Program-made: the position numbers and the translations under genes
Assembly (NCBI GenBank): GCA_014381305.1
Contig: JACNLW010000039.1
Coordinates: 1 to 50,131 of the forward strand
Length of the DNA stretch: 50,131 nucleotides
From: Planctomycetota bacterium
GTDB lineage: Bacteria; Planctomycetota; Phycisphaerae; Phycisphaerales; SM1A02
Direction of reading: 5' to 3'
In this document: positions 1-50,131 of the stretch, piece after piece
How the letters are laid out: the number at the start of each line of letters is the position of its first letter
Position numbering within the stretch: the stretch's first letter is position 1
Notes under the pieces: model-generated
Told to the model about the DNA's origin: nothing
Seen by the model: the letters and a program-made list of their open reading frames with translations, nothing else
Databases searched by the model: none

Positions 1-479
1 GCATCTGCCTTGGTTGCCAACTGCTTGCACGAGCACTCGGCGGAACCGTTTCCCCACTCTCCAAACCTGAACTCGGGTGGTTTGACATCACCCTGACACC
101 TGTTGGTCGTGAACATCCACTCTTTGCAGGCCAACCATGGACAGGTATGCAATTTCATTGGCACCACTGGCAAGTCGAAACACTACCTGAAAACGCAGAA
201 GTTCTTGCATCAAACGAAAACTGTAACATTCAAGCATGGACGAGAGGGATCAATACATTCGCAGTTCAATTCCATCCAGAGTGCGAACGATCAACCGTCA
301 CCGACTGGATCAGTGATGATTCTCGAACGCTGCACGAATATTCTATCGATTCAGATACAATCGAAACAGATTCTGACAATTTTTTTCCTGATTACATCAG
401 ACTCACCGACAGATTCTTTGATGCGATTTCACAAATACTCATGCCAATGTCATCAAGGCTTTCTCGGCAAAAAGTGTGA
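1..479 (+). CDS. Class I glutamine amidotransferase (C-terminal part, 5' truncated)
   Basis: The reading frame is open from the window edge (frame of base 3) to a TGA at 477-479. The visible part starts at the nucleophile elbow, ICLGCQLLARALGG, which carries the catalytic Cys of class I (triad) glutamine amidotransferases. It later shows FAVQFHPE with the catalytic His and Glu. These domains release ammonia from glutamine. The version resembles stand-alone GMP-synthase-type GATase1 proteins, whose partner or substrate cannot be told here. The N-terminus lies outside the window. The last ~50 residues, after FHPE, are rich in acidic residues and not conserved in an obvious way. The stop overlaps the GTG start of the next gene by 4 nt, suggesting translational coupling. 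Confidence 0.85.
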   Translation, partial: ICLGCQLLARALGGTVSPLSKPELGWFDITLTPVGREHPLFAGQPWTGMQFHWHHWQVETLPENAEVLASNENCNIQAWTRGINTFAVQFHPECERSTVTDWISDDSRTLHEYSIDSDTIETDSDNFFPDYIRLTDRFFDAISQILMPMSSRLSRQKV

Positions 480-1093
480 GCGAAACACCGCACTATCTTC
501 AACCTTATCAAGAAGCAGTAAATAATTACGGCGGAACTTTTGACGCAACGCTCTGGCACTCCAAGGAAGGTCAGATAAAACGCTTTGACGTTTTTTCTAG
601 TTTTGTCAACTTTGAAAATTGTTCTATTCTTGATGTTGGCTGTGGTATTGGCGATTTTGCACAATATCTCGTCGAGAAACAAATCAACTTTTCATCTTTC
701 CATGGTATTGATGCGATGCAAGAAATGATCGGCACTGCGATCGATCGTTCCATAGAAAATGCAACCTTTTCAGTTGTTGATGTTGTGAAAACGCTAGATG
801 ATTTACCCACAACCGATTGGATCACTTGCTCGGGTACGTTGAATGCAATGAATGAGCCGCTCGCTTTAAAACTAATCGACGCCCTTTTTGACCACTGTAC
901 TCTTGGGATTGCTTTCAATTTTCTCTCCAATCAAAGCGGGCGTGATCCTAAAACTGAATCCTTAGAACCTGCTTCAAGATTCGACACGATTGCTTTCTTA
1001 CGGTACGCAATGGGGAAAACCCCGCTTGTTTCGTTCTCGCAAACGTATCTCGGTGGGCATGACGCGACAATAGTCATGCATAAATCACTCTAA
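476..1093 (+). CDS. Class I SAM-dependent methyltransferase
   Basis: 205 residues from a GTG start overlapping the preceding stop (GTGTGA). Residues ~50-60 contain ILDVGCGIGDFAQYL, the glycine-rich SAM-binding motif I of Rossmann-fold methyltransferases. FHGIDAMQEMI follows as the acidic strand-2 motif, and a TWITCSGTLN-like segment sits where motif IV is expected. The substrate is unknown; the small size and lack of added domains fit a small-molecule methyltransferase. It forms a two-gene unit with the amidotransferase. A short gap of 84 nt, containing the next promoter, separates it from sppA. Confidence 0.8.
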   Translation: MSETPHYLQPYQEAVNNYGGTFDATLWHSKEGQIKRFDVFSSFVNFENCSILDVGCGIGDFAQYLVEKQINFSSFHGIDAMQEMIGTAIDRSIENATFSVVDVVKTLDDLPTTDWITCSGTLNAMNEPLALKLIDALFDHCTLGIAFNFLSNQSGRDPKTESLEPASRFDTIAFLRYAMGKTPLVSFSQTYLGGHDATIVMHKSL

Positions 1094-1143
1094 AAAAAAG
1101 CACGAAAAAAGGCATTGTTTGATGGTTTCGCAAAATCCTCCCG

Positions 1144-1149
1144 TACAAT
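1144..1149 (+). promoter_or_regulatory. Probable -10 box of sppA
   Basis: TACAAT sits 28 nt before the sppA start. It is followed by a ribosome-binding site, GAGGAGA, about 8 nt before ATG 1178. No good -35 is seen; TTGATG at 1119-1124 is a weak match with a 19-nt spacer. Confidence 0.45.
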
Positions 1150-1177
1150 GTGGCAAAACCCATGAGGAGAATGAACG

Positions 1178-2200
1178 ATGGAACAATCAACAAACAATAA
1201 TTCAGCCCAACGCCCAGCTACCATCCGTGTCTTGGCAACAAGCGGAGGCTTCCGTACATTTGTCGCTTTTTTAGCAGCACTACTACTCTTTGTCGTCGTC
1301 TTTTTGATTGGCGTGGGGACTGGAGTCACCGGTTTTGCTGCTGCAATAGAAGATCAAGGTGCGATCAATGAAACAACCATGCACTCTGGAAATGCATCGT
1401 CAATTGCAGTGCTTGACATCACTGGCGGCATCAATAGTGCAACTTCTTCGTATGCCACCGCTGCTGTCAATAAAATTCTTGACAACAGCCGTATAAAGGC
1501 TGTTGTTCTTCGCATCGATTCGCCTGGCGGTGGTGTTACTGCTTCGGACGAAATTTGGAATGAAGTACAACGACTTAAAAAAGCAGACTTGCCTGTCATC
1601 GCCAGTTACGGCGGCGTCGCAGCATCGGGTGGGTATTACATTTCTTGTTGCAGTGATTACATCATGGCGCAAGAAACTACGATTACTGGATCAATTGGTG
1701 TCATTGCAAGCATTCTGACTTTTCAAGACGCTCTAGAAAAACTTGGCATCAAACCCATCACCCTCATTGCAAAAGATTCGCCTCAAAAATCTGTTGCGAA
1801 CGATATTTACCGAAACTGGACTGTAAAAGATAAACAAAAAGTCACAGGTTTTTTAGATGCCGCGTACACTGTTTTTCTCAGCAGAGTGACAGAGGGTCGT
1901 AGTCATGTCATCAAAGATCCAAAAACTATCGAGAAGATTGCAAATGGTTCTGCATACACATCCACAGAAGCATTAGAAAACGGATTGATCGATGGAGTCG
2001 GGTATCTTTCAGATGCCATCACTATTGCAATGGAAAAATCCAGTTTACAAAATGCAGATCCAACAATCCTTCGGTTTTCTCCTCGCCAAGGCGGGATTGG
2101 TTCACTGTTTGGTGCAACTTCAGCAACAACAACAACTGAACAACTAAAAACTTTGCTACAAGAATTAACGTCTCCAGATTTACTGTACTTGTTCAACTAG
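1178..2200 (+). CDS. sppA: Signal peptide peptidase SppA (S49 serine peptidase)
   Basis: 340 residues. One transmembrane helix lies at ~28-47, followed by an extracytoplasmic S49 domain. Conserved pieces are LRIDSPGGGVTASDEIW (~111-127), VAASGGYYISCCSDYI with the presumed nucleophile Ser150, and TGSIGVI (~170-176). Lys204 in AKDSPQKS aligns with the general-base Lys of the short Bacillus-type enzymes. The family cleaves remnant signal peptides and other peptides within or next to the membrane. The length matches the short form, with a single S49 domain. A good Shine-Dalgarno sequence (GAGGAGA) supports this start. It leads the long co-directional run that follows. Confidence 0.9.
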   Translation: MEQSTNNNSAQRPATIRVLATSGGFRTFVAFLAALLLFVVVFLIGVGTGVTGFAAAIEDQGAINETTMHSGNASSIAVLDITGGINSATSSYATAAVNKILDNSRIKAVVLRIDSPGGGVTASDEIWNEVQRLKKADLPVIASYGGVAASGGYYISCCSDYIMAQETTITGSIGVIASILTFQDALEKLGIKPITLIAKDSPQKSVANDIYRNWTVKDKQKVTGFLDAAYTVFLSRVTEGRSHVIKDPKTIEKIANGSAYTSTEALENGLIDGVGYLSDAITIAMEKSSLQNADPTILRFSPRQGGIGSLFGATSATTTTEQLKTLLQELTSPDLLYLFN

Positions 2201-2215
2201 AAACGGATTAGAAAA

Positions 2216-4294
2216 ATGTATATACAACTTCTTTCGGCGGCATGCCTTGCCGTCTGCGCTATCGGTTCGCCTACAAAACCAGTTGAGATAATCGAAAGTG
2301 ATGTCGACCGTGCAATTCACAGAATTAAAACTGAACTCCTCGATCGTTTTGATGAGACACGAGGTTGGGAACCAGAAGCCGGTCACACTAACTGGTTAAG
2401 CAAGGGGCTCGGTGGTGCAACGGCTGTCGCAACTCTTGCCCTCCTTAGCGCAAACGAATCACAGCACTCCCAAGCGCTTAGCACTGCGCTCAAACAACTA
2501 GAAAGTGTAAAATTTCCAAGTACCTATGTGTGCGCACTGCAAACAATGATCTATTGCAGACTCTCACCCCGTTACGACAAACATCTGAAGCGTCTTGTAC
2601 ACAGACTTGTTGAAACCATGAACCGTGAAGGAAGTTGGGGATACAACACCGCTCCACCAAGTTCGAGCGAGGATGCGTCCCCAATTATTCGGCAATTCGC
2701 TTCTGTTGCCCTTCTTGAAGCACATCGAAAAGGAATCCGCATCCCTCCCGCGTGTTTTGGTGCAATCACAGAAACGTTACTAGGGTCACAACATTCCAAT
2801 GGAGGGTGGTCACATGCACAAGAAGAGAGTGCGCCCAATGCAACAGTTGCTGGGTTCAACTGTTTACTTGGTGCAGATGAAATCCTAGGCAACAAACTCA
2901 CACAAACGCAAACCAAACTGTTGCAGGATTCATTACAACAAGCACTCGATTGGCTACAAAAAAATTACACCCCACAAAAGAATACTGGGGGAACGGCGAT
3001 GATGTCCTACCTTTGCGGACTAGAGAGAGCCGCAATGAGTTGCGGACTCGATCAACTTCGGGATCGTGACTGGTATCGCGAGGGCGTTCGAGCAGTGCTC
3101 AAAGCACACTGCTCATCTAAAAAAAAGGTCAAAGGAAGCACCGTCAATCTTTCGTTTGCACTTCTCTTTCTTACAGACGGCAGAGTTCCTCTCGCACTTG
3201 TTGAACTGAGATCGAACAAAACACAACTAGATCCCAGCCGCCTCTCTCGTAAAATAGCTGCATCTGTTTCAAATCAAATAGAACAAACCCTAAGCTGGCG
3301 AGTAGTCACAATTGATGACGACCTCGATCGATGGCTTCAAGCACCGCTCGTACTCGTGCAAGACCCAGATGCAATTCCAGTTGATCTGTGTGTCATGAGA
3401 GAATATCTTGATCGCGGCGGTTTGATTTTGTTTTTTGGAGATAAAAAAGAAGCGCAGGAGTTTACAAAAACTGCCGCCCTTCTTTGTCCTCAATCGAATC
3501 ATAGTGCAACACGAAAAAAACATTGGGCGCTCAATCTCATTCAAAATGCAAAAGGAATACAAATCGAAAGTTGGAACGATGGCATTCGTGATCGAATTAT
3601 TCTTGTGCGGCACGATCCACAAAAATATACAGTACAAAAACAAACGCAACTTACAAAAGCGGTTATCAATGTTTGTTGTGGTGCAGCAGAACTTGCGCTG
3701 TGGAAAACGAGATTAACAACGCAACAAATTGAACTTGATTCAGATACAGTCGTCCTTGCATCGCACGCGGGTCGGTGGAATGTTGAACAAAACGGACTGC
3801 GTAGGCTTAAAGTTCCATCTAAACCACTCGATCAACTTTCACCTACACAAGTAGCGATTGTTGGTGGGCTTGATGCAAGCGATGTTACTGAGATACTTGT
3901 CGAAGACATAATTTCATCAGCAAAACGTGGCATTTTTGTCATCATCGAACCAATCGGCGGGCTCGGCGACTTCGCTTCTGTCATGCGCACGCATGTTGGC
4001 AAAAAACTCTCATTGCCAATCGAACGAGACAGTGCACTTGTCAAAAAAATACAACCAATGAATTTTCGGGGGTGGTCGCTTCGCAACAACAACCCCGTCG
4101 AATCCCCACTTGTCTTGCGAGTTGGTCGTGGACAAATCATTTTCCTCGACGGCGATATCCGAAACGCACTGCTCGGGCATCCTTCATGGGGTATTCATGG
4201 GTATGACACGCACACTACTGTTTCGCTTCTACATGCTCTTTGCGAACGTGCGACTGAAATAAACTCACCGGAGGTGAGTTTATTGGTACAGTGA
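2216..4294 (+). CDS. Exported protein with terpenoid-cyclase-like repeats and a DUF4159-like domain
   Basis: 692 residues with an N-terminal signal peptide (hydrophobic ~3-17). The N-terminal half has GGWSHA-, GSWGYN- and TNWLSKGLGGATAVATLALL-type segments at ~45-330, resembling the alpha/alpha-toroid repeats of squalene-cyclase/prenyltransferase proteins. Residues ~335-500 match the DUF4159 pattern: APLVLVQDPD, then a REYLDRGGLILFF segment, then DRIILVRHDP and a helix with GAAELALWK. The C-terminal third has a GATase-like/Rossmann feel (VAIVGGLDASDVTEILVEDI). Proteins of this layout are common in planctomycetes, but no biochemical role is established. The last ~12 residues are encoded by a palindromic repeat (4258-4284). 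The start lies 15 nt after sppA. Confidence 0.7.
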   Translation: MYIQLLSAACLAVCAIGSPTKPVEIIESDVDRAIHRIKTELLDRFDETRGWEPEAGHTNWLSKGLGGATAVATLALLSANESQHSQALSTALKQLESVKFPSTYVCALQTMIYCRLSPRYDKHLKRLVHRLVETMNREGSWGYNTAPPSSSEDASPIIRQFASVALLEAHRKGIRIPPACFGAITETLLGSQHSNGGWSHAQEESAPNATVAGFNCLLGADEILGNKLTQTQTKLLQDSLQQALDWLQKNYTPQKNTGGTAMMSYLCGLERAAMSCGLDQLRDRDWYREGVRAVLKAHCSSKKKVKGSTVNLSFALLFLTDGRVPLALVELRSNKTQLDPSRLSRKIAASVSNQIEQTLSWRVVTIDDDLDRWLQAPLVLVQDPDAIPVDLCVMREYLDRGGLILFFGDKKEAQEFTKTAALLCPQSNHSATRKKHWALNLIQNAKGIQIESWNDGIRDRIILVRHDPQKYTVQKQTQLTKAVINVCCGAAELALWKTRLTTQQIELDSDTVVLASHAGRWNVEQNGLRRLKVPSKPLDQLSPTQVAIVGGLDASDVTEILVEDIISSAKRGIFVIIEPIGGLGDFASVMRTHVGKKLSLPIERDSALVKKIQPMNFRGWSLRNNNPVESPLVLRVGRGQIIFLDGDIRNALLGHPSWGIHGYDTHTTVSLLHALCERATEINSPEVSLLVQ
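4258..4284. repeat. Palindromic repeat (AAACTCACC family) inside the 3' end of a gene
   Basis: Perfect 12-bp inverted arms, AATAAACTCACC and GGTGAGTTTATT, around a GGA centre. The core AAACTCACC-N3-GGTGAGTTT is the same as that of the two intergenic repeat mosaics at 11.6 kb and 32.2-32.5 kb. The copy here encodes part of the last residues of the DUF4159-like protein and sits 20 nt before the next start codon. Confidence 0.85.
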
Positions 4295-4304
4295 GTGCAG
4301 CAGC

Positions 4305-5255
4305 ATGAAACACGCATCTTTGGCATCTCTCGCTATCACAATCATCGTTGCAACGATGTGCGGCGCTTGGCTTTCACACAAAAGTGTTACAGAAGATGAC
4401 ATCCAACGATTATTGTCATCTTCCTCCACGATTGACCAACTCGCAGGCATCGAAAAGATTAAAGATGAACCATTCAAATCGCTCGTACAAAGGCTCACCC
4501 CCCTACTTGAAGGTGATCAATCCGTTTCCAAACGCGCAAGTCAACTGCTTGTCAAGAGTTCGTTTCGAGAACATTGTGTTGATACACTTTCACAACTTCC
4601 AATAGATGCAGATGTATACAAATCCGCACTCTGGTGGAATGCAAAAAAAACGGAAGTTGTTAACAACCCACATGATTGCACCGTTGCCTGTGATACAAAT
4701 GTCAATCCTTGGCTTCGTAGACTTGCATCACTCCATTGCGATTCCATCGATCCAGCTTGTACAGAAGCGATCCTCACAATGCCGCTTCGGGATCGAGATG
4801 CGAGCGTTCTTCTTGCTGCGCTTTCAATTTATAAACACGCATCTCTCGAAGATATTGACACTTGGAAAGATAGCGTTGACAGTGATAAGAGAAAAATTTA
4901 TTGTTTTCTGCATGGGTTCCACAAGAAACAAATCGGATATGTAGATTCTGACCCACAAGTGCTCCACATCGCCAACATTATCAATACTCAAAACGCACAA
5001 CTTGCGTGGCGATCCATGCACAGCGGAAATGGAATCATCAATCCTGATATTTTTCTTGCAGGTTTAATTGTTGATAAAGATAGTTTTTTACAGATATTGA
5101 TTGAGTCATCTCAGGAGAATGTGTGGCAACATCCAGAGCATCCAATTGAACTTGCTAGAACTTTTATGCCAAACATCACTAAATTTCTATCTACGGAAGA
5201 CAGAGCAAAATGGTGGGACTTATTCGCTTGCGGACTTTTGATTGAGGAGCGATGA
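4305..5255 (+). CDS. Hypothetical exported or membrane-anchored protein, HEAT-repeat-like
   Basis: 316 residues. A hydrophobic N-terminal segment (~6-25, SLAITIIVATMCGAWLS) looks like an uncleaved anchor or signal peptide. The rest is mostly helical with short repeated helix pairs (for example DQLAGIEKIKDEPFKSL and LRRLASLHCDSIDPACTEAIL), suggestive of HEAT/armadillo-like repeats and thus protein binding. No family is recognised with certainty. It lies 10 nt after the DUF4159-like gene and overlaps the leader of the thioesterase gene, so it is probably co-transcribed and may work with the upstream exported protein. Confidence 0.6.
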   Translation: MKHASLASLAITIIVATMCGAWLSHKSVTEDDIQRLLSSSSTIDQLAGIEKIKDEPFKSLVQRLTPLLEGDQSVSKRASQLLVKSSFREHCVDTLSQLPIDADVYKSALWWNAKKTEVVNNPHDCTVACDTNVNPWLRRLASLHCDSIDPACTEAILTMPLRDRDASVLLAALSIYKHASLEDIDTWKDSVDSDKRKIYCFLHGFHKKQIGYVDSDPQVLHIANIINTQNAQLAWRSMHSGNGIINPDIFLAGLIVDKDSFLQILIESSQENVWQHPEHPIELARTFMPNITKFLSTEDRAKWWDLFACGLLIEER

Positions 5256-5262
5256 TATACAC

Positions 5263-5676
5263 ATGACACCTATGACATCAACACCCACTACTGCGCTGAG
5301 CGTCATCATGATGCCGCGCGACTCAAATGTGTATGGCACAATCTTCGGCGGTATTATTTTATCTTATCTTGATCAAGCAGCATTTATTGAAGCAAGACGA
5401 CACGGCGTTCACCGCTGGGTTACTGCATCGGTGGACAGAGTTGATTTCAAAGAGCCTGTTTTTATTGGAGATGTTGTTCGGTTTATTACACAAACTTCTA
5501 AAACGGGTACATCATCCGTCGTCATCGAGATCAAAGTTGAGGCGCAGCGATTTGACTCCGGCGATCATGTTATTGTCACTGAAGCGACGCTCACAATGGT
5601 CAGTGTAAACGCAGAGGGTAAAGCGATTCCTTTTGATGGCCCCCCAACTGTTCAGGCTAGGGATACCAAAGCGTGA
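5263..5676 (+). CDS. Acyl-CoA thioesterase, hotdog fold (YciA/acyl-CoA hydrolase family)
   Basis: 137 residues from ATG 5263; a TTG at 5242 would overlap the previous gene, and GAGGAG at 5244-5249 lies 13 nt before 5263. The motif MMPRDSNVYGTIFGGIILSY holds the conserved Asn and GG of the hotdog acyl-CoA thioesterases. VTASVDRVDFKEPVFIGDVV is the central strand pair typical of YciA and brain acyl-CoA hydrolase relatives. The enzymes hydrolyse acyl-CoA to free acid and CoA in the cytoplasm; chain-length preference cannot be told. The stop overlaps the GTG start of purN by 4 nt. Confidence 0.85.
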   Translation: MTPMTSTPTTALSVIMMPRDSNVYGTIFGGIILSYLDQAAFIEARRHGVHRWVTASVDRVDFKEPVFIGDVVRFITQTSKTGTSSVVIEIKVEAQRFDSGDHVIVTEATLTMVSVNAEGKAIPFDGPPTVQARDTKA

Positions 5677-6257
5677 CCATATCCATCGGTGTTCTTTTTA
5701 GTGGTGGAGGGAGAACCATCCTCAACTTACTCGATTGTATTGATCGTGGTGAACTCGATGCAACGATCTCAATTGCAATTGCATCAAGAGAAGGGCTCGC
5801 TGGCACGGATCGCCTGATTGAGCGAAATATTGACGTTGCAATTGCAAAAGTTGATGGGATGTCTCTTGAAGAAAGTGACGCTCGCACAATTGCTTGGCTT
5901 GAAGAAACAAAACCTGATCTTGTTTGTCTTTGCGGATATCTCCGCCTCTTAGAGATAAAACCATGGATGCAGGGGAGAGTTATCAATATCCACCCCTCCC
6001 TGCTCCCCGCCCACGGCGGCAAGGGAATGTATGGCATGCGAGTGCACAGGGCTGTTCTTGAAAGCGGTGATCTCACTTCCGGCTGCACTGTACATCACGT
6101 CGATGGTGAATATGACCATGGACCCACAATTCTGCAGCGATCCTGCGAAATACAAAAAAACGATTCTCCCCAAGACCTTGCAGACAGAGTGTTTGACCTT
6201 GAATGTGAAGCTTACCCCGAGGCAATCAGGCAATTAGTCGCAACTCTGCAACCTTGA
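5673..6257 (+). CDS. purN: Phosphoribosylglycinamide formyltransferase (GART)
   Basis: 194 residues, GTG start overlapping the previous stop. PurN transfers the formyl group of 10-formyltetrahydrofolate to GAR, the third step of purine synthesis. Visible hallmarks are the phosphate loop SGGGRTILNLL near the N-terminus, VCLCGYLRLL, and the active-site stretch INIHPSLLPAHGGKGMYG with the catalytic Asn and His. The catalytic Asp is in HHVDGEYDHGPTI. The length is normal. The second purine gene of the window, purD, lies 32 kb away on the other strand, so the pathway is not clustered. Confidence 0.95.
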   Translation: MTISIGVLFSGGGRTILNLLDCIDRGELDATISIAIASREGLAGTDRLIERNIDVAIAKVDGMSLEESDARTIAWLEETKPDLVCLCGYLRLLEIKPWMQGRVINIHPSLLPAHGGKGMYGMRVHRAVLESGDLTSGCTVHHVDGEYDHGPTILQRSCEIQKNDSPQDLADRVFDLECEAYPEAIRQLVATLQP

Positions 6258-6273
6258 CTATGATGCACCTCAG

Positions 6274-7176
6274 ATGAGTACAAAGAAAAAAAACACATCC
6301 CCTCATCCAAAACGTGCCTTTCTCAGAGGGCTCGCTGTACTTCTTCCTTCCGTACTCACATTGTGGTTGATGGTGAAGGCATATCAATTTATTGATTCGG
6401 CGATCGCAGAACCAATCAACGGTGGCATCAAAATGGTCGTCGTCCATACACCGAGTTATTTTCCAGGTGCCGCAGCATATTTTGCAATTGGGCCAACTGA
6501 AAAAGAACTTCACGATGCGGCATTTACAAAAGAACTTTCAATCACCGACGAAAAAGCGATGCAATCACTTACCATTGAACTCCGCACTAGCGCTGTCGAT
6601 GCATGGTGGGATGCACACCGGTGGATGAATTTGCTTGGCTTACTTGTCGCAGCGGTGATTGTCTATATTTCAGGACGGCTCGTTGGTGGTTGGCTCGGTC
6701 GCGCAGCATACAAACGAATCGAAAAAATAATGGTTGCGGTACCAGTGATTCGTAAGGTCTATCCTTATATCAAGCAACTCGTAGATTTTCTTATCAACGA
6801 CAATGATGCTCCAAAGTTCAGCAGCGTTGTCGCGGTGCAATATCCACGGAAGGGAATTTGGTCTGTTGGATTTCTCACTGGTCCAACGCTTCACACACTC
6901 GAAAAACAAGCACCGAATTCGGTGACAATTTTTATTCCAAGTTCTCCAACTCCTTTTACCGGATATACGATTACCGTTCCTCGCAAAGACACGCTTGATC
7001 TTCCACTCACTGTGGAAGAAGCAATACGTTTTTCTGTCAGTGGAGGTGTTCTAGTGCCAGATCATCAACTTCTGAGCGAGGCAGGAGTTCCTGTTAGAAT
7101 AGAAACATCGAACGATGATTCCGATGAGAATCATGATGAACCTACGCAACGAGAACAAGAAGAGGATCAAACCTAA
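6274..7176 (+). CDS. DUF502 family membrane protein
   Basis: 300 residues with two membrane spans (~19-38 and ~118-137). Family features are PKRAFLRGLAVLLPSVLTLW at the first span, GGWLGRAAYKRIEKIMVAVPVIRKVYPYIKQLVDFL after the second, then FIPSSPTPFTGYTITVPRKD and a SGGVLVPD motif near the end. The extra loop between the spans (~40-115) is longer than in many relatives. The C-terminal tail is strongly acidic (DDSDENHDEPTQREQEEDQ). DUF502 proteins have no settled biochemical function. The stop overlaps the hpf start by 1 nt (TAATG), so the two are coupled. Confidence 0.85.
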   Translation: MSTKKKNTSPHPKRAFLRGLAVLLPSVLTLWLMVKAYQFIDSAIAEPINGGIKMVVVHTPSYFPGAAAYFAIGPTEKELHDAAFTKELSITDEKAMQSLTIELRTSAVDAWWDAHRWMNLLGLLVAAVIVYISGRLVGGWLGRAAYKRIEKIMVAVPVIRKVYPYIKQLVDFLINDNDAPKFSSVVAVQYPRKGIWSVGFLTGPTLHTLEKQAPNSVTIFIPSSPTPFTGYTITVPRKDTLDLPLTVEEAIRFSVSGGVLVPDHQLLSEAGVPVRIETSNDDSDENHDEPTQREQEEDQT

Positions 7177-7499
7177 TGAGAATCAACGTAAGCAGTAAAT
7201 TATTTGACTTGACACCAGCGATCGAAGAGTACATAGTCGGTAAATCAGAAAAACTCACTCGGTTTTTTGATCGCATCGAGCAAATCGATGTAAAAATCGA
7301 AAAAACAACCCACGGTTACACTTCTGAGATTATTGCTGATGTTGAACATCACGATCCAATTATCGCGAACAATGAAGATAACGATATGCACGCATCTATT
7401 GATGGCTGCGTTGACCGAGCGGTTCGCCAACTTACCGATCTAAAATCTCGACTTCGGGATGACAAACACCACACCCCTACTGGAGGAAACGAGCGATGA
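7176..7499 (+). CDS. hpf: Ribosome hibernation-promoting factor, short form (HPF/YfiA family)
   Basis: 107 residues, beginning MRINVSSKLFDLTPAIEEYI, then EKLTRFFDRIEQIDVKIEK and a C-terminal helix with DRAVRQLTDLKSRLRDDK. This is the beta-alpha-beta-beta-beta-alpha fold that binds the decoding centre of the 30S subunit and inactivates ribosomes in slow growth. It lacks the C-terminal dimerisation domain of long HPF. The order hpf-ptsN is the common one seen downstream of rpoN in many bacteria, although rpoN is absent here. It overlaps the PTS gene by 4 nt. Confidence 0.88.
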   Translation: MRINVSSKLFDLTPAIEEYIVGKSEKLTRFFDRIEQIDVKIEKTTHGYTSEIIADVEHHDPIIANNEDNDMHASIDGCVDRAVRQLTDLKSRLRDDKHHTPTGGNER

Positions 7500-7966
7500 A
7501 ATTACTCGACATTGTTGTCAAAGATTCAATCATCACCCAACTGAACGCGACAACAAGAGATGCTGCAATCGCTGAAATGATCGATACTCTTGTCACAGCA
7601 GGCGCGGTGAAAGAAGAACAGCGAGGTGAATTTGTCAAAGCAGTCATTCGCCGTGAAAACAAGGGGTCAACTGGTTTTGGGCACGGCGTTGCTGTTCCCC
7701 ACGTAAAACATGCAGAAATCAAAAAAATGCATGTTGCAGTTGCAAACAGCGAAGATGGCATTGACTTCAAGGCGCTTGACCGCGAACCAGTGCATTCAAT
7801 CATGCTTTTACTTAGCCCAGAAGATGAACCAGAAAATCATCTTGATGCAATGGAAGCAATCTTTGGGAATCTCAGCCAAGATACATTCAGGCGTTTTTTA
7901 CGACAAGCAACGTGCGCCGATGATGTCATCACGCTTCTCTCCGAAGCCGATGCCGCAGCACGATAA
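7496..7966 (+). CDS. ptsN: PTS EIIA component, nitrogen-type (PtsN-like)
   Basis: 156 residues with the fructose/mannitol EIIA fold. The active-site histidine is His69 in GFGHGVAVPHVKH. Downstream, ALDREPVHSIMLLLSPEDEPENHL is the typical second conserved block. It accepts phosphate from an HPr-like protein, and the neighbouring HPr gene is the likely donor. No sugar permease (EIIB/EIIC) is nearby, so a regulatory phosphorelay is more likely than sugar uptake. It overlaps hpf by 4 nt. Confidence 0.88.
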   Translation: MKLLDIVVKDSIITQLNATTRDAAIAEMIDTLVTAGAVKEEQRGEFVKAVIRRENKGSTGFGHGVAVPHVKHAEIKKMHVAVANSEDGIDFKALDREPVHSIMLLLSPEDEPENHLDAMEAIFGNLSQDTFRRFLRQATCADDVITLLSEADAAAR

Positions 7967-8049
7967 CTGTTTCTGAGTTTTCGTTTCTCACCCGTACCCA
8001 TGCACAAAGTAATCACTGCGTGCCCATTAATCAATCTCTCTACAAAACC

Positions 8050-8325
8050 GTGTCCACTACAGCAACCATCACAGTCAAAGTACCAAACCGCCTCGGCATG
8101 CATGCTCGACCGGCGACGATGTTTGCTGAAATCGCTGGGCAGTTTAAAGCCGAAATTTCAGTCGCACATGGCGACCATGAACCTGTTGATGGAAAATCCA
8201 TCATGCAATTGATGATGCTTGCTGCAACACAAGGAACGCCACTTGTTATTCTCGCAACTGGCGGCGATGCTGACGCAGCCATTGAAGAATTAAAGTCACT
8301 GGTTACAAATGGGTTTAATGAGTGA
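8050..8325 (+). CDS. ptsH: HPr phosphocarrier protein
   Basis: 91 residues from GTG 8050, which places the phospho-histidine at position 18 (NRLGMHARPA), close to the usual His15. A further in-frame GTG at 8020 would add ten residues; neither has a clear Shine-Dalgarno sequence. The regulatory serine region VDGKSIMQLMML (Ser50) is intact, so HPr-kinase-type control is possible. It sits 83 nt after the EIIA gene and no Enzyme I gene is in the window. The 3' end overlaps the convergent gpsA by 11 nt. Confidence 0.88.
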   Translation: MSTTATITVKVPNRLGMHARPATMFAEIAGQFKAEISVAHGDHEPVDGKSIMQLMMLAATQGTPLVILATGGDADAAIEELKSLVTNGFNE

Positions 8326-9316
8326 TATTTTCGGCTTTCAAATCACGGGACATCAGACTGTCAATCGCGCCTCGCATCGGCAAACCTTCATACAGAATCT
8401 GATAGACCGCTTCGGAAATTGGCATTTCTACACCGTATTTTGTTGCAAGTTCTCGCACAGCCTTTGTGGTCGGTACGCCTTCAACAACAGAACCCATCGT
8501 TTCTTGAATCGTTTCAAGTGTTTCACCCTTGCCGAGTCGTTCGCCGCACGTTCGGTTTCGTCCATGTGGACTAAAACACGTCGTTGCTAGATCACCAACG
8601 CCTGCGATACCGAAAAAAGTTTCAACACTAGCGCCCATTGCTACACCGAGCCGTGAAATTTCAGCGAGACCTCTTGCAAGCATTGCTGATTTTGCGTTAT
8701 CACCTAGTTCAATGCCATCGCAAATTCCCGCCGCAATTGCAATTACATTTTTAGTCGCACCCGCAAGTTCAACGCCCAGTGGATCATCGTGTGTGTAAAT
8801 ACGAAGCCAAGGAACATTAAAAATATCTTGGACAAGAGCAGCCACCGATGCGTTGATTGAACTTGCTACCATTGCAGCTGGTTGATGCTTCGCAAGTTCC
8901 GTTGCAATCGTCGGACCTGACAAAACACACATTTCACTTGTTGTACCAACTACATCTTGAATCACTTGGGTGGGACATTGCAAAGAACCAATTTCTATGC
9001 CCTTGGCAACACACGCAATCGGAGTCCCTGTCTGCACATGATCACTCAATCCAGACCACACTGAGCGAATATATTGTGTTGGAATTGCGTTGATCACAAC
9101 ATCAGCACCTGTGAGTGCAGTTGCTGCATCTGGGCAAACTTCGACCTCCCTCGTGAGAGAAAAACTCGGCAGCCTTGGTGAAATCCTTGTCTTTGCGAGT
9201 TCCTCGACTGCATCTGGAAACGGCCCCCACAATTTCACTTTTTCTCCTCGAGTGACAAGTGCATCTGCCAAAACGAGCCCCATTTGTCCATCCCCTACCA
9301 AAGCAACTGTTCTCAT
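8315..9316 (-). CDS. gpsA: NAD(P)-dependent glycerol-3-phosphate dehydrogenase
   Basis: 333 residues from the ATG at 9316, preceded by AGGAAAG at a good distance; a longer frame to 9394 lacks support. It reduces dihydroxyacetone phosphate to sn-glycerol-3-phosphate, the entry to phospholipid synthesis. The nucleotide loop is VALVGDGQMG instead of the usual GAGAMG. Other hallmarks are INAIPTQYIRSVW, CVAKGIE, LSGPTIATELAKHQPAAMV, ELAGATKNVIAIAAGICDG (with the catalytic Lys) and the GRNRTCGERLGKG block. Length is standard. It is a single-gene unit that converges on HPr. Confidence 0.95.
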   Translation of the reverse strand: MRTVALVGDGQMGLVLADALVTRGEKVKLWGPFPDAVEELAKTRISPRLPSFSLTREVEVCPDAATALTGADVVINAIPTQYIRSVWSGLSDHVQTGTPIACVAKGIEIGSLQCPTQVIQDVVGTTSEMCVLSGPTIATELAKHQPAAMVASSINASVAALVQDIFNVPWLRIYTHDDPLGVELAGATKNVIAIAAGICDGIELGDNAKSAMLARGLAEISRLGVAMGASVETFFGIAGVGDLATTCFSPHGRNRTCGERLGKGETLETIQETMGSVVEGVPTTKAVRELATKYGVEMPISEAVYQILYEGLPMRGAIDSLMSRDLKAENITH

Positions 9317-9437
9317 GGTGCTGACTTTCCTAATACTGAGCAAATCGGTGTTCTTTGTGTGCGTCCTAGGGTATCTTACGCGAACAATTACCATACAAAC
9401 TACTTATAGTAGGTAGGAATTGCACAGGAGCTTTTTT

Positions 9438-11450
9438 ATGACTGATCAACCCACGAGTGAACCACTGACAATGCCCGATGCAGATGCCATGCAAGGCGCA
9501 ATGAAACTTGAGCGGCGGTTACTTATTGCCCTTGGGGGCGGGGTTTTACTTGCTGTTTCATGGATTTCAAGCATTTTGGGTGCCCACACATTGGCTTCGC
9601 AGATTCCAGCAGCACTTGGATCGATCATTCTTGTGATTCCCCTCCTTCGCGGAGCGTGGGGTGAAGTCAGTAGAGGAAAACCTTCAAGCGACGCGCTTGC
9701 CTCACTTGCAGTGCTTGCGGCACTTTCTGCTGGCATGTACCTCGCCGCAGGTTTTCTTGCTCTTTTCCTCTGGATGGCAAATCTTATATTGAGCCGAACT
9801 GCGTGGGGCGCGCAGCGCGCAATCCGCGACCTTGTGGATCTGACACCTGGTCAAGCGCGGCAACTGAAAAATGACACAGAAACAATGATGCCAGTGAAAG
9901 ATGTTGAAGTTGGCATGGTTGTTCGTGTTCGTCCGGGCGAAAATCTCCCTGTCGATGGCACAATTATTTCGGGTCGAAGTGATATCAATCAGGCATCTCT
10001 CACGGGTGAAGCTGTCCCTGCTGAAGTGAGCAAAGGGACACCAGTCTACGCGGGCACGACAAACTTAACTGGTCAGATTGATGTTGAAGTAACCGCCGTC
10101 GCAGGAGACACTACGATTGGTAAAGTTGAAACGCTTATCCGCGAAGCTGAGTCAACAAAGACAAAACGGCAAGAATTGATTGAGCAACTTGCTTCTTACT
10201 ACTTTTCAATCGTCGTCATGGTTGCTGCAGTCGTGTGGTTCTTTACAAGTCGTTCTGCTGATGAGTTCATCCGCGATCAAGCCTCAGTTCGCGCGATCAC
10301 CGTGCTTGTTGTCACCTGTCCCGGCGGTTTATTGATTGCACATCCAACTGCAATGGTTGCTGCATTTGCAGCTGCAGCGCGCCTTGGCATTATGGTCAAG
10401 CAAACACGTACGCTTGAAGCCGCAGCTGACATTGATACAGTTATTCTTGATAAAACTGGCACGCTCACGACTGGGCACTTTGCAGTCAGTCGCTTAGCTC
10501 CTGCCCAAGGCGTTGAAGGCGCAGCGTTGTTACAAGCAGCAGCCGATGCTGAACAACACTCCAACCATCCACTTGCGAAATCAATTATCGACACTGCAAC
10601 GCAAGCAAGAATTGAGCCCACTTCGGTCAATGAGTTTGAAGAAGTACACGGACGCGGTGTCATTGCGCACACGTCCGATGCAGACGTCTACGCTGGTCGC
10701 GGCGCATGGTTACTTGAACTCAACAGTGATATTGCTTCGCAGATGAAAGTTGTTGAAGAAAAAATCGAGGGCATGTCGAGCGTGCACATTATGCGTGGAA
10801 CGCAATACTTGGGCGCTGTTGGTCTTGAAGATAAGTTGCGACCGCATGCTGCAGAAGCGATCGAAGATATGCGTCAACATGGTGTTCGGCACGTTTCAAT
10901 CTTTACGGGTGACCGACTTGATGTTGCAAAACGCGTTGGGCAAGCCGTTGCGGTTGATTCGATCGAAGCAGAGTGTTTACCTGAAGAAAAACACGAAGAA
11001 TTACGGTACCTCATTGGCCGCGGGCACAACACGCTTGTTGTTGGCGACGGTATCAACGACGGTCCAATTCTTGCCACTGCAGATGTGGGCGTTGCGATGG
11101 GACTCTCAGGCAGTGATATTGCGACAAACTCCGCAGGCGTTGCGTTGATGAATGATGATTTGCGCAACATCCCCTTCTTGATCGCACTTGCACGAAAAGC
11201 GAAAAGTGTGATTGGGCAGAATATCGGTGCGTCACTTGTTCTTGCTGTTGTTGGTCTTGCACTTGCAGCAACTGGTAACATCAACATTTGGTTTACACCG
11301 TTTTACTACGCACTTGGGTATGTCATCGTGATTGCAAACTCGCTGCGCCTCATTCGTTTCGGCGAAGATTTCACAGCACATGTTGACTCGCAACGGCAGA
11401 TCGAAGCAAGCCGCGTAGCAAAACCTGTTCGCCAACTTGCAGCTGGGTAA
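9438..11450 (+). CDS. P1B-type (heavy-metal) ATPase with CPG instead of CPC
   Basis: 670 residues from ATG 9438, preceded by AGGAG at 9426-9430. All P-type ATPase catalytic motifs are present: TGEA (189-192), DKTGT with phosphorylated Asp338, the P1B-specific SNHPLA (His377-Pro378) and GDGIND (Asp537, Asp541). There are two helices before the A-domain region, in the P1B style, but no N-terminal metal-binding (HMA) domain or His-rich stretch. The intramembrane motif, normally CPC, reads TCPGGLLIAHP (Cys294-Pro-Gly). The last helices (FYYALGYVIVIANSLRLI) lack the Lys/Asp pair of the Zn/Cd subgroup and the HEGG of P1B-4. Metal specificity is therefore unknown. No metal-responsive regulator is adjacent. 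Confidence 0.85.
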   Translation: MTDQPTSEPLTMPDADAMQGAMKLERRLLIALGGGVLLAVSWISSILGAHTLASQIPAALGSIILVIPLLRGAWGEVSRGKPSSDALASLAVLAALSAGMYLAAGFLALFLWMANLILSRTAWGAQRAIRDLVDLTPGQARQLKNDTETMMPVKDVEVGMVVRVRPGENLPVDGTIISGRSDINQASLTGEAVPAEVSKGTPVYAGTTNLTGQIDVEVTAVAGDTTIGKVETLIREAESTKTKRQELIEQLASYYFSIVVMVAAVVWFFTSRSADEFIRDQASVRAITVLVVTCPGGLLIAHPTAMVAAFAAAARLGIMVKQTRTLEAAADIDTVILDKTGTLTTGHFAVSRLAPAQGVEGAALLQAAADAEQHSNHPLAKSIIDTATQARIEPTSVNEFEEVHGRGVIAHTSDADVYAGRGAWLLELNSDIASQMKVVEEKIEGMSSVHIMRGTQYLGAVGLEDKLRPHAAEAIEDMRQHGVRHVSIFTGDRLDVAKRVGQAVAVDSIEAECLPEEKHEELRYLIGRGHNTLVVGDGINDGPILATADVGVAMGLSGSDIATNSAGVALMNDDLRNIPFLIALARKAKSVIGQNIGASLVLAVVGLALAATGNINIWFTPFYYALGYVIVIANSLRLIRFGEDFTAHVDSQRQIEASRVAKPVRQLAAG

Positions 11451-11478
11451 CAATACCCTCTGGGTTGAAAGTAGTTAT

Positions 11479-11549
11479 AGACCGCGGGTGAATTAATCGC
11501 ATCATTTTGCGTTGTTTAATCTGGGTGTACTATTTGCGATTATTTCACC
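11479..11549. repeat. 71-bp intergenic repeat, copy 1
   Basis: Identical over 71 bp to 11661-11731. The unit begins AGACCGCGGGTGAATTAATC and ends GCGATTATTTCACC. Its ends form a 15-bp imperfect inverted repeat (GGGTGAATTAATCGC versus GCGATTATTTCACCC in copy 2 and the 32-kb copy; one mismatch). The unit is followed by GGGGTCAGTTTCCT, also seen after the 32-kb copy. Confidence 0.9.
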
Positions 11550-11579
11550 AAGGGGTCAGTTTCCTCCCACCTTCAAGAA

Positions 11580-11593
11580 AAACTCACCCCCGG
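11580..11593. repeat. Half copy of the palindromic repeat
   Basis: AAACTCACCCCCGG followed by GAAA: the left arm and centre of the AAACTCACC palindrome without its right arm. The reverse-complement half form (CCCGGGGGTGAGTTT) occurs at 32270-32284, so this half unit recurs and is not random decay. Confidence 0.75.
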
Positions 11594-11596
11594 GAA

Positions 11597-11676
11597 AAAC
11601 TCACCCCCGGTGAGTTTCTTAGACCGCGGGTGAATTAAACTCACCCCCGGTGAGTTTCTTAGACCGCGGGTGAATT
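11597..11676. repeat. Two perfect tandem copies of a 40-bp palindrome-containing unit
   Basis: Units 11597-11636 and 11637-11676 are identical. Each has the 21-bp palindrome AAACTCACC-CCC-GGTGAGTTT followed by the 19-nt spacer CTTAGACCGCGGGTGAATT. The second spacer is also the start of the 71-bp repeat copy 2, so the modules are spliced together. Confidence 0.9.
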
Positions 11677-11731
11677 AATCGCATCATTTTGCGTTGTTTA
11701 ATCTGGGTGTACTATTTGCGATTATTTCACC
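11661..11731. repeat. 71-bp intergenic repeat, copy 2
   Basis: Identical to 11479-11549. Here the right end continues CCGGGGTCAACTCC, giving full symmetry of the GGGTGAA...TTTCACCC ends. It overlaps the last spacer of the 40-bp tandem unit. Confidence 0.9.
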
Positions 11732-11735
11732 CGGG

Positions 11736-11780
11736 GTCAACTCCTTTGTTTCACCAAGGTGTCAACTCCTTTGTTTCACC
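11736..11780. repeat. 25-bp-period tandem repeat
   Basis: GTCAACTCCTTTGTTTCACC occurs at 11736-11755 and 11761-11780, separated by AAGGT. It extends the GGGGTCA...TTTCACC theme of the same mosaic right up to the end of fbaB. Confidence 0.85.
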
Positions 11781-11794
11781 CGCTGTCTAGCGGG
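11779..11794 (-). terminator. Hairpin directly after the fbaB stop
   Basis: CCCGCT-GTCT-AGCGGG, a perfect 6-bp GC-rich stem with a 4-nt loop, abuts the fbaB stop codon. No T-tract follows on the minus strand, so it may be only an RNA 3' end stabiliser or part of the repeat mosaic. Confidence 0.35.
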
Positions 11795-12856
11795 CTATGC
11801 AATAGTAATAGAGTCATCCAAGTACACGTCTTGGATTGCGTTGAGCAGTTGCACGCCTTCAGCCATCGGTCGTTGGAACGCCTTGCGTCCACTGATCAAT
11901 CCAGTACCGCCAGCACGTTTATTGATGACAGCAGTGCGAACTGCTTGACCAAAGTCATCGTCGCCTGAAGCGCCGCCGCTATTGATCAATCCCGCTCGTC
12001 CACTGTAACAATTCAGCACTTGATATCGACAAAGATCAATTGGATGATCTGTGCACAAATCGCTGTACATCCCCTTGTGGAACTTGCCATACGAAGATCC
12101 GCCTTCGTTCATTGCAATGTAGCCACCATTGTTGGTTGCTTGTTTTTGCTTGATGATGTCCGCTTCAATCGTCACGCCCAAATGATTCGCTTGAGCAGTT
12201 AAATCAGCAGATGCGTGATAGTCAGTTCCGTCAACTTTGAAGTCGCTGTTTCGAAGATAACACCAAAGGACAGTTGCCAAGCCAAGTTCGTGTGCGTGTG
12301 CAAAAGCATGCGCCACTTCTTGAATTTGTCTGCCTGATTCTTCAGAGCCGTAATAGATTGTTGCACCAACTGCTGCAGCGCCCAAGTTCCATGCTTCTTC
12401 AACACTGCCAAACATAATTTGGTCGAAGTTGTTGGGACTTGTCATCAATTCGTTGTGATTGATTTTGACAATGAACGGAATTTTATGGGCGTAATCTCGA
12501 GCAACCGATCCTAACACACCGTACGTACTTGCAACGGCATTGCAACCACCTTCAATTGCAAGTTCAACAATCTTTGCGGGGTCGTAGTAGGCTGGGTTGG
12601 GCGTAAATGATGCGCCAGCTGAGTGTTCTATTCCTTGATCAACGGGGAGAATGGAAAGGTAGCCTGTACCACCCAATCGACCGTTGCCATAGAGCGAAGC
12701 AAGGTTCCGTAATGTTTGTGGATTTCGATCGCTGTTCTTCCATGTGCGGTCGAGAAAGTCACAACCGGGCAATTGAAGGATGTCAGAAGAAATAATCGCT
12801 TTGTGTTCAAGTAGATTTGTGGCCTCTGAGCCTAGATAATCAGTCGTTGAAGTCAT
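11795..12856 (-). CDS. fbaB: Class I fructose-bisphosphate aldolase, DhnA/FbaB type
   Basis: 353 residues. FbaB cleaves fructose 1,6-bisphosphate to dihydroxyacetone phosphate and glyceraldehyde 3-phosphate through a Schiff base. The Schiff-base lysine is Lys236 in [10 protein letters not shown], the same position as in the E. coli enzyme. Other conserved blocks are [47 protein letters not shown] and a phosphate-binding [12 protein letters not shown]. Length agrees with the family. It has its own promoter (TATACT at 12899-12904) and an AGGAC ribosome-binding site, and lies downstream of ggt in the same direction. Confidence 0.95.
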
Positions 12857-12898
12857 AATAAAAGTCCTAATTGAGGGGAATTGAGATCTATGCCACCT

Positions 12899-12904
12899 AG
12901 TATA
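12899..12904 (-). promoter_or_regulatory. Probable -10 box of fbaB
   Basis: On the minus strand TATACT lies 42 nt before the fbaB start, in the 72-nt gap after ggt. AGGAC precedes ATG by about 8 nt. No clear -35. Confidence 0.45.
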
Positions 12905-12928
12905 CCAATCCTATTTTGTTGGAACGCG

Positions 12929-14494
12929 TCAAAATCCCACTGCTTGACCGTCGCGTCGCTGATCGCTCGCTCCAACCATACCATCCCGAAGGCGATACAC
13001 AGCCTGCCCACCACCAAAAGCAACTGTGCGTTCTGCAGCAATTTCAAGTTCGTGACCCCGCTTGCGAAGTTCAGCGTAGATATGTTCTGGAAACCCCTGT
13101 TCAATTGCAACGCTACGTCCGCCAAGCAATTTCCACCGTGGTGCGTCTAACGCAGCTTGTGGATTTTGATTTCCAAACATTATTCTGCACGCCACTTGCA
13201 AGTGGCCCTGTGGTTGCATTGGACCGCCCATGACACCGAAAGCCATTCGTGCTCCGTCGTCATCACATAGCATCGCAGGAATAATTGTATGAAACGGCCG
13301 CTTGGATGGACCTGCACTGTTTGGATGGTTTTGTTCAGAAGAAAAACCAAGACCACGGTTTTGCAGCGCGATGCCAGTATTTGGAATCACAATACCACTT
13401 CCAAATCCTTCAAAGTTACTTTGGATAAATGAAACAAGTCTCCCGTCTGTATCTCCTGCAGCGAGATACACAGTTGAACTGTATCGAGGGAGCGTTGCTT
13501 GATCACAATCACTTGCTGTTGTAGTGATCGACGCAGCATGTTTTTTAAGCCGAGATTGTTCTAACAAATCTTCGCACGTTCCAGAAATTTCTGGGTCTGC
13601 AACATACGCGTGTGCATCTGCAAAGGCGCGTTTCATCGATTCGATTTGCACGTGCAATACTTCAGAAGTATCACAACAAGACAAATCAATTTCTAACAGT
13701 TGCAGGATTTCTAAAGCAATCAGCGCAGCAATTCCTTGCCCATTTGGAGGAAGTTCGTAGAGTGTATTTTTCCCGCAAGTCACACCAATAGGGTCAACCC
13801 ATGCACAAGCATGCGATGCAAGATCATCAAGCCTAAGAAAACCACCCTCCCGCATTGAAGAGTCATGCATTTGTGTTGCAAGCCTACCCCTATAAAAAGA
13901 CTCACCCTTTGTATCTGCGATTTCTTGCAAAGTGTCTGCATGATCTGGAAGTCTCATCAACTCTCCAGCACGAGGTGGTGTTCCATTTGTTGTAAACGTT
14001 CGCTGCCATGTTTCAAATTCGGCGTAACGGGCTGCACCCTTCTCCCAGCCCAACGCCGTTTGCCTTGAAACATGAAATCCATTGTTCGCATACCCCACCG
14101 CTGGTTCAAAGAGTGTTTCAAAATCAAGATCGCCAAACTTTTCAGAAAGTGCAACCCAACCTGAAACTGCTCCGGGAATTGTAACTGGCGACCACCCTGT
14201 TGCTTGCAGTTTGCAACCTTCAAAAAGTTCTGGCGATTTTCCAGATGCATTCAATCCATGCAAACCATCTTCATCACTTACGATTGCAAATGCATCTGAG
14301 CCTATTCCGTTTGCACATGGTTCTACGACTGTCAGTGCGATTGCACCAGCAATTGCTGCGTCAATCGCATTTCCACCACGGCGTAACATCTCTAAACCTG
14401 CTTGCGCGGCAAGGGGTTGTGAGGTTGCAACTACATTCTTTGCAATCACCGCTTCGCGGCGAGACGGATAGGGCAATGTCCAATCAAAACTCAT
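12929..14494 (-). CDS. ggt: Gamma-glutamyltransferase family protein
   Basis: 521 residues, somewhat shorter than classical GGT (~560-580), with no evident signal peptide (starts MSFDWTLPYPSRREAVIA), so probably cytoplasmic, as in the YwrD-like branch. GGTs are Ntn-hydrolases that autocleave before a threonine and then act on glutathione and other gamma-glutamyl compounds. The likely nucleophile is Thr341 in RYSSTVYLAAGD; LVSFIQSNFEGFGSGIV and GGPMQPQGHLQV are the conserved oxyanion and C-terminal blocks, and MLRRGGNAIDAAIA marks the N-terminus. The start overlaps the mnmA stop by 4 nt. The substrate could be something other than glutathione. Confidence 0.88.
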   Translation of the reverse strand: MSFDWTLPYPSRREAVIAKNVVATSQPLAAQAGLEMLRRGGNAIDAAIAGAIALTVVEPCANGIGSDAFAIVSDEDGLHGLNASGKSPELFEGCKLQATGWSPVTIPGAVSGWVALSEKFGDLDFETLFEPAVGYANNGFHVSRQTALGWEKGAARYAEFETWQRTFTTNGTPPRAGELMRLPDHADTLQEIADTKGESFYRGRLATQMHDSSMREGGFLRLDDLASHACAWVDPIGVTCGKNTLYELPPNGQGIAALIALEILQLLEIDLSCCDTSEVLHVQIESMKRAFADAHAYVADPEISGTCEDLLEQSRLKKHAASITTTASDCDQATLPRYSSTVYLAAGDTDGRLVSFIQSNFEGFGSGIVIPNTGIALQNRGLGFSSEQNHPNSAGPSKRPFHTIIPAMLCDDDGARMAFGVMGGPMQPQGHLQVACRIMFGNQNPQAALDAPRWKLLGGRSVAIEQGFPEHIYAELRKRGHELEIAAERTVAFGGGQAVYRLRDGMVGASDQRRDGQAVGF

Positions 14495-15579
14495 GAAACT
14501 TTTTCAATCCACCCGCCACAAATGACTTTGTTGCCTTCGTAACAGACGACCGCTTGACCGGGAGCACCACCACGCTGGGGAGAATCAAATACGACTTCAA
14601 TTCCCATTTCAGTCACTCTCACCTTTGCAGGTGCATCTTTTGAGTTGTATCGAATTTGCGCAGTACACGAAATCCAATCATCTGGTTGTTCAATAAGCCA
14701 GTTTGTATCTTTTGCTTGCACAACGTTGCAATTGAGTTGCTCCTCGCCGCCGATCGTGACAGTATTAAGAACAGGATCTTTTGCAACGACGTACACCGGT
14801 TTGCTCATTGCAATACCGAGCCCGCGACGTTGACCGATGGTATATTTTTGATGCCCTTTGTGCTTTCCAACAACTTTCCCATCAGTATCGAACACTTCTC
14901 CCTCTTGCATAGTTCCGGGAGTACGTTTTGCAATGATGTTTGCATAATTGTCATCGGGAACAAAACAGATATCCTGAGAATCTGGTTTGTTTGCAACTGG
15001 TAAATCAAATTTTTTCGCTAAATCTCGAACTTCGTCTTTTTGGAGATGACCGATAGGCAACAACATTTCTGCAAGGCGATCGCGAGTTGCTCCAAAAAGA
15101 ACATAGCTTTGATCTTTTGCATCATCTGCGCCTCGGTGTAATTCTGATCCACTTGGTGTGTGCAACACTTGAGCGTGATGCCCAGACGCAACAAACTCCG
15201 CACCAATTGTTTTAGCATACTGATGAAGACGACCAAACTTGAGCCAGTCGTTACATCGAACACATGGATTTGGCGTCCGTCCTGCGTTGTACTCATCTAC
15301 AAAATAATCAATAATTCGACCAAAATCATCTTTAAAATCAAGGGCATAAAAGGTCGCACCAAGTTTTGCACAAACATGTCGCGCGTCGTGTGCATCGTTG
15401 ATTGAACAACACCCTTTATGTTTGATCTCTAATTGTTGTTCTTTGTTTGATGACAAATCATCACCAACTGTTCCAAGCCGCATAAAACAACCTACAACTT
15501 CGTGCCCGTCCTGTTGTAGGAGCGCAGCGGCCACCGAGGAATCAACCCCGCCTGACATTGCCATCAATACTTTTGCCAT
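14491..15579 (-). CDS. mnmA: tRNA-specific 2-thiouridylase MnmA
   Basis: 362 residues. MnmA thiolates U34 of tRNA-Lys, -Glu and -Gln in the cytoplasm. The PP-loop ATP motif AMSGGVDSSVAAALL is at the N-terminus. The catalytic cysteines are Cys106 in RTPNPCVRCN and Cys205 in DSQDICFVPDD. GQRRGLGIAMSKPVYV and a C-terminal beta-barrel (RGGAPGQAVVCYEG) complete the family layout. It is upstream of ggt with a 4-nt overlap. The start has no ribosome-binding site but a -10-like TAAAAT exactly 6 nt before ATG, suggesting a leaderless mRNA. Confidence 0.95.
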   Translation of the reverse strand: MAKVLMAMSGGVDSSVAAALLQQDGHEVVGCFMRLGTVGDDLSSNKEQQLEIKHKGCCSINDAHDARHVCAKLGATFYALDFKDDFGRIIDYFVDEYNAGRTPNPCVRCNDWLKFGRLHQYAKTIGAEFVASGHHAQVLHTPSGSELHRGADDAKDQSYVLFGATRDRLAEMLLPIGHLQKDEVRDLAKKFDLPVANKPDSQDICFVPDDNYANIIAKRTPGTMQEGEVFDTDGKVVGKHKGHQKYTIGQRRGLGIAMSKPVYVVAKDPVLNTVTIGGEEQLNCNVVQAKDTNWLIEQPDDWISCTAQIRYNSKDAPAKVRVTEMGIEVVFDSPQRGGAPGQAVVCYEGNKVICGGWIEKVS

Positions 15580-15585
15580 TTGTAC

Positions 15586-15591
15586 ATTTTA
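15586..15591 (-). promoter_or_regulatory. Putative leaderless promoter of mnmA
   Basis: TAAAAT followed by GTACAA and the ATG. With transcription starting about 7 nt after the -10 box, the mRNA would begin at the start codon. No Shine-Dalgarno sequence is seen. Confidence 0.4.
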
Positions 15592-15627
15592 GTCGGAATT
15601 GATGCTGTACCGCTATCATCTACAAAC

Positions 15628-16578
15628 ATGTTGGTTTATGCAGGAATTGATGAGGCTGGGTACGGCCCAATGTTCGGTCCACTGTGCGTTGGGGCGTCAG
15701 TCATGATTTTGGAACAGTATGACCCTGCCAATGGCGAACCTGACCTTTGGGATATTTTGAGCGACGCAATTTGTAAAAAAAGAAGTGATCGAAGAAAACG
15801 AATTGCGGTCAATGATTCTAAAAAACTTAAATCTGGTTCAACACCCAAGGGACTCAAACATTTGGAACGTGGTGTACTTTCTTTTTTAGCCAACCAGCCA
15901 ACATCAGACAGTGATTTTTTTGCGTCTATTGATTGTGCGCTTCCAAAAAAACCGTGGACAACATTAGAGACAAAACTCCCGCTGGCCATGGACCCAAGTG
16001 CATTGCAAATTGACATTGCCTGTCTTGCACGCAATTTGAAACAATCGGGTGTTCGCTGTGATTGGTTGGCGTGTAAAGCAATTGATGTAAAAGATTACAA
16101 CGAACGCACGAGCCTCGCCTCCAAAGCCGCTCTCAATTTTGCTACTGCTATGCAACTCGTTGAGTCAATCACAATGAAATACCCTAGCGAACATCCACGA
16201 ATCATGATCGATCGACATGGTGGCCGCATTCGTTACCGCCAAGATTTACAACAAGCGTGGCCTGAAGCAAAGATTCAAATTCTTGTTGAAAATATTGAGA
16301 TGAGTCGATACCGACTCACAATTGATGGGCGAAAAGTCACGATGACATTTGCATCAAAAAGTGACGAAAAACACATGCCCGTTGCGCTTGCTTCAATGGT
16401 CGCGAAGTTTACCCGCGAACTGCACATGTTGCGATTTAACAAATATTTTGCAACGCTCGTTCCCGACATCAAGCCAACTGCGGGATACGTTCAAGACGGG
16501 CGGCGATTCCTCAAAGAAATCGAACCAATCCTCGATGAGAATAACCTTGCTCGTGAATTCCTTATTCGCAACAGTTAG
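15628..16578 (+). CDS. RNase HII-like protein with a large internal insertion
   Basis: 316 residues from ATG 15628; a TTG at 15580 abuts the divergent mnmA start and is unlikely. The N-terminus LVYAGIDEAGYGPMFGPLCVGAS matches the RNase HII active-site segment (Asp8, Glu9), and AVNDSKKLKSG matches its substrate-binding DSKKL. Later MIDRHGGRIRYRQDL and SMVAKFTRELHMLRFN resemble the C-terminal RNase HII segments. Bacterial RNase HII is ~200 residues and the GRG motif is normally present; here it reads GYG and ~100 extra residues separate the halves. It probably has an RNase H fold and acts on RNA/DNA hybrids, but activity is uncertain. TATCAT lies 8 nt before ATG. Confidence 0.65.
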   Translation: MLVYAGIDEAGYGPMFGPLCVGASVMILEQYDPANGEPDLWDILSDAICKKRSDRRKRIAVNDSKKLKSGSTPKGLKHLERGVLSFLANQPTSDSDFFASIDCALPKKPWTTLETKLPLAMDPSALQIDIACLARNLKQSGVRCDWLACKAIDVKDYNERTSLASKAALNFATAMQLVESITMKYPSEHPRIMIDRHGGRIRYRQDLQQAWPEAKIQILVENIEMSRYRLTIDGRKVTMTFASKSDEKHMPVALASMVAKFTRELHMLRFNKYFATLVPDIKPTAGYVQDGRRFLKEIEPILDENNLAREFLIRNS

Positions 16579-16640
16579 CCCAGAACATCATTGTTTTTAC
16601 CCTGAAAACGCCTCTTTATAAGTAATTTTGTAAAAAGTTG

Positions 16641-16668
16641 TTGACGAAGTGTTTTGTATTGATACAAT
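16641..16668 (+). promoter_or_regulatory. Strong sigma-70-type promoter of fusA
   Basis: TTGACG (16641-16646), a 16-nt spacer and TACAAT (16663-16668). This is the best -35/-10 pair noticed in the window. Transcription should start near 16675, giving a leader of about 290 nt before fusA. Confidence 0.75.
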
Positions 16669-16753
16669 GTGGGGCTTGCCACTGTTTTTGACGATCGGCG
16701 TCAAGCTTACAAGTGGTTGAATTGGGCGTTTCAGCGGAAAAGGAGATTTACCG

Positions 16754-16792
16754 TTGCAAGAAGATGATGAAGAAGACGCCCGGCTGCATTAA
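16754..16792 (+). CDS. Possible leader peptide (TTG start, 12 aa) in the fusA leader
   Basis: TTG 16754 follows AGGAGA (16741-16746) at 7 nt. The peptide is MQEDDEEDARLH, very acidic, ending TAA at 16790-16792 inside the junction stem. This is the only short ORF here with well-placed ribosome-binding bases. Translation is unproven. Confidence 0.3.
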   Translation: MQEDDEEDARLH

Positions 16793-16814
16793 GGCTTTCC
16801 CAAATGGGAAATGA
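16764..16814 (+). CDS. Alternative leader peptide (16 aa) in the fusA leader
   Basis: ATG 16764 opens MMKKTPGCIKAFPNGK, ending TGA at 16812-16814. It is basic and its frame runs through the 5' strand of the junction stem and the whole TTTCCC hairpin, so a translating ribosome would melt both. The ribosome-binding site is too far away (about 17 nt), which weakens the call. Confidence 0.25.
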   Translation: MMKKTPGCIKAFPNGK

Positions 16815-16964
16815 CCCGCGTGTGAGTCGGGTCAAAAATTGTGCAGCCAATCACTCGATTGGTGAAGTAAAACAGAAATAGAAATCAAGTCGCCTTTGGT
16901 AGGCGATCATTGTTATTGAAAAGGAACGCTGCGGCTCAATGCTGTAGCAAAAAGGTGAATTACC

Positions 16965-19076
16965 ATGGCTTTAGATCTAAACAAAACAAGAAACATTGGC
17001 ATTTGTGCCCACATCGATGCTGGCAAAACAACCGTAACCGAACGAGTGTTGTACTACACCGGCAAGAGTTACAAAATCGGAGAAGTACACGAAGGTACTG
17101 CAACAATGGACTTCCTCGAGGAAGAACAAGAGCGCGGCATTACCATTCAATCTGCTGCGACAACCTGCCCATGGGAATTTGATGGTGAAACATACACAAT
17201 CAACTTGATCGATACTCCCGGACACGTTGACTTCACAATCGAAGTTGAACGTTCCATGCGAGTACTTGACGGAGCAGTGGCTGTGTTCGATGCAAAGGAA
17301 GGCGTTGAAGCCCAATCCGAAACTGTCTGGCGTCAAGCAGATCGATACAACGTCCCCCGCCTCTGCCTTATCAATAAGATGGACAAAATTGGCGCAGACT
17401 TTGAATTCAGTTACAACACTGTTCGTGAACGTCTCGGTGCGAACGCTGTTGCTGTGCAACTTCCAATCGGTGCTGGTGATGAATTTGAAGGAATTGTCGA
17501 CCTCATCGAAATGAAAGCGTACTATTTTGACAGCAGCGAAATGGGCGCGGTTGTAGAACAACGTGAAATTCCTGAAGATATGCAGGAAATGGCTGAACTT
17601 TGGAAGCACGATATCGTCGAGCGAATTGCAGAACTTGATGACGAACTCACGATGCTATATCTCGAAGATGAATCTGCGATCACTCCTGAGCAACTCAAAG
17701 CTGCACTTCGACGTGCAACCCTTGAAATGCGTGCGTTCCCAACATTCTGTGGTTCAGCGCTCAAGAACATCGGCGTTCAACGCGTCCTCAACGGCGTTAT
17801 TGAATACCTACCAAACCCAACTGAAGTTCCAGAAGTTGAAGGTACGAATCCAAAAGATGAAAGTGAAAAACTTACTCGTGCACACAATGACGAGGCTCCT
17901 TTCTCAGGCCTCGTCTTCAAAGTCGTCAACGATTCACATGGTGACCTCACGTATGTGCGTGTTTACTCTGGACGTCTTGAAAAAGGAAGCCGAGTGCTCA
18001 ATCCAGTAAATGGACGAAAAGAAAATGTTTCTCGCATCTATGAAATGCACGCAAAAGATCGTGCTGCACTTGACTATGCTCCCGCTGGTTCAATTGTCGC
18101 TGTCGTTGGCTTGAAAAACTCCGGCACTGGTGACACGTTATGTGATATCAACGACCCAATTGTTCTTGAACGAATACACTTCCCTGACCCAGTGATTTCA
18201 ATGTCGATCGAGCCAATTACAAACGACGACAAAAAGAAACTTGGCGAAGCTCTTACTACGATTACACGTGAAGACCCTTCATTCCGTGCACGATATAACG
18301 ATGAAACTGGCGAGACTATTATCTCCGGCATGGGTGAACTTCACCTTGAAATCGTCAAGAACAAACTCACACGCGATCTTAAAATCGGCGTCAACGTCGG
18401 AACACCACGTGTAAGTTATAGGGAAACAATTACTGGCGTTGCTGAAAATGTTCGCGGTAAGTTCGTAAAGCAATCTGGTGGACGCGGTCAGTTTGGTGAT
18501 GTTGTTCTCAACGTTCGCCCAATGACGGAAACAGAAGCAACTGAACAAGAACTCACTATGAAAAACGGTGTTGTGTTTGTTGAGAAGATTTCTGGCGGTG
18601 CAATTCCTCGCGAATACATTTCTTCAGTTGAAGCGGGTGTTCGAGCTGCAACTGCTTCGGGTATTCTTGGTGGTTATCCACTTGTGAATGTATGCGTCGA
18701 ATTGATCGATGGTTCGTATCACGAAGTTGACTCAAGCCAAGTTGCATTTGAACAAGCTGGCGCACTCGGTTGCCGCCAAGCATGTACGCAAGCGAAACTT
18801 GCACTGCTTGAACCGATTATGAAAGTTATCATCACAACTCCAGATGAGTTCTTCGGCGCAGTCAGCGGCGATCTTGCCTCACGACGCGGTCAAATCAATG
18901 ACTCTGAAGTTCGCGGTGTCGTTCGAATCATCAATGCAGAAGTACCACTTTCAGAAATGTTTGGTTACACAACTGTCTTGCGTGGCATGACACAAGGTCG
19001 CGCTTCCTCCACAATGGAACCATCTGAGTACAAACTGATGCCAGAAGGTCTCAAAAAGGAAGTTCTCGCTTCGTAA
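16965..19076 (+). CDS. fusA: Translation elongation factor G
   Basis: 703 residues, full canonical length. EF-G is the GTPase that drives tRNA-mRNA translocation and, with RRF, ribosome recycling. The G domain is complete: AHIDAGKTT (P-loop), [17 protein letters not shown] and NKMD. Domain IV has the [17 protein letters not shown] loop region and the C-terminus [16 protein letters not shown]. It is not in a str operon: rpsL, rpsG and tuf are absent and it has its own strong promoter and long structured leader. AAGGTGA precedes ATG by 6 nt. With several EF-G copies possible in this phylum, whether this is the main one cannot be judged from the window. Confidence 0.95.
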
Positions 19077-19095
19077 ATTGAAACCCTCGCGTACC

Positions 19096-20181
19096 ATGTC
19101 CGTTTGTATGCGTTTGAATACCCAAGACTATCTAAGCCTAGCCTGTGAACTTGCTGTTCGCGGGCATGGCCTAGTTGAGCCCAACCCTATGGTCGGGTGT
19201 GTGATTGTTGATCTCGCCGGAAACATTGTTGGCACAGGTTTTCACAAAAAAGTAGGCGAGGCACACGCCGAAATCAACGCGCTGCACGAGGCTGGTTCAC
19301 TCGCTCGTGGTGCAACTGCATACGTGACCCTTGAACCTTGCAACCATGTTGGACGAACGGGTCCCTGCGCACAAGCACTCCTTGATGCAGGCATTGCAAA
19401 AGTTGTCGTTGGTCACCGTGATCCAAACCCAGAAGCAGCAGGCGGTGGTACATTTCTAGCCAAGCATGGTGTTGAAGTTGTGTTTGAAGAGAACGATCAA
19501 TGCAGAAACATTCTCGCTCCTTTTCTTCACCGCGTGCAAACTAGTTTGCCTTGGGTTGTTTGCAAATGGGCACAAACTTCTGACGGTTACATCGAAACAC
19601 CAGAAGGCGAGTCGCCTTGGATAAGTGGCAAAGAAAGCCTACAACTCGTACACGAAAAACGTGGATGCGTCGATGCAATCATCCTCGGCGTTGGCACTGT
19701 AGTTGCTGACAACCCAAGCCTTACCGTGCGAAATGCCATTTCGCACCGAACGCCACTTCGCGTAGTTGTAGATCCAACACTCAGAATTCCACTCGATGCA
19801 ACTGTGCTTGATGGAGAAGTTCCTACCCTCATCGCGCATGGCAAAGATGCCAAACCACTTGAGTTGGAAAACCGCGCGATTTCTTTTTTGGAGTTACCAG
19901 AAATAAATGGCGCACTCGACCTTCATCCACTCATGAAACATCTTGTTGAAGAATACGATGCAACAAACGTCATTGTTGAAGGCGGAAAAACAACGTTTGA
20001 ACACGTATTCAATCAAAACCTCGCAGACGAACTCTGGATTTTTACATCGCCAAGAACAATAGGCGATGCGAACCTAGCCAATATGTCCTCGATCTTTGAT
20101 TCTCTCAATCCCTCCGAGTTAGAAAAAGTAATATCCGGCGTTGATTCCGTTTACCGCTGGTCTGTGAAAAGTAACAACTAA
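19096..20181 (+). CDS. ribD: Riboflavin biosynthesis protein RibD (bifunctional deaminase/reductase)
   Basis: 361 residues from ATG 19096; ATG 19108 is equally possible and gives the usual N-terminus (MRLNTQDYLSLACELA). The N-terminal deaminase domain has LVEPNPMVGCVIVD, GEAHAEINAL with the zinc His and catalytic Glu, and EPCNHVGRTGPCAQALLDAG with the two zinc cysteines. The C-terminal reductase domain has PWVVCKWAQTSDGYI, ILGVGTVVADNPSLTVR and VIVEGGKTTFEHV. Together they perform the second and third steps of riboflavin synthesis. It begins about 20 nt after fusA with no clear ribosome-binding site. No other rib gene is near. Confidence 0.93.
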   Translation: MSVCMRLNTQDYLSLACELAVRGHGLVEPNPMVGCVIVDLAGNIVGTGFHKKVGEAHAEINALHEAGSLARGATAYVTLEPCNHVGRTGPCAQALLDAGIAKVVVGHRDPNPEAAGGGTFLAKHGVEVVFEENDQCRNILAPFLHRVQTSLPWVVCKWAQTSDGYIETPEGESPWISGKESLQLVHEKRGCVDAIILGVGTVVADNPSLTVRNAISHRTPLRVVVDPTLRIPLDATVLDGEVPTLIAHGKDAKPLELENRAISFLELPEINGALDLHPLMKHLVEEYDATNVIVEGGKTTFEHVFNQNLADELWIFTSPRTIGDANLANMSSIFDSLNPSELEKVISGVDSVYRWSVKSNN

Positions 20182-20194
20182 CTGAGGGTTAGTT
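20176..20194. terminator. Short hairpin between convergent ribD and the DUF4340 gene
   Basis: AACTAAC-TGAGG-GTTAGTT, a 7-bp stem that contains the ribD stop codon and the stop of the opposite gene. AT-rich and without a T-tract, so termination is only a possibility. Confidence 0.3.
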
Positions 20195-21493
20195 ATTCAA
20201 AAACAATTCAAGCACTTCGCCTGCATCAGCGGGATGAAGGCGTAAAACGTTTTCGCCATTATCTAAAATCCAAGAGCCGTCCTCCTGTTTTGCAACGCGA
20301 ACAGTGTCCATCGGTATGCGATCGTACCCTTCTAATGTAATCGTCGCGACTTGTAATTTTCTGGGGTATGGTCCGATGGCAACCGAGATGGGGTGCGAAT
20401 CAAGAATCCATGAAAGCAGCGCACGCACATCTTCAACTTCTACGATTGTATCGCCGCGTGTTTCATCGACCCACGTTTCTAATTCGCGCCGTAGCATCGT
20501 TTCGCTTTCTTTTGAAGCAATTCGGATTCTTTTAACATCGAATGGCGAGACACCACTCCCCGTTGGTGCTGCAATGATTTCAGCAGTTGGAAACAATTGT
20601 GACAATCTATCCCAGTTCATACTAAACACCATTGGCGTATTTTTTAACTTGACATATCGATTTTGAGAACCAGCAGAAACTCTCCCGCCGATTAAAATCG
20701 TTTGCGTTTTTCCGTTTGTATCTGTAATTGCAAGTGAAGCCCGTGGCGAGAGAAGCGAAAACAATGCAAGATCTTCTGGCTCGTCGGCAACAAAGGAACC
20801 GAGTTTCACCGATGCCAAACGACCAATCCACTCTGTGAGCGCATCATCATGCACTCTTGCAGAAACTGGCTCCTGAATCATCCATTTTCCGCTCGTGCGG
20901 CTTAACGAAAGTAGATCGTCATCAATTCTTCGCTCGATTTTTTCTGCGTCAACTGCCAACTCAGGGAACAATCGAATGTCTCGCCAGTACCGATGGTCGG
21001 TATCGAGTGCAATCCGATGTAACGATTGTGAAACAATCACTGGCTGACCACCATCAACAGCAGCATACGCCCTGCCGCCAAGCGTCATTCGACCAAGTGC
21101 AATCTCGATCATCTCATTTTTGGTTGCTAGTGTAATGCTATCTGCATGTTCTCCAAGACCAAGAGTATCTTTTGAAACGTCACCTTCTACAACACCAATT
21201 TGCAACACACCTTGCGTTCGATCGATAACGTTCATCATCGAGTTTGTGTCCATCCTGCACAGAAATGGTTTCGTTTGCCACCATATTCCATCTACGCGTT
21301 CAAACAGGAACTCTTCACTTCCCCTATTCAACGTAATCATTTCAATTTCACTTGAAGTAATTGCATTTTCTGGGAGTAACAACACAACCTCATCTTGATG
21401 ATTGATCACTTCTATAGAACGTTGCCACATTGCAAAGCCAGAAAGCAAAATCGCAACGAGAACAAGTAACCAAACGTATGCAGTACGGATCAT
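20189..21493 (-). CDS. DUF4340 domain protein (Gld-type ABC partner)
   Basis: 434 residues from ATG 21493, which overlaps the upstream stop by 4 nt and is preceded by GAGGA. An N-terminal anchor (TAYVWLLVLVAILLSGFAMW) is followed by an extracytoplasmic region with repeated DUF4340 units. Typical blocks are FERVDGIWWQTKPF, TLGLGEHADSITLAT, RHWRD-like HRYWRDIRLFP, and a second unit with GGRVSAGSQNRYVKLK. In many bacteria DUF4340 genes follow gldA-gldFG homologues, as here. The role is unknown; it may be an accessory of the membrane complex. Confidence 0.8.
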   Translation of the reverse strand: MIRTAYVWLLVLVAILLSGFAMWQRSIEVINHQDEVVLLLPENAITSSEIEMITLNRGSEEFLFERVDGIWWQTKPFLCRMDTNSMMNVIDRTQGVLQIGVVEGDVSKDTLGLGEHADSITLATKNEMIEIALGRMTLGGRAYAAVDGGQPVIVSQSLHRIALDTDHRYWRDIRLFPELAVDAEKIERRIDDDLLSLSRTSGKWMIQEPVSARVHDDALTEWIGRLASVKLGSFVADEPEDLALFSLLSPRASLAITDTNGKTQTILIGGRVSAGSQNRYVKLKNTPMVFSMNWDRLSQLFPTAEIIAAPTGSGVSPFDVKRIRIASKESETMLRRELETWVDETRGDTIVEVEDVRALLSWILDSHPISVAIGPYPRKLQVATITLEGYDRIPMDTVRVAKQEDGSWILDNGENVLRLHPADAGEVLELFLNN

Positions 21494-24165
21494 GCGGCTT
21501 TCCTCTTGATCGATGCAACACTTGAAACTGATAATATGAACACAGGTACACCGATAATCAAAACGAAGAGCCAAACTGTATACATCGTAGAAGTGAGTCC
21601 TTCGATGCGACTTGACTGCTTCCCAAGTGGGCTTGCAGCAATCCATTCATCTAAACCAGCGAGCCACGAAACCGATGCTAAAAGGAATTCACTGTTGCCA
21701 GGATTTGCCATCGTCACTTGCCCATCGCCCAATTGCGCTGCGCGGTCAGCTGCCCATGAAAGTAACCAACCGCCAGAACCAACAACAATTGCCCTAGCAT
21801 TTTCATGGTGCACAACTGCACTCGCAACTGAAAGTTCCTCTTGAAGTCTAGTTTTTCCCGTCCCATCCGTTTCAGCAGCCCAATTTTCATCTAGCCACCG
21901 ATCGTCATCTGGCATAATTGCAAGCAACGATTCCCCGCCGCTGATTTCTATTGGTAGTGGCATATATATTCGCCGAGAATCGACTGCTCTTGCAATTGAG
22001 TGCTCACCAACCGAACGATCAATCAGTTGCGCACGCTGGATGTGGACTTGTTGTGGACCAACAGCGACTTGTTGTAATACAACTTTCGATGTATTCGCTT
22101 CAACGCCAAGTTGTAGAAGCAACTTTGCCCACGGATCAACTTGTCCATACCTAGGCAACAAACTTGGTTGTACGTTCAACATGACTGCCTCATTCCCTGC
22201 AAGCAACCCTGTCACTGCATCGAGTAATGTTTGCTCGCGTTGCGAAATTTCTAAGCCCGCCCGACTCGAAGGTGGAATCACGACATACACAATTGGTCCG
22301 TCGCCCAATGATGGCCTTGCGCTATCTGCTGGATTCCATTCTAACACTCGGAATCGGCTCGATTCCAACAACCCTTGCACTGCTGCGATATCAACACCCT
22401 CTTTATTTTTTACAAGCAAAGATTGTTCTTCAGCGTGCACGAATACAACCTGTGGAATCTCTTCTGCATCAAGGGAACGCAACGCAGAAGAGATGATTTG
22501 TTCACCTCGAAAGCGTTGATCTTGTGCAATCCCACTTGACGATCTTGTTGCGGGAAAAAGTAATGAAGCAGAAATCATTGTCGCCCTCGTTGGCGACATC
22601 ATAATCGCTCCCTGACCTTCAGTGAGTTGCATCGCTAAATCACCAAGTTCAAGCCTGCCCAACCTTCGAAGTGCATCGTCTGACTTTGCTAATTTTGCCG
22701 ACATTGTTTCAAACGCGACTGCTTCTTCATTCGATGCAACAGAAATTGCATCACTTCTTCCTTCCTGCAACCACCAAGCAACCTCTGAAAGTTCGCGAGA
22801 CCATCTTCCATTTGCTGCGGCTAAAATATCTCTCGCAACAGAAAGCCTTGGGAGTGGCTTTGCCGCATCAACAAACATTGCCTTGTCAACTTCATCAAGG
22901 ATCAAATTTCCATCACGCCCCAATAGTGCAAGCGACGTTGTGAGTGTATTGAGTGTTTCAAGTTCTTTTGGAGTTACTTGTAGTTGAGAAACAAGTTCCG
23001 CCCACGCCGACTCGCTTGAAGCAAAAGTCATAAGTTCTTGGAATGTTTTCTTTCCAGTTGCTATCGCAGTCTCTGCACTTTGCAATTCAACTGCATAAAT
23101 TTTCATGAGATTGTGCAGCAATCCTTCATACGCAGTAATTGAATTTGGATTTGATGGATCGATTCGTTCAACTGTTATATGTTCAGATGCATCATCGTAA
23201 CGACGAAGCACTTCATCGACTTGCTTAGTCACCGATCTATCGGTCAACGATTCATCCATAAGAACAACAATTCGCCAAGGTTCTTCTAGTGTATTCATGA
23301 ATGAAGTCGTTTGATCGCTCAACGTATATTTTCTTGATCCTGTTGCATCAAATCGAATTCTGAATTGTTCCTGCAAGGCGATTTCATTTATCGCAACAAG
23401 TGATGCAACTAAACAAACTCCAGAAATAATGATTTTAGATAACTGTAGCGAAGGACGACGAGTTCGGTCAACTGCAAATGCAGCAACAAGAACCATCACC
23501 ACCATGATTGAGAGAAAATAAACAACGCCTGAACTGTCTAGTAGACCAATCGAAAAAGCGCTCGTGCGAAGGTCGGGGTCAAAAGCAAAGACAAAATCTG
23601 CAAACTTTGAAGGAACAAGTGTTGGAATGACTTTCGTTCCAAGGGAAAGCGTCAACCAGAAGAATGTTGTCACCAAATACGCAACTGTTTGAGAAGTTGT
23701 AAGCGAAGAAACAACAATACCAGTTGCAAGTACGGCACCACCAAGCAAAAACATGCCCAAGTATCCGCTCAAAATTGCGCCGTAATCTGGTTGTGCATAT
23801 ATTTCTAACACAAGCACAATCGGTACTGTCGTCAACAGTACAAAAAGAAGAAAACTCCACGCAGCAATGAACTTTCCCTTTGCGAGTTGGAAAGATGAAA
23901 TTGGAGATGCAAGTAAAAGATCCCACGTCCCCACTCGCCGCTCTTCCGCAATCAGACGCATTGTGATTGCTGGGCAGAGCAAGATAAGTAACCAAGCTGA
24001 AAAATCAAAGACTGGTCGCATTGTTGCAATGCCACCTTGATCAAACACACCTGAGATAAATGCAATAGCGCACAAAGAAGAAAACAATGCCGCGACGATC
24101 GGACCAGTTGCGACGCAAAATAGTGAACGCAAATCGCGTCTAAAAAGAGCAAATCCACTTTTCAT
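21490..24165 (-). CDS. Fused ABC-2 permease and GldG-like protein
   Basis: 891 residues. Residues 1-~240 form an ABC-2 permease with about six helices (for example SAWLLILLCPAITMRLIAEERRVGTWDLLLASPISS and FLGGAVLATGIVVSSL-type spans), as in GldF. After another helix (~250-275) comes a long extracytoplasmic part beginning RKYTLSDQTTSFMNTLEEPWRIVVL, the GldG/ABC-type uncharacterised transport family signature. A C-terminal anchor (VWLFVLIIGVPVFILSV) and basic tail end it. In Flavobacterium GldF and GldG are separate. The substrate is unknown, and nothing shows actual gliding here. It overlaps both neighbours by 4 nt. Confidence 0.82.
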   Translation of the reverse strand: MKSGFALFRRDLRSLFCVATGPIVAALFSSLCAIAFISGVFDQGGIATMRPVFDFSAWLLILLCPAITMRLIAEERRVGTWDLLLASPISSFQLAKGKFIAAWSFLLFVLLTTVPIVLVLEIYAQPDYGAILSGYLGMFLLGGAVLATGIVVSSLTTSQTVAYLVTTFFWLTLSLGTKVIPTLVPSKFADFVFAFDPDLRTSAFSIGLLDSSGVVYFLSIMVVMVLVAAFAVDRTRRPSLQLSKIIISGVCLVASLVAINEIALQEQFRIRFDATGSRKYTLSDQTTSFMNTLEEPWRIVVLMDESLTDRSVTKQVDEVLRRYDDASEHITVERIDPSNPNSITAYEGLLHNLMKIYAVELQSAETAIATGKKTFQELMTFASSESAWAELVSQLQVTPKELETLNTLTTSLALLGRDGNLILDEVDKAMFVDAAKPLPRLSVARDILAAANGRWSRELSEVAWWLQEGRSDAISVASNEEAVAFETMSAKLAKSDDALRRLGRLELGDLAMQLTEGQGAIMMSPTRATMISASLLFPATRSSSGIAQDQRFRGEQIISSALRSLDAEEIPQVVFVHAEEQSLLVKNKEGVDIAAVQGLLESSRFRVLEWNPADSARPSLGDGPIVYVVIPPSSRAGLEISQREQTLLDAVTGLLAGNEAVMLNVQPSLLPRYGQVDPWAKLLLQLGVEANTSKVVLQQVAVGPQQVHIQRAQLIDRSVGEHSIARAVDSRRIYMPLPIEISGGESLLAIMPDDDRWLDENWAAETDGTGKTRLQEELSVASAVVHHENARAIVVGSGGWLLSWAADRAAQLGDGQVTMANPGNSEFLLASVSWLAGLDEWIAASPLGKQSSRIEGLTSTMYTVWLFVLIIGVPVFILSVSSVASIKRKAA

Positions 24166-25064
24166 GCGTGCACCTGCGATTCTTGAATAAGTCGGAGATA
24201 CGTCATCTCTGTCGATTCGCCGACGGGTTGAATCAACCGAATCAAACCGCCCTCCTCGGAAACGATCTTGGCAATGTCTTCACCAGAAATATTGTCGCAT
24301 TCACAACGCATCCAGTTCTCATCAATGGAAACACGAGTTGATGTAGAAAGTTTTGAAGCGATCGAATGTGGAGAAACTTCAACTGAAACAGAAGTTTTTC
24401 CAGTGCGAAGTGATTCAAACGTACCGTCTGCAACAATTCGCCCTTGGCAAAGTATAGACACAACATCACATGTTGCTTCAACCTCTGCAAGATTGTGTGA
24501 CGAATAAAGGACTGCTGCATCAGAAGCAACCTCCTTCACAATCGCACGAAATGAAACGCTCTGTTCTGGGTCTAGCCCAGTCGATGGTTCATCGAGTACG
24601 ACAAGTTTTGGTTGATGCAGTAACGCAGCTGCAAGTCCAACGCGTTGAGTGTAACCACGGGATAATGTTCCGATGGTTTGATTGAGCACGCGCGCAATGT
24701 CACATCTCTCTGCCCAAGTTTCTATTGCGAGTGTGCGACTCGTTTTATTGAGTCCATACATTCGTCCCACATATAAAAGATAGTCAATCGCTCGGAGTTC
24801 ATTTGGTAGCGGTGCACCTTCAGGCAAATACCCAATACGCCGTTTCGCTTGAACGGGATTGCTCGATACATCTATGCCATCGATCAAAATCGTTCCCTGA
24901 GTAGGAGCAAGCACCCCGCAAATCATCCGAAGCGCAGTTGTTTTTCCAGCACCATTTGGGCCTAAAAGTCCACGGATTTGCCCCTTTTGAAGAGACAGAT
25001 CAACGCTTCGAAGTGCTTGAAACGATGCAAAATTGCGGGTCAAGTTGGTAGTTTGAAGGATCAT
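24162..25064 (-). CDS. ABC transporter ATP-binding protein (GldA-like)
   Basis: 300 residues from ATG 25064; the longer open frame to 25202 has no supporting start. Walker A is GLLGPNGAGKTT, the signature is LSRGYTQRVGLAAALLH, and Walker B is LVVLDEPSTGLDPEQ, with LYSSHNLAEVEATCD as the H-loop. The C-terminal ~80 residues are the usual DrrA/GldA-type extension. It should energise the permease encoded next, which it overlaps by 4 nt. It heads the three-gene operon. Confidence 0.9.
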   Translation of the reverse strand: MILQTTNLTRNFASFQALRSVDLSLQKGQIRGLLGPNGAGKTTALRMICGVLAPTQGTILIDGIDVSSNPVQAKRRIGYLPEGAPLPNELRAIDYLLYVGRMYGLNKTSRTLAIETWAERCDIARVLNQTIGTLSRGYTQRVGLAAALLHQPKLVVLDEPSTGLDPEQSVSFRAIVKEVASDAAVLYSSHNLAEVEATCDVVSILCQGRIVADGTFESLRTGKTSVSVEVSPHSIASKLSTSTRVSIDENWMRCECDNISGEDIAKIVSEEGGLIRLIQPVGESTEMTYLRLIQESQVHA

Positions 25065-25166
25065 CTTGTAGAGAGTGTGGATATTATGGCAAAAAAGCCA
25101 TGAAGTTACTCTGAAAGTACCGCAGTTTATCAAGCAAAAGGGGTCAATACTCCGATGGCATTTCGA

Positions 25167-25194
25167 TTGCATCTTTAAAAAATGGGTGTAGGCT
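25167..25194 (+). promoter_or_regulatory. Possible promoter of the GAF/receiver gene
   Basis: TTGCAT (25167-25172), 16 nt, TAGGCT (25189-25194). The start codon at 25211 is preceded by AAGGTA. The region 25065-25210 is the divergent control region shared with the ABC operon. Confidence 0.35.
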
Positions 25195-25210
25195 AGGAAC
25201 AAGTAAGGTA

Positions 25211-26518
25211 ATGACTACGACAATGGCAAAGAAACGCCAACGATTACAAATTGCGTTCGACGCTACGATCGACCCAGAGATCGCAGCGTTGCTGTCCTCA
25301 CATTTTGAAATCGTAGACCCTGACCAAGAAAGTGATTTGATCCTTTCAGGTGGTGGGGCAATTCAAGCAAAAATCAACGCCATCTGCGATGCTGGTATGG
25401 AGCTTACGCAGTTCGATGCCTCGACCGTTCGGTCCCTCAATGTTGCCCAGCGACTTCGATTGATGGAAGAGAAAGTTGTGCGTTATGTGCACGACCTTCT
25501 CGATATGGATAACTTTGAAATACGGTTACTTGATCAGCGCTCAGGGGCACTCGAATTGGTCATCGCGGAAAATCTTTCACCCCTTAAAATAGGTGAAGTT
25601 ATCTTTGCGAAAGAAACTGAAAATGGAATTTGTGGACTCGTCGCATCAACCGGAACAAGTCATATCTGTCCTGATGTAGATGCTGAACCTCTCTATAAAA
25701 CTGGTCTTGATAGTGCAGCATCGTCATTGACTGTTCCGCTGTGGATGAACGACAAAATTATCGGTGTGTTTAATGCCGAATCAAAAACGAAAAACGCGTT
25801 CGATGATAACGATCGGAGAATGGCTGAAATTTTTGGAAGATACATCGCCGGTGCAATGCACACACTTGATCTCTTGGTCGTCGAACGATATACAACGAAC
25901 GAAGAAGTCTCCAAGAACATTCTTGCAGAACTAGAAGATCCATTAAAAATTATCGCTGAACTTTCTCATACATTGCTCGAAGAAGGAAGCGATGTTGAAA
26001 CTGCAAAGAAACTTGTCGAAGCTTCCGAAACTGTTTCCTTACGGCTAAAAACATGCACCGGTGGACCACAAACAATTTTAGATGCTGACCGAGCTGGTTT
26101 TATTCAACCAGATCCAACACTTCAAGGTAAAACTGTTCTTGTTGCTGATGATGAAGAGGTCGTTCGATTTGGCGTACGCGATGTCATGGCAAAACTCGGT
26201 TTTGAAGTCACTGTGTGCGTGAACGGAACTGAAACGTATGAAGTTCTCAAAGAAACAAATGCGGCTGGGAAGAAATTTGATATGATTATTTCTGATATTC
26301 GCATGCCAGGGCTCAATGGATATGAAGTTTTCCACGCCGCAACTGAAATGTGGCCCGATCAGCTAGTTGTTCTCATGACTGGCTTTGGATATGACCCCCA
26401 CCATTCAATTATGCGAGCAAGTCAAGAAGGCATGCACACTGTTTTGTTCAAACCATTTAGAACTGACCAACTGATAGAGATAGTGCAAAAAGCTTGCCGA
26501 AAAAAGGTCGGGAATTAA
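25211..26518 (+). CDS. GAF domain plus response-regulator receiver protein (no kinase domain)
   Basis: 435 residues. Residues ~85-225 form a GAF domain (YVHDLLDMDNFEIRLLDQRS through VPLWMNDKIIGVFNAES). Residues ~230-285 look like a histidine-kinase dimerisation helix pair: NILAELEDPLKIIAELSHTLLEE fits ISHELRNPL-type sequences, but Ala239 replaces the phospho-acceptor His. No HATPase domain follows. The C-terminus is a CheY-like receiver with Asp362 in MIISDIRMPG and Lys in LFKPF. It is therefore likely a signal integrator that is phosphorylated by another kinase. The first ~80 residues are not recognised. Confidence 0.78.
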   Translation: MTTTMAKKRQRLQIAFDATIDPEIAALLSSHFEIVDPDQESDLILSGGGAIQAKINAICDAGMELTQFDASTVRSLNVAQRLRLMEEKVVRYVHDLLDMDNFEIRLLDQRSGALELVIAENLSPLKIGEVIFAKETENGICGLVASTGTSHICPDVDAEPLYKTGLDSAASSLTVPLWMNDKIIGVFNAESKTKNAFDDNDRRMAEIFGRYIAGAMHTLDLLVVERYTTNEEVSKNILAELEDPLKIIAELSHTLLEEGSDVETAKKLVEASETVSLRLKTCTGGPQTILDADRAGFIQPDPTLQGKTVLVADDEEVVRFGVRDVMAKLGFEVTVCVNGTETYEVLKETNAAGKKFDMIISDIRMPGLNGYEVFHAATEMWPDQLVVLMTGFGYDPHHSIMRASQEGMHTVLFKPFRTDQLIEIVQKACRKKVGN

Positions 26519-26539
26519 AGAACTGACCCAATTCGCACG

Positions 26540-26545
26540 TACAAT
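26540..26545 (+). promoter_or_regulatory. Putative leaderless promoter of prmC
   Basis: TACAAT, then CCCTGC, then the GTG start. No ribosome-binding site. Same spacing as at mnmA, purD, the Kef gene and the WYL gene. Confidence 0.45.
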
Positions 26546-26551
26546 CCCTGC

Positions 26552-27439
26552 GTGAGCGAAACACAGATAACCAAATGGACCACGCGCCTTCTCCTTGATT
26601 GGATGACGGAACAATTTACTGCTAAAAAAATTGATAACCCTCGTTTGATTGGCGAGATGCTCCTTACGCATGTGCTTGGTGGAGCTAGAATTGATCTCTA
26701 CGCAAACGCAGATCGTGTGGCAACCGGTGAAGAACGAGACACGTTACGCGAACTTGTGCAACGTGCGATGAAGCATGAACCTGTGCAATACATTGTTGGA
26801 ACTGCTTGGTTTTTTGGAGTTGAGTTTCAGGTCAATAATTCAACACTGATTCCGCGTTCTTGTACGGAGCGACTTGTTGAACAAGTGATTGCACATTGCA
26901 AATCCGAGTTCGAATCAACGTGCAACATTGCAGAGATTGGCACTGGTTCAGGGTGTATTGCGATCACACTTGCAAGCAACATGGAATGTGCAAAAATCGT
27001 TGCAACGGACATTTCAAATGAAGCCTTAGAATTAGCGCAAACAAATGCCACTATTCATAAGGCTGACTCTCAGATAACGTTTGTTCAGGGTGATGGTGTC
27101 GATCCACTTCTCAATGTAGGCCCCTTCGATGTGGTCTGTTCAAATCCGCCCTACATTCCAGATTGTGAAATGGCGAAGCTCGATTCAAATGTGCTTGATT
27201 GGGAACCAAAATTAGCTCTTTCTGGCGGAAAAGACGGGATGGATGTGATTTCTCGCATCATCGCCGACGCTCCAAAAGTCCTTCAACCAAATGGGCTTCT
27301 CATCATTGAAATCGCTACTTCTACGAGAGATCAAGCACTTGCGATGTTGCAAAATGAACCGGCATTTGAGGATGCAAAAATCATCCGTGATGCATTTGGA
27401 GACGACCGTTTTCTAAGGGCAATCCGGCGGGCGTGGTGA
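26552..27439 (+). CDS. prmC: Peptide chain release factor N5-glutamine methyltransferase
   Basis: 295 residues, GTG start. PrmC (HemK) methylates the GGQ glutamine of RF1 and RF2. An N-terminal helical domain with EPVQYIVGTAWFFGVEF leads into the SAM domain: IAEIGTGSGCIAITLA is motif I and CSNPPYIP is the catalytic NPPY. The usual IPRPETE reads IPRSCTE, a small departure. Length is normal. No release factor gene is adjacent; it lies just upstream of putA, whose -10 box begins right after its stop. Confidence 0.93.
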   Translation: MSETQITKWTTRLLLDWMTEQFTAKKIDNPRLIGEMLLTHVLGGARIDLYANADRVATGEERDTLRELVQRAMKHEPVQYIVGTAWFFGVEFQVNNSTLIPRSCTERLVEQVIAHCKSEFESTCNIAEIGTGSGCIAITLASNMECAKIVATDISNEALELAQTNATIHKADSQITFVQGDGVDPLLNVGPFDVVCSNPPYIPDCEMAKLDSNVLDWEPKLALSGGKDGMDVISRIIADAPKVLQPNGLLIIEIATSTRDQALAMLQNEPAFEDAKIIRDAFGDDRFLRAIRRAW

Positions 27440-27445
27440 TAGAAT
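27440..27445 (+). promoter_or_regulatory. Possible promoter of putA
   Basis: TAGAAT starts immediately after the prmC stop and 9 nt separate it from ATG 27455. No ribosome-binding site, so a leaderless or near-leaderless transcript is possible. Confidence 0.35.
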
Positions 27446-27454
27446 GCCGCACCT

Positions 27455-30400
27455 ATGGCACTCTTCAAACGACAATCAAAAACGGCTGCTCCACGCATCG
27501 ATCCAAGTGAACGAAACACCAACAGTGTGTTCGATGTCGGAACAGAACAGCGCATTTTAGCGATCGGTAGCTTGCTTCTTAATCAAGCGCGATCAAAGAA
27601 ACAAAGTTGGCTTTCAACTGCATTCTGGTCTGACAAACTTATGGATTGGGCGATGCAAGACGAGGCGTTCAAGATTCAACTCTTCCGTTTTGTTGATACA
27701 TTTCCAATGCTCGTCACGCCCGAACAAGTGCATGATCATCTGATGGATTATCTCACGCAGCCCGATGTGAAACTCCCACCGGGTCTTGGCATGGGTTTGA
27801 AAGCTGGTGGAATGATGCAAGGCACAATGACGAAGACTGTCACAAGCCAAATCACCAAAATGGCTGAACGGTTTATTGCCGGCACTGATGCTGCATCTGC
27901 ACTCCCATCACTTGAGAAAATTTGGAAGGAAGGTGTTGCGTTCTCTGTTGATTTGCTTGGCGAAGCGTGTGTGAGCGACGCCGAGGCTCTTGAATACAGG
28001 CAACGATATTTAGACTTACTCACCAATTTACCGAAGACAGTTTCTTCGTGGAAAACACAACCTGTTCTAGAAAACGATCACTTAGGTCCAATTCCACGAA
28101 CAAATATCTCAATCAAAATCAGCTCACTTTTTGCAAACACCGATCCAATTGCAAATGACGTGTCAATCGAAGGGTTGTTAGAAGCACTTCGACCAATACT
28201 AGAAGAGGCAGCGCGAAATGGCACTCTCATCAACTTCGATATGGAGCAGTTTGAGTACAAAGATTTAACTTTAGATCTCTTTATGCGATGTTGCGACGAG
28301 ATCGACTTCCCTGCTGGGTTAGCGATGCAAGCGTACCTTCGCAGTGGCGATGAGGATGCGAAACGAATCATAGAATGGTCTCAGCGTACTGGTCGATGCG
28401 TCACTGTCCGACTCGTGAAAGGTGCGTACTGGGATTACGAAACCATCCATGCGGAAGAAATGGGTTGGCCAGTGCCAGTGTGGAGCCGCAAGGTTGATAC
28501 CGATGCGTGTTTTGAGCGGATGGCTGCACTGTTTATCGAATCAACACCGAAAGAAAATGGACAAGGCGGCGTAAAACTTGCACTTGGGTCGCACAACATT
28601 CGTTCCATCGCAACCGCGATGGCCCTGCTTGAAAAACATGACCTGCCCCCTGCCGCGCTAGAGTTACAAATGTTACGAGGCATGGCTGATCAACTCAAAG
28701 CTGGTGTTCTCAGTGAAGGCTTGCGACTTCGCGAATACGTCCCAGTTGGAGAAATGATTCCGGGCATGGCGTATTTGGTTCGCCGACTTTTAGAAAACAC
28801 TTCAAACGAATCTTGGCTTCGAAGCAGCTTTGTTGACGATGCCGATGCTTCTGTGTTGCTGGCATCTCCGCATGTTCAACATGAAGGCATTGATCCGGGA
28901 GTTGCACGAATCGAAGAAGCGCCAGAAAGACATCGCCTTTCACCTGCAGTTGAAGGTGTTGGCGACAACAGACCATTCTTTACAGAATCGTACCGTGATT
29001 TTGCTGATGCAGATGCACGAACGAACTTTGCCGCAGCAATAAACGCAGCAACAATTCCAGAGATAACACGAGTAGAGACTGTTGAAGAAATGTCCAAAAT
29101 TGTCGAACAAGCAGAAGCAGCTTTTCCAAGTTGGCGGGATACCGACCCACTTGTGCGTTCACAAGTATTGGTGAAGGCCGCAGCAATCATGCGAAACCGC
29201 CGTGATGAAATGTGCGGCGTTGTCATGAAAGAAGCAGGAAAAACATGGCGGGAAGCTGACGGCGAAGTGTGTGAAGCAATCGACTTCTGCGAATACTACG
29301 CACGAATGGCACCAGAACTGTTTGAACACGATCGAATTGGTGCGTTCATAGGTGAACTTGACCAACAGTTTTATCAACCACGTGGTGTCGCTGCAGTCAT
29401 CAGTCCATGGAATTTCCCAATGGCGATTTGTTGTGGCATGACTGTTGCCGCCCTTGTCACTGGTAACGCTGTGATCGTAAAACCAGCAGGTCAAACTGTT
29501 GGCATTGCAAAGTACATCTGCGAAATGTTGTGGGAAGCTGGCGCACCGCGAGATGTCTTGCATTATGCAGCTGGTCCGGGCGCAATTGTTGGGGCCGCGC
29601 TTGTACGCGATCCGAGAATTTCCATCATCGCATTCACCGGTTCAAAAGCAGTTGGTTTAGACATTCTTGAATCCGCTGGTCGTACACCCCAAGACCAACC
29701 ATTCGTCAAGAAAGTTGTATGTGAAATGGGCGGCAAAAATGCAGTCATTATCGATGCTTCAGCTGATCTCGACGAGGCGGTACTCGGTGTAAGACAAAGT
29801 GCGTTTGGATATCAAGGACAAAAATGTTCCGCATGCAGCCGAGTGATCGTTGTTGATTCAGCGCACGACATTTTTCTTGAACGTCTTGTGGAATCAACAA
29901 GAACACTTGTCGTTGGCGATGTTTTAGATCCTAGTACAGACATGGGACCTGTCATTGACGCGAAGGCTGCGGCTGAAATTCAGTCGTACATCGAGATAGG
30001 CAAAACTGAGGGCAAACTAGAACTTGCAGGCAATGTTCCTGAAGGCCTCGATGAAAAAACAGGACGGGATCATATTGGTCCGCATATTTTCTCAGGCATT
30101 GAACCGCATCACCGAATCGCAAAAGAAGAAATTTTTGGGCCTGTCCTTGCAGTCATGCGTGTTAAAGATTTTGACGAAGCACTCAAAGTAGCAAACTCCT
30201 CTGAATACAAACTCACTGGTGGCGTGTTTAGTCGTAAACCTGCGAACCTCGAGCGAGCAAGACGCGAGTTTAGAGTTGGCAACTTGTATCTCAATCGAGG
30301 GTGCACAGGTGCGCTTGTTTCAAGAATGCCATTTGGCGGATTTGGAATGTCAGGTGTCGGTTCAAAGGCTGGTGGCAAAGATTACTTGTTGCAATTTGTT

Positions 30401-30457
30401 GAACCACGGGCAATTTGCGAAAATACAATGCGCCGCGGATTTGCACCTGGACTATAG
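27455..30457 (+). CDS. putA: Bifunctional proline dehydrogenase / L-glutamate gamma-semialdehyde dehydrogenase
   Basis: 1000 residues. PutA oxidises proline to P5C with FAD and then to glutamate with NAD+, channelling the intermediate. The PRODH barrel (~150-430) shows SIKISSLFAN, TVRLVKGAYWDYE, SHNIRSIA and the substrate-binding YLVRRLLENTSN arginine pair. The ALDH part (~510-980) shows ISPWNFPMAI, FTGSKAVG, EMGGKNAVI and the nucleophile in GQKCSACSRVIV. The N-terminal DNA-binding domain of the E. coli trifunctional type is missing, so it is not self-regulating in that way. The stop abuts the convergent Kef gene with no gap. Confidence 0.95.
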   Translation: MALFKRQSKTAAPRIDPSERNTNSVFDVGTEQRILAIGSLLLNQARSKKQSWLSTAFWSDKLMDWAMQDEAFKIQLFRFVDTFPMLVTPEQVHDHLMDYLTQPDVKLPPGLGMGLKAGGMMQGTMTKTVTSQITKMAERFIAGTDAASALPSLEKIWKEGVAFSVDLLGEACVSDAEALEYRQRYLDLLTNLPKTVSSWKTQPVLENDHLGPIPRTNISIKISSLFANTDPIANDVSIEGLLEALRPILEEAARNGTLINFDMEQFEYKDLTLDLFMRCCDEIDFPAGLAMQAYLRSGDEDAKRIIEWSQRTGRCVTVRLVKGAYWDYETIHAEEMGWPVPVWSRKVDTDACFERMAALFIESTPKENGQGGVKLALGSHNIRSIATAMALLEKHDLPPAALELQMLRGMADQLKAGVLSEGLRLREYVPVGEMIPGMAYLVRRLLENTSNESWLRSSFVDDADASVLLASPHVQHEGIDPGVARIEEAPERHRLSPAVEGVGDNRPFFTESYRDFADADARTNFAAAINAATIPEITRVETVEEMSKIVEQAEAAFPSWRDTDPLVRSQVLVKAAAIMRNRRDEMCGVVMKEAGKTWREADGEVCEAIDFCEYYARMAPELFEHDRIGAFIGELDQQFYQPRGVAAVISPWNFPMAICCGMTVAALVTGNAVIVKPAGQTVGIAKYICEMLWEAGAPRDVLHYAAGPGAIVGAALVRDPRISIIAFTGSKAVGLDILESAGRTPQDQPFVKKVVCEMGGKNAVIIDASADLDEAVLGVRQSAFGYQGQKCSACSRVIVVDSAHDIFLERLVESTRTLVVGDVLDPSTDMGPVIDAKAAAEIQSYIEIGKTEGKLELAGNVPEGLDEKTGRDHIGPHIFSGIEPHHRIAKEEIFGPVLAVMRVKDFDEALKVANSSEYKLTGGVFSRKPANLERARREFRVGNLYLNRGCTGALVSRMPFGGFGMSGVGSKAGGKDYLLQFVEPRAICENTMRRGFAPGL

Positions 30458-32098
30458 TTACAACCCAAGTTGACGCATCACTTGCTCGCCAAGTGTGCGA
30501 CCTACGCACACTTCTTCATCAACTACGATATCTGCACCAGCAGAACTGAACAGTGTCGCGTGCCGAGAATATCTCGCCCGTGCTACGATCGGAATTGAAG
30601 AAGAAAGCGAACGGATTTGATCGATTGTTTCAACAGTTGCCCGATAATCTGGCAACGTTGATACAACCATTTTTGCAGATCGAATACCCGCGTGTTCAAG
30701 AATATCTCTTCTTTGCACATTTCCTATAATTGAAGAAGCACCATCCTTCCTTGCTTGAAGTACACCCACAGGCACCATGTCAATGACCAAGACTTGATTA
30801 CCCGATTCCAACAATGAGGAGGTAACGGATTTTCCTGCAACTCCGTACCCAAGCACAATAACATGGTTTTTCATGGATTTAATTGCATCATCGCTTTCAT
30901 CGATTAAGGTTCTTCCAAGTTTTTTATCGATCCAATTTGCAACTTGCCTCGACCTCACTATCAATAATGGAGCAAGGAGTAAGGTGAGCAACGATGCACT
31001 AATCATCAATTGAAAAACATCATCGCTGATAATTCCTGTGGCCAAAGATGCAGAACCTAATACAAAACTGAATTCACCAATTTGCGCCAAACATAAGCCA
31101 CTGGAGATAGAAACTCTCCGTGGAATGTTACAGGCAATTCCTACAATCCAAACGATTATTGTTTTCGCAATAATGATCCCGATTGCAATGCCGATGACCC
31201 AGATCAAATGGTATCCCTCTACAAGCCACGGCAAGTTTGCGAGCATGCCTGTTGTAACAAAGAAAAGAGTAAGGAAGATACTTCGAAATGGAGCAACATC
31301 TCCACGGACTTGCGCAGCAAATGGAGAACCGGCCAAAATCATGCCTGCGACAAATGCGCCAAGTGCGGGAGATGCACCAAGTTGAAACGCCAACCACATT
31401 GCAGCGAGGCAAGTCACGATTCCAACTACGATTGGCAATTCTGCACTCCTTCGAATGAGGGCAGCACCGAACACTCTTGGCAGCACAAGTACACCAACAA
31501 GGAAAATAATAATCAACAATGCGGCAAATTTTGCAGCGGCACCTCCTACCAACACGGCAACAGAAGTATCACCTTGCTTTGCACCAAGAACTCCAACAAT
31601 AATCATAAGGGGGACTATTGCAATGTCTTGTAGAACCAAAACTGTCAAAATTACCCTGCCATGGGGAGCATCTATCTCTGCGCGGTTCTGCAAAACTTTT
31701 GCTACGACTGCAGTTGAACTAAGCGCGGCCATTGCTCCAACGATGATTGATGTATCTTCATTTACATGAAACAATCGTGAGATCGCCCACCCCAACAGCC
31801 CTGTCCCAAGTACTTGTCCTAATCCAAGAAAAATACCCCTGCCAAAAAGTTGTTTTAGTTTCTGCCCATCAATTTCTAGTCCTAATGTAAAAAGGAGCAA
31901 AGCGACGCCGATTTCAGCCATCTCTCTAATCACATCCTCGCCAGAAGAAATCCAATTCAGCATGCCAGGACCAACGAGTGTGCCAGCGATGAGATATCCA
32001 ACAACAGCACTAATCCCTACTTTTTCAGTGATGATCCCGATGAGCGCAGCTGCGCCTAACAGAATCGTAATATCACCAACAATGGACCAAAACTCCAT
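30458..32098 (-). CDS. Kef-type cation:proton antiporter (CPA2) with RCK_N domain
   Basis: 546 residues. About 12 membrane helices in the first ~385 residues carry CPA2 features: VGYLIAGTLVGPGML, LLLFTLGLEID, ALSSTAVVAKVL and LVLQDIAIVPLMI. A C-terminal NAD-binding RCK_N/TrkA-N domain starts at HVIVLGYGVAGKSV and ends near residue 545. No TrkA-C domain follows. Likely role: K+ (or Na+)/H+ exchange gated by nucleotide or redox state. The start has TATGAT-N6-ATG and no ribosome-binding site. It is divergent from the TauE gene across the second repeat mosaic. Confidence 0.9.
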   Translation of the reverse strand: MEFWSIVGDITILLGAAALIGIITEKVGISAVVGYLIAGTLVGPGMLNWISSGEDVIREMAEIGVALLLFTLGLEIDGQKLKQLFGRGIFLGLGQVLGTGLLGWAISRLFHVNEDTSIIVGAMAALSSTAVVAKVLQNRAEIDAPHGRVILTVLVLQDIAIVPLMIIVGVLGAKQGDTSVAVLVGGAAAKFAALLIIIFLVGVLVLPRVFGAALIRRSAELPIVVGIVTCLAAMWLAFQLGASPALGAFVAGMILAGSPFAAQVRGDVAPFRSIFLTLFFVTTGMLANLPWLVEGYHLIWVIGIAIGIIIAKTIIVWIVGIACNIPRRVSISSGLCLAQIGEFSFVLGSASLATGIISDDVFQLMISASLLTLLLAPLLIVRSRQVANWIDKKLGRTLIDESDDAIKSMKNHVIVLGYGVAGKSVTSSLLESGNQVLVIDMVPVGVLQARKDGASSIIGNVQRRDILEHAGIRSAKMVVSTLPDYRATVETIDQIRSLSSSIPIVARARYSRHATLFSSAGADIVVDEEVCVGRTLGEQVMRQLGL

Positions 32099-32104
32099 TT
32101 TTAC

Positions 32105-32110
32105 ATCATA
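32105..32110 (-). promoter_or_regulatory. Putative leaderless promoter of the Kef gene
   Basis: TATGAT, then GTAAAA, then ATG at 32098. No ribosome-binding site can fit. Confidence 0.4.
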
Positions 32111-32197
32111 TAGCCAACGCTAATTCTTCACCCATTGACCGAGGCACTTTGATTCGTTCCGCCCGCTAGCATGTAAGACCGAGATCCGTTTTACGAA

Positions 32198-32287
32198 TAA
32201 ACTCACCCCCGGTGAGTTTAAGCGAAATGACCCCTACATAACAATAAACTCACCGGGGGTGAGTTTATTCCCGGGGGTGAGTTTATT
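32198..32287. repeat. Two full palindromes and one half copy (AAACTCACC family)
   Basis: Palindromes at 32198-32220 (centre CCC) and 32243-32269 (centre GGG, 12-bp arms AATAAACTCACC/GGTGAGTTTATT). A half copy CCCGGGGGTGAGTTTATT follows at 32270-32287. The link between the first two contains GAAATGACCCCTACATAACA, which recurs as GAAATGACCGCTAAATAACA at 32413-32432. Confidence 0.9.
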
Positions 32288-32288
32288 C

Positions 32289-32370
32289 AGACCGCGGGTG
32301 AATTAATCGCATCCACATGCTTCGGAACACCACGCTTTGCGATATGAGAGATTATTTCACCCGGGGTCAG
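32289..32370. repeat. Diverged long unit related to the 71-bp repeat
   Basis: Starts AGACCGCGGGTGAATTAATC and ends GATTATTTCACCCGGGGTCA, as in the 11.5-kb copies, but the middle is different and ~10 bp longer. Conserved ends with a replaced centre suggest that the inverted ends are the functional part. GTTTCCT follows, as after copy 1. Confidence 0.85.
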
Positions 32371-32382
32371 TTTCCTGCCATC

Positions 32383-32455
32383 TTCAATTAACTCACCCCC
32401 GGTGAGTTAATTGAAATGACCGCTAAATAACAAGAAACTCACCGGGGGTGAGTTT
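32383..32455. repeat. Two further palindromes before the TauE gene
   Basis: 32383-32415 has perfect 15-bp arms (TTCAATTAACTCACC/GGTGAGTTAATTGAA) around CCC. 32435-32455 is AAACTCACC-GGG-GGTGAGTTT. The latter ends 14 nt before the -10 box of the TauE gene, so the repeat supplies the -35 region. Confidence 0.9.
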
Positions 32456-32468
32456 ATTCCTAGTGGTA

Positions 32469-32474
32469 TACAAT
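32469..32474 (+). promoter_or_regulatory. Putative -10 box of the TauE/SafE gene
   Basis: TACAAT, 7 nt before ATG 32482. No ribosome-binding site, so the mRNA is probably leaderless. The upstream promoter part falls in the palindromic repeat. Confidence 0.45.
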
Positions 32475-32481
32475 AGGTGTG

Positions 32482-33306
32482 ATGGAACCGATTCATGTTG
32501 TGGTGTTACTGTTTTTGGGGCTTGGTGCAGGGATTTTTGGAGGGCTACTCGGAATTGGTGGCTCTGTGATCATGATTCCTGTTCTTGGTTTTATCCTTGG
32601 CTGGCCATTTCACCTTGCACAAGCAGCCGCGATGACGGTCAACCCCGCCGTATCTCTCACCGCAGCAATCCGACATCGCAGGGCGATGAACGTCTCCATA
32701 GACACTGTCAAAAAAGTACTTCCAATTTCAATCATCTGTATCTCTTTCGCCGCGTGGTTATCCAATCAACTCCATGCGGCGTACCTTGAAGGTGGGTTTG
32801 GATTGTTTCTACTTTGGGTCTTATGGGATCAACTCGAAGCACTTCGACCAAAAAATGCTAACCAAGAAAATCATAATCCAGAAGAAACCAATACAACTTG
32901 GTCAAGAGCAAGTGTTACCGGCGGCATCACTGGAACCACAGCGGGGCTTCTTGGAATCGGAGGCGGGCTTGTTCAGGTCCCATTGCTGAACAGAGTTTGC
33001 AAACTTCCACTCCGAAAAGCGATCGGTTCATCTTCTGCAATTATGTTTTTTACAGCACTCATCGGTGCAACTGTGAAAGATGTTTCGCTTTCTGAAATCA
33101 TTACAAAATCTGATTCTAATATGCACGCAGGCTACGCAATCATTGGCGCACTTTGGCTTGTACCCGGTGCGTTGTTGGGCGGCTGGATTGGTGCAAAACT
33201 ATCAACTTCAATGCCAATCAAAGCAATAAGAGTTGTTTTTGCGCTTCTTGTTGCATGGGCTGCATTCAAAATGTTTCACTCATCTGCAAGTGTGTTACTT
33301 TTTTGA
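32482..33306 (+). CDS. TauE/SafE family membrane transporter
   Basis: 274 residues from ATG 32482. About eight membrane helices in two repeats. Each repeat begins with the family motif: GLGAGIFGGLLGIGGSVIMIPVLG near the N-terminus and TGTTAGLLGIGGGLVQVPLL at ~150. Members export or import sulfite, sulfoacetate or related anions, but specificity cannot be inferred. No sulfur-metabolism gene is next to it. The 3' end overlaps the convergent plsC by 12 nt. Confidence 0.88.
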   Translation: MEPIHVVVLLFLGLGAGIFGGLLGIGGSVIMIPVLGFILGWPFHLAQAAAMTVNPAVSLTAAIRHRRAMNVSIDTVKKVLPISIICISFAAWLSNQLHAAYLEGGFGLFLLWVLWDQLEALRPKNANQENHNPEETNTTWSRASVTGGITGTTAGLLGIGGGLVQVPLLNRVCKLPLRKAIGSSSAIMFFTALIGATVKDVSLSEIITKSDSNMHAGYAIIGALWLVPGALLGGWIGAKLSTSMPIKAIRVVFALLVAWAAFKMFHSSASVLLF

Positions 33307-33984
33307 TCGCCGATCAATATTTTCTCTGCACATCAAACGCAAGGATTCTATTTTTGATTTAAGAAGTGCCATCCCTTCTGTTTCACCAAGGTCTATAAGT
33401 TCTTGAGCCGGTATTGGTTCACCTGCCGCTGATTCTACTAATCCGCCAAACTTGATTTTCTCCCCTACAGGCCACACTTCGAACGCACCATCCAAAGCAA
33501 CGGGTAGGACCGTTGCGTTTCCGCGGCGAATCAACATCCAAACACCACGTTGGAATTCACCTATTTTCCCATCTGGCGATCTCGTCCCTTCAGGAAACAA
33601 CATCACCGATCCGCCTGCTTTGAGTTCTGCAATCGCACCTCGAATCGCTGCAGTATCACTCTCCCCCCGACGAATTGAGATCACACCAAATGCGCGCATC
33701 AAAAACGAAAGGAGTTTTGAAGTAAAAAGTGAATCTCTTGCAATTGACATAAATGGTCTGTCAAGAACAAGCGACCCCACCAACGGCGAATCAAAATGTG
33801 ATTGGTGATTTGAAACGATTAACAAAGGACCTGTTTTTGGGATATTTTTTATACCGTGACGCCGGTATCCATACACAACTACAAATATCCAACCGAGAAC
33901 ACGGACAACGACCGACCACCAAAACAATACTCTCCAAGCACTGCTTCCCGGAGCTCGCCGTTGTATTTGGAACGTGCCGATCAT
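33295..33984 (-). CDS. plsC: 1-acyl-sn-glycerol-3-phosphate acyltransferase
   Basis: 229 residues. The HX4D catalytic motif is NHQSHFDSP (His60, Asp65) and the substrate-binding block is MLFPEGTRSPDGKIGEFQRG, followed by VLPVALDGA. A hydrophobic segment at ~20-40 likely anchors it to the inner membrane. It makes phosphatidic acid from lysophosphatidic acid. It is translationally coupled to cmk (4-nt overlap), an order seen in many bacteria. It has the normal length of about 230 residues. Confidence 0.92.
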   Translation of the reverse strand: MIGTFQIQRRAPGSSAWRVLFWWSVVVRVLGWIFVVVYGYRRHGIKNIPKTGPLLIVSNHQSHFDSPLVGSLVLDRPFMSIARDSLFTSKLLSFLMRAFGVISIRRGESDTAAIRGAIAELKAGGSVMLFPEGTRSPDGKIGEFQRGVWMLIRRGNATVLPVALDGAFEVWPVGEKIKFGGLVESAAGEPIPAQELIDLGETEGMALLKSKIESLRLMCRENIDRRSKK

Positions 33985-34679
33985 GCGTGATCTAAAGTAG
34001 CGAGATGTTCCCGTACAACTCGCTCCATGATGTCTACAACTTCAAGCATTGTTTTGTCAGAAGTATCAATCACTATTGCACTACTTGGACAAGTGAGCGG
34101 GCTATCTTCTCGTGAAGAATCAATTTTGTCACGGGATGTAATATCGTTTTCGACCGTCAACGCATCTGTATTCGTACCAGATTCCTGTAACTGCAGTAAC
34201 CGGCGTTTCGTTCTTTCTTCCATCGCTGCTTCAAGATAAAACTGCGCTGCTGCATCTGGAAAAACTACCGATCCTTGATCGCGACCTTCTGTTACAAGTG
34301 TGGGATGATCTTGGCTGATTTTTCTTTGTTGCTCCACAAGTACTTTTCGTATCTCAGATTGTTCTGCAACAACTGAAACAACTGCACTCACATCAAGGTC
34401 TCGAATTCGAACAGAAATATCCTTGCCCGCAAGTAAAATTGGAGGGGGAGATTGTGACCAATCAAATCGTATCCCCTGTTCTGTAACCAATGCTGCAAGT
34501 TTTTTCCCGTCACTAGGAGCAACTCCCTGATCAACTGCAATCACCGCGACTGCTCGGTACATCGCTCCAGTGTCTAAACAATCTGTTCCCAAACGGCGAG
34601 CCAACTCTCTTGCAACCGAAGTTTTACCTGTCCCAGCAGCACCGTCAATCGTTACAACTAATCGATGGTCTTGCGACAT
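33981..34679 (-). CDS. cmk: Cytidylate kinase
   Basis: 232 residues. Phosphorylates CMP and dCMP with ATP. P-loop IDGAAGTGKTSVARELARRLG (Gly-Ala-Ala in place of Gly-Pro-Ala or Gly-Pro-Ser), then CLDTGAMYRAVA, VTEGRDQGSVVFPDA with the phosphate-binding Arg-Asp, and KRRLLQLQESGTN in the lid. It lies 2 nt after the TIM-barrel gene and overlaps plsC by 4 nt. Confidence 0.93.
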   Translation of the reverse strand: MSQDHRLVVTIDGAAGTGKTSVARELARRLGTDCLDTGAMYRAVAVIAVDQGVAPSDGKKLAALVTEQGIRFDWSQSPPPILLAGKDISVRIRDLDVSAVVSVVAEQSEIRKVLVEQQRKISQDHPTLVTEGRDQGSVVFPDAAAQFYLEAAMEERTKRRLLQLQESGTNTDALTVENDITSRDKIDSSREDSPLTCPSSAIVIDTSDKTMLEVVDIMERVVREHLATLDHA

Positions 34680-34681
34680 AG

Positions 34682-35449
34682 TTACTTCAGTTCCTCAAGT
34701 GTAGTTTTCATTTTCTCAGCGACTTTTTCAATTTCTTTCAGTGGATTCTTTGAACCAACATAACGCAATGCAACCGAGTTTGAATACCCAACCTCACGAA
34801 CTGCAACGAGACCTTCTACTGGATCCAACTTTTTTTTCCCTTTGCCGCAGGGAAAATCGGCTACGATCCCGCCCGCGTACGGCGCTAACTTTCGCAATGT
34901 TTCAAGTGGATCAGAAGTAAGAGATGCCGAAGAAAATGTAGGCAACGCCCCAATTCTAAAGCCACCAATTCTTTTAATAACTTCAATCAATTCATCAGGA
35001 TCAGAGGTGAGACCCTCGCATGGTTGAAGTAACAAATTAAGATCTAGTCTTTCTACGACAGCCATCGCTGCACGAAGTTCTGAAACGATTGCATCTACTG
35101 CTTGTTCATCACTTGTAACTTTTGGAGTAATCGCAACAGCGTTGCATCCCAATCGATTCGCTGCGACAGCTAACCTTTGAATTCTCTCTCTCCCTGCTTC
35201 CTGCTCGCCAACGAGATCGAGTTGTCGACTTCCCCGCAGGAGTAAACAAGGGCAGTGTGCTTTGTCTGCAGCATTTCGGAATGCGTCGTATTGGTCCGGC
35301 CCCCAACCTGAGAGATGATCTGCATTGACCATCACACCACGAAGACCCAATTGGTTGGAAGAAATCTCAGGAGAATCAAGAACACCATGCTCACCATTTT
35401 CGATGAGTGGATCCAAGGATTCGATTGCAAGAGTCAGAAGTAAAGTCAT
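34682..35449 (-). CDS. TIM-barrel protein, xylose isomerase/AP endonuclease 2-like
   Basis: 255 residues. A beta/alpha alternation with RGVMVNADHLSGWGPDQY, CPCLLLRGSRQLDL, RLGCNAVAITPKV, LNLLLQPCEGLTSDPDELIEVIKRIGGFRIGALPTF and a final GGIVADFP segment suggests a sugar isomerase-like TIM barrel. The metal ligands of such enzymes are not clearly complete, so catalytic function is open. It is first in the unit with cmk and plsC. Confidence 0.55.
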   Translation of the reverse strand: MTLLLTLAIESLDPLIENGEHGVLDSPEISSNQLGLRGVMVNADHLSGWGPDQYDAFRNAADKAHCPCLLLRGSRQLDLVGEQEAGRERIQRLAVAANRLGCNAVAITPKVTSDEQAVDAIVSELRAAMAVVERLDLNLLLQPCEGLTSDPDELIEVIKRIGGFRIGALPTFSSASLTSDPLETLRKLAPYAGGIVADFPCGKGKKKLDPVEGLVAVREVGYSNSVALRYVGSKNPLKEIEKVAEKMKTTLEELK

Positions 35450-35558
35450 AAAATCTATTCGCCAAACAAGCCCGAAAGTAGGCGTTGAGGCGGTACTATA
35501 CCCTTTTATGCCATGGAGGCATCAGAAAAAGAAAAACTAATCCCAAAGGATCCTACGC

Positions 35559-35936
35559 ATGCCCACCCCCACTGATTGTCAATTTTCCCAATCCCACGAA
35601 TGGTTTCGAATTGATGGCGATATCGTCACAGTTGGCATTACCCAGTTTGCCGCCAATGAACTCACCGATATTACGTACGTTGAAATGCAAGATGATGGCA
35701 CTTCGATCGACAAAGGCGAATCACTTGGTGAAGTCGAATCTGTTAAAACAACAAGTGATGTGAACTCTGCTTTTGTTGGAGAAATAATTGAGTCAAACGC
35801 CGCAGTCGTTGATGACCCATCAATTCTCAACAGCGATCCATTTGGTGCAGGATGGCTTATCAAAATACGGGTCGAAGACACCACTGCTGATGATTTGATG
35901 GATCAAGAAACATACGACAGTAAGTACCCAGTGTAA
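35559..35936 (+). CDS. gcvH: Glycine cleavage system H protein
   Basis: 125 residues with AAAGGA 8 nt before ATG. The lipoylation lysine is Lys63 in GEVESVKTTSDV. SHEWFRIDGDIVTVGITQFAANELTDI and FGAGWLIKIRVED are the flanking family blocks. H protein shuttles the aminomethyl group between the P, T and L proteins. None of these is in the window, so gcvH is separate from the rest; its partner here is uvrB, which starts on the next base. Confidence 0.94.
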   Translation: MPTPTDCQFSQSHEWFRIDGDIVTVGITQFAANELTDITYVEMQDDGTSIDKGESLGEVESVKTTSDVNSAFVGEIIESNAAVVDDPSILNSDPFGAGWLIKIRVEDTTADDLMDQETYDSKYPV

Positions 35937-37919
35937 ATGTTTCAACTTGTCAGTGAGTACGCACCAAAGGGAGATCAACCACAAGCGATCGACCAACTCT
36001 CTACTTGGATTGATTCTGGTGAACGGTGCAACACTCTCCTTGGCGCAACGGGCACAGGGAAAACTTTTACGATGGCAAATGTCATTGCGAAAGTGAATAA
36101 ACCTACACTGATTCTGAGCCACAACAAGACACTTGCAGCACAACTTTTCGAGGAGATGCAAGCGCTTTTTCCTCACAACGCTGTTTCGTATTTCGTCAGT
36201 TATTATGATTATTACCAACCCGAAGCGTATATTCCTCAACGCGATATTTATATAGAAAAAGACGCAGCGAGAAACGATGATCTAGATCGGCTTCGCCTAA
36301 AAGCAACCAGTAGTTTGATGACAAGGGACGATGTCATCATCGTCTCATCAGTCAGTTGTATTTACGGGCTCGGCTCACCCGATTCATATCACAATCGCAT
36401 TGTCGGTTTGTCACGTGGCAAAACAATCGAACGCCGTGCGCTCCTTCTTGAACTTACAGAAATGCAATATTCTCGCAACGACGTTGAGTTTACTAGAGGT
36501 ACATTTCGTGTGCGAGGAGACGTACTTGAAATATATCCAGCGTATGAACAATTCGCAGTTCGGGTAGAGTTTTTTGGAGATGAGATTGAACGCATTGAAT
36601 TGATCCATCCAACTTCAGGCGAAACACTCGCAGAAGAAACTGATGTGTTTGTATTTCCTGCCGTTCACTACGTCATGCCAGAAGAAGGACTAAGACAAGC
36701 AACCAAATCCATTCGTGAAGAACTAAAGGAACGCGTCGAAGAGTTTAAGAACCAAGGCAAACTCCTCGAAGCCCAACGAATTACAGCGAGAACAAGATAC
36801 GATCTCGATATGATCCGAGAAATTGGGTACTGCGGTGGGATTGAAAATTACGCAAGACATTTAGAAAATAGACCCAAAGGAAGCCGGCCTTTTTGTTTGC
36901 TTGATTATTTTAGGCACGTGCCAAACAGAGATCCAAATGATTGGCTCATGTTCATCGATGAATCTCATGTGACTTTGCCGCAAGTTCGTGCAATGTACAA
37001 CGGTGATCAAGCACGAAAACGGACACTCATAGAACATGGCTTCAGATTGCCAAGTGCGCTTGATAACCGCCCGTTGACATTCGATGAATTCGAAGACATT
37101 ACTCCACAAACAATTTATGTTTCTGCAACACCCAACGAGTATGAACTCAAGCGTTCACGGGGTGAAGTTGCACAGCAAATTATTCGACCAACTGGGCTTC
37201 TTGACCCAATTGTTGAAGTTCGCCCTGCCTCAACGCAAGTTCCAGATTTACTTGAAGCTGCAAGAGAGCGTGTCAAAAACAAGGAACGAATCCTTGTTAC
37301 TGTATTAACAAAAAAACTTGCTGAAGATTTGTCAGAATATCTCAGCAAAACTGAATTGCAGTGCAGATACTTACACAGTGATATTGAAACGCTTGAACGT
37401 CTCGAAATTTTACGTGAATTGCGTGAAGGTAAGTTTGACGTACTCATCGGAGTCAATCTCCTTCGAGAAGGGTTAGACCTGCCTGAGGTGTCACTTGTTT
37501 GCATTCTCGATGCGGACAAAGCTGGTTTTCTTCGAAGCGAAACAAGCTTGGTGCAAACAATGGGTCGAGCCGCGCGTCATGTAAAAGCGAAAGTCATTCT
37601 CTACGGAGACAAGATCACCACCCAAATGCAGGGTGCGATGGATGAAACAAATCGACGTAGAAAGATTCAACTTGCATACAACGAAGAACATAACATCACG
37701 CCGAGTTCAATTCAAAAAGCAATCCGTAAGGGGATTGAAAACGAACTATCAGCAAGGCAAACCGCACGTGAAGCATTCCATGAACACGGCACTGCGGATG
37801 ATTTCAATGTTGAAGAACGTATTGAGTTACTCGAACAAAATATGCTTGATGCAGCGGATGATCTAGATTTTGAAAAAGCAGCGTTACTTCGAGACGAGAT
37901 CAGTTCGTTACGGAATTAA
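35937..37919 (+). CDS. uvrB: UvrABC excision nuclease subunit B
   Basis: 660 residues, normal length. Helicase-like subunit that loads on damage with UvrA and recruits UvrC. Motif I is GATGTGKTFTMANVI; the damage-wedging beta-hairpin is in FVSYYDYYQPEAYIPQRDIYIEKDA. LMFIDESHVTLPQ is the DE(S)H box; motifs V and VI are INLLREGLDLPE-like VNLLREGLDLPEVSLV and QTMGRAARH. A C-terminal UVR domain (~625-660, LEQNMLDAADDLDFEKAALLRDEI) contacts UvrC. The ATG directly follows the gcvH stop. Confidence 0.96.
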   Translation: MFQLVSEYAPKGDQPQAIDQLSTWIDSGERCNTLLGATGTGKTFTMANVIAKVNKPTLILSHNKTLAAQLFEEMQALFPHNAVSYFVSYYDYYQPEAYIPQRDIYIEKDAARNDDLDRLRLKATSSLMTRDDVIIVSSVSCIYGLGSPDSYHNRIVGLSRGKTIERRALLLELTEMQYSRNDVEFTRGTFRVRGDVLEIYPAYEQFAVRVEFFGDEIERIELIHPTSGETLAEETDVFVFPAVHYVMPEEGLRQATKSIREELKERVEEFKNQGKLLEAQRITARTRYDLDMIREIGYCGGIENYARHLENRPKGSRPFCLLDYFRHVPNRDPNDWLMFIDESHVTLPQVRAMYNGDQARKRTLIEHGFRLPSALDNRPLTFDEFEDITPQTIYVSATPNEYELKRSRGEVAQQIIRPTGLLDPIVEVRPASTQVPDLLEAARERVKNKERILVTVLTKKLAEDLSEYLSKTELQCRYLHSDIETLERLEILRELREGKFDVLIGVNLLREGLDLPEVSLVCILDADKAGFLRSETSLVQTMGRAARHVKAKVILYGDKITTQMQGAMDETNRRRKIQLAYNEEHNITPSSIQKAIRKGIENELSARQTAREAFHEHGTADDFNVEERIELLEQNMLDAADDLDFEKAALLRDEISSLRN

Positions 37920-37935
37920 AGCACTCTGCTTTTTT
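37918..37935. terminator. Weak bidirectional terminator between uvrB and purD
   Basis: AAAGCA-CTC-TGCTTT followed by TTT on the plus strand, overlapping the uvrB stop. The stem is short and AT-rich; it serves two convergent genes. Confidence 0.4.
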
Positions 37936-37938
37936 ATC

Positions 37939-39393
37939 TTACTTTGCGTTTACTGTTTTCTTGTTTAAAACGCGGCACCCGATATCACTTCGCCAAAATG
38001 CTCCGTCAAATGAAATTTGTTCACATGCAGCGTTCGCAAGATCTTTTGAAATTTCTAATTCATCAGCAAGACCTGTCACGCCAAGCACCCTACCACCTGA
38101 AGTGGTCAATGTATTCTCAGAGAGGTTTGTCCCTGCGTGAAAAACTACTAGGTTTTCAGATTCAGCATTTTCAATCCCCGTGATTACTTTTCCCTTCTCG
38201 TACGCACTTGGATATCCCTCACTGCACATCACGACACAGCATGCAACTCGCTCGTCAAAAGATATTTCTGCTCCTTCAAGTTGCCCCGATGCAGTACGCC
38301 AGAGAATATCTACAAGATCTCCTTGAAGTCTTATCATAAGCGGTTGTGTTTCTGGATCACCAAATCGACAATTGAATTCCAACACTTTTGGTCCCGCGGG
38401 TGTCAACATAATCCCAGCGTACAGAACACCACGGAATTCAACTCCGTCTCGTCGCATACCATCAACTGCAGGAACTAAAATTTCTCGTTCCACAAACTCC
38501 ATCGCTGCATCATCGAGTAGTGGTGCTGGACTATACGCACCCATGCCACCCGTATTTGCACCAACATCACCCTCGCCAACTTGTTTGTGATCTTGACACA
38601 AGTCTAATACCCAAATTGTTCTACCATCAACGAGTGCCAATACGCTTACTTCCTGACCTTCCATAAACTCTTCGATAAGAACTGTGCCACCTGCGCTACC
38701 AAATGCTTGATCTTCCATGATGAGATGAATTGCATCAAGTGATTCTGCGACTGTTCTGCAAACGATTACGCCTTTACCTGCTGCAAGACCGCTTGCTTTT
38801 ACTACGCATGGATCTACGCGAGTTTCAAAATTCTTACGCAATTCATCAGACATTTGGAAGATCCAACTCGGATCACTAGACAGGTTATCTAGAATAGTCA
38901 AGACTTCACGAGACAATTCAGGCATCCGATCATCTGTAAACTCTCTGTCAATTCCTCGCAAAATATATTGTCTTGCAGAAGCTGCATCCTGAAAGGACCG
39001 TGCATCGGCGGTTGGGATAGAAGCTTGACGCATCAAATCTTTTGCATACGACTTATCAGATTCTATCTTTGCTCCATCTTTTGTCGGCCCAAAGACGAGG
39101 CGCTTATCAGTCGCTAATTCATCTGCAATACCTTCGGCAAGTGGAATTTCAGGACCTACAACAATAAGATCAATTTCGTGTTTGTCACACCATCGATTGA
39201 GGAAGAAAATTCTATCTTTATCCCATTTTTCTTCGCATGGCTCGGCGAGCGATGCAATGCCGCCGTTTGAACAATCAGTTGCATATAACTTTCCAAGTTT
39301 TGGAGATTGAGAAAGTTTCCACGCGATTGCGTGTTCGCGACCTCCCCCCCCTATGAGTAACACATTACATTGATCAGGACATGGTTTTGACAT
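37939..39393 (-). CDS. purD: Phosphoribosylamine-glycine ligase with an extra ~50-residue insertion
   Basis: 484 residues from ATG 39393, chosen because TACAAT-N6 directly precedes it; an upstream ATG at 39423 overlaps the kinase gene. PurD makes GAR from phosphoribosylamine, glycine and ATP. Hallmarks: NVLLIGGGGREHAIAWKL, VVGPEIPLAEGI, VVKASGLAAGKGV, GEDVGANTGGMGAYSPAP-like GDVGANTGGMGAYSPAP and LEFNCRFGDPETQ. Typical GARS is ~430 residues. The excess is mostly residues ~146-194, placed before the ATP-grasp VVKASGLAAGKG strand, and is charged and hydrophilic. Confidence 0.93.
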   Translation of the reverse strand: MSKPCPDQCNVLLIGGGGREHAIAWKLSQSPKLGKLYATDCSNGGIASLAEPCEEKWDKDRIFFLNRWCDKHEIDLIVVGPEIPLAEGIADELATDKRLVFGPTKDGAKIESDKSYAKDLMRQASIPTADARSFQDAASARQYILRGIDREFTDDRMPELSREVLTILDNLSSDPSWIFQMSDELRKNFETRVDPCVVKASGLAAGKGVIVCRTVAESLDAIHLIMEDQAFGSAGGTVLIEEFMEGQEVSVLALVDGRTIWVLDLCQDHKQVGEGDVGANTGGMGAYSPAPLLDDAAMEFVEREILVPAVDGMRRDGVEFRGVLYAGIMLTPAGPKVLEFNCRFGDPETQPLMIRLQGDLVDILWRTASGQLEGAEISFDERVACCVVMCSEGYPSAYEKGKVITGIENAESENLVVFHAGTNLSENTLTTSGGRVLGVTGLADELEISKDLANAACEQISFDGAFWRSDIGCRVLNKKTVNAK

Positions 39394-39399
39394 CCCCGC

Positions 39400-39405
39400 A
39401 TTGTA
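39400..39405 (-). promoter_or_regulatory. Putative leaderless promoter of purD
   Basis: TACAAT, then GCGGGG, then ATG. It lies in the 19-nt gap after the kinase gene and has no ribosome-binding site. It decides the start. Confidence 0.45.
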
Positions 39406-39412
39406 ACGTTTA

Positions 39413-41260
39413 CTACGACTCATTTAGTGGAACTTTGATCACACAATGCAAGCCAGATTTTTTAAAATCTATGCTGATCGTTCCGTTCATCTCGTGACTC
39501 ACAAGACCTTCAAGCAACGACGTTCCGGTACTTGGAATTCGCTCAGTTGGCATTTCGGGTCCGTCTGTTTCTATCCATGAGAGATGAACTTTTTCATCAG
39601 ATAGAATTCTTGTTGAAACCAATACATTTCCAGAATCAACCTTTAATGCACCATGTTTCATTGCATTTGTAGCAAGTTCGTGAATCACCATGCACATCGG
39701 TCTCGCTAATACACCAAACAATTCAACATCTGGACCCTCAAACTGGATTTGATTTCTCGGTCCAGCCATGTACGGCTGAAGTGTTAACTGAAGAATATCT
39801 CGGAGCCACGCACCGCTCCAATGTGATTTAGCAAGTGTGGAGTGTGCGACAGCGAGGGCGTGCAATCGCCCATTGAGTGTTTTTGCATATTCCTGAACCG
39901 ATGCAGCGCCCTGTTTTGATAACTCAACGAGAGACATCACCGACGCAATATTATTTTTCACCCGATGGTCAAGTTCTCGCATCATGATCAACTGTTGTTC
40001 TTCAAGTTCATGGCGTCTTGTAATATCAACTGAAACGCCTGAAACTCCAACGATCATTTGATCATCATCTTTTACAGGAGTAAACCATGTCTCAAAAATC
40101 TGGTCACCAATCTTAATTCTCGCATGAGATTCCTCACCCGCAAGCGCGAGATTTGCATGTTCAAGAACTTCGGGGTAATTCCGATAGAGTTCGTACATAC
40201 TTCGCCCAACAACATCGCCAGCTCGCGCGCCCATGCTGCCAAGACCGCGCCCTTCACTCAACGTAAAAGTTCCATTCGTATCGATACCAAACAAAACAAC
40301 TGGGGAATGACTTGTAATCAACCGATAGCGCTCTTCACTTGATCGGAGTTTAAACTCCTCTGCTGCTTGCTCTCTATCTTCAATTCGCCGTTCGATGGAA
40401 CGAGCATACCCATTAAGAACTACTGTTGCTTCTAAAATTTCGTTTGGAAGCCAGTGCCGAATACCATCCATGATTTCAAAACATGCGAACGCTTCAACGG
40501 TTCCGTTGATCACTGCGGGCACAGCAAGGATTGCATTTACCGAACACTCCGCTATCGCATCGGCAACTCCTTTTGGCAAATCTGTTCGATCACTTGACTC
40601 GATTGCAATGCTGCCTTCTTTGTCAAGTTTTTCTTTCCACCATGCAACTGCTTCTTCCGGTATTTGCGTTGGAAGTTCGATATTCCCTACATTGTCTCGT
40701 CGTATCCATTCGTGTGTGATAAATGCACGCCCATCCGTTCGAAACCGAACAAGTCTCGCTCGATCCACAGCAAGCGCTGAACCAAGCGTTTTTAAAAATG
40801 AATTTATGTTTGCGTTGATATCACCACTCTCTAACAAACTCGCAAGGCTTGTCCTTCCTGCAATATGTAACCTAGAAAAATATTCATTCGCACGATTTTG
40901 CGTCCCATCACTTACGAAACCGACAACTGTTTGGTCACTGATTTTTGAAAAACGGAATTCGATCCATCTATACCGATCATTCGCATCACGAAATCTATAA
41001 AAGATCGTTCGTTCTGTAGATTCATCTGTTTCTGACAAAGCTGCAATCACAGCATCTATGTCGCTAGGATGAATTCGGCCCACCCACAATTCGGCTTGCC
41101 CCCGCAAATCTGTAATTGAAACACCAAATATTTTTAAACCATTATCCGTGATCGAAGCAGTCATCCACTCACTTTGTTTGGCCTTCTCACTGAGTACCAG
41201 AGAGTGAAGCCCAATAGTGAGTTTAGAGAAAGCAACTAGTTCAGGAGTTTGATCGCTCAT
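39413..41260 (-). CDS. HWE-type sensor histidine kinase (PAS-GAF-PAS)
   Basis: 615 residues from ATG 41260. Residues ~35-115 form a PAS domain, ~130-290 a GAF domain (ALAVDRARLVRFRTDG through VPAVINGTVEAFACFEI) and ~310-415 a second PAS (SPVVLFGIDTNGTFTLSEG). The catalytic core is HWE/HisKA_2: ELDHRVKNNIASVMSLVELS with His432, N-box HELATNAMKHGAL and the WxE in SWIETDGP (Trp562, Glu564). No membrane helix, so it is a cytoplasmic sensor. No response regulator is adjacent; the closest receiver in the window is the GAF-REC protein at 25.2 kb. The ligand is unknown. Confidence 0.85.
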   Translation of the reverse strand: MSDQTPELVAFSKLTIGLHSLVLSEKAKQSEWMTASITDNGLKIFGVSITDLRGQAELWVGRIHPSDIDAVIAALSETDESTERTIFYRFRDANDRYRWIEFRFSKISDQTVVGFVSDGTQNRANEYFSRLHIAGRTSLASLLESGDINANINSFLKTLGSALAVDRARLVRFRTDGRAFITHEWIRRDNVGNIELPTQIPEEAVAWWKEKLDKEGSIAIESSDRTDLPKGVADAIAECSVNAILAVPAVINGTVEAFACFEIMDGIRHWLPNEILEATVVLNGYARSIERRIEDREQAAEEFKLRSSEERYRLITSHSPVVLFGIDTNGTFTLSEGRGLGSMGARAGDVVGRSMYELYRNYPEVLEHANLALAGEESHARIKIGDQIFETWFTPVKDDDQMIVGVSGVSVDITRRHELEEQQLIMMRELDHRVKNNIASVMSLVELSKQGAASVQEYAKTLNGRLHALAVAHSTLAKSHWSGAWLRDILQLTLQPYMAGPRNQIQFEGPDVELFGVLARPMCMVIHELATNAMKHGALKVDSGNVLVSTRILSDEKVHLSWIETDGPEMPTERIPSTGTSLLEGLVSHEMNGTISIDFKKSGLHCVIKVPLNES

Positions 41261-41363
41261 ATCAGTCAATAAGATACCCGCATTTCCAATTCCACCCCTG
41301 AAGGGACACGCGAGCGTATTGCCAAAGAAGGCGAGCGCTGCGTGCCCCTGTAGATAGTCAAAC

Positions 41364-42014
41364 TTATTTGCCTTCAGTAGCTTTTTGATCAGCAATCGCT
41401 TCAGCAATCATGGTCTTTGTCGTTTCAGGAGAACGCCAACCACATCCAATTGCGACTGGGACGGCTTTTCGTGAACCTGATTGAATATCAAGACCAAGTG
41501 CGTCTATCAATCGCAACAGTTCTAATGTCGCCTCGTCTTGTGTTGAAAATTCTGCCATTCTTGCTTTTTCATCGAGAACTCCAAGCGCGTCTGATGAGAC
41601 TGAACCGTGTGTTCCCTCGGCTCGCTCTAATTCTTCGACAACGAGCCTATACGCCAATTCACCATTCTCTCGCTCAAACAAATGGACTCGAGCAAATATT
41701 GCGATGTCGTCAAGAAATATTGTCAGCCACACGTTCCCCTCACTAGTCACTGAAACTGATCCTGATATTTCGCCTTCTGGTTTTAACTCACTTGTGGTTT
41801 CTTTGCTTGCGCAAATCGGACATTGTTCATGTGTTGTTTTGTCTATATTCATTTTACTAATACTCGCGTTATCTTTTATTACATTTCGTTCTTTTCTCGA
41901 CCCCTCATAGAGCTCTCCCCACCCCGCACAAGTTTGTGCGAAGCAAGGAGAGCCTGCGACCAAGAACATGGCCGCGACAAAGAAGAGGAGGACTAAAGAT
42001 TGTTGATCAATCAT
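41364..42014 (-). CDS. Hypothetical exported protein
   Basis: 216 residues with a clear signal peptide (LVLLFFVAAMFLVAGSPCFA, cleavage near residue 26). The mature part is mostly acidic. A CPIC motif (~65-68) lies in the N-terminal third, followed by a beta-rich section (GEISGSVSVTSEGNVWLTIFLDD) and helices. No family recognised. It is co-directional with the lipoprotein gene 12 nt upstream, so the two probably form an operon. Confidence 0.6.
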   Translation of the reverse strand: MIDQQSLVLLFFVAAMFLVAGSPCFAQTCAGWGELYEGSRKERNVIKDNASISKMNIDKTTHEQCPICASKETTSELKPEGEISGSVSVTSEGNVWLTIFLDDIAIFARVHLFERENGELAYRLVVEELERAEGTHGSVSSDALGVLDEKARMAEFSTQDEATLELLRLIDALGLDIQSGSRKAVPVAIGCGWRSPETTKTMIAEAIADQKATEGK

Positions 42015-42026
42015 TCGTTAGATTCC

Positions 42027-42761
42027 TTAGTGTGGAAGTTCGATCGTTGTCAAAAGAACATCTTCAACAAAGATGTCAACCAATTCATTTTCTTCATCTA
42101 CAACAGCAAACCAATTCGTTTGATTCATCGTTGTATCCATTTCCAATAACCCAAATGCAGCGAGGTACCCAAAGACATCGCATGCATCACCAGACAATTC
42201 CATGTTCATTGGGTCGGGTGAGCCTTCAATTCCGTCAGGAAATACAAACAAGTTCCGATGAAGTGAAGGCCATCGTTGTGTATCCCAAATTGGCAAAACC
42301 ATATCTCCATAGCAAACGAGAGAAATTGAAATCTCCGCCGTTGAAGGATCCAAGACTGCATTCCACATTGGTGTCATTTGCCCCGTGCCTTTTAGTTCAA
42401 AAGTTGCACTTGTCCTATCGCCACTTCTTCCTCCAAAGCTCGTCCCTCTAAACTCTCTTCTAAATTTTTGCCAAGTTGGATCATCCAGTTGAAAAAACTG
42501 ACCAGTCGCCGGATTTAATATCCAGCCTGTAGAGGGATAGTAAAAATAATCGTCACCATTAAAAGTAATCGGGGTTGGAATCAATCCATCTATATCAATC
42601 GCTCTAGGATCACCAATTGGAAATAATGTGAAATCTCCTGTAATTCTTACCAGAGGCGTAATAACTTCCCCTTCAAATGTACCGCCGTTCTGGCACGCCG
42701 GTAAAACACCGACAGACACCAGCAAGCCCAATCCCAATACCATGCTTTTCCATGCAAACAT
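42027..42761 (-). CDS. Hypothetical lipoprotein
   Basis: 244 residues from ATG 42761, preceded by AAAGGA at 7 nt. The signal peptide MVLGLGLLVSVGVLPAC ends in a lipobox-like LPAC, so lipid anchoring is likely. The mature part is aromatic-rich (FNGDDYFYYPSTGWILNPATGQFFQLDDPTW) and ends in a beta-rich region. No family recognised. The gene is divergent from the HTH/TPR-like gene across a 350-bp hairpin-rich spacer. Confidence 0.6.
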   Translation of the reverse strand: MFAWKSMVLGLGLLVSVGVLPACQNGGTFEGEVITPLVRITGDFTLFPIGDPRAIDIDGLIPTPITFNGDDYFYYPSTGWILNPATGQFFQLDDPTWQKFRREFRGTSFGGRSGDRTSATFELKGTGQMTPMWNAVLDPSTAEISISLVCYGDMVLPIWDTQRWPSLHRNLFVFPDGIEGSPDPMNMELSGDACDVFGYLAAFGLLEMDTTMNQTNWFAVVDEENELVDIFVEDVLLTTIELPH

Positions 42762-42778
42762 AATCGATTCCTTTCTTC

Positions 42779-42791
42779 GTGCAATATGCAC
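42779..42791. promoter_or_regulatory. 13-bp palindrome before the lipoprotein gene
   Basis: GTGCA-ATA-TGCAC lies a few nt upstream of the ribosome-binding site of the lipoprotein gene; operator or RNA hairpin. Confidence 0.3.
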
Positions 42792-42835
42792 TTTTTCTTG
42801 TAACTCATTTTTAAGTCACAACTTACAGTTCCAAT

Positions 42836-42856
42836 ACAAGCCGACCGCCGGCTTGT
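42836..42856. promoter_or_regulatory. 8-bp-arm inverted repeat in the divergent spacer
   Basis: ACAAGCCG-ACCGC-CGGCTTGT, perfect arms. It lies in the 42762-43111 intergenic region between the divergent lipoprotein and HTH/TPR-like genes. The rest of this spacer also contains TTTTGGCGG-AATG-CCGCCAAAA (42923-42944) and a GC-rich, G-tract stretch near 43010-43030; no gene was seen in it. Confidence 0.35.
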
Positions 42857-43035
42857 GTGTCAGTGTTGTAACCCACAAATTGGCAAATTCTTAAAAAAGT
42901 TGCCCGAAATCTAAACTGTGCCTTTTGGCGGAATGCCGCCAAAAAAAACTTCCAAGAAAAAAGGCGACTTTTCGGCGAGATGGCAAAATCTTCGTGTAGC
43001 GTGCTCAAGTACTGGGGTTGGTGGTGGACTGCAGC

Positions 43036-43065
43036 TTGCGTGCAATAGTCATCGCGGATGACAAT
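43036..43065 (+). promoter_or_regulatory. Possible promoter with overlapping 15-bp palindrome
   Basis: GTCATC-GCG-GATGAC (43048-43062) is a perfect palindrome. It falls between a TTGCGT (43036-43041) and a GACAAT (43060-43065), an 18-nt spacing, about 50 nt before the HTH/TPR-like gene. The arrangement fits a repressor operator. Confidence 0.35.
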
Positions 43066-43111
43066 ATCGACCCGATTGAAACTTGATCAAAGAGAAGATC
43101 AGGAGAGAACA

Positions 43112-44362
43112 ATGACAGAAATAGGAATCAAATTACGGAAGAGTCGACTCGAACAATTGCTCGAGTTAGCACAAACATATCGAGGCAAAACGCGACGTGA
43201 ACTTGCGCAAATGCTAGGGCGCGACTCGACAAAACTTGTGCCCACAAGTGGATCGCCAAAAATTGAACTCGTGATGTTTATCGCAGAGATGCTCGATTGG
43301 TCTGTCGACGAAGTTGCCAGATGGCTTTGCGATGGTGAAGAAGAAGTTGAGAAGAATCGACCGAGAACTTCATTTGAAAAGCTTGATGAAAAAGCAAAGC
43401 AATTGCACAGAAAAGGTGAATATCAACAAATGATTGAAACTTCACAAATTGCGTTGCGAGTTGCAAAGACCAGTGAAGATAAAGCAAGAGCGTATAACCG
43501 ACTTGCTGGTGGATATGATGGGCTCGGTCGATTTAGCAAAGTTCTTACTGCTGCTCAATCCGGTCTTCGACAACATCCAATTTCAACCAGCCTTCGGCTA
43601 CTCCTACAAACAACTGCTGCAAATGCGCACTACACACTGTGGGAACTTGCTGAAGCGCAAGGAATGGCGCAACGTGTTGTCGATGTGTACAAAGAATCTG
43701 CTCCAAAAACGAATCGAGACCTAGTTGCTCAAGCACATGCGTGGTTTGTTCTTGGACAATCCCAAAGGCGAATGCTTGACATCGATCCAGAGAATGCTGT
43801 TTTACACGCGGAAAATTCACGAAGATCGTTAACCGAAGCAGCAGAATTATATGAATCTGCTGCAAGAAACATTCATGTTTCATTCGGTGGCATAGCAAAC
43901 ACTTGCCGTGGAGGACTTGTAGAAGTTGATGTTATTCTTGGCCGCCATGACGCAAGAGAAGCGTTGGCGCGAATTGTCGATGGTCTCACACCAATAGTCG
44001 ATGTCGACAATGTAACAAAAGGTGATTGGCTTGAAAGTTACGGCTGGTGGTGCATTTTTGGGTGTAACATTGTTCTTCGACATATCTCAGATGAAAAAGA
44101 TTTACAACGATACATGGCAATGTTTACAAACAAAGCTGATGAAGTTGCAGATCGACTGAATCATTGGGCGATGCGAGAAAGAGTTTTCTCCATGCAATTC
44201 GAAGGAAGAAACAGACTCATTGGTTGGACTGGTCAAGACATTCCTGTTGTCATTGATCGAGACGACATTCGACTCATTACTGGAACAATGGGTCGTTTCC
44301 CTCAATTCAAAGAAACTGGCTGGGAATTACTCAATACCGGCAACGTTGTAGAAGAATCGTGA
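43112..44362 (+). CDS. Putative DNA-binding protein with helical repeats (HTH plus TPR-like)
   Basis: 416 residues from ATG 43112, preceded by AGGAGAG. The N-terminal ~75 residues look like a helix-turn-helix: TYRGKTRRELAQMLGRDSTKLVP, then a second helix pair ending MLDWSVDEVARWLC. From ~95 to ~340 the protein is all-helical, with TPR-like pairs (KAKQLHRKGEYQQMIETSQIALRVAKTS, ARAYNRLAGGYDGLGRFSKVL). The combination recalls TPR-type transcription regulators that bind peptides or partner proteins. No exact family recognised. It is followed at 11 nt by the PEP-CTERM-like gene with a strong GAGGAGG, so the two are probably one operon. Confidence 0.6.
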   Translation: MTEIGIKLRKSRLEQLLELAQTYRGKTRRELAQMLGRDSTKLVPTSGSPKIELVMFIAEMLDWSVDEVARWLCDGEEEVEKNRPRTSFEKLDEKAKQLHRKGEYQQMIETSQIALRVAKTSEDKARAYNRLAGGYDGLGRFSKVLTAAQSGLRQHPISTSLRLLLQTTAANAHYTLWELAEAQGMAQRVVDVYKESAPKTNRDLVAQAHAWFVLGQSQRRMLDIDPENAVLHAENSRRSLTEAAELYESAARNIHVSFGGIANTCRGGLVEVDVILGRHDAREALARIVDGLTPIVDVDNVTKGDWLESYGWWCIFGCNIVLRHISDEKDLQRYMAMFTNKADEVADRLNHWAMRERVFSMQFEGRNRLIGWTGQDIPVVIDRDDIRLITGTMGRFPQFKETGWELLNTGNVVEES

Positions 44363-44373
44363 GGAGGTTCAAC

Positions 44374-44826
44374 ATGACAACTATAAAATTAATATTTATC
44401 TCTCTTGCATCCACGGTATTTGTTAGTTCATTAGCAATTGCAGACCTTGACAATGGCGACTATGGAAATCAACAACCCAAGAAAATTACAATCTTTGGCC
44501 ATACGGGTCAGGATCCAGCACCAGAACCGGGTGAAGCAACGTGGGATCCAAGTTTCTCTGGTCCAACTTGGTTTGATGTACAAGAGAAAAAGAAACCGCT
44601 TCCAACAAAGGATGAGTTACTATCAATTGCGTTCATTGAAGAAGTTGAAATTACACCCAACTTGCCTGTATCAACGCCTGATTGGTCAACAAATTTTACT
44701 GCTTCTGTGGATCGGTTAGATGACAGCAAATCTACATCACCACCCTATGGTGGGAGCGTCCCTGCCCCCCCCGCAACCCTCCTTTTCGCTCTTGGGCTTT
44801 TGAAAAAACGTCGAAGAGTTGAATAA
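44374..44826 (+). CDS. Exported protein with PEP-CTERM-like sorting tail
   Basis: 150 residues from ATG 44374 with GAGGAGG at a 6-nt spacing. Signal peptide TTIKLIFISLASTVFVSSLAIA. The mature part is Pro-rich and without Cys. The C-terminus reads GGSVPAPPATLLFALGLLKKRRRVE: a PxPxP-type motif, a very short hydrophobic stretch and a basic end. It resembles the PEP-CTERM (VPEP) sorting signal recognised by exosortase, in a PAP form; the hydrophobic run is only about 9 residues. No exosortase gene is in the window. A strong terminator follows. Confidence 0.65.
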   Translation: MTTIKLIFISLASTVFVSSLAIADLDNGDYGNQQPKKITIFGHTGQDPAPEPGEATWDPSFSGPTWFDVQEKKKPLPTKDELLSIAFIEEVEITPNLPVSTPDWSTNFTASVDRLDDSKSTSPPYGGSVPAPPATLLFALGLLKKRRRVE

Positions 44827-44832
44827 ACCTCT

Positions 44833-44868
44833 TTGCAGGGCACAGTGCAAACTGTGCCCTGCAACTTT
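44833..44868 (+). terminator. Rho-independent terminator
   Basis: Perfect 14-bp stem TTGCAGGGCACAGT/ACTGTGCCCTGCAA with a GCAA tetraloop, followed by CTTTT. The strongest terminator in the window; it ends the HTH/TPR-like operon. Confidence 0.85.
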
Positions 44869-44892
44869 TGGGGTCAAAGATCTAAAGGCTGC

Positions 44893-44898
44893 TACGCT
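44893..44898 (+). promoter_or_regulatory. Putative leaderless promoter of the WYL regulator gene
   Basis: TACGCT, then ATACGT, then ATG 44905. No ribosome-binding site. Confidence 0.35.
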
Positions 44899-44904
44899 AT
44901 ACGT

Positions 44905-45879
44905 ATGACAGTTAAATACACCAAAGTTCACCGGTTGATGCAAATTATTACACTCGTTCAAACGCAACGGGGTTGGACTGCTGAAGCGCTCGCCAACGAG
45001 TTCAATACTGCGGAACGAACTATTTTTCGGGATATCAAACAAATCAAGGAATTGGGGATTCCAATTGAAACCGATGGAGGAAGTAAAGGGTACACCATTA
45101 ACGGTACATACTTTATGCCGCCAGTTCGATTGACGATTGAGGAGGCATTAGCGATGTCTGCTTTGTGTGAAACATTAGCAGACAGTGGTGCAATTCCTTT
45201 TATTCGCCCTGCGTCCATGGCAATCCATAAGATTCAATCTCAGTTACCACTTGCTGTTCGAGAAGAGTTAACTGAACGGTTGCAAACGATGCAACTAAGA
45301 ACCTCGCCCACCATGGACGAGGAAGGGTATGGTGATATCTACGACACTGCCCAACGTGCGCTGTTAAAGAAGAAAATTCTTGAATGCAAATATGACAGCA
45401 TCGGCGGCGGAAGTGAAGATGAGGTTTTCTTGTTTCATCCATACGCCTTGTTCTTTGGAACAAGAGCGTGGTACATCGTTGGATTTCATGAAGGAAGAGA
45501 CGCTATACGTACACTGAAATTGAGTCGGTTTTTAAAAATGGAACTTACGAAGCACGCTTCAGAAGTACCCGCATCGTTTACGCTTGAAAAGCACCTTGGG
45601 AACGCATGGCAAATGATCCCCGGACAGAAAGATTATGAAGTTGAAATTAAGTTTGATCATCCGTTTTCGCTCACCATCAGCGACACGCAATGGCATGCCA
45701 CACAGAATATTGAATGGCACGATGATGAATCGTGTACATTTACGTGTACCGTCTCTGGTCTAGACGAAATTGTCTGGTGGATTCTTGGCATGGGACCAAG
45801 TTGCAAAGTTATAAAACCAACAGAACTAGTAGATAAAGTTTCGTCACTTACAAAAGAGATGGTTGAACGATACGCATAA
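44905..45879 (+). CDS. WYL-domain transcriptional regulator
   Basis: 324 residues from ATG 44905; in-frame sequence upstream of it is inside the terminator. An N-terminal winged helix (VHRLMQIITLVQTQRGWTAEALANEFNTAERTIFRDIKQI) is followed by the linker PIETDGGSKGYTI. A WYL domain (~150-225) carries FHPYALFFGTRAWYIVGFHEGRD and KLSRFLKMEL, and a C-terminal WCX-like extension ends the protein. WYL domains sense nucleic-acid-derived or nucleotide ligands; many regulate DNA damage, phage defence or metabolism. It is monocistronic. Confidence 0.88.
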   Translation: MTVKYTKVHRLMQIITLVQTQRGWTAEALANEFNTAERTIFRDIKQIKELGIPIETDGGSKGYTINGTYFMPPVRLTIEEALAMSALCETLADSGAIPFIRPASMAIHKIQSQLPLAVREELTERLQTMQLRTSPTMDEEGYGDIYDTAQRALLKKKILECKYDSIGGGSEDEVFLFHPYALFFGTRAWYIVGFHEGRDAIRTLKLSRFLKMELTKHASEVPASFTLEKHLGNAWQMIPGQKDYEVEIKFDHPFSLTISDTQWHATQNIEWHDDESCTFTCTVSGLDEIVWWILGMGPSCKVIKPTELVDKVSSLTKEMVERYA

Positions 45880-45912
45880 GGGTTACTTTCTGAAACCCAT
45901 TACTTTTTTATG
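45880..45912 (+). terminator. Weak terminator after the WYL gene
   Basis: GGGTTAC-TTTCT-GAAACCC (one mismatch) followed by ATTACTTTTTT. It lies in the 83-nt gap before the convergent methyltransferase gene. Confidence 0.45.
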
Positions 45913-45962
45913 AGATCGCGGGACACTCTTCATAGGTTGCAGTTTGTGCATTATTGATTCAT

Positions 45963-46955
45963 TCAGTGTTCGCGTTCTAACACAGCAACGAAAAAACCTG
46001 TCGTAGTTTCATTGGGAACGATACGAATTGCACCTTCAAGATTATTTGCAAACGTTTTACCACCCCAATGAGATAGTGACGACCTTGAAGAAGTTGGCAG
46101 GAGTTCTTTGGGAATCGGCAGAACATTTGCGTGAATCGAACTTCGCGAGAGAACTCGATCCAACACGCATTCATTTTCTTCTGGCGCAAACGTACATGTT
46201 GAATAAACAACTCTGCCACCAACTTTAACACAGCGCAGCGCAGCAATAAGTAACTGCTCTTGTAATTTTGCGAGCCGGCGAATCGCCTGCACGTTCCACC
46301 TTTCAAATCGAATTGGTTTTTCAATCCGGAACCGACCTTCTCCACTACATGGAACATCCACGAGGACTCGGTCAAAACAATCTGCGTGTGTTTTTCCCAA
46401 CTTCTCTCCAGCTCCACAAAGAATTTCTACGTTCGTTGCGTTTTGCCACTGTAAAATTTCTCGCAACCGGTAAAGACGTTTTTTGCTTCGATCGTTCGCA
46501 ACCATAATTCCTGTATTGTTCATCGCTGCTGCGAGTTGGGAAGTTTTACTTCCCGGTGCAGCGCACATGTCAAGTACACTCATGCCCTCTTCGAGTTGCA
46601 TGGCGTGCGCCGCGGTCATACTTGACGCCGCTTGGATGTAGATCAACCCATCTTTTCCACATCGCAACGCTTGGAGGTCACGAATGGTTCCAACCTCTAA
46701 CTTGTACCCGAGGGGACACCACGGAATTGAAGAAACGACTACACCAGCGGATTCAATTTCTTCTAAGACTTCCGCAACAGTTGATCGAAGCGTGTTCACG
46801 CGAAACACGACTGGTTTGGGCTGGGAAAAACTTTGTAACGCAGCAGCGTAATCTTCGTCACTTAAAATAAGCCGAAATCGCTCAATCGCCTCTGAAGAAA
46901 ATAGTTCTTCTACTCGCTGTACCGCGCGATCTGCACTGTTCTTTAATTCATCCAT
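45963..46955 (-). CDS. RsmB/RsmF-type (NOL1/NOP2/Sun) RNA cytosine-5 methyltransferase
   Basis: 330 residues from ATG 46955; a TTG at 46988 is less likely. The SAM motif is LDMCAAPGSKTSQLAAAM. Catalytic cysteines are in VLVDVPCSGEGRFR and YSTCTFAPEENE, as in the m5C enzymes of rRNA. An N-terminal RNA-recognition-like segment (RFRLILSDEDYAAALQSF) precedes it; it lacks the NusB domain of RsmB, so it is closer to RsmF in layout. The target base is not predictable. Alone on this strand, downstream of the orphan gene at 47.0 kb. Confidence 0.88.
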   Translation of the reverse strand: MDELKNSADRAVQRVEELFSSEAIERFRLILSDEDYAAALQSFSQPKPVVFRVNTLRSTVAEVLEEIESAGVVVSSIPWCPLGYKLEVGTIRDLQALRCGKDGLIYIQAASSMTAAHAMQLEEGMSVLDMCAAPGSKTSQLAAAMNNTGIMVANDRSKKRLYRLREILQWQNATNVEILCGAGEKLGKTHADCFDRVLVDVPCSGEGRFRIEKPIRFERWNVQAIRRLAKLQEQLLIAALRCVKVGGRVVYSTCTFAPEENECVLDRVLSRSSIHANVLPIPKELLPTSSRSSLSHWGGKTFANNLEGAIRIVPNETTTGFFVAVLEREH

Positions 46956-47012
46956 CTGAGATGATGAAGTGTAAGGGCTACCAAACAAATCGTCTCATCC
47001 CAACAGATGTGT

Positions 47013-47285
47013 TTACGCAACGATATTGAGAATAGCAATGTCATGATCAAGATCGCCACTGAGCAATTTGACATCGCACCGAAGTTGTCGCAATGACGCA
47101 AGCTCGTCTTGCTGCATCTGTTCTTTCACGCTCAGACGCAATGCAGGCCCACTACCACGACGGCACTGGGGATCTTGGGGCGAGTGGCAATTACGACCTA
47201 CGGCAGCCAACCTAGCTGTTGCACCGAGGCGGCTAGACTTTGCATAGTGACGAATCAAGTTTGTATCTATTGTTCTGATGACCAT
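47013..47285 (-). CDS. Orphan small protein (90 aa)
   Basis: 90 residues from ATG 47285, with AAGGAG 7 nt upstream, a strong ribosome-binding site that is the main evidence that it is real. It begins MVIRTIDTNLIRHYAKSSRLG, then has a Cys/Arg-rich middle (NCHSPQDPQCRRGSG) with two cysteines 8 residues apart. It ends in an amphipathic half (LRLSVKEQMQQDELASLRQLRCDVKLLSGDLDHDIAIL). No homologue recognised. It has its own hairpin leader and dyad sites upstream. It lies between the tRNA-Lys and the methyltransferase gene. Confidence 0.5.
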   Translation of the reverse strand: MVIRTIDTNLIRHYAKSSRLGATARLAAVGRNCHSPQDPQCRRGSGPALRLSVKEQMQQDELASLRQLRCDVKLLSGDLDHDIAILNIVA

Positions 47286-47326
47286 GGTTTGCTCCTTCTG
47301 TGTTTCGAGAATAAAAGTACCTTCAT

Positions 47327-47366
47327 GCACCCTCAGGGCTCTCCACCATGGAGCCCTTTCCGGTGC
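47327..47366 (-). ncRNA. Structured leader upstream of the orphan gene
   Basis: Outer stem GCACC (47327-47331)/GGTGC (47362-47366) and inner stem AGGGCTC/GAGCCCT (47335-47357), about 40 nt upstream of the start codon. The shape is a two-part stem-loop. Not a riboswitch class I can name. Confidence 0.35.
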
Positions 47367-47388
47367 CTGAGTAGTATCGGTGAGTGCC

Positions 47389-47406
47389 CTGACACCATTA
47401 TGTCAG
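47389..47406. promoter_or_regulatory. Dyad CTGACA-N6-TGTCAG
   Basis: Perfect 6-bp arms around CCATTA, about 105 nt upstream of the orphan gene start. Typical spacing and size of a dimeric repressor site. Confidence 0.3.
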
Positions 47407-47436
47407 TCATGATAGGGTTTTGTTCGGTATTGCTAC

Positions 47437-47448
47437 AAACCGCGGTTT
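47437..47448. promoter_or_regulatory. 12-bp palindrome AAACCGCGGTTT
   Basis: Perfect palindrome in the spacer between the orphan gene and the tRNA-Lys duplicate. Possible operator. Apart from these sites and the tRNA remnant, no gene was seen at 47286-47609. Confidence 0.3.
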
Positions 47449-47510
47449 TTGAACCAATTTTGAGCAATTGTGATGCGGCAAGCCCTTGGCTTCCCTTTTT
47501 TTTAAATGAA

Positions 47511-47570
47511 TGCCCTGTGCAAGACTCGAACTTGCTACCGAGGGGGATGAAGAGCCCATGCCTGCCAACT
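47511..47570 (-). pseudogene. Truncated tRNA-Lys-like remnant
   Basis: The 3' end is identical to the true tRNA-Lys: 27 bp (47509-47535) match 47608-47634, covering the T-arm and 3' acceptor strand. Further upstream AGTTGGCAG resembles the D-loop and a CTCTTCA anticodon-loop-like sequence follows, but the stems around it do not pair properly and the 5' acceptor strand is missing. Between the remnant and the functional gene is a further ACTCGAACT (47587-47595), which looks like another T-loop piece. Confidence 0.6.
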
Positions 47571-47609
47571 TCGTTGGCAGAGTAAAACTCGAACTATCTC
47601 ATTCTAAAA

Positions 47610-47682
<73 letters not shown>

Positions 47683-47801
47683 TAAAAGGAAAGTGTACCA
47701 AGTCTTTGTTTTTTGAGCTGTTAGCGTACCTGCAAACCGAATAGAAGATTTACATAACCATGCAAAATCCATGGGCGCAAACCGTTGGTGGATTACATAC
47801 T

Positions 47802-48509
47802 ATGAATAAAATTACATTAACTCTTTGTATCGCCGTTTCATTCTCTTTTCTTGGTTGCATGAGCAAACGAGATATGGCAAAAAACGGTTCCGATTTTTTC
47901 ACGCCCCCGCGCTGGGTAATTCACGGATTAAAAGCAGATAACTCTACCGCTTTCAATTGGTCCGAATCCTACGAACTAAAAGAAAAGAACGGGGAGTACA
48001 CAATGGTCTATATGCAATTAAACGAGAAAGATAGCCAAAAGGTTCTGCCCGTAACAATAACCGGAGTTCCAATTCCTCAAACACTAGACGAGCAAGGCCA
48101 GCCAATCGAAGACGATGTGCATTTCAGATATGGTTTTGAAACAACGATTGATGATTGGACTATCACACTTACAAATCCCACCGATCAACCAATATCCGTA
48201 AATCGCCCCAACGGTGACTACTGGAAAATTAATTCAGGGGGCATGCTAGAGGTGTGGAGTGACGATATGTTGGTCGAAGTAATTCCTAATTCGTTTACGG
48301 ATTTGTTTACTAGTTTGTTTATGGTAGCGATTACACAACACATGGATGAACTTATTCAAGACATGGATAAACGCGCAAAAGAGAACGATGGAAAGTTACA
48401 TCTGTTACAAGATCGACTCGAGTTTGAATGTGCACAAGGCCATCGCTGGGAACTTGATTTACTTTCAATTGAAAAAAACACTTGGTGCCAAGAGTGTCCC
48501 AACGAGTGA
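47802..48509 (+). CDS. Hypothetical lipoprotein with C-terminal zinc-finger-like motif
   Basis: 235 residues from ATG 47802; 14 upstream in-frame residues look non-coding. Signal peptide LTLCIAVSFSFLGC with a good lipobox (Cys at ~18). The middle is beta-rich (YTMVYMQLNEKDSQKVLPVTI, DDWTITLTNPTDQPISVNRP). The last ~27 residues read ECAQGHRWELDLLSIEKNTWCQEC, a CxxGHxW...WCxxC treble-clef-like pattern usually seen in nuclease-associated zinc ribbons. No ribosome-binding site. It lies 119 nt from the tRNA-Lys 5' end, divergent from it. Function unknown. Confidence 0.55.
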   Translation: MNKITLTLCIAVSFSFLGCMSKRDMAKNGSDFFTPPRWVIHGLKADNSTAFNWSESYELKEKNGEYTMVYMQLNEKDSQKVLPVTITGVPIPQTLDEQGQPIEDDVHFRYGFETTIDDWTITLTNPTDQPISVNRPNGDYWKINSGGMLEVWSDDMLVEVIPNSFTDLFTSLFMVAITQHMDELIQDMDKRAKENDGKLHLLQDRLEFECAQGHRWELDLLSIEKNTWCQECPNE

Positions 48510-48863
48510 AACCTACTGGCATCTATGGTGGCTAAGGGTGTAGGATTGACAGTGCCGTCGATGGCACTATGAGCACGCGCCCTATCACGCAATCAGTAAC
48601 AAAACATCCGCCGCGGGGTGAATAGCCGTATCAACAAAAAGTGGACTCGATACTTAGTGATTGAAGATGAAAAATACCTCCCATTTAATAACAAATTGAT
48701 ATATAAAAATAACTTCGCTCTACTTACAACTCTACATAAATTCTAGTCCAGTGTCGCATATTCAATATACGAATTCATGTATGGAGTCGATGATATACAA
48801 GGTTAAGAGTTCCGACAGATAGCTCCGGCTTACAAATCTAGAGCGCAAGGAGCAATAAGACTG
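48510..48863. other. Intergenic region without recognised gene
   Basis: 354 bp between the convergent lipoprotein and restriction genes, more AT-rich than the surroundings. It contains the hairpin AGTGCC-GTCGAT-GGCACT (48551-48568) and a looser GCTCC/GGAGC stem near 48821-48853. No ORF with a ribosome-binding site. Confidence 0.5.
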
Positions 48864-50131
48864 TCACGAAACAGTTGATAATGTTTCCACAAATGAGTCG
48901 TAGGAGTTCGCAACTGTAAATTCCACGTCGTTTCCTAGAGCCTTGAAGTGTTCTCGCCCACAGTCAATCTTAGCTTGTTCGGCCGGACGCAGAGCATCTG
49001 AAAAAAGACTATGCTTCGTCTCAACTACAAAGTAGAGTTTCTGCTTACCCTCAATCTCAATCAATACTGCCCAGTCTGGATTGTAAGTTCCTAATGGCGT
49101 TTCTATTTTGAACCAAGCAGGAAGCTTGGCATAAACTTTCACATCTTCATTTATTTCAAACTTTCGTGCAAATTCTTCTTCGACATGGGAATCGTAGATT
49201 ACGTGGTCATATGCTGACTTATCAGCTTCAAGCATATTTTTGCTTAAGTAACCGTACAGCTCGTTCTCTTCAAAAAGCTCTTGTCCATAAAAATGCTCGT
49301 CACCAATTTTCTGATATTTAATGCCGTCCACTATCAATAAACGTTTTTGATGATGAATAATAGACGCTACCTGCTCAATATACTTTTGAGGATTATTTTT
49401 GAAATCCTGAAGCCGATCACTTCTCTGTAGTATTTCTACCAACGTACGGCGAGTCAGATTAGTTTCGTTTTGTAAGTAGCTCAACAGGTCAGGCAACTGA
49501 TAATCTTCAGCCTTAGCTATAGAGTGCTGCTCATCCACTTGATCTCCATGCACCCCGCCTCTATCGATGCGTTGCCTATGTAATCGGGTGATGAATTTAG
49601 CACGACCAACAATGAGGTTTTTATTTATTTCATCTACACATTTCTGGATCAGCGTCTCACTGTCAAAAGAAACTCGAAAAGTAGTTTTATACTTTATGCA
49701 CTCCCAAAGCGTCTTGAATTCTTCACTAAGAAAGATGCCTTTGTTAAGTTCCACCCTTCTCCTGTCGTCAGCGTTTTTGATATTAAGTGAACCAGCGGTC
49801 TTACGCAAAACGTTTATGATCTTTTCGGAGTGCACGATCATATCTTTGGGCAATTCAACTTTTCCAGCTTTAATATCTGCGCGAAGAGAATCTTGTATCT
49901 TGCCCCTCGCATCTATATAGCTCTTTTCTTTTAAATAGTCCCACACTTGTTCCGATTTCTCAACACCTAGATATTCGATCGTATGACCATCGAATAACAC
50001 GGGGATGTTCGCAAAGAGGTGCTGTTCAACAACGCCAAACTTGATTCCGCCTTCCTCTTCAATCTCCTTCTGTAGCTGAGTAGCGAAGTCTTCGTAAGAT
50101 TCATTAGCCATAACAGTCAAGGTGTTAACCT
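48864..50131 (-). CDS. Type III restriction enzyme, Res (R) subunit, C-terminal part
   Basis: About 421 residues; the frame is still open at the right window edge, so the helicase part (N-terminal) is outside. LTVMANESYEDFATQLQKEI followed by GGIKFGVVEQHLFANI is the segment that follows the SF2 helicase motifs in type III Res subunits. The C-terminal endonuclease domain has a PD-(D/E)xK core: GTYNPDWAVLIEIEGKQKLYFVVETK. It would cleave DNA together with a Mod methyltransferase, which must lie further right if present. Codon use (more AT at third positions, fewer GCA/CAA runs) seems different from its neighbours, suggesting transfer; this is an impression, not a count. Confidence 0.8.
   Translation of the reverse strand, partial: VNTLTVMANESYEDFATQLQKEIEEEGGIKFGVVEQHLFANIPVLFDGHTIEYLGVEKSEQVWDYLKEKSYIDARGKIQDSLRADIKAGKVELPKDMIVHSEKIINVLRKTAGSLNIKNADDRRRVELNKGIFLSEEFKTLWECIKYKTTFRVSFDSETLIQKCVDEINKNLIVGRAKFITRLHRQRIDRGGVHGDQVDEQHSIAKAEDYQLPDLLSYLQNETNLTRRTLVEILQRSDRLQDFKNNPQKYIEQVASIIHHQKRLLIVDGIKYQKIGDEHFYGQELFEENELYGYLSKNMLEADKSAYDHVIYDSHVEEEFARKFEINEDVKVYAKLPAWFKIETPLGTYNPDWAVLIEIEGKQKLYFVVETKHSLFSDALRPAEQAKIDCGREHFKALGNDVEFTVANSYDSFVETLSTVS

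Follow-up and report, generated by a model that had tools for sequence, protein, structure and literature searches.

A conserved leader with an acidic upstream open reading frame precedes the elongation factor G gene in Phycisphaerales

The gene for elongation factor G (EF-G) normally sits in the ribosomal-protein (str) operon, and the locus studied here raises the question of what a long, structured leader does in front of a fusA gene that lies elsewhere. The stretch analyzed, called the window below, comprises 50,131 nucleotides of a contig from a planctomycete of the order Phycisphaerales, and all features discussed are on its forward strand. In it, fusA (16965 to 19076, 703 amino acids, identified with Pfam and NCBIfam TIGR00484) is separated from its promoter (16641 to 16668) by a leader spanning 16675 to 16964. 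An initial annotation had proposed this leader as a new cis-regulatory RNA answering to translation status or a ligand. Comparison with relatives indicates that a conserved leader with an acidic upstream open reading frame (uORF) before the EF-G gene is real, and it appears to be new: an open-access literature search found no earlier description of it and no fusA leader peptide.

The genomic setting bears on how this gene could be controlled. The initial annotation treated it as a separate copy of the EF-G gene, which is misleading, as the window's fusA encodes the main EF-G (TIGR00484, 921 bits) and the other copy is a divergent paralogue. That EF-G-like paralogue (G000:C87, L051:7988-10042; NF009891, 809 bits) lies near glyA, and no acidic uORF was found upstream of it. 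At the rpsL-rpsG locus of the window's genome, rpsG is followed not by fusA but by another gene. Other families of the class have the str operon arrangement, with rpsG upstream of fusA, at 11 of 11 loci, and fusA directly after rpsG was found at none of 139 loci from the order and two neighboring families. Outside the str operon, fusA in these lineages is no longer under the known S7-operon control. The gene on its 5' side (15580 to 16578) encodes an unusual RNase HII relative of 332 amino acids whose matching stretches are separated, and this relative sits upstream of fusA in 85 of the 90 loci of the window's family. In a second family a different gene occupies that place and the acidic uORF is still present, which argues that the leader belongs to fusA.

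The strong promoter described initially is borne out. A consensus scan found TTGACG and TACAAT separated by 16 nt, matching 10 of 12 consensus positions, with a TG before the -10 element (an extended -10), and TTGAC and TACAAT/TATAAAAT are retained among the congeners compared. The RNA is also unusually stable: the predicted fold of 16675 to 16967 has an energy of -97.8 kcal/mol, none of 200 shuffles did as well (-77.3 ± 4.7; z = -4.34), and the minimum-energy fold contains the stems proposed from inspection, the three-way junction included. At gathering score, Rfam matched only a tRNA in the whole window and left the leader unmatched, and a local search of the leader with a lax threshold gave a best sub-threshold E value of 2.3, in keeping with the proposal of a new RNA. 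The leader is kept in all 12 congeners and is recognizable family-wide, so the conservation in close relatives that had been proposed as a check was found.

At the 5' end of the leader, the hairpin P1 (16679 to 16716; CCACT/AGTGG, inner TTGACG/CGTCAA) is retained in congeners with a different sequence. Fold and congener alignment both give P2 (16724 to 16781), which pairs GGGCGT (16724 to 16729) with ACGCCC (16776 to 16781) inside the uORF. Near the 3' end, a hairpin (16928 to 16948) lies immediately 5' of the fusA ribosome-binding site (RBS), as had been described. One further hairpin (16889 to 16907; GTCGCCT/AGGCGAT) is terminator-like by pattern only, and no intrinsic terminator stands out (3 terminator-like sites, against 5.3 expected from shuffles). 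The initial annotation had also pointed to a two-base overlap between TGCAGCC (16842 to 16848) and CCAATC (16847 to 16852) as a competition between structures. The overlap exists in the sequence, but it fails as a conserved switch: the CCAATC/GATTGG hairpin (16847 to 16862) is an alternative absent from the minimum-energy fold, which sidesteps the overlap by way of another hairpin, TCACT/GGTGA, and the overlap is without conservation.

Conservation within the leader is highest in a short acidic ORF that the first reading overlooked. It runs from 16754 to 16792 (TTG CAA GAA GAT GAT GAA GAA GAC GCC CGG CTG CAT TAA), begins with TTG 8 nt after the Shine-Dalgarno (SD) sequence AAGGAG (16740 to 16745), which is kept in relatives, and comprises 12 codons encoding MQEDDEEDARLH before a TAA stop. 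No other SD-preceded acidic ORF of this kind occurs on either strand of the 50-kb window, and 480 kb of control DNA contained one. All 12 congeners have the uORF, reading MQ (or ML), four to six D/E residues, A, R or Q, L, and H, N, or R, and their versions vary by one-codon indels, D/E replacement, and TAA/TGA exchange.

To follow the uORF beyond the genus, we collected fusA upstream regions from about 90 loci of the window's family, from 60 loci of other families of the class, and from a further 80 named loci of species genomes, mostly Phycisphaerales or Phycisphaerae metagenome-assembled genomes. An exact-pattern search of the family matched the genus only, the pattern being too strict. With the uORF itself defined strictly (an SD, 9 to 14 codons, and at least four D/E among residues 2 to 10), 16 of 42 genera in the window's family have it; shuffled sequences gave 0.01 ± 0.1 and the reverse strand 0. 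In the second family, 12 of 19 genomes have it, where shuffling gave 0.02. An acidic mini-ORF of the form MxxDE(3-6)... thus lies 180 to 420 nt 5' of fusA in at least two families of the order, with peptides such as MPNDEDDDARPR, MQHEEDEHARLR, LLDEDKDARLR, LPDEDEDAPLRC, MPGDDEEDPG, and MSDDDEVARLY in the window's family, MDEEEEIRLQ, MDDEDDTAAC, MESRDEDDEAGSH, and MTSTDEDEDADPR in the second, and LNDEDD in a third. Across families, ATG and TTG starts are swapped, D and E are swapped, indels are codon sized, and stops are conserved. Some genera of the window's family have lost the uORF together with the long 5' untranslated region (5'UTR), and none was seen in the fusA upstream regions of two other families of the order. 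On a contig labeled Gammaproteobacteria (L258, JAJFJO010000184.1), the acidic uORF MDDNDTASEGD precedes a Phycisphaerales-like fusA; the contig is probably misbinned.

Other small ORFs were seen in front of fusA elsewhere in the class. Members of another family (L175, L177, L178, L180, L196, L271, L272, and L274) have their own tiny SD-preceded uORF of the form [M/V]K[I/L][E/Q][P/L]x-stop (for example, GTG AAG ATC GAG CCC CAT TAG) about 230 to 370 nt upstream of fusA, with a conserved stretch resembling GGCTCATGCTGACC after it. In a further family (L181 to L184), an 8-codon uORF with an SD, MKLL[I/V]DIx-stop, lies about 230 to 290 nt upstream and is followed by GCCCATGCC. Leader peptides for EF-G may have arisen in several forms within the class.

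In all, 86 distinct leaders carried a scored acidic uORF, and their differences have the marks of translation. Asp or Glu occupies codons 3 to 7 in 53, 86, 78, 85, and 59% of them, respectively; 55 start with ATG, 30 with TTG, and 1 with GTG, and all three kinds of stop are used. Length differences between leaders are whole codons, GAN codons stay in phase in AT-rich and GC-rich genomes alike, and nearest-neighbor substitutions at codon positions 1, 2, and 3 number 50, 53, and 89. As comparative evidence, this demonstrates that the acidic ORF is conserved and selected and that its acidic residues are selected as residues. Codon changes between D and E number 31 among 43 nearest-neighbor pairs, and this free interchange means that charge is preserved rather than tRNA identity. 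In two leaders (L095, LLDEDE-stop, and L108, LQEEDW-stop), the uORF ends straight after the acidic run while the downstream helix strand is retained. For that reason the acidic run looks like the functional part of the peptide, and we infer that the A-R-x-x codons after it serve mainly RNA pairing.

That pairing could be followed across genera. On the raw genus alignment, in which MAFFT misplaced helices, the RNAalifold consensus was poor for that reason, and the helices were redefined per clade. Covariation was judged by pair counting with shuffles and slid-partner controls. The start hairpin P2b (helix 1) pairs CAGCGG (16732 to 16737) with CCGTTG (16751 to 16756). Its loop carries the SD, its 3' arm includes the start codon, and two-sided changes occur at six of six pairs across genera. 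In P3, the last uORF codons (GGCTGCA, 16782 to 16788) pair with a downstream strand (TGCAGCC, 16842 to 16848), so that a change in the uORF from GCCCGGCCACGC to GCCCGGTCACGC is mirrored downstream by GCGTGATGCCGGGC and GCGATGACCGGGC. The compensatory changes proposed as a check on the structure are thus present: in a 59-row alignment, which was fitted to the model and so is biased towards structure, though an unfitted alignment (A1) agrees in direction, P2b and P3 together score 0.308 for covariation, where shuffles give 0.151 and slid partners no more than 0.074, and two-sided changes fill 111 cells, compared to 45.5 in shuffles. In 45 of the 86 leaders, downstream pairing by the 3' end of the uORF surpasses about 95% of shuffles; by this comparison, P3 went undetected in many leaders of the second family. 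P2 takes the form GGCCTC with GAGGCC in other congeners and covaries within the genus; family-wide it is barely above shuffles and so not supported as a general helix.

A core covariance model built from 16 leaders, with the window's genus excluded, found 16725 to 16854 as its sole convincing match in the window's genome (E = 4.1e-6; next, E = 1.35). Of 301 genomes from the order, 35 gave a match, one in each, and within the window's family the matches whose coordinates could be compared lie at the fusA leader. Two weak matches in another family (E of about 5e-4), one on a different contig from fusA, are probably due to chance. The element is single copy and upstream of fusA.

The helices P4 and P4a also covary, and in the group of leaders with ARxR, P4a shares its downstream strand with P3. 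In many relatives, P4a and P3 would compete, since the same strand forms either one. The three-way junction in the window's species is closed by P3 (GGCTGCA(T), 16782 to 16789, with (G)TGCAGCC, 16841 to 16848), which encloses a P4-like hairpin (16796 to 16811; TTTCCC/GGGAAA) and a P4a-like hairpin (16812 to 16834; TGACCCG/CGGGTCA) whose counterpart covaries in other genera, and here P3 is compatible with the P4a-like hairpin. Read from sequence, then, the comparisons establish structure and coding in one element and its linkage to fusA only, with pairings predicted to be mutually exclusive in many relatives.

Previous studies suggest how such an element might work. Early acidic residues destabilize translating ribosomes in bacteria and eukaryotes, and such nascent chains abort translation (PMC9718836). 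In Escherichia coli, this effect underlies the control of mgtA by MgtL and is opposed by the ABC-F protein EttA (PMC11282234). In Salmonella, alternative stem-loops mediate the control of mgtB by the 8-residue MgtQ, which has Asp2 and Glu5 (PMC8092293). From these precedents, a translation-aborting leader peptide is the likeliest reading of the uORF, and we think it moderately probable that the leader as a whole is a translation-dependent attenuator, built around the translated acidic mini-ORF, that tunes fusA. A ribosome would start at the SD displayed in the loop of the start hairpin and within a few codons make the Asp/Glu run, where the early acidic nascent chain would slow or destabilize it (intrinsic ribosome destabilization). 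If the ribosome failed on the acidic run, the end of the uORF would be free for P3; a ribosome reaching the stop would open P3, as the last codons (A-R-x-x-stop) are its 5' strand. The choice between P3 and the alternative downstream hairpin would then set fusA expression. By analogy with mgtL and mgtQ, the most likely direction is that abortion raises fusA, so that EF-G would go up when elongation is in trouble.

At which level this control might act was approached by folding the 86 leaders both free and with a ribosome placed on the uORF. The predicted accessibility of the fusA RBS hardly responded (median, 0.06 kcal/mol; P = 0.06), and masking of the RBS was rejected as the switch, given the lack of a consistent effect of uORF occupancy. 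This predicted independence makes control through transcription, possibly with Rho, or through mRNA stability likelier than RBS masking. A Rho-type bias of C over G in the spacer is significant overall (P = 9e-15) and absent in the window's genus. EttA proper (TIGR03719 over cutoff) was found in only 2 of 8 genomes and was rejected as a required partner. It seems absent from the three genomes tested of the window's genus (G000, G003, and G008), which have only a Uup-like ABC-F protein; G077 and G139 have it.

The abortion mechanism has to be weighed against readings that place the signal elsewhere. The possibility that the RNA is purely structural, a riboswitch-like binder of a protein or ligand with the ORF as a by-product, would fit the strong covariation and the clear use of the last codons for base pairing. 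We regard it as very improbable, given the in-phase GAN codons, the start and stop swaps, the whole-codon indels, and the SD that is kept, and given a second family that retains the acidic peptide where P3 is undetectable in many members. As to the ligand half of the initial proposal, few unpaired positions are invariant across genera and the conserved part is the ORF, so that a ligand aptamer is not supported. Regulation by translation status fits the acidic uORF. If instead the codons are what is read, the runs of Asp and Glu codons resemble those of classical attenuators and would sense charged tRNA-Asp or tRNA-Glu. The D-E swaps counted above leave no single amino acid in the control codons, EF-G is not an Asp or Glu biosynthesis gene, and no intrinsic terminator stands out; an attenuator of this type was rejected and seems highly unlikely. 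The loss of the leader in several genera with short 5'UTRs would agree with a leader that has no regulatory role and serves only as a standby site or for ribosome loading, yet the deep conservation of an acidic, hard-to-translate peptide is unexpected for loading alone, and we hold this to be very unlikely.

Two further readings accept an aborting uORF and differ in what it senses. A sensor of Mg2+ or ribosome integrity resembling mgtL, in which translation of the uORF would be aborted at low Mg2+ or by weak ribosomes and EF-G would rise as a result, would account for an early acidic peptide of the MgtL/MgtQ kind; we consider it a minority possibility, since no Mg2+ transporter or other Mg2+ gene is linked and the target is a translation factor. 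Autoregulation by EF-G, in which the EF-G level alters drop-off of the acidic peptidyl-tRNA and so feeds back on fusA through a uORF that gauges EF-G activity, is also unlikely as stated, though it has points in its favor: the controlled gene is the translocase itself, fusA lies outside the str operon in these lineages, and in vitro a high EF-G level favors both the mistranslocation of short peptidyl-tRNAs and their drop-off, acidic and MgtL-type peptides being named by the authors as likely inducers (PMC8934632). Against it, the direction seen for mgtL and mgtQ would give positive feedback, and negative feedback requires the opposite direction. Feedback of EF-G on its own leader is therefore attractive, unproven, and conceivable with either sign. 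A broader form of the abortion mechanism, that after fusA left the str operon a fragile acidic leader peptide came to read translocation capacity or ribosome stability and to feed back on EF-G, is a tentative idea to which we give some credence.

If true, such a self-sensing circuit would be the first known case of leader-peptide control of a core elongation factor, as judged from the open-access search. Known leader peptides of the acidic, ribosome-destabilizing kind belong to a few Mg2+-transport genes of enterobacteria. If the same held across an order at EF-G, it would show nascent-chain fragility controlling the translation machinery itself and explain how EF-G supply can be set once fusA leaves the str operon, and the 86 distinct leaders would offer a natural comparative set for the acidic sequences on which ribosomes fail.

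Among known systems, the str operon leader with its S7 control of fusA in E. coli is alike in controlling EF-G supply, as is proposed here; it differs in that fusA does not lie behind rpsG in the bacterial order to which the window belongs and no Rfam ribosomal leader matches. The antibiotic-sensing uORFs of the ermC, msrD, and topAI type are alike in that the translation state of a uORF chooses the RNA structure, again as proposed here, whereas they stall on drugs and the fusA uORF has a housekeeping target and no recognized motif for drug-dependent arrest. Closer in form is mgtQ of Salmonella mgtB, likewise a tiny acidic ORF. It overlaps alternative stem-loops, and its acidic codons reduce translation of the uORF itself while increasing expression of the gene behind it, traits that are proposed for the fusA leader too; mgtQ frees the mgtB RBS, whereas the fusA RBS is predicted to be unaffected, and gene and phylum differ. 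With mgtL of mgtA in E. coli and Salmonella, the fusA leader shares a short, early-acidic leader ORF and, in our proposal, a translation-dependent choice of RNA structure and control of the downstream gene. The mgtL peptide (MEPDP...) is proline rich and controls a Mg2+ importer through Rho, whereas the fusA leader has a longer D/E run, another sequence and structure, and EF-G as its target, and it belongs to the Planctomycetes.
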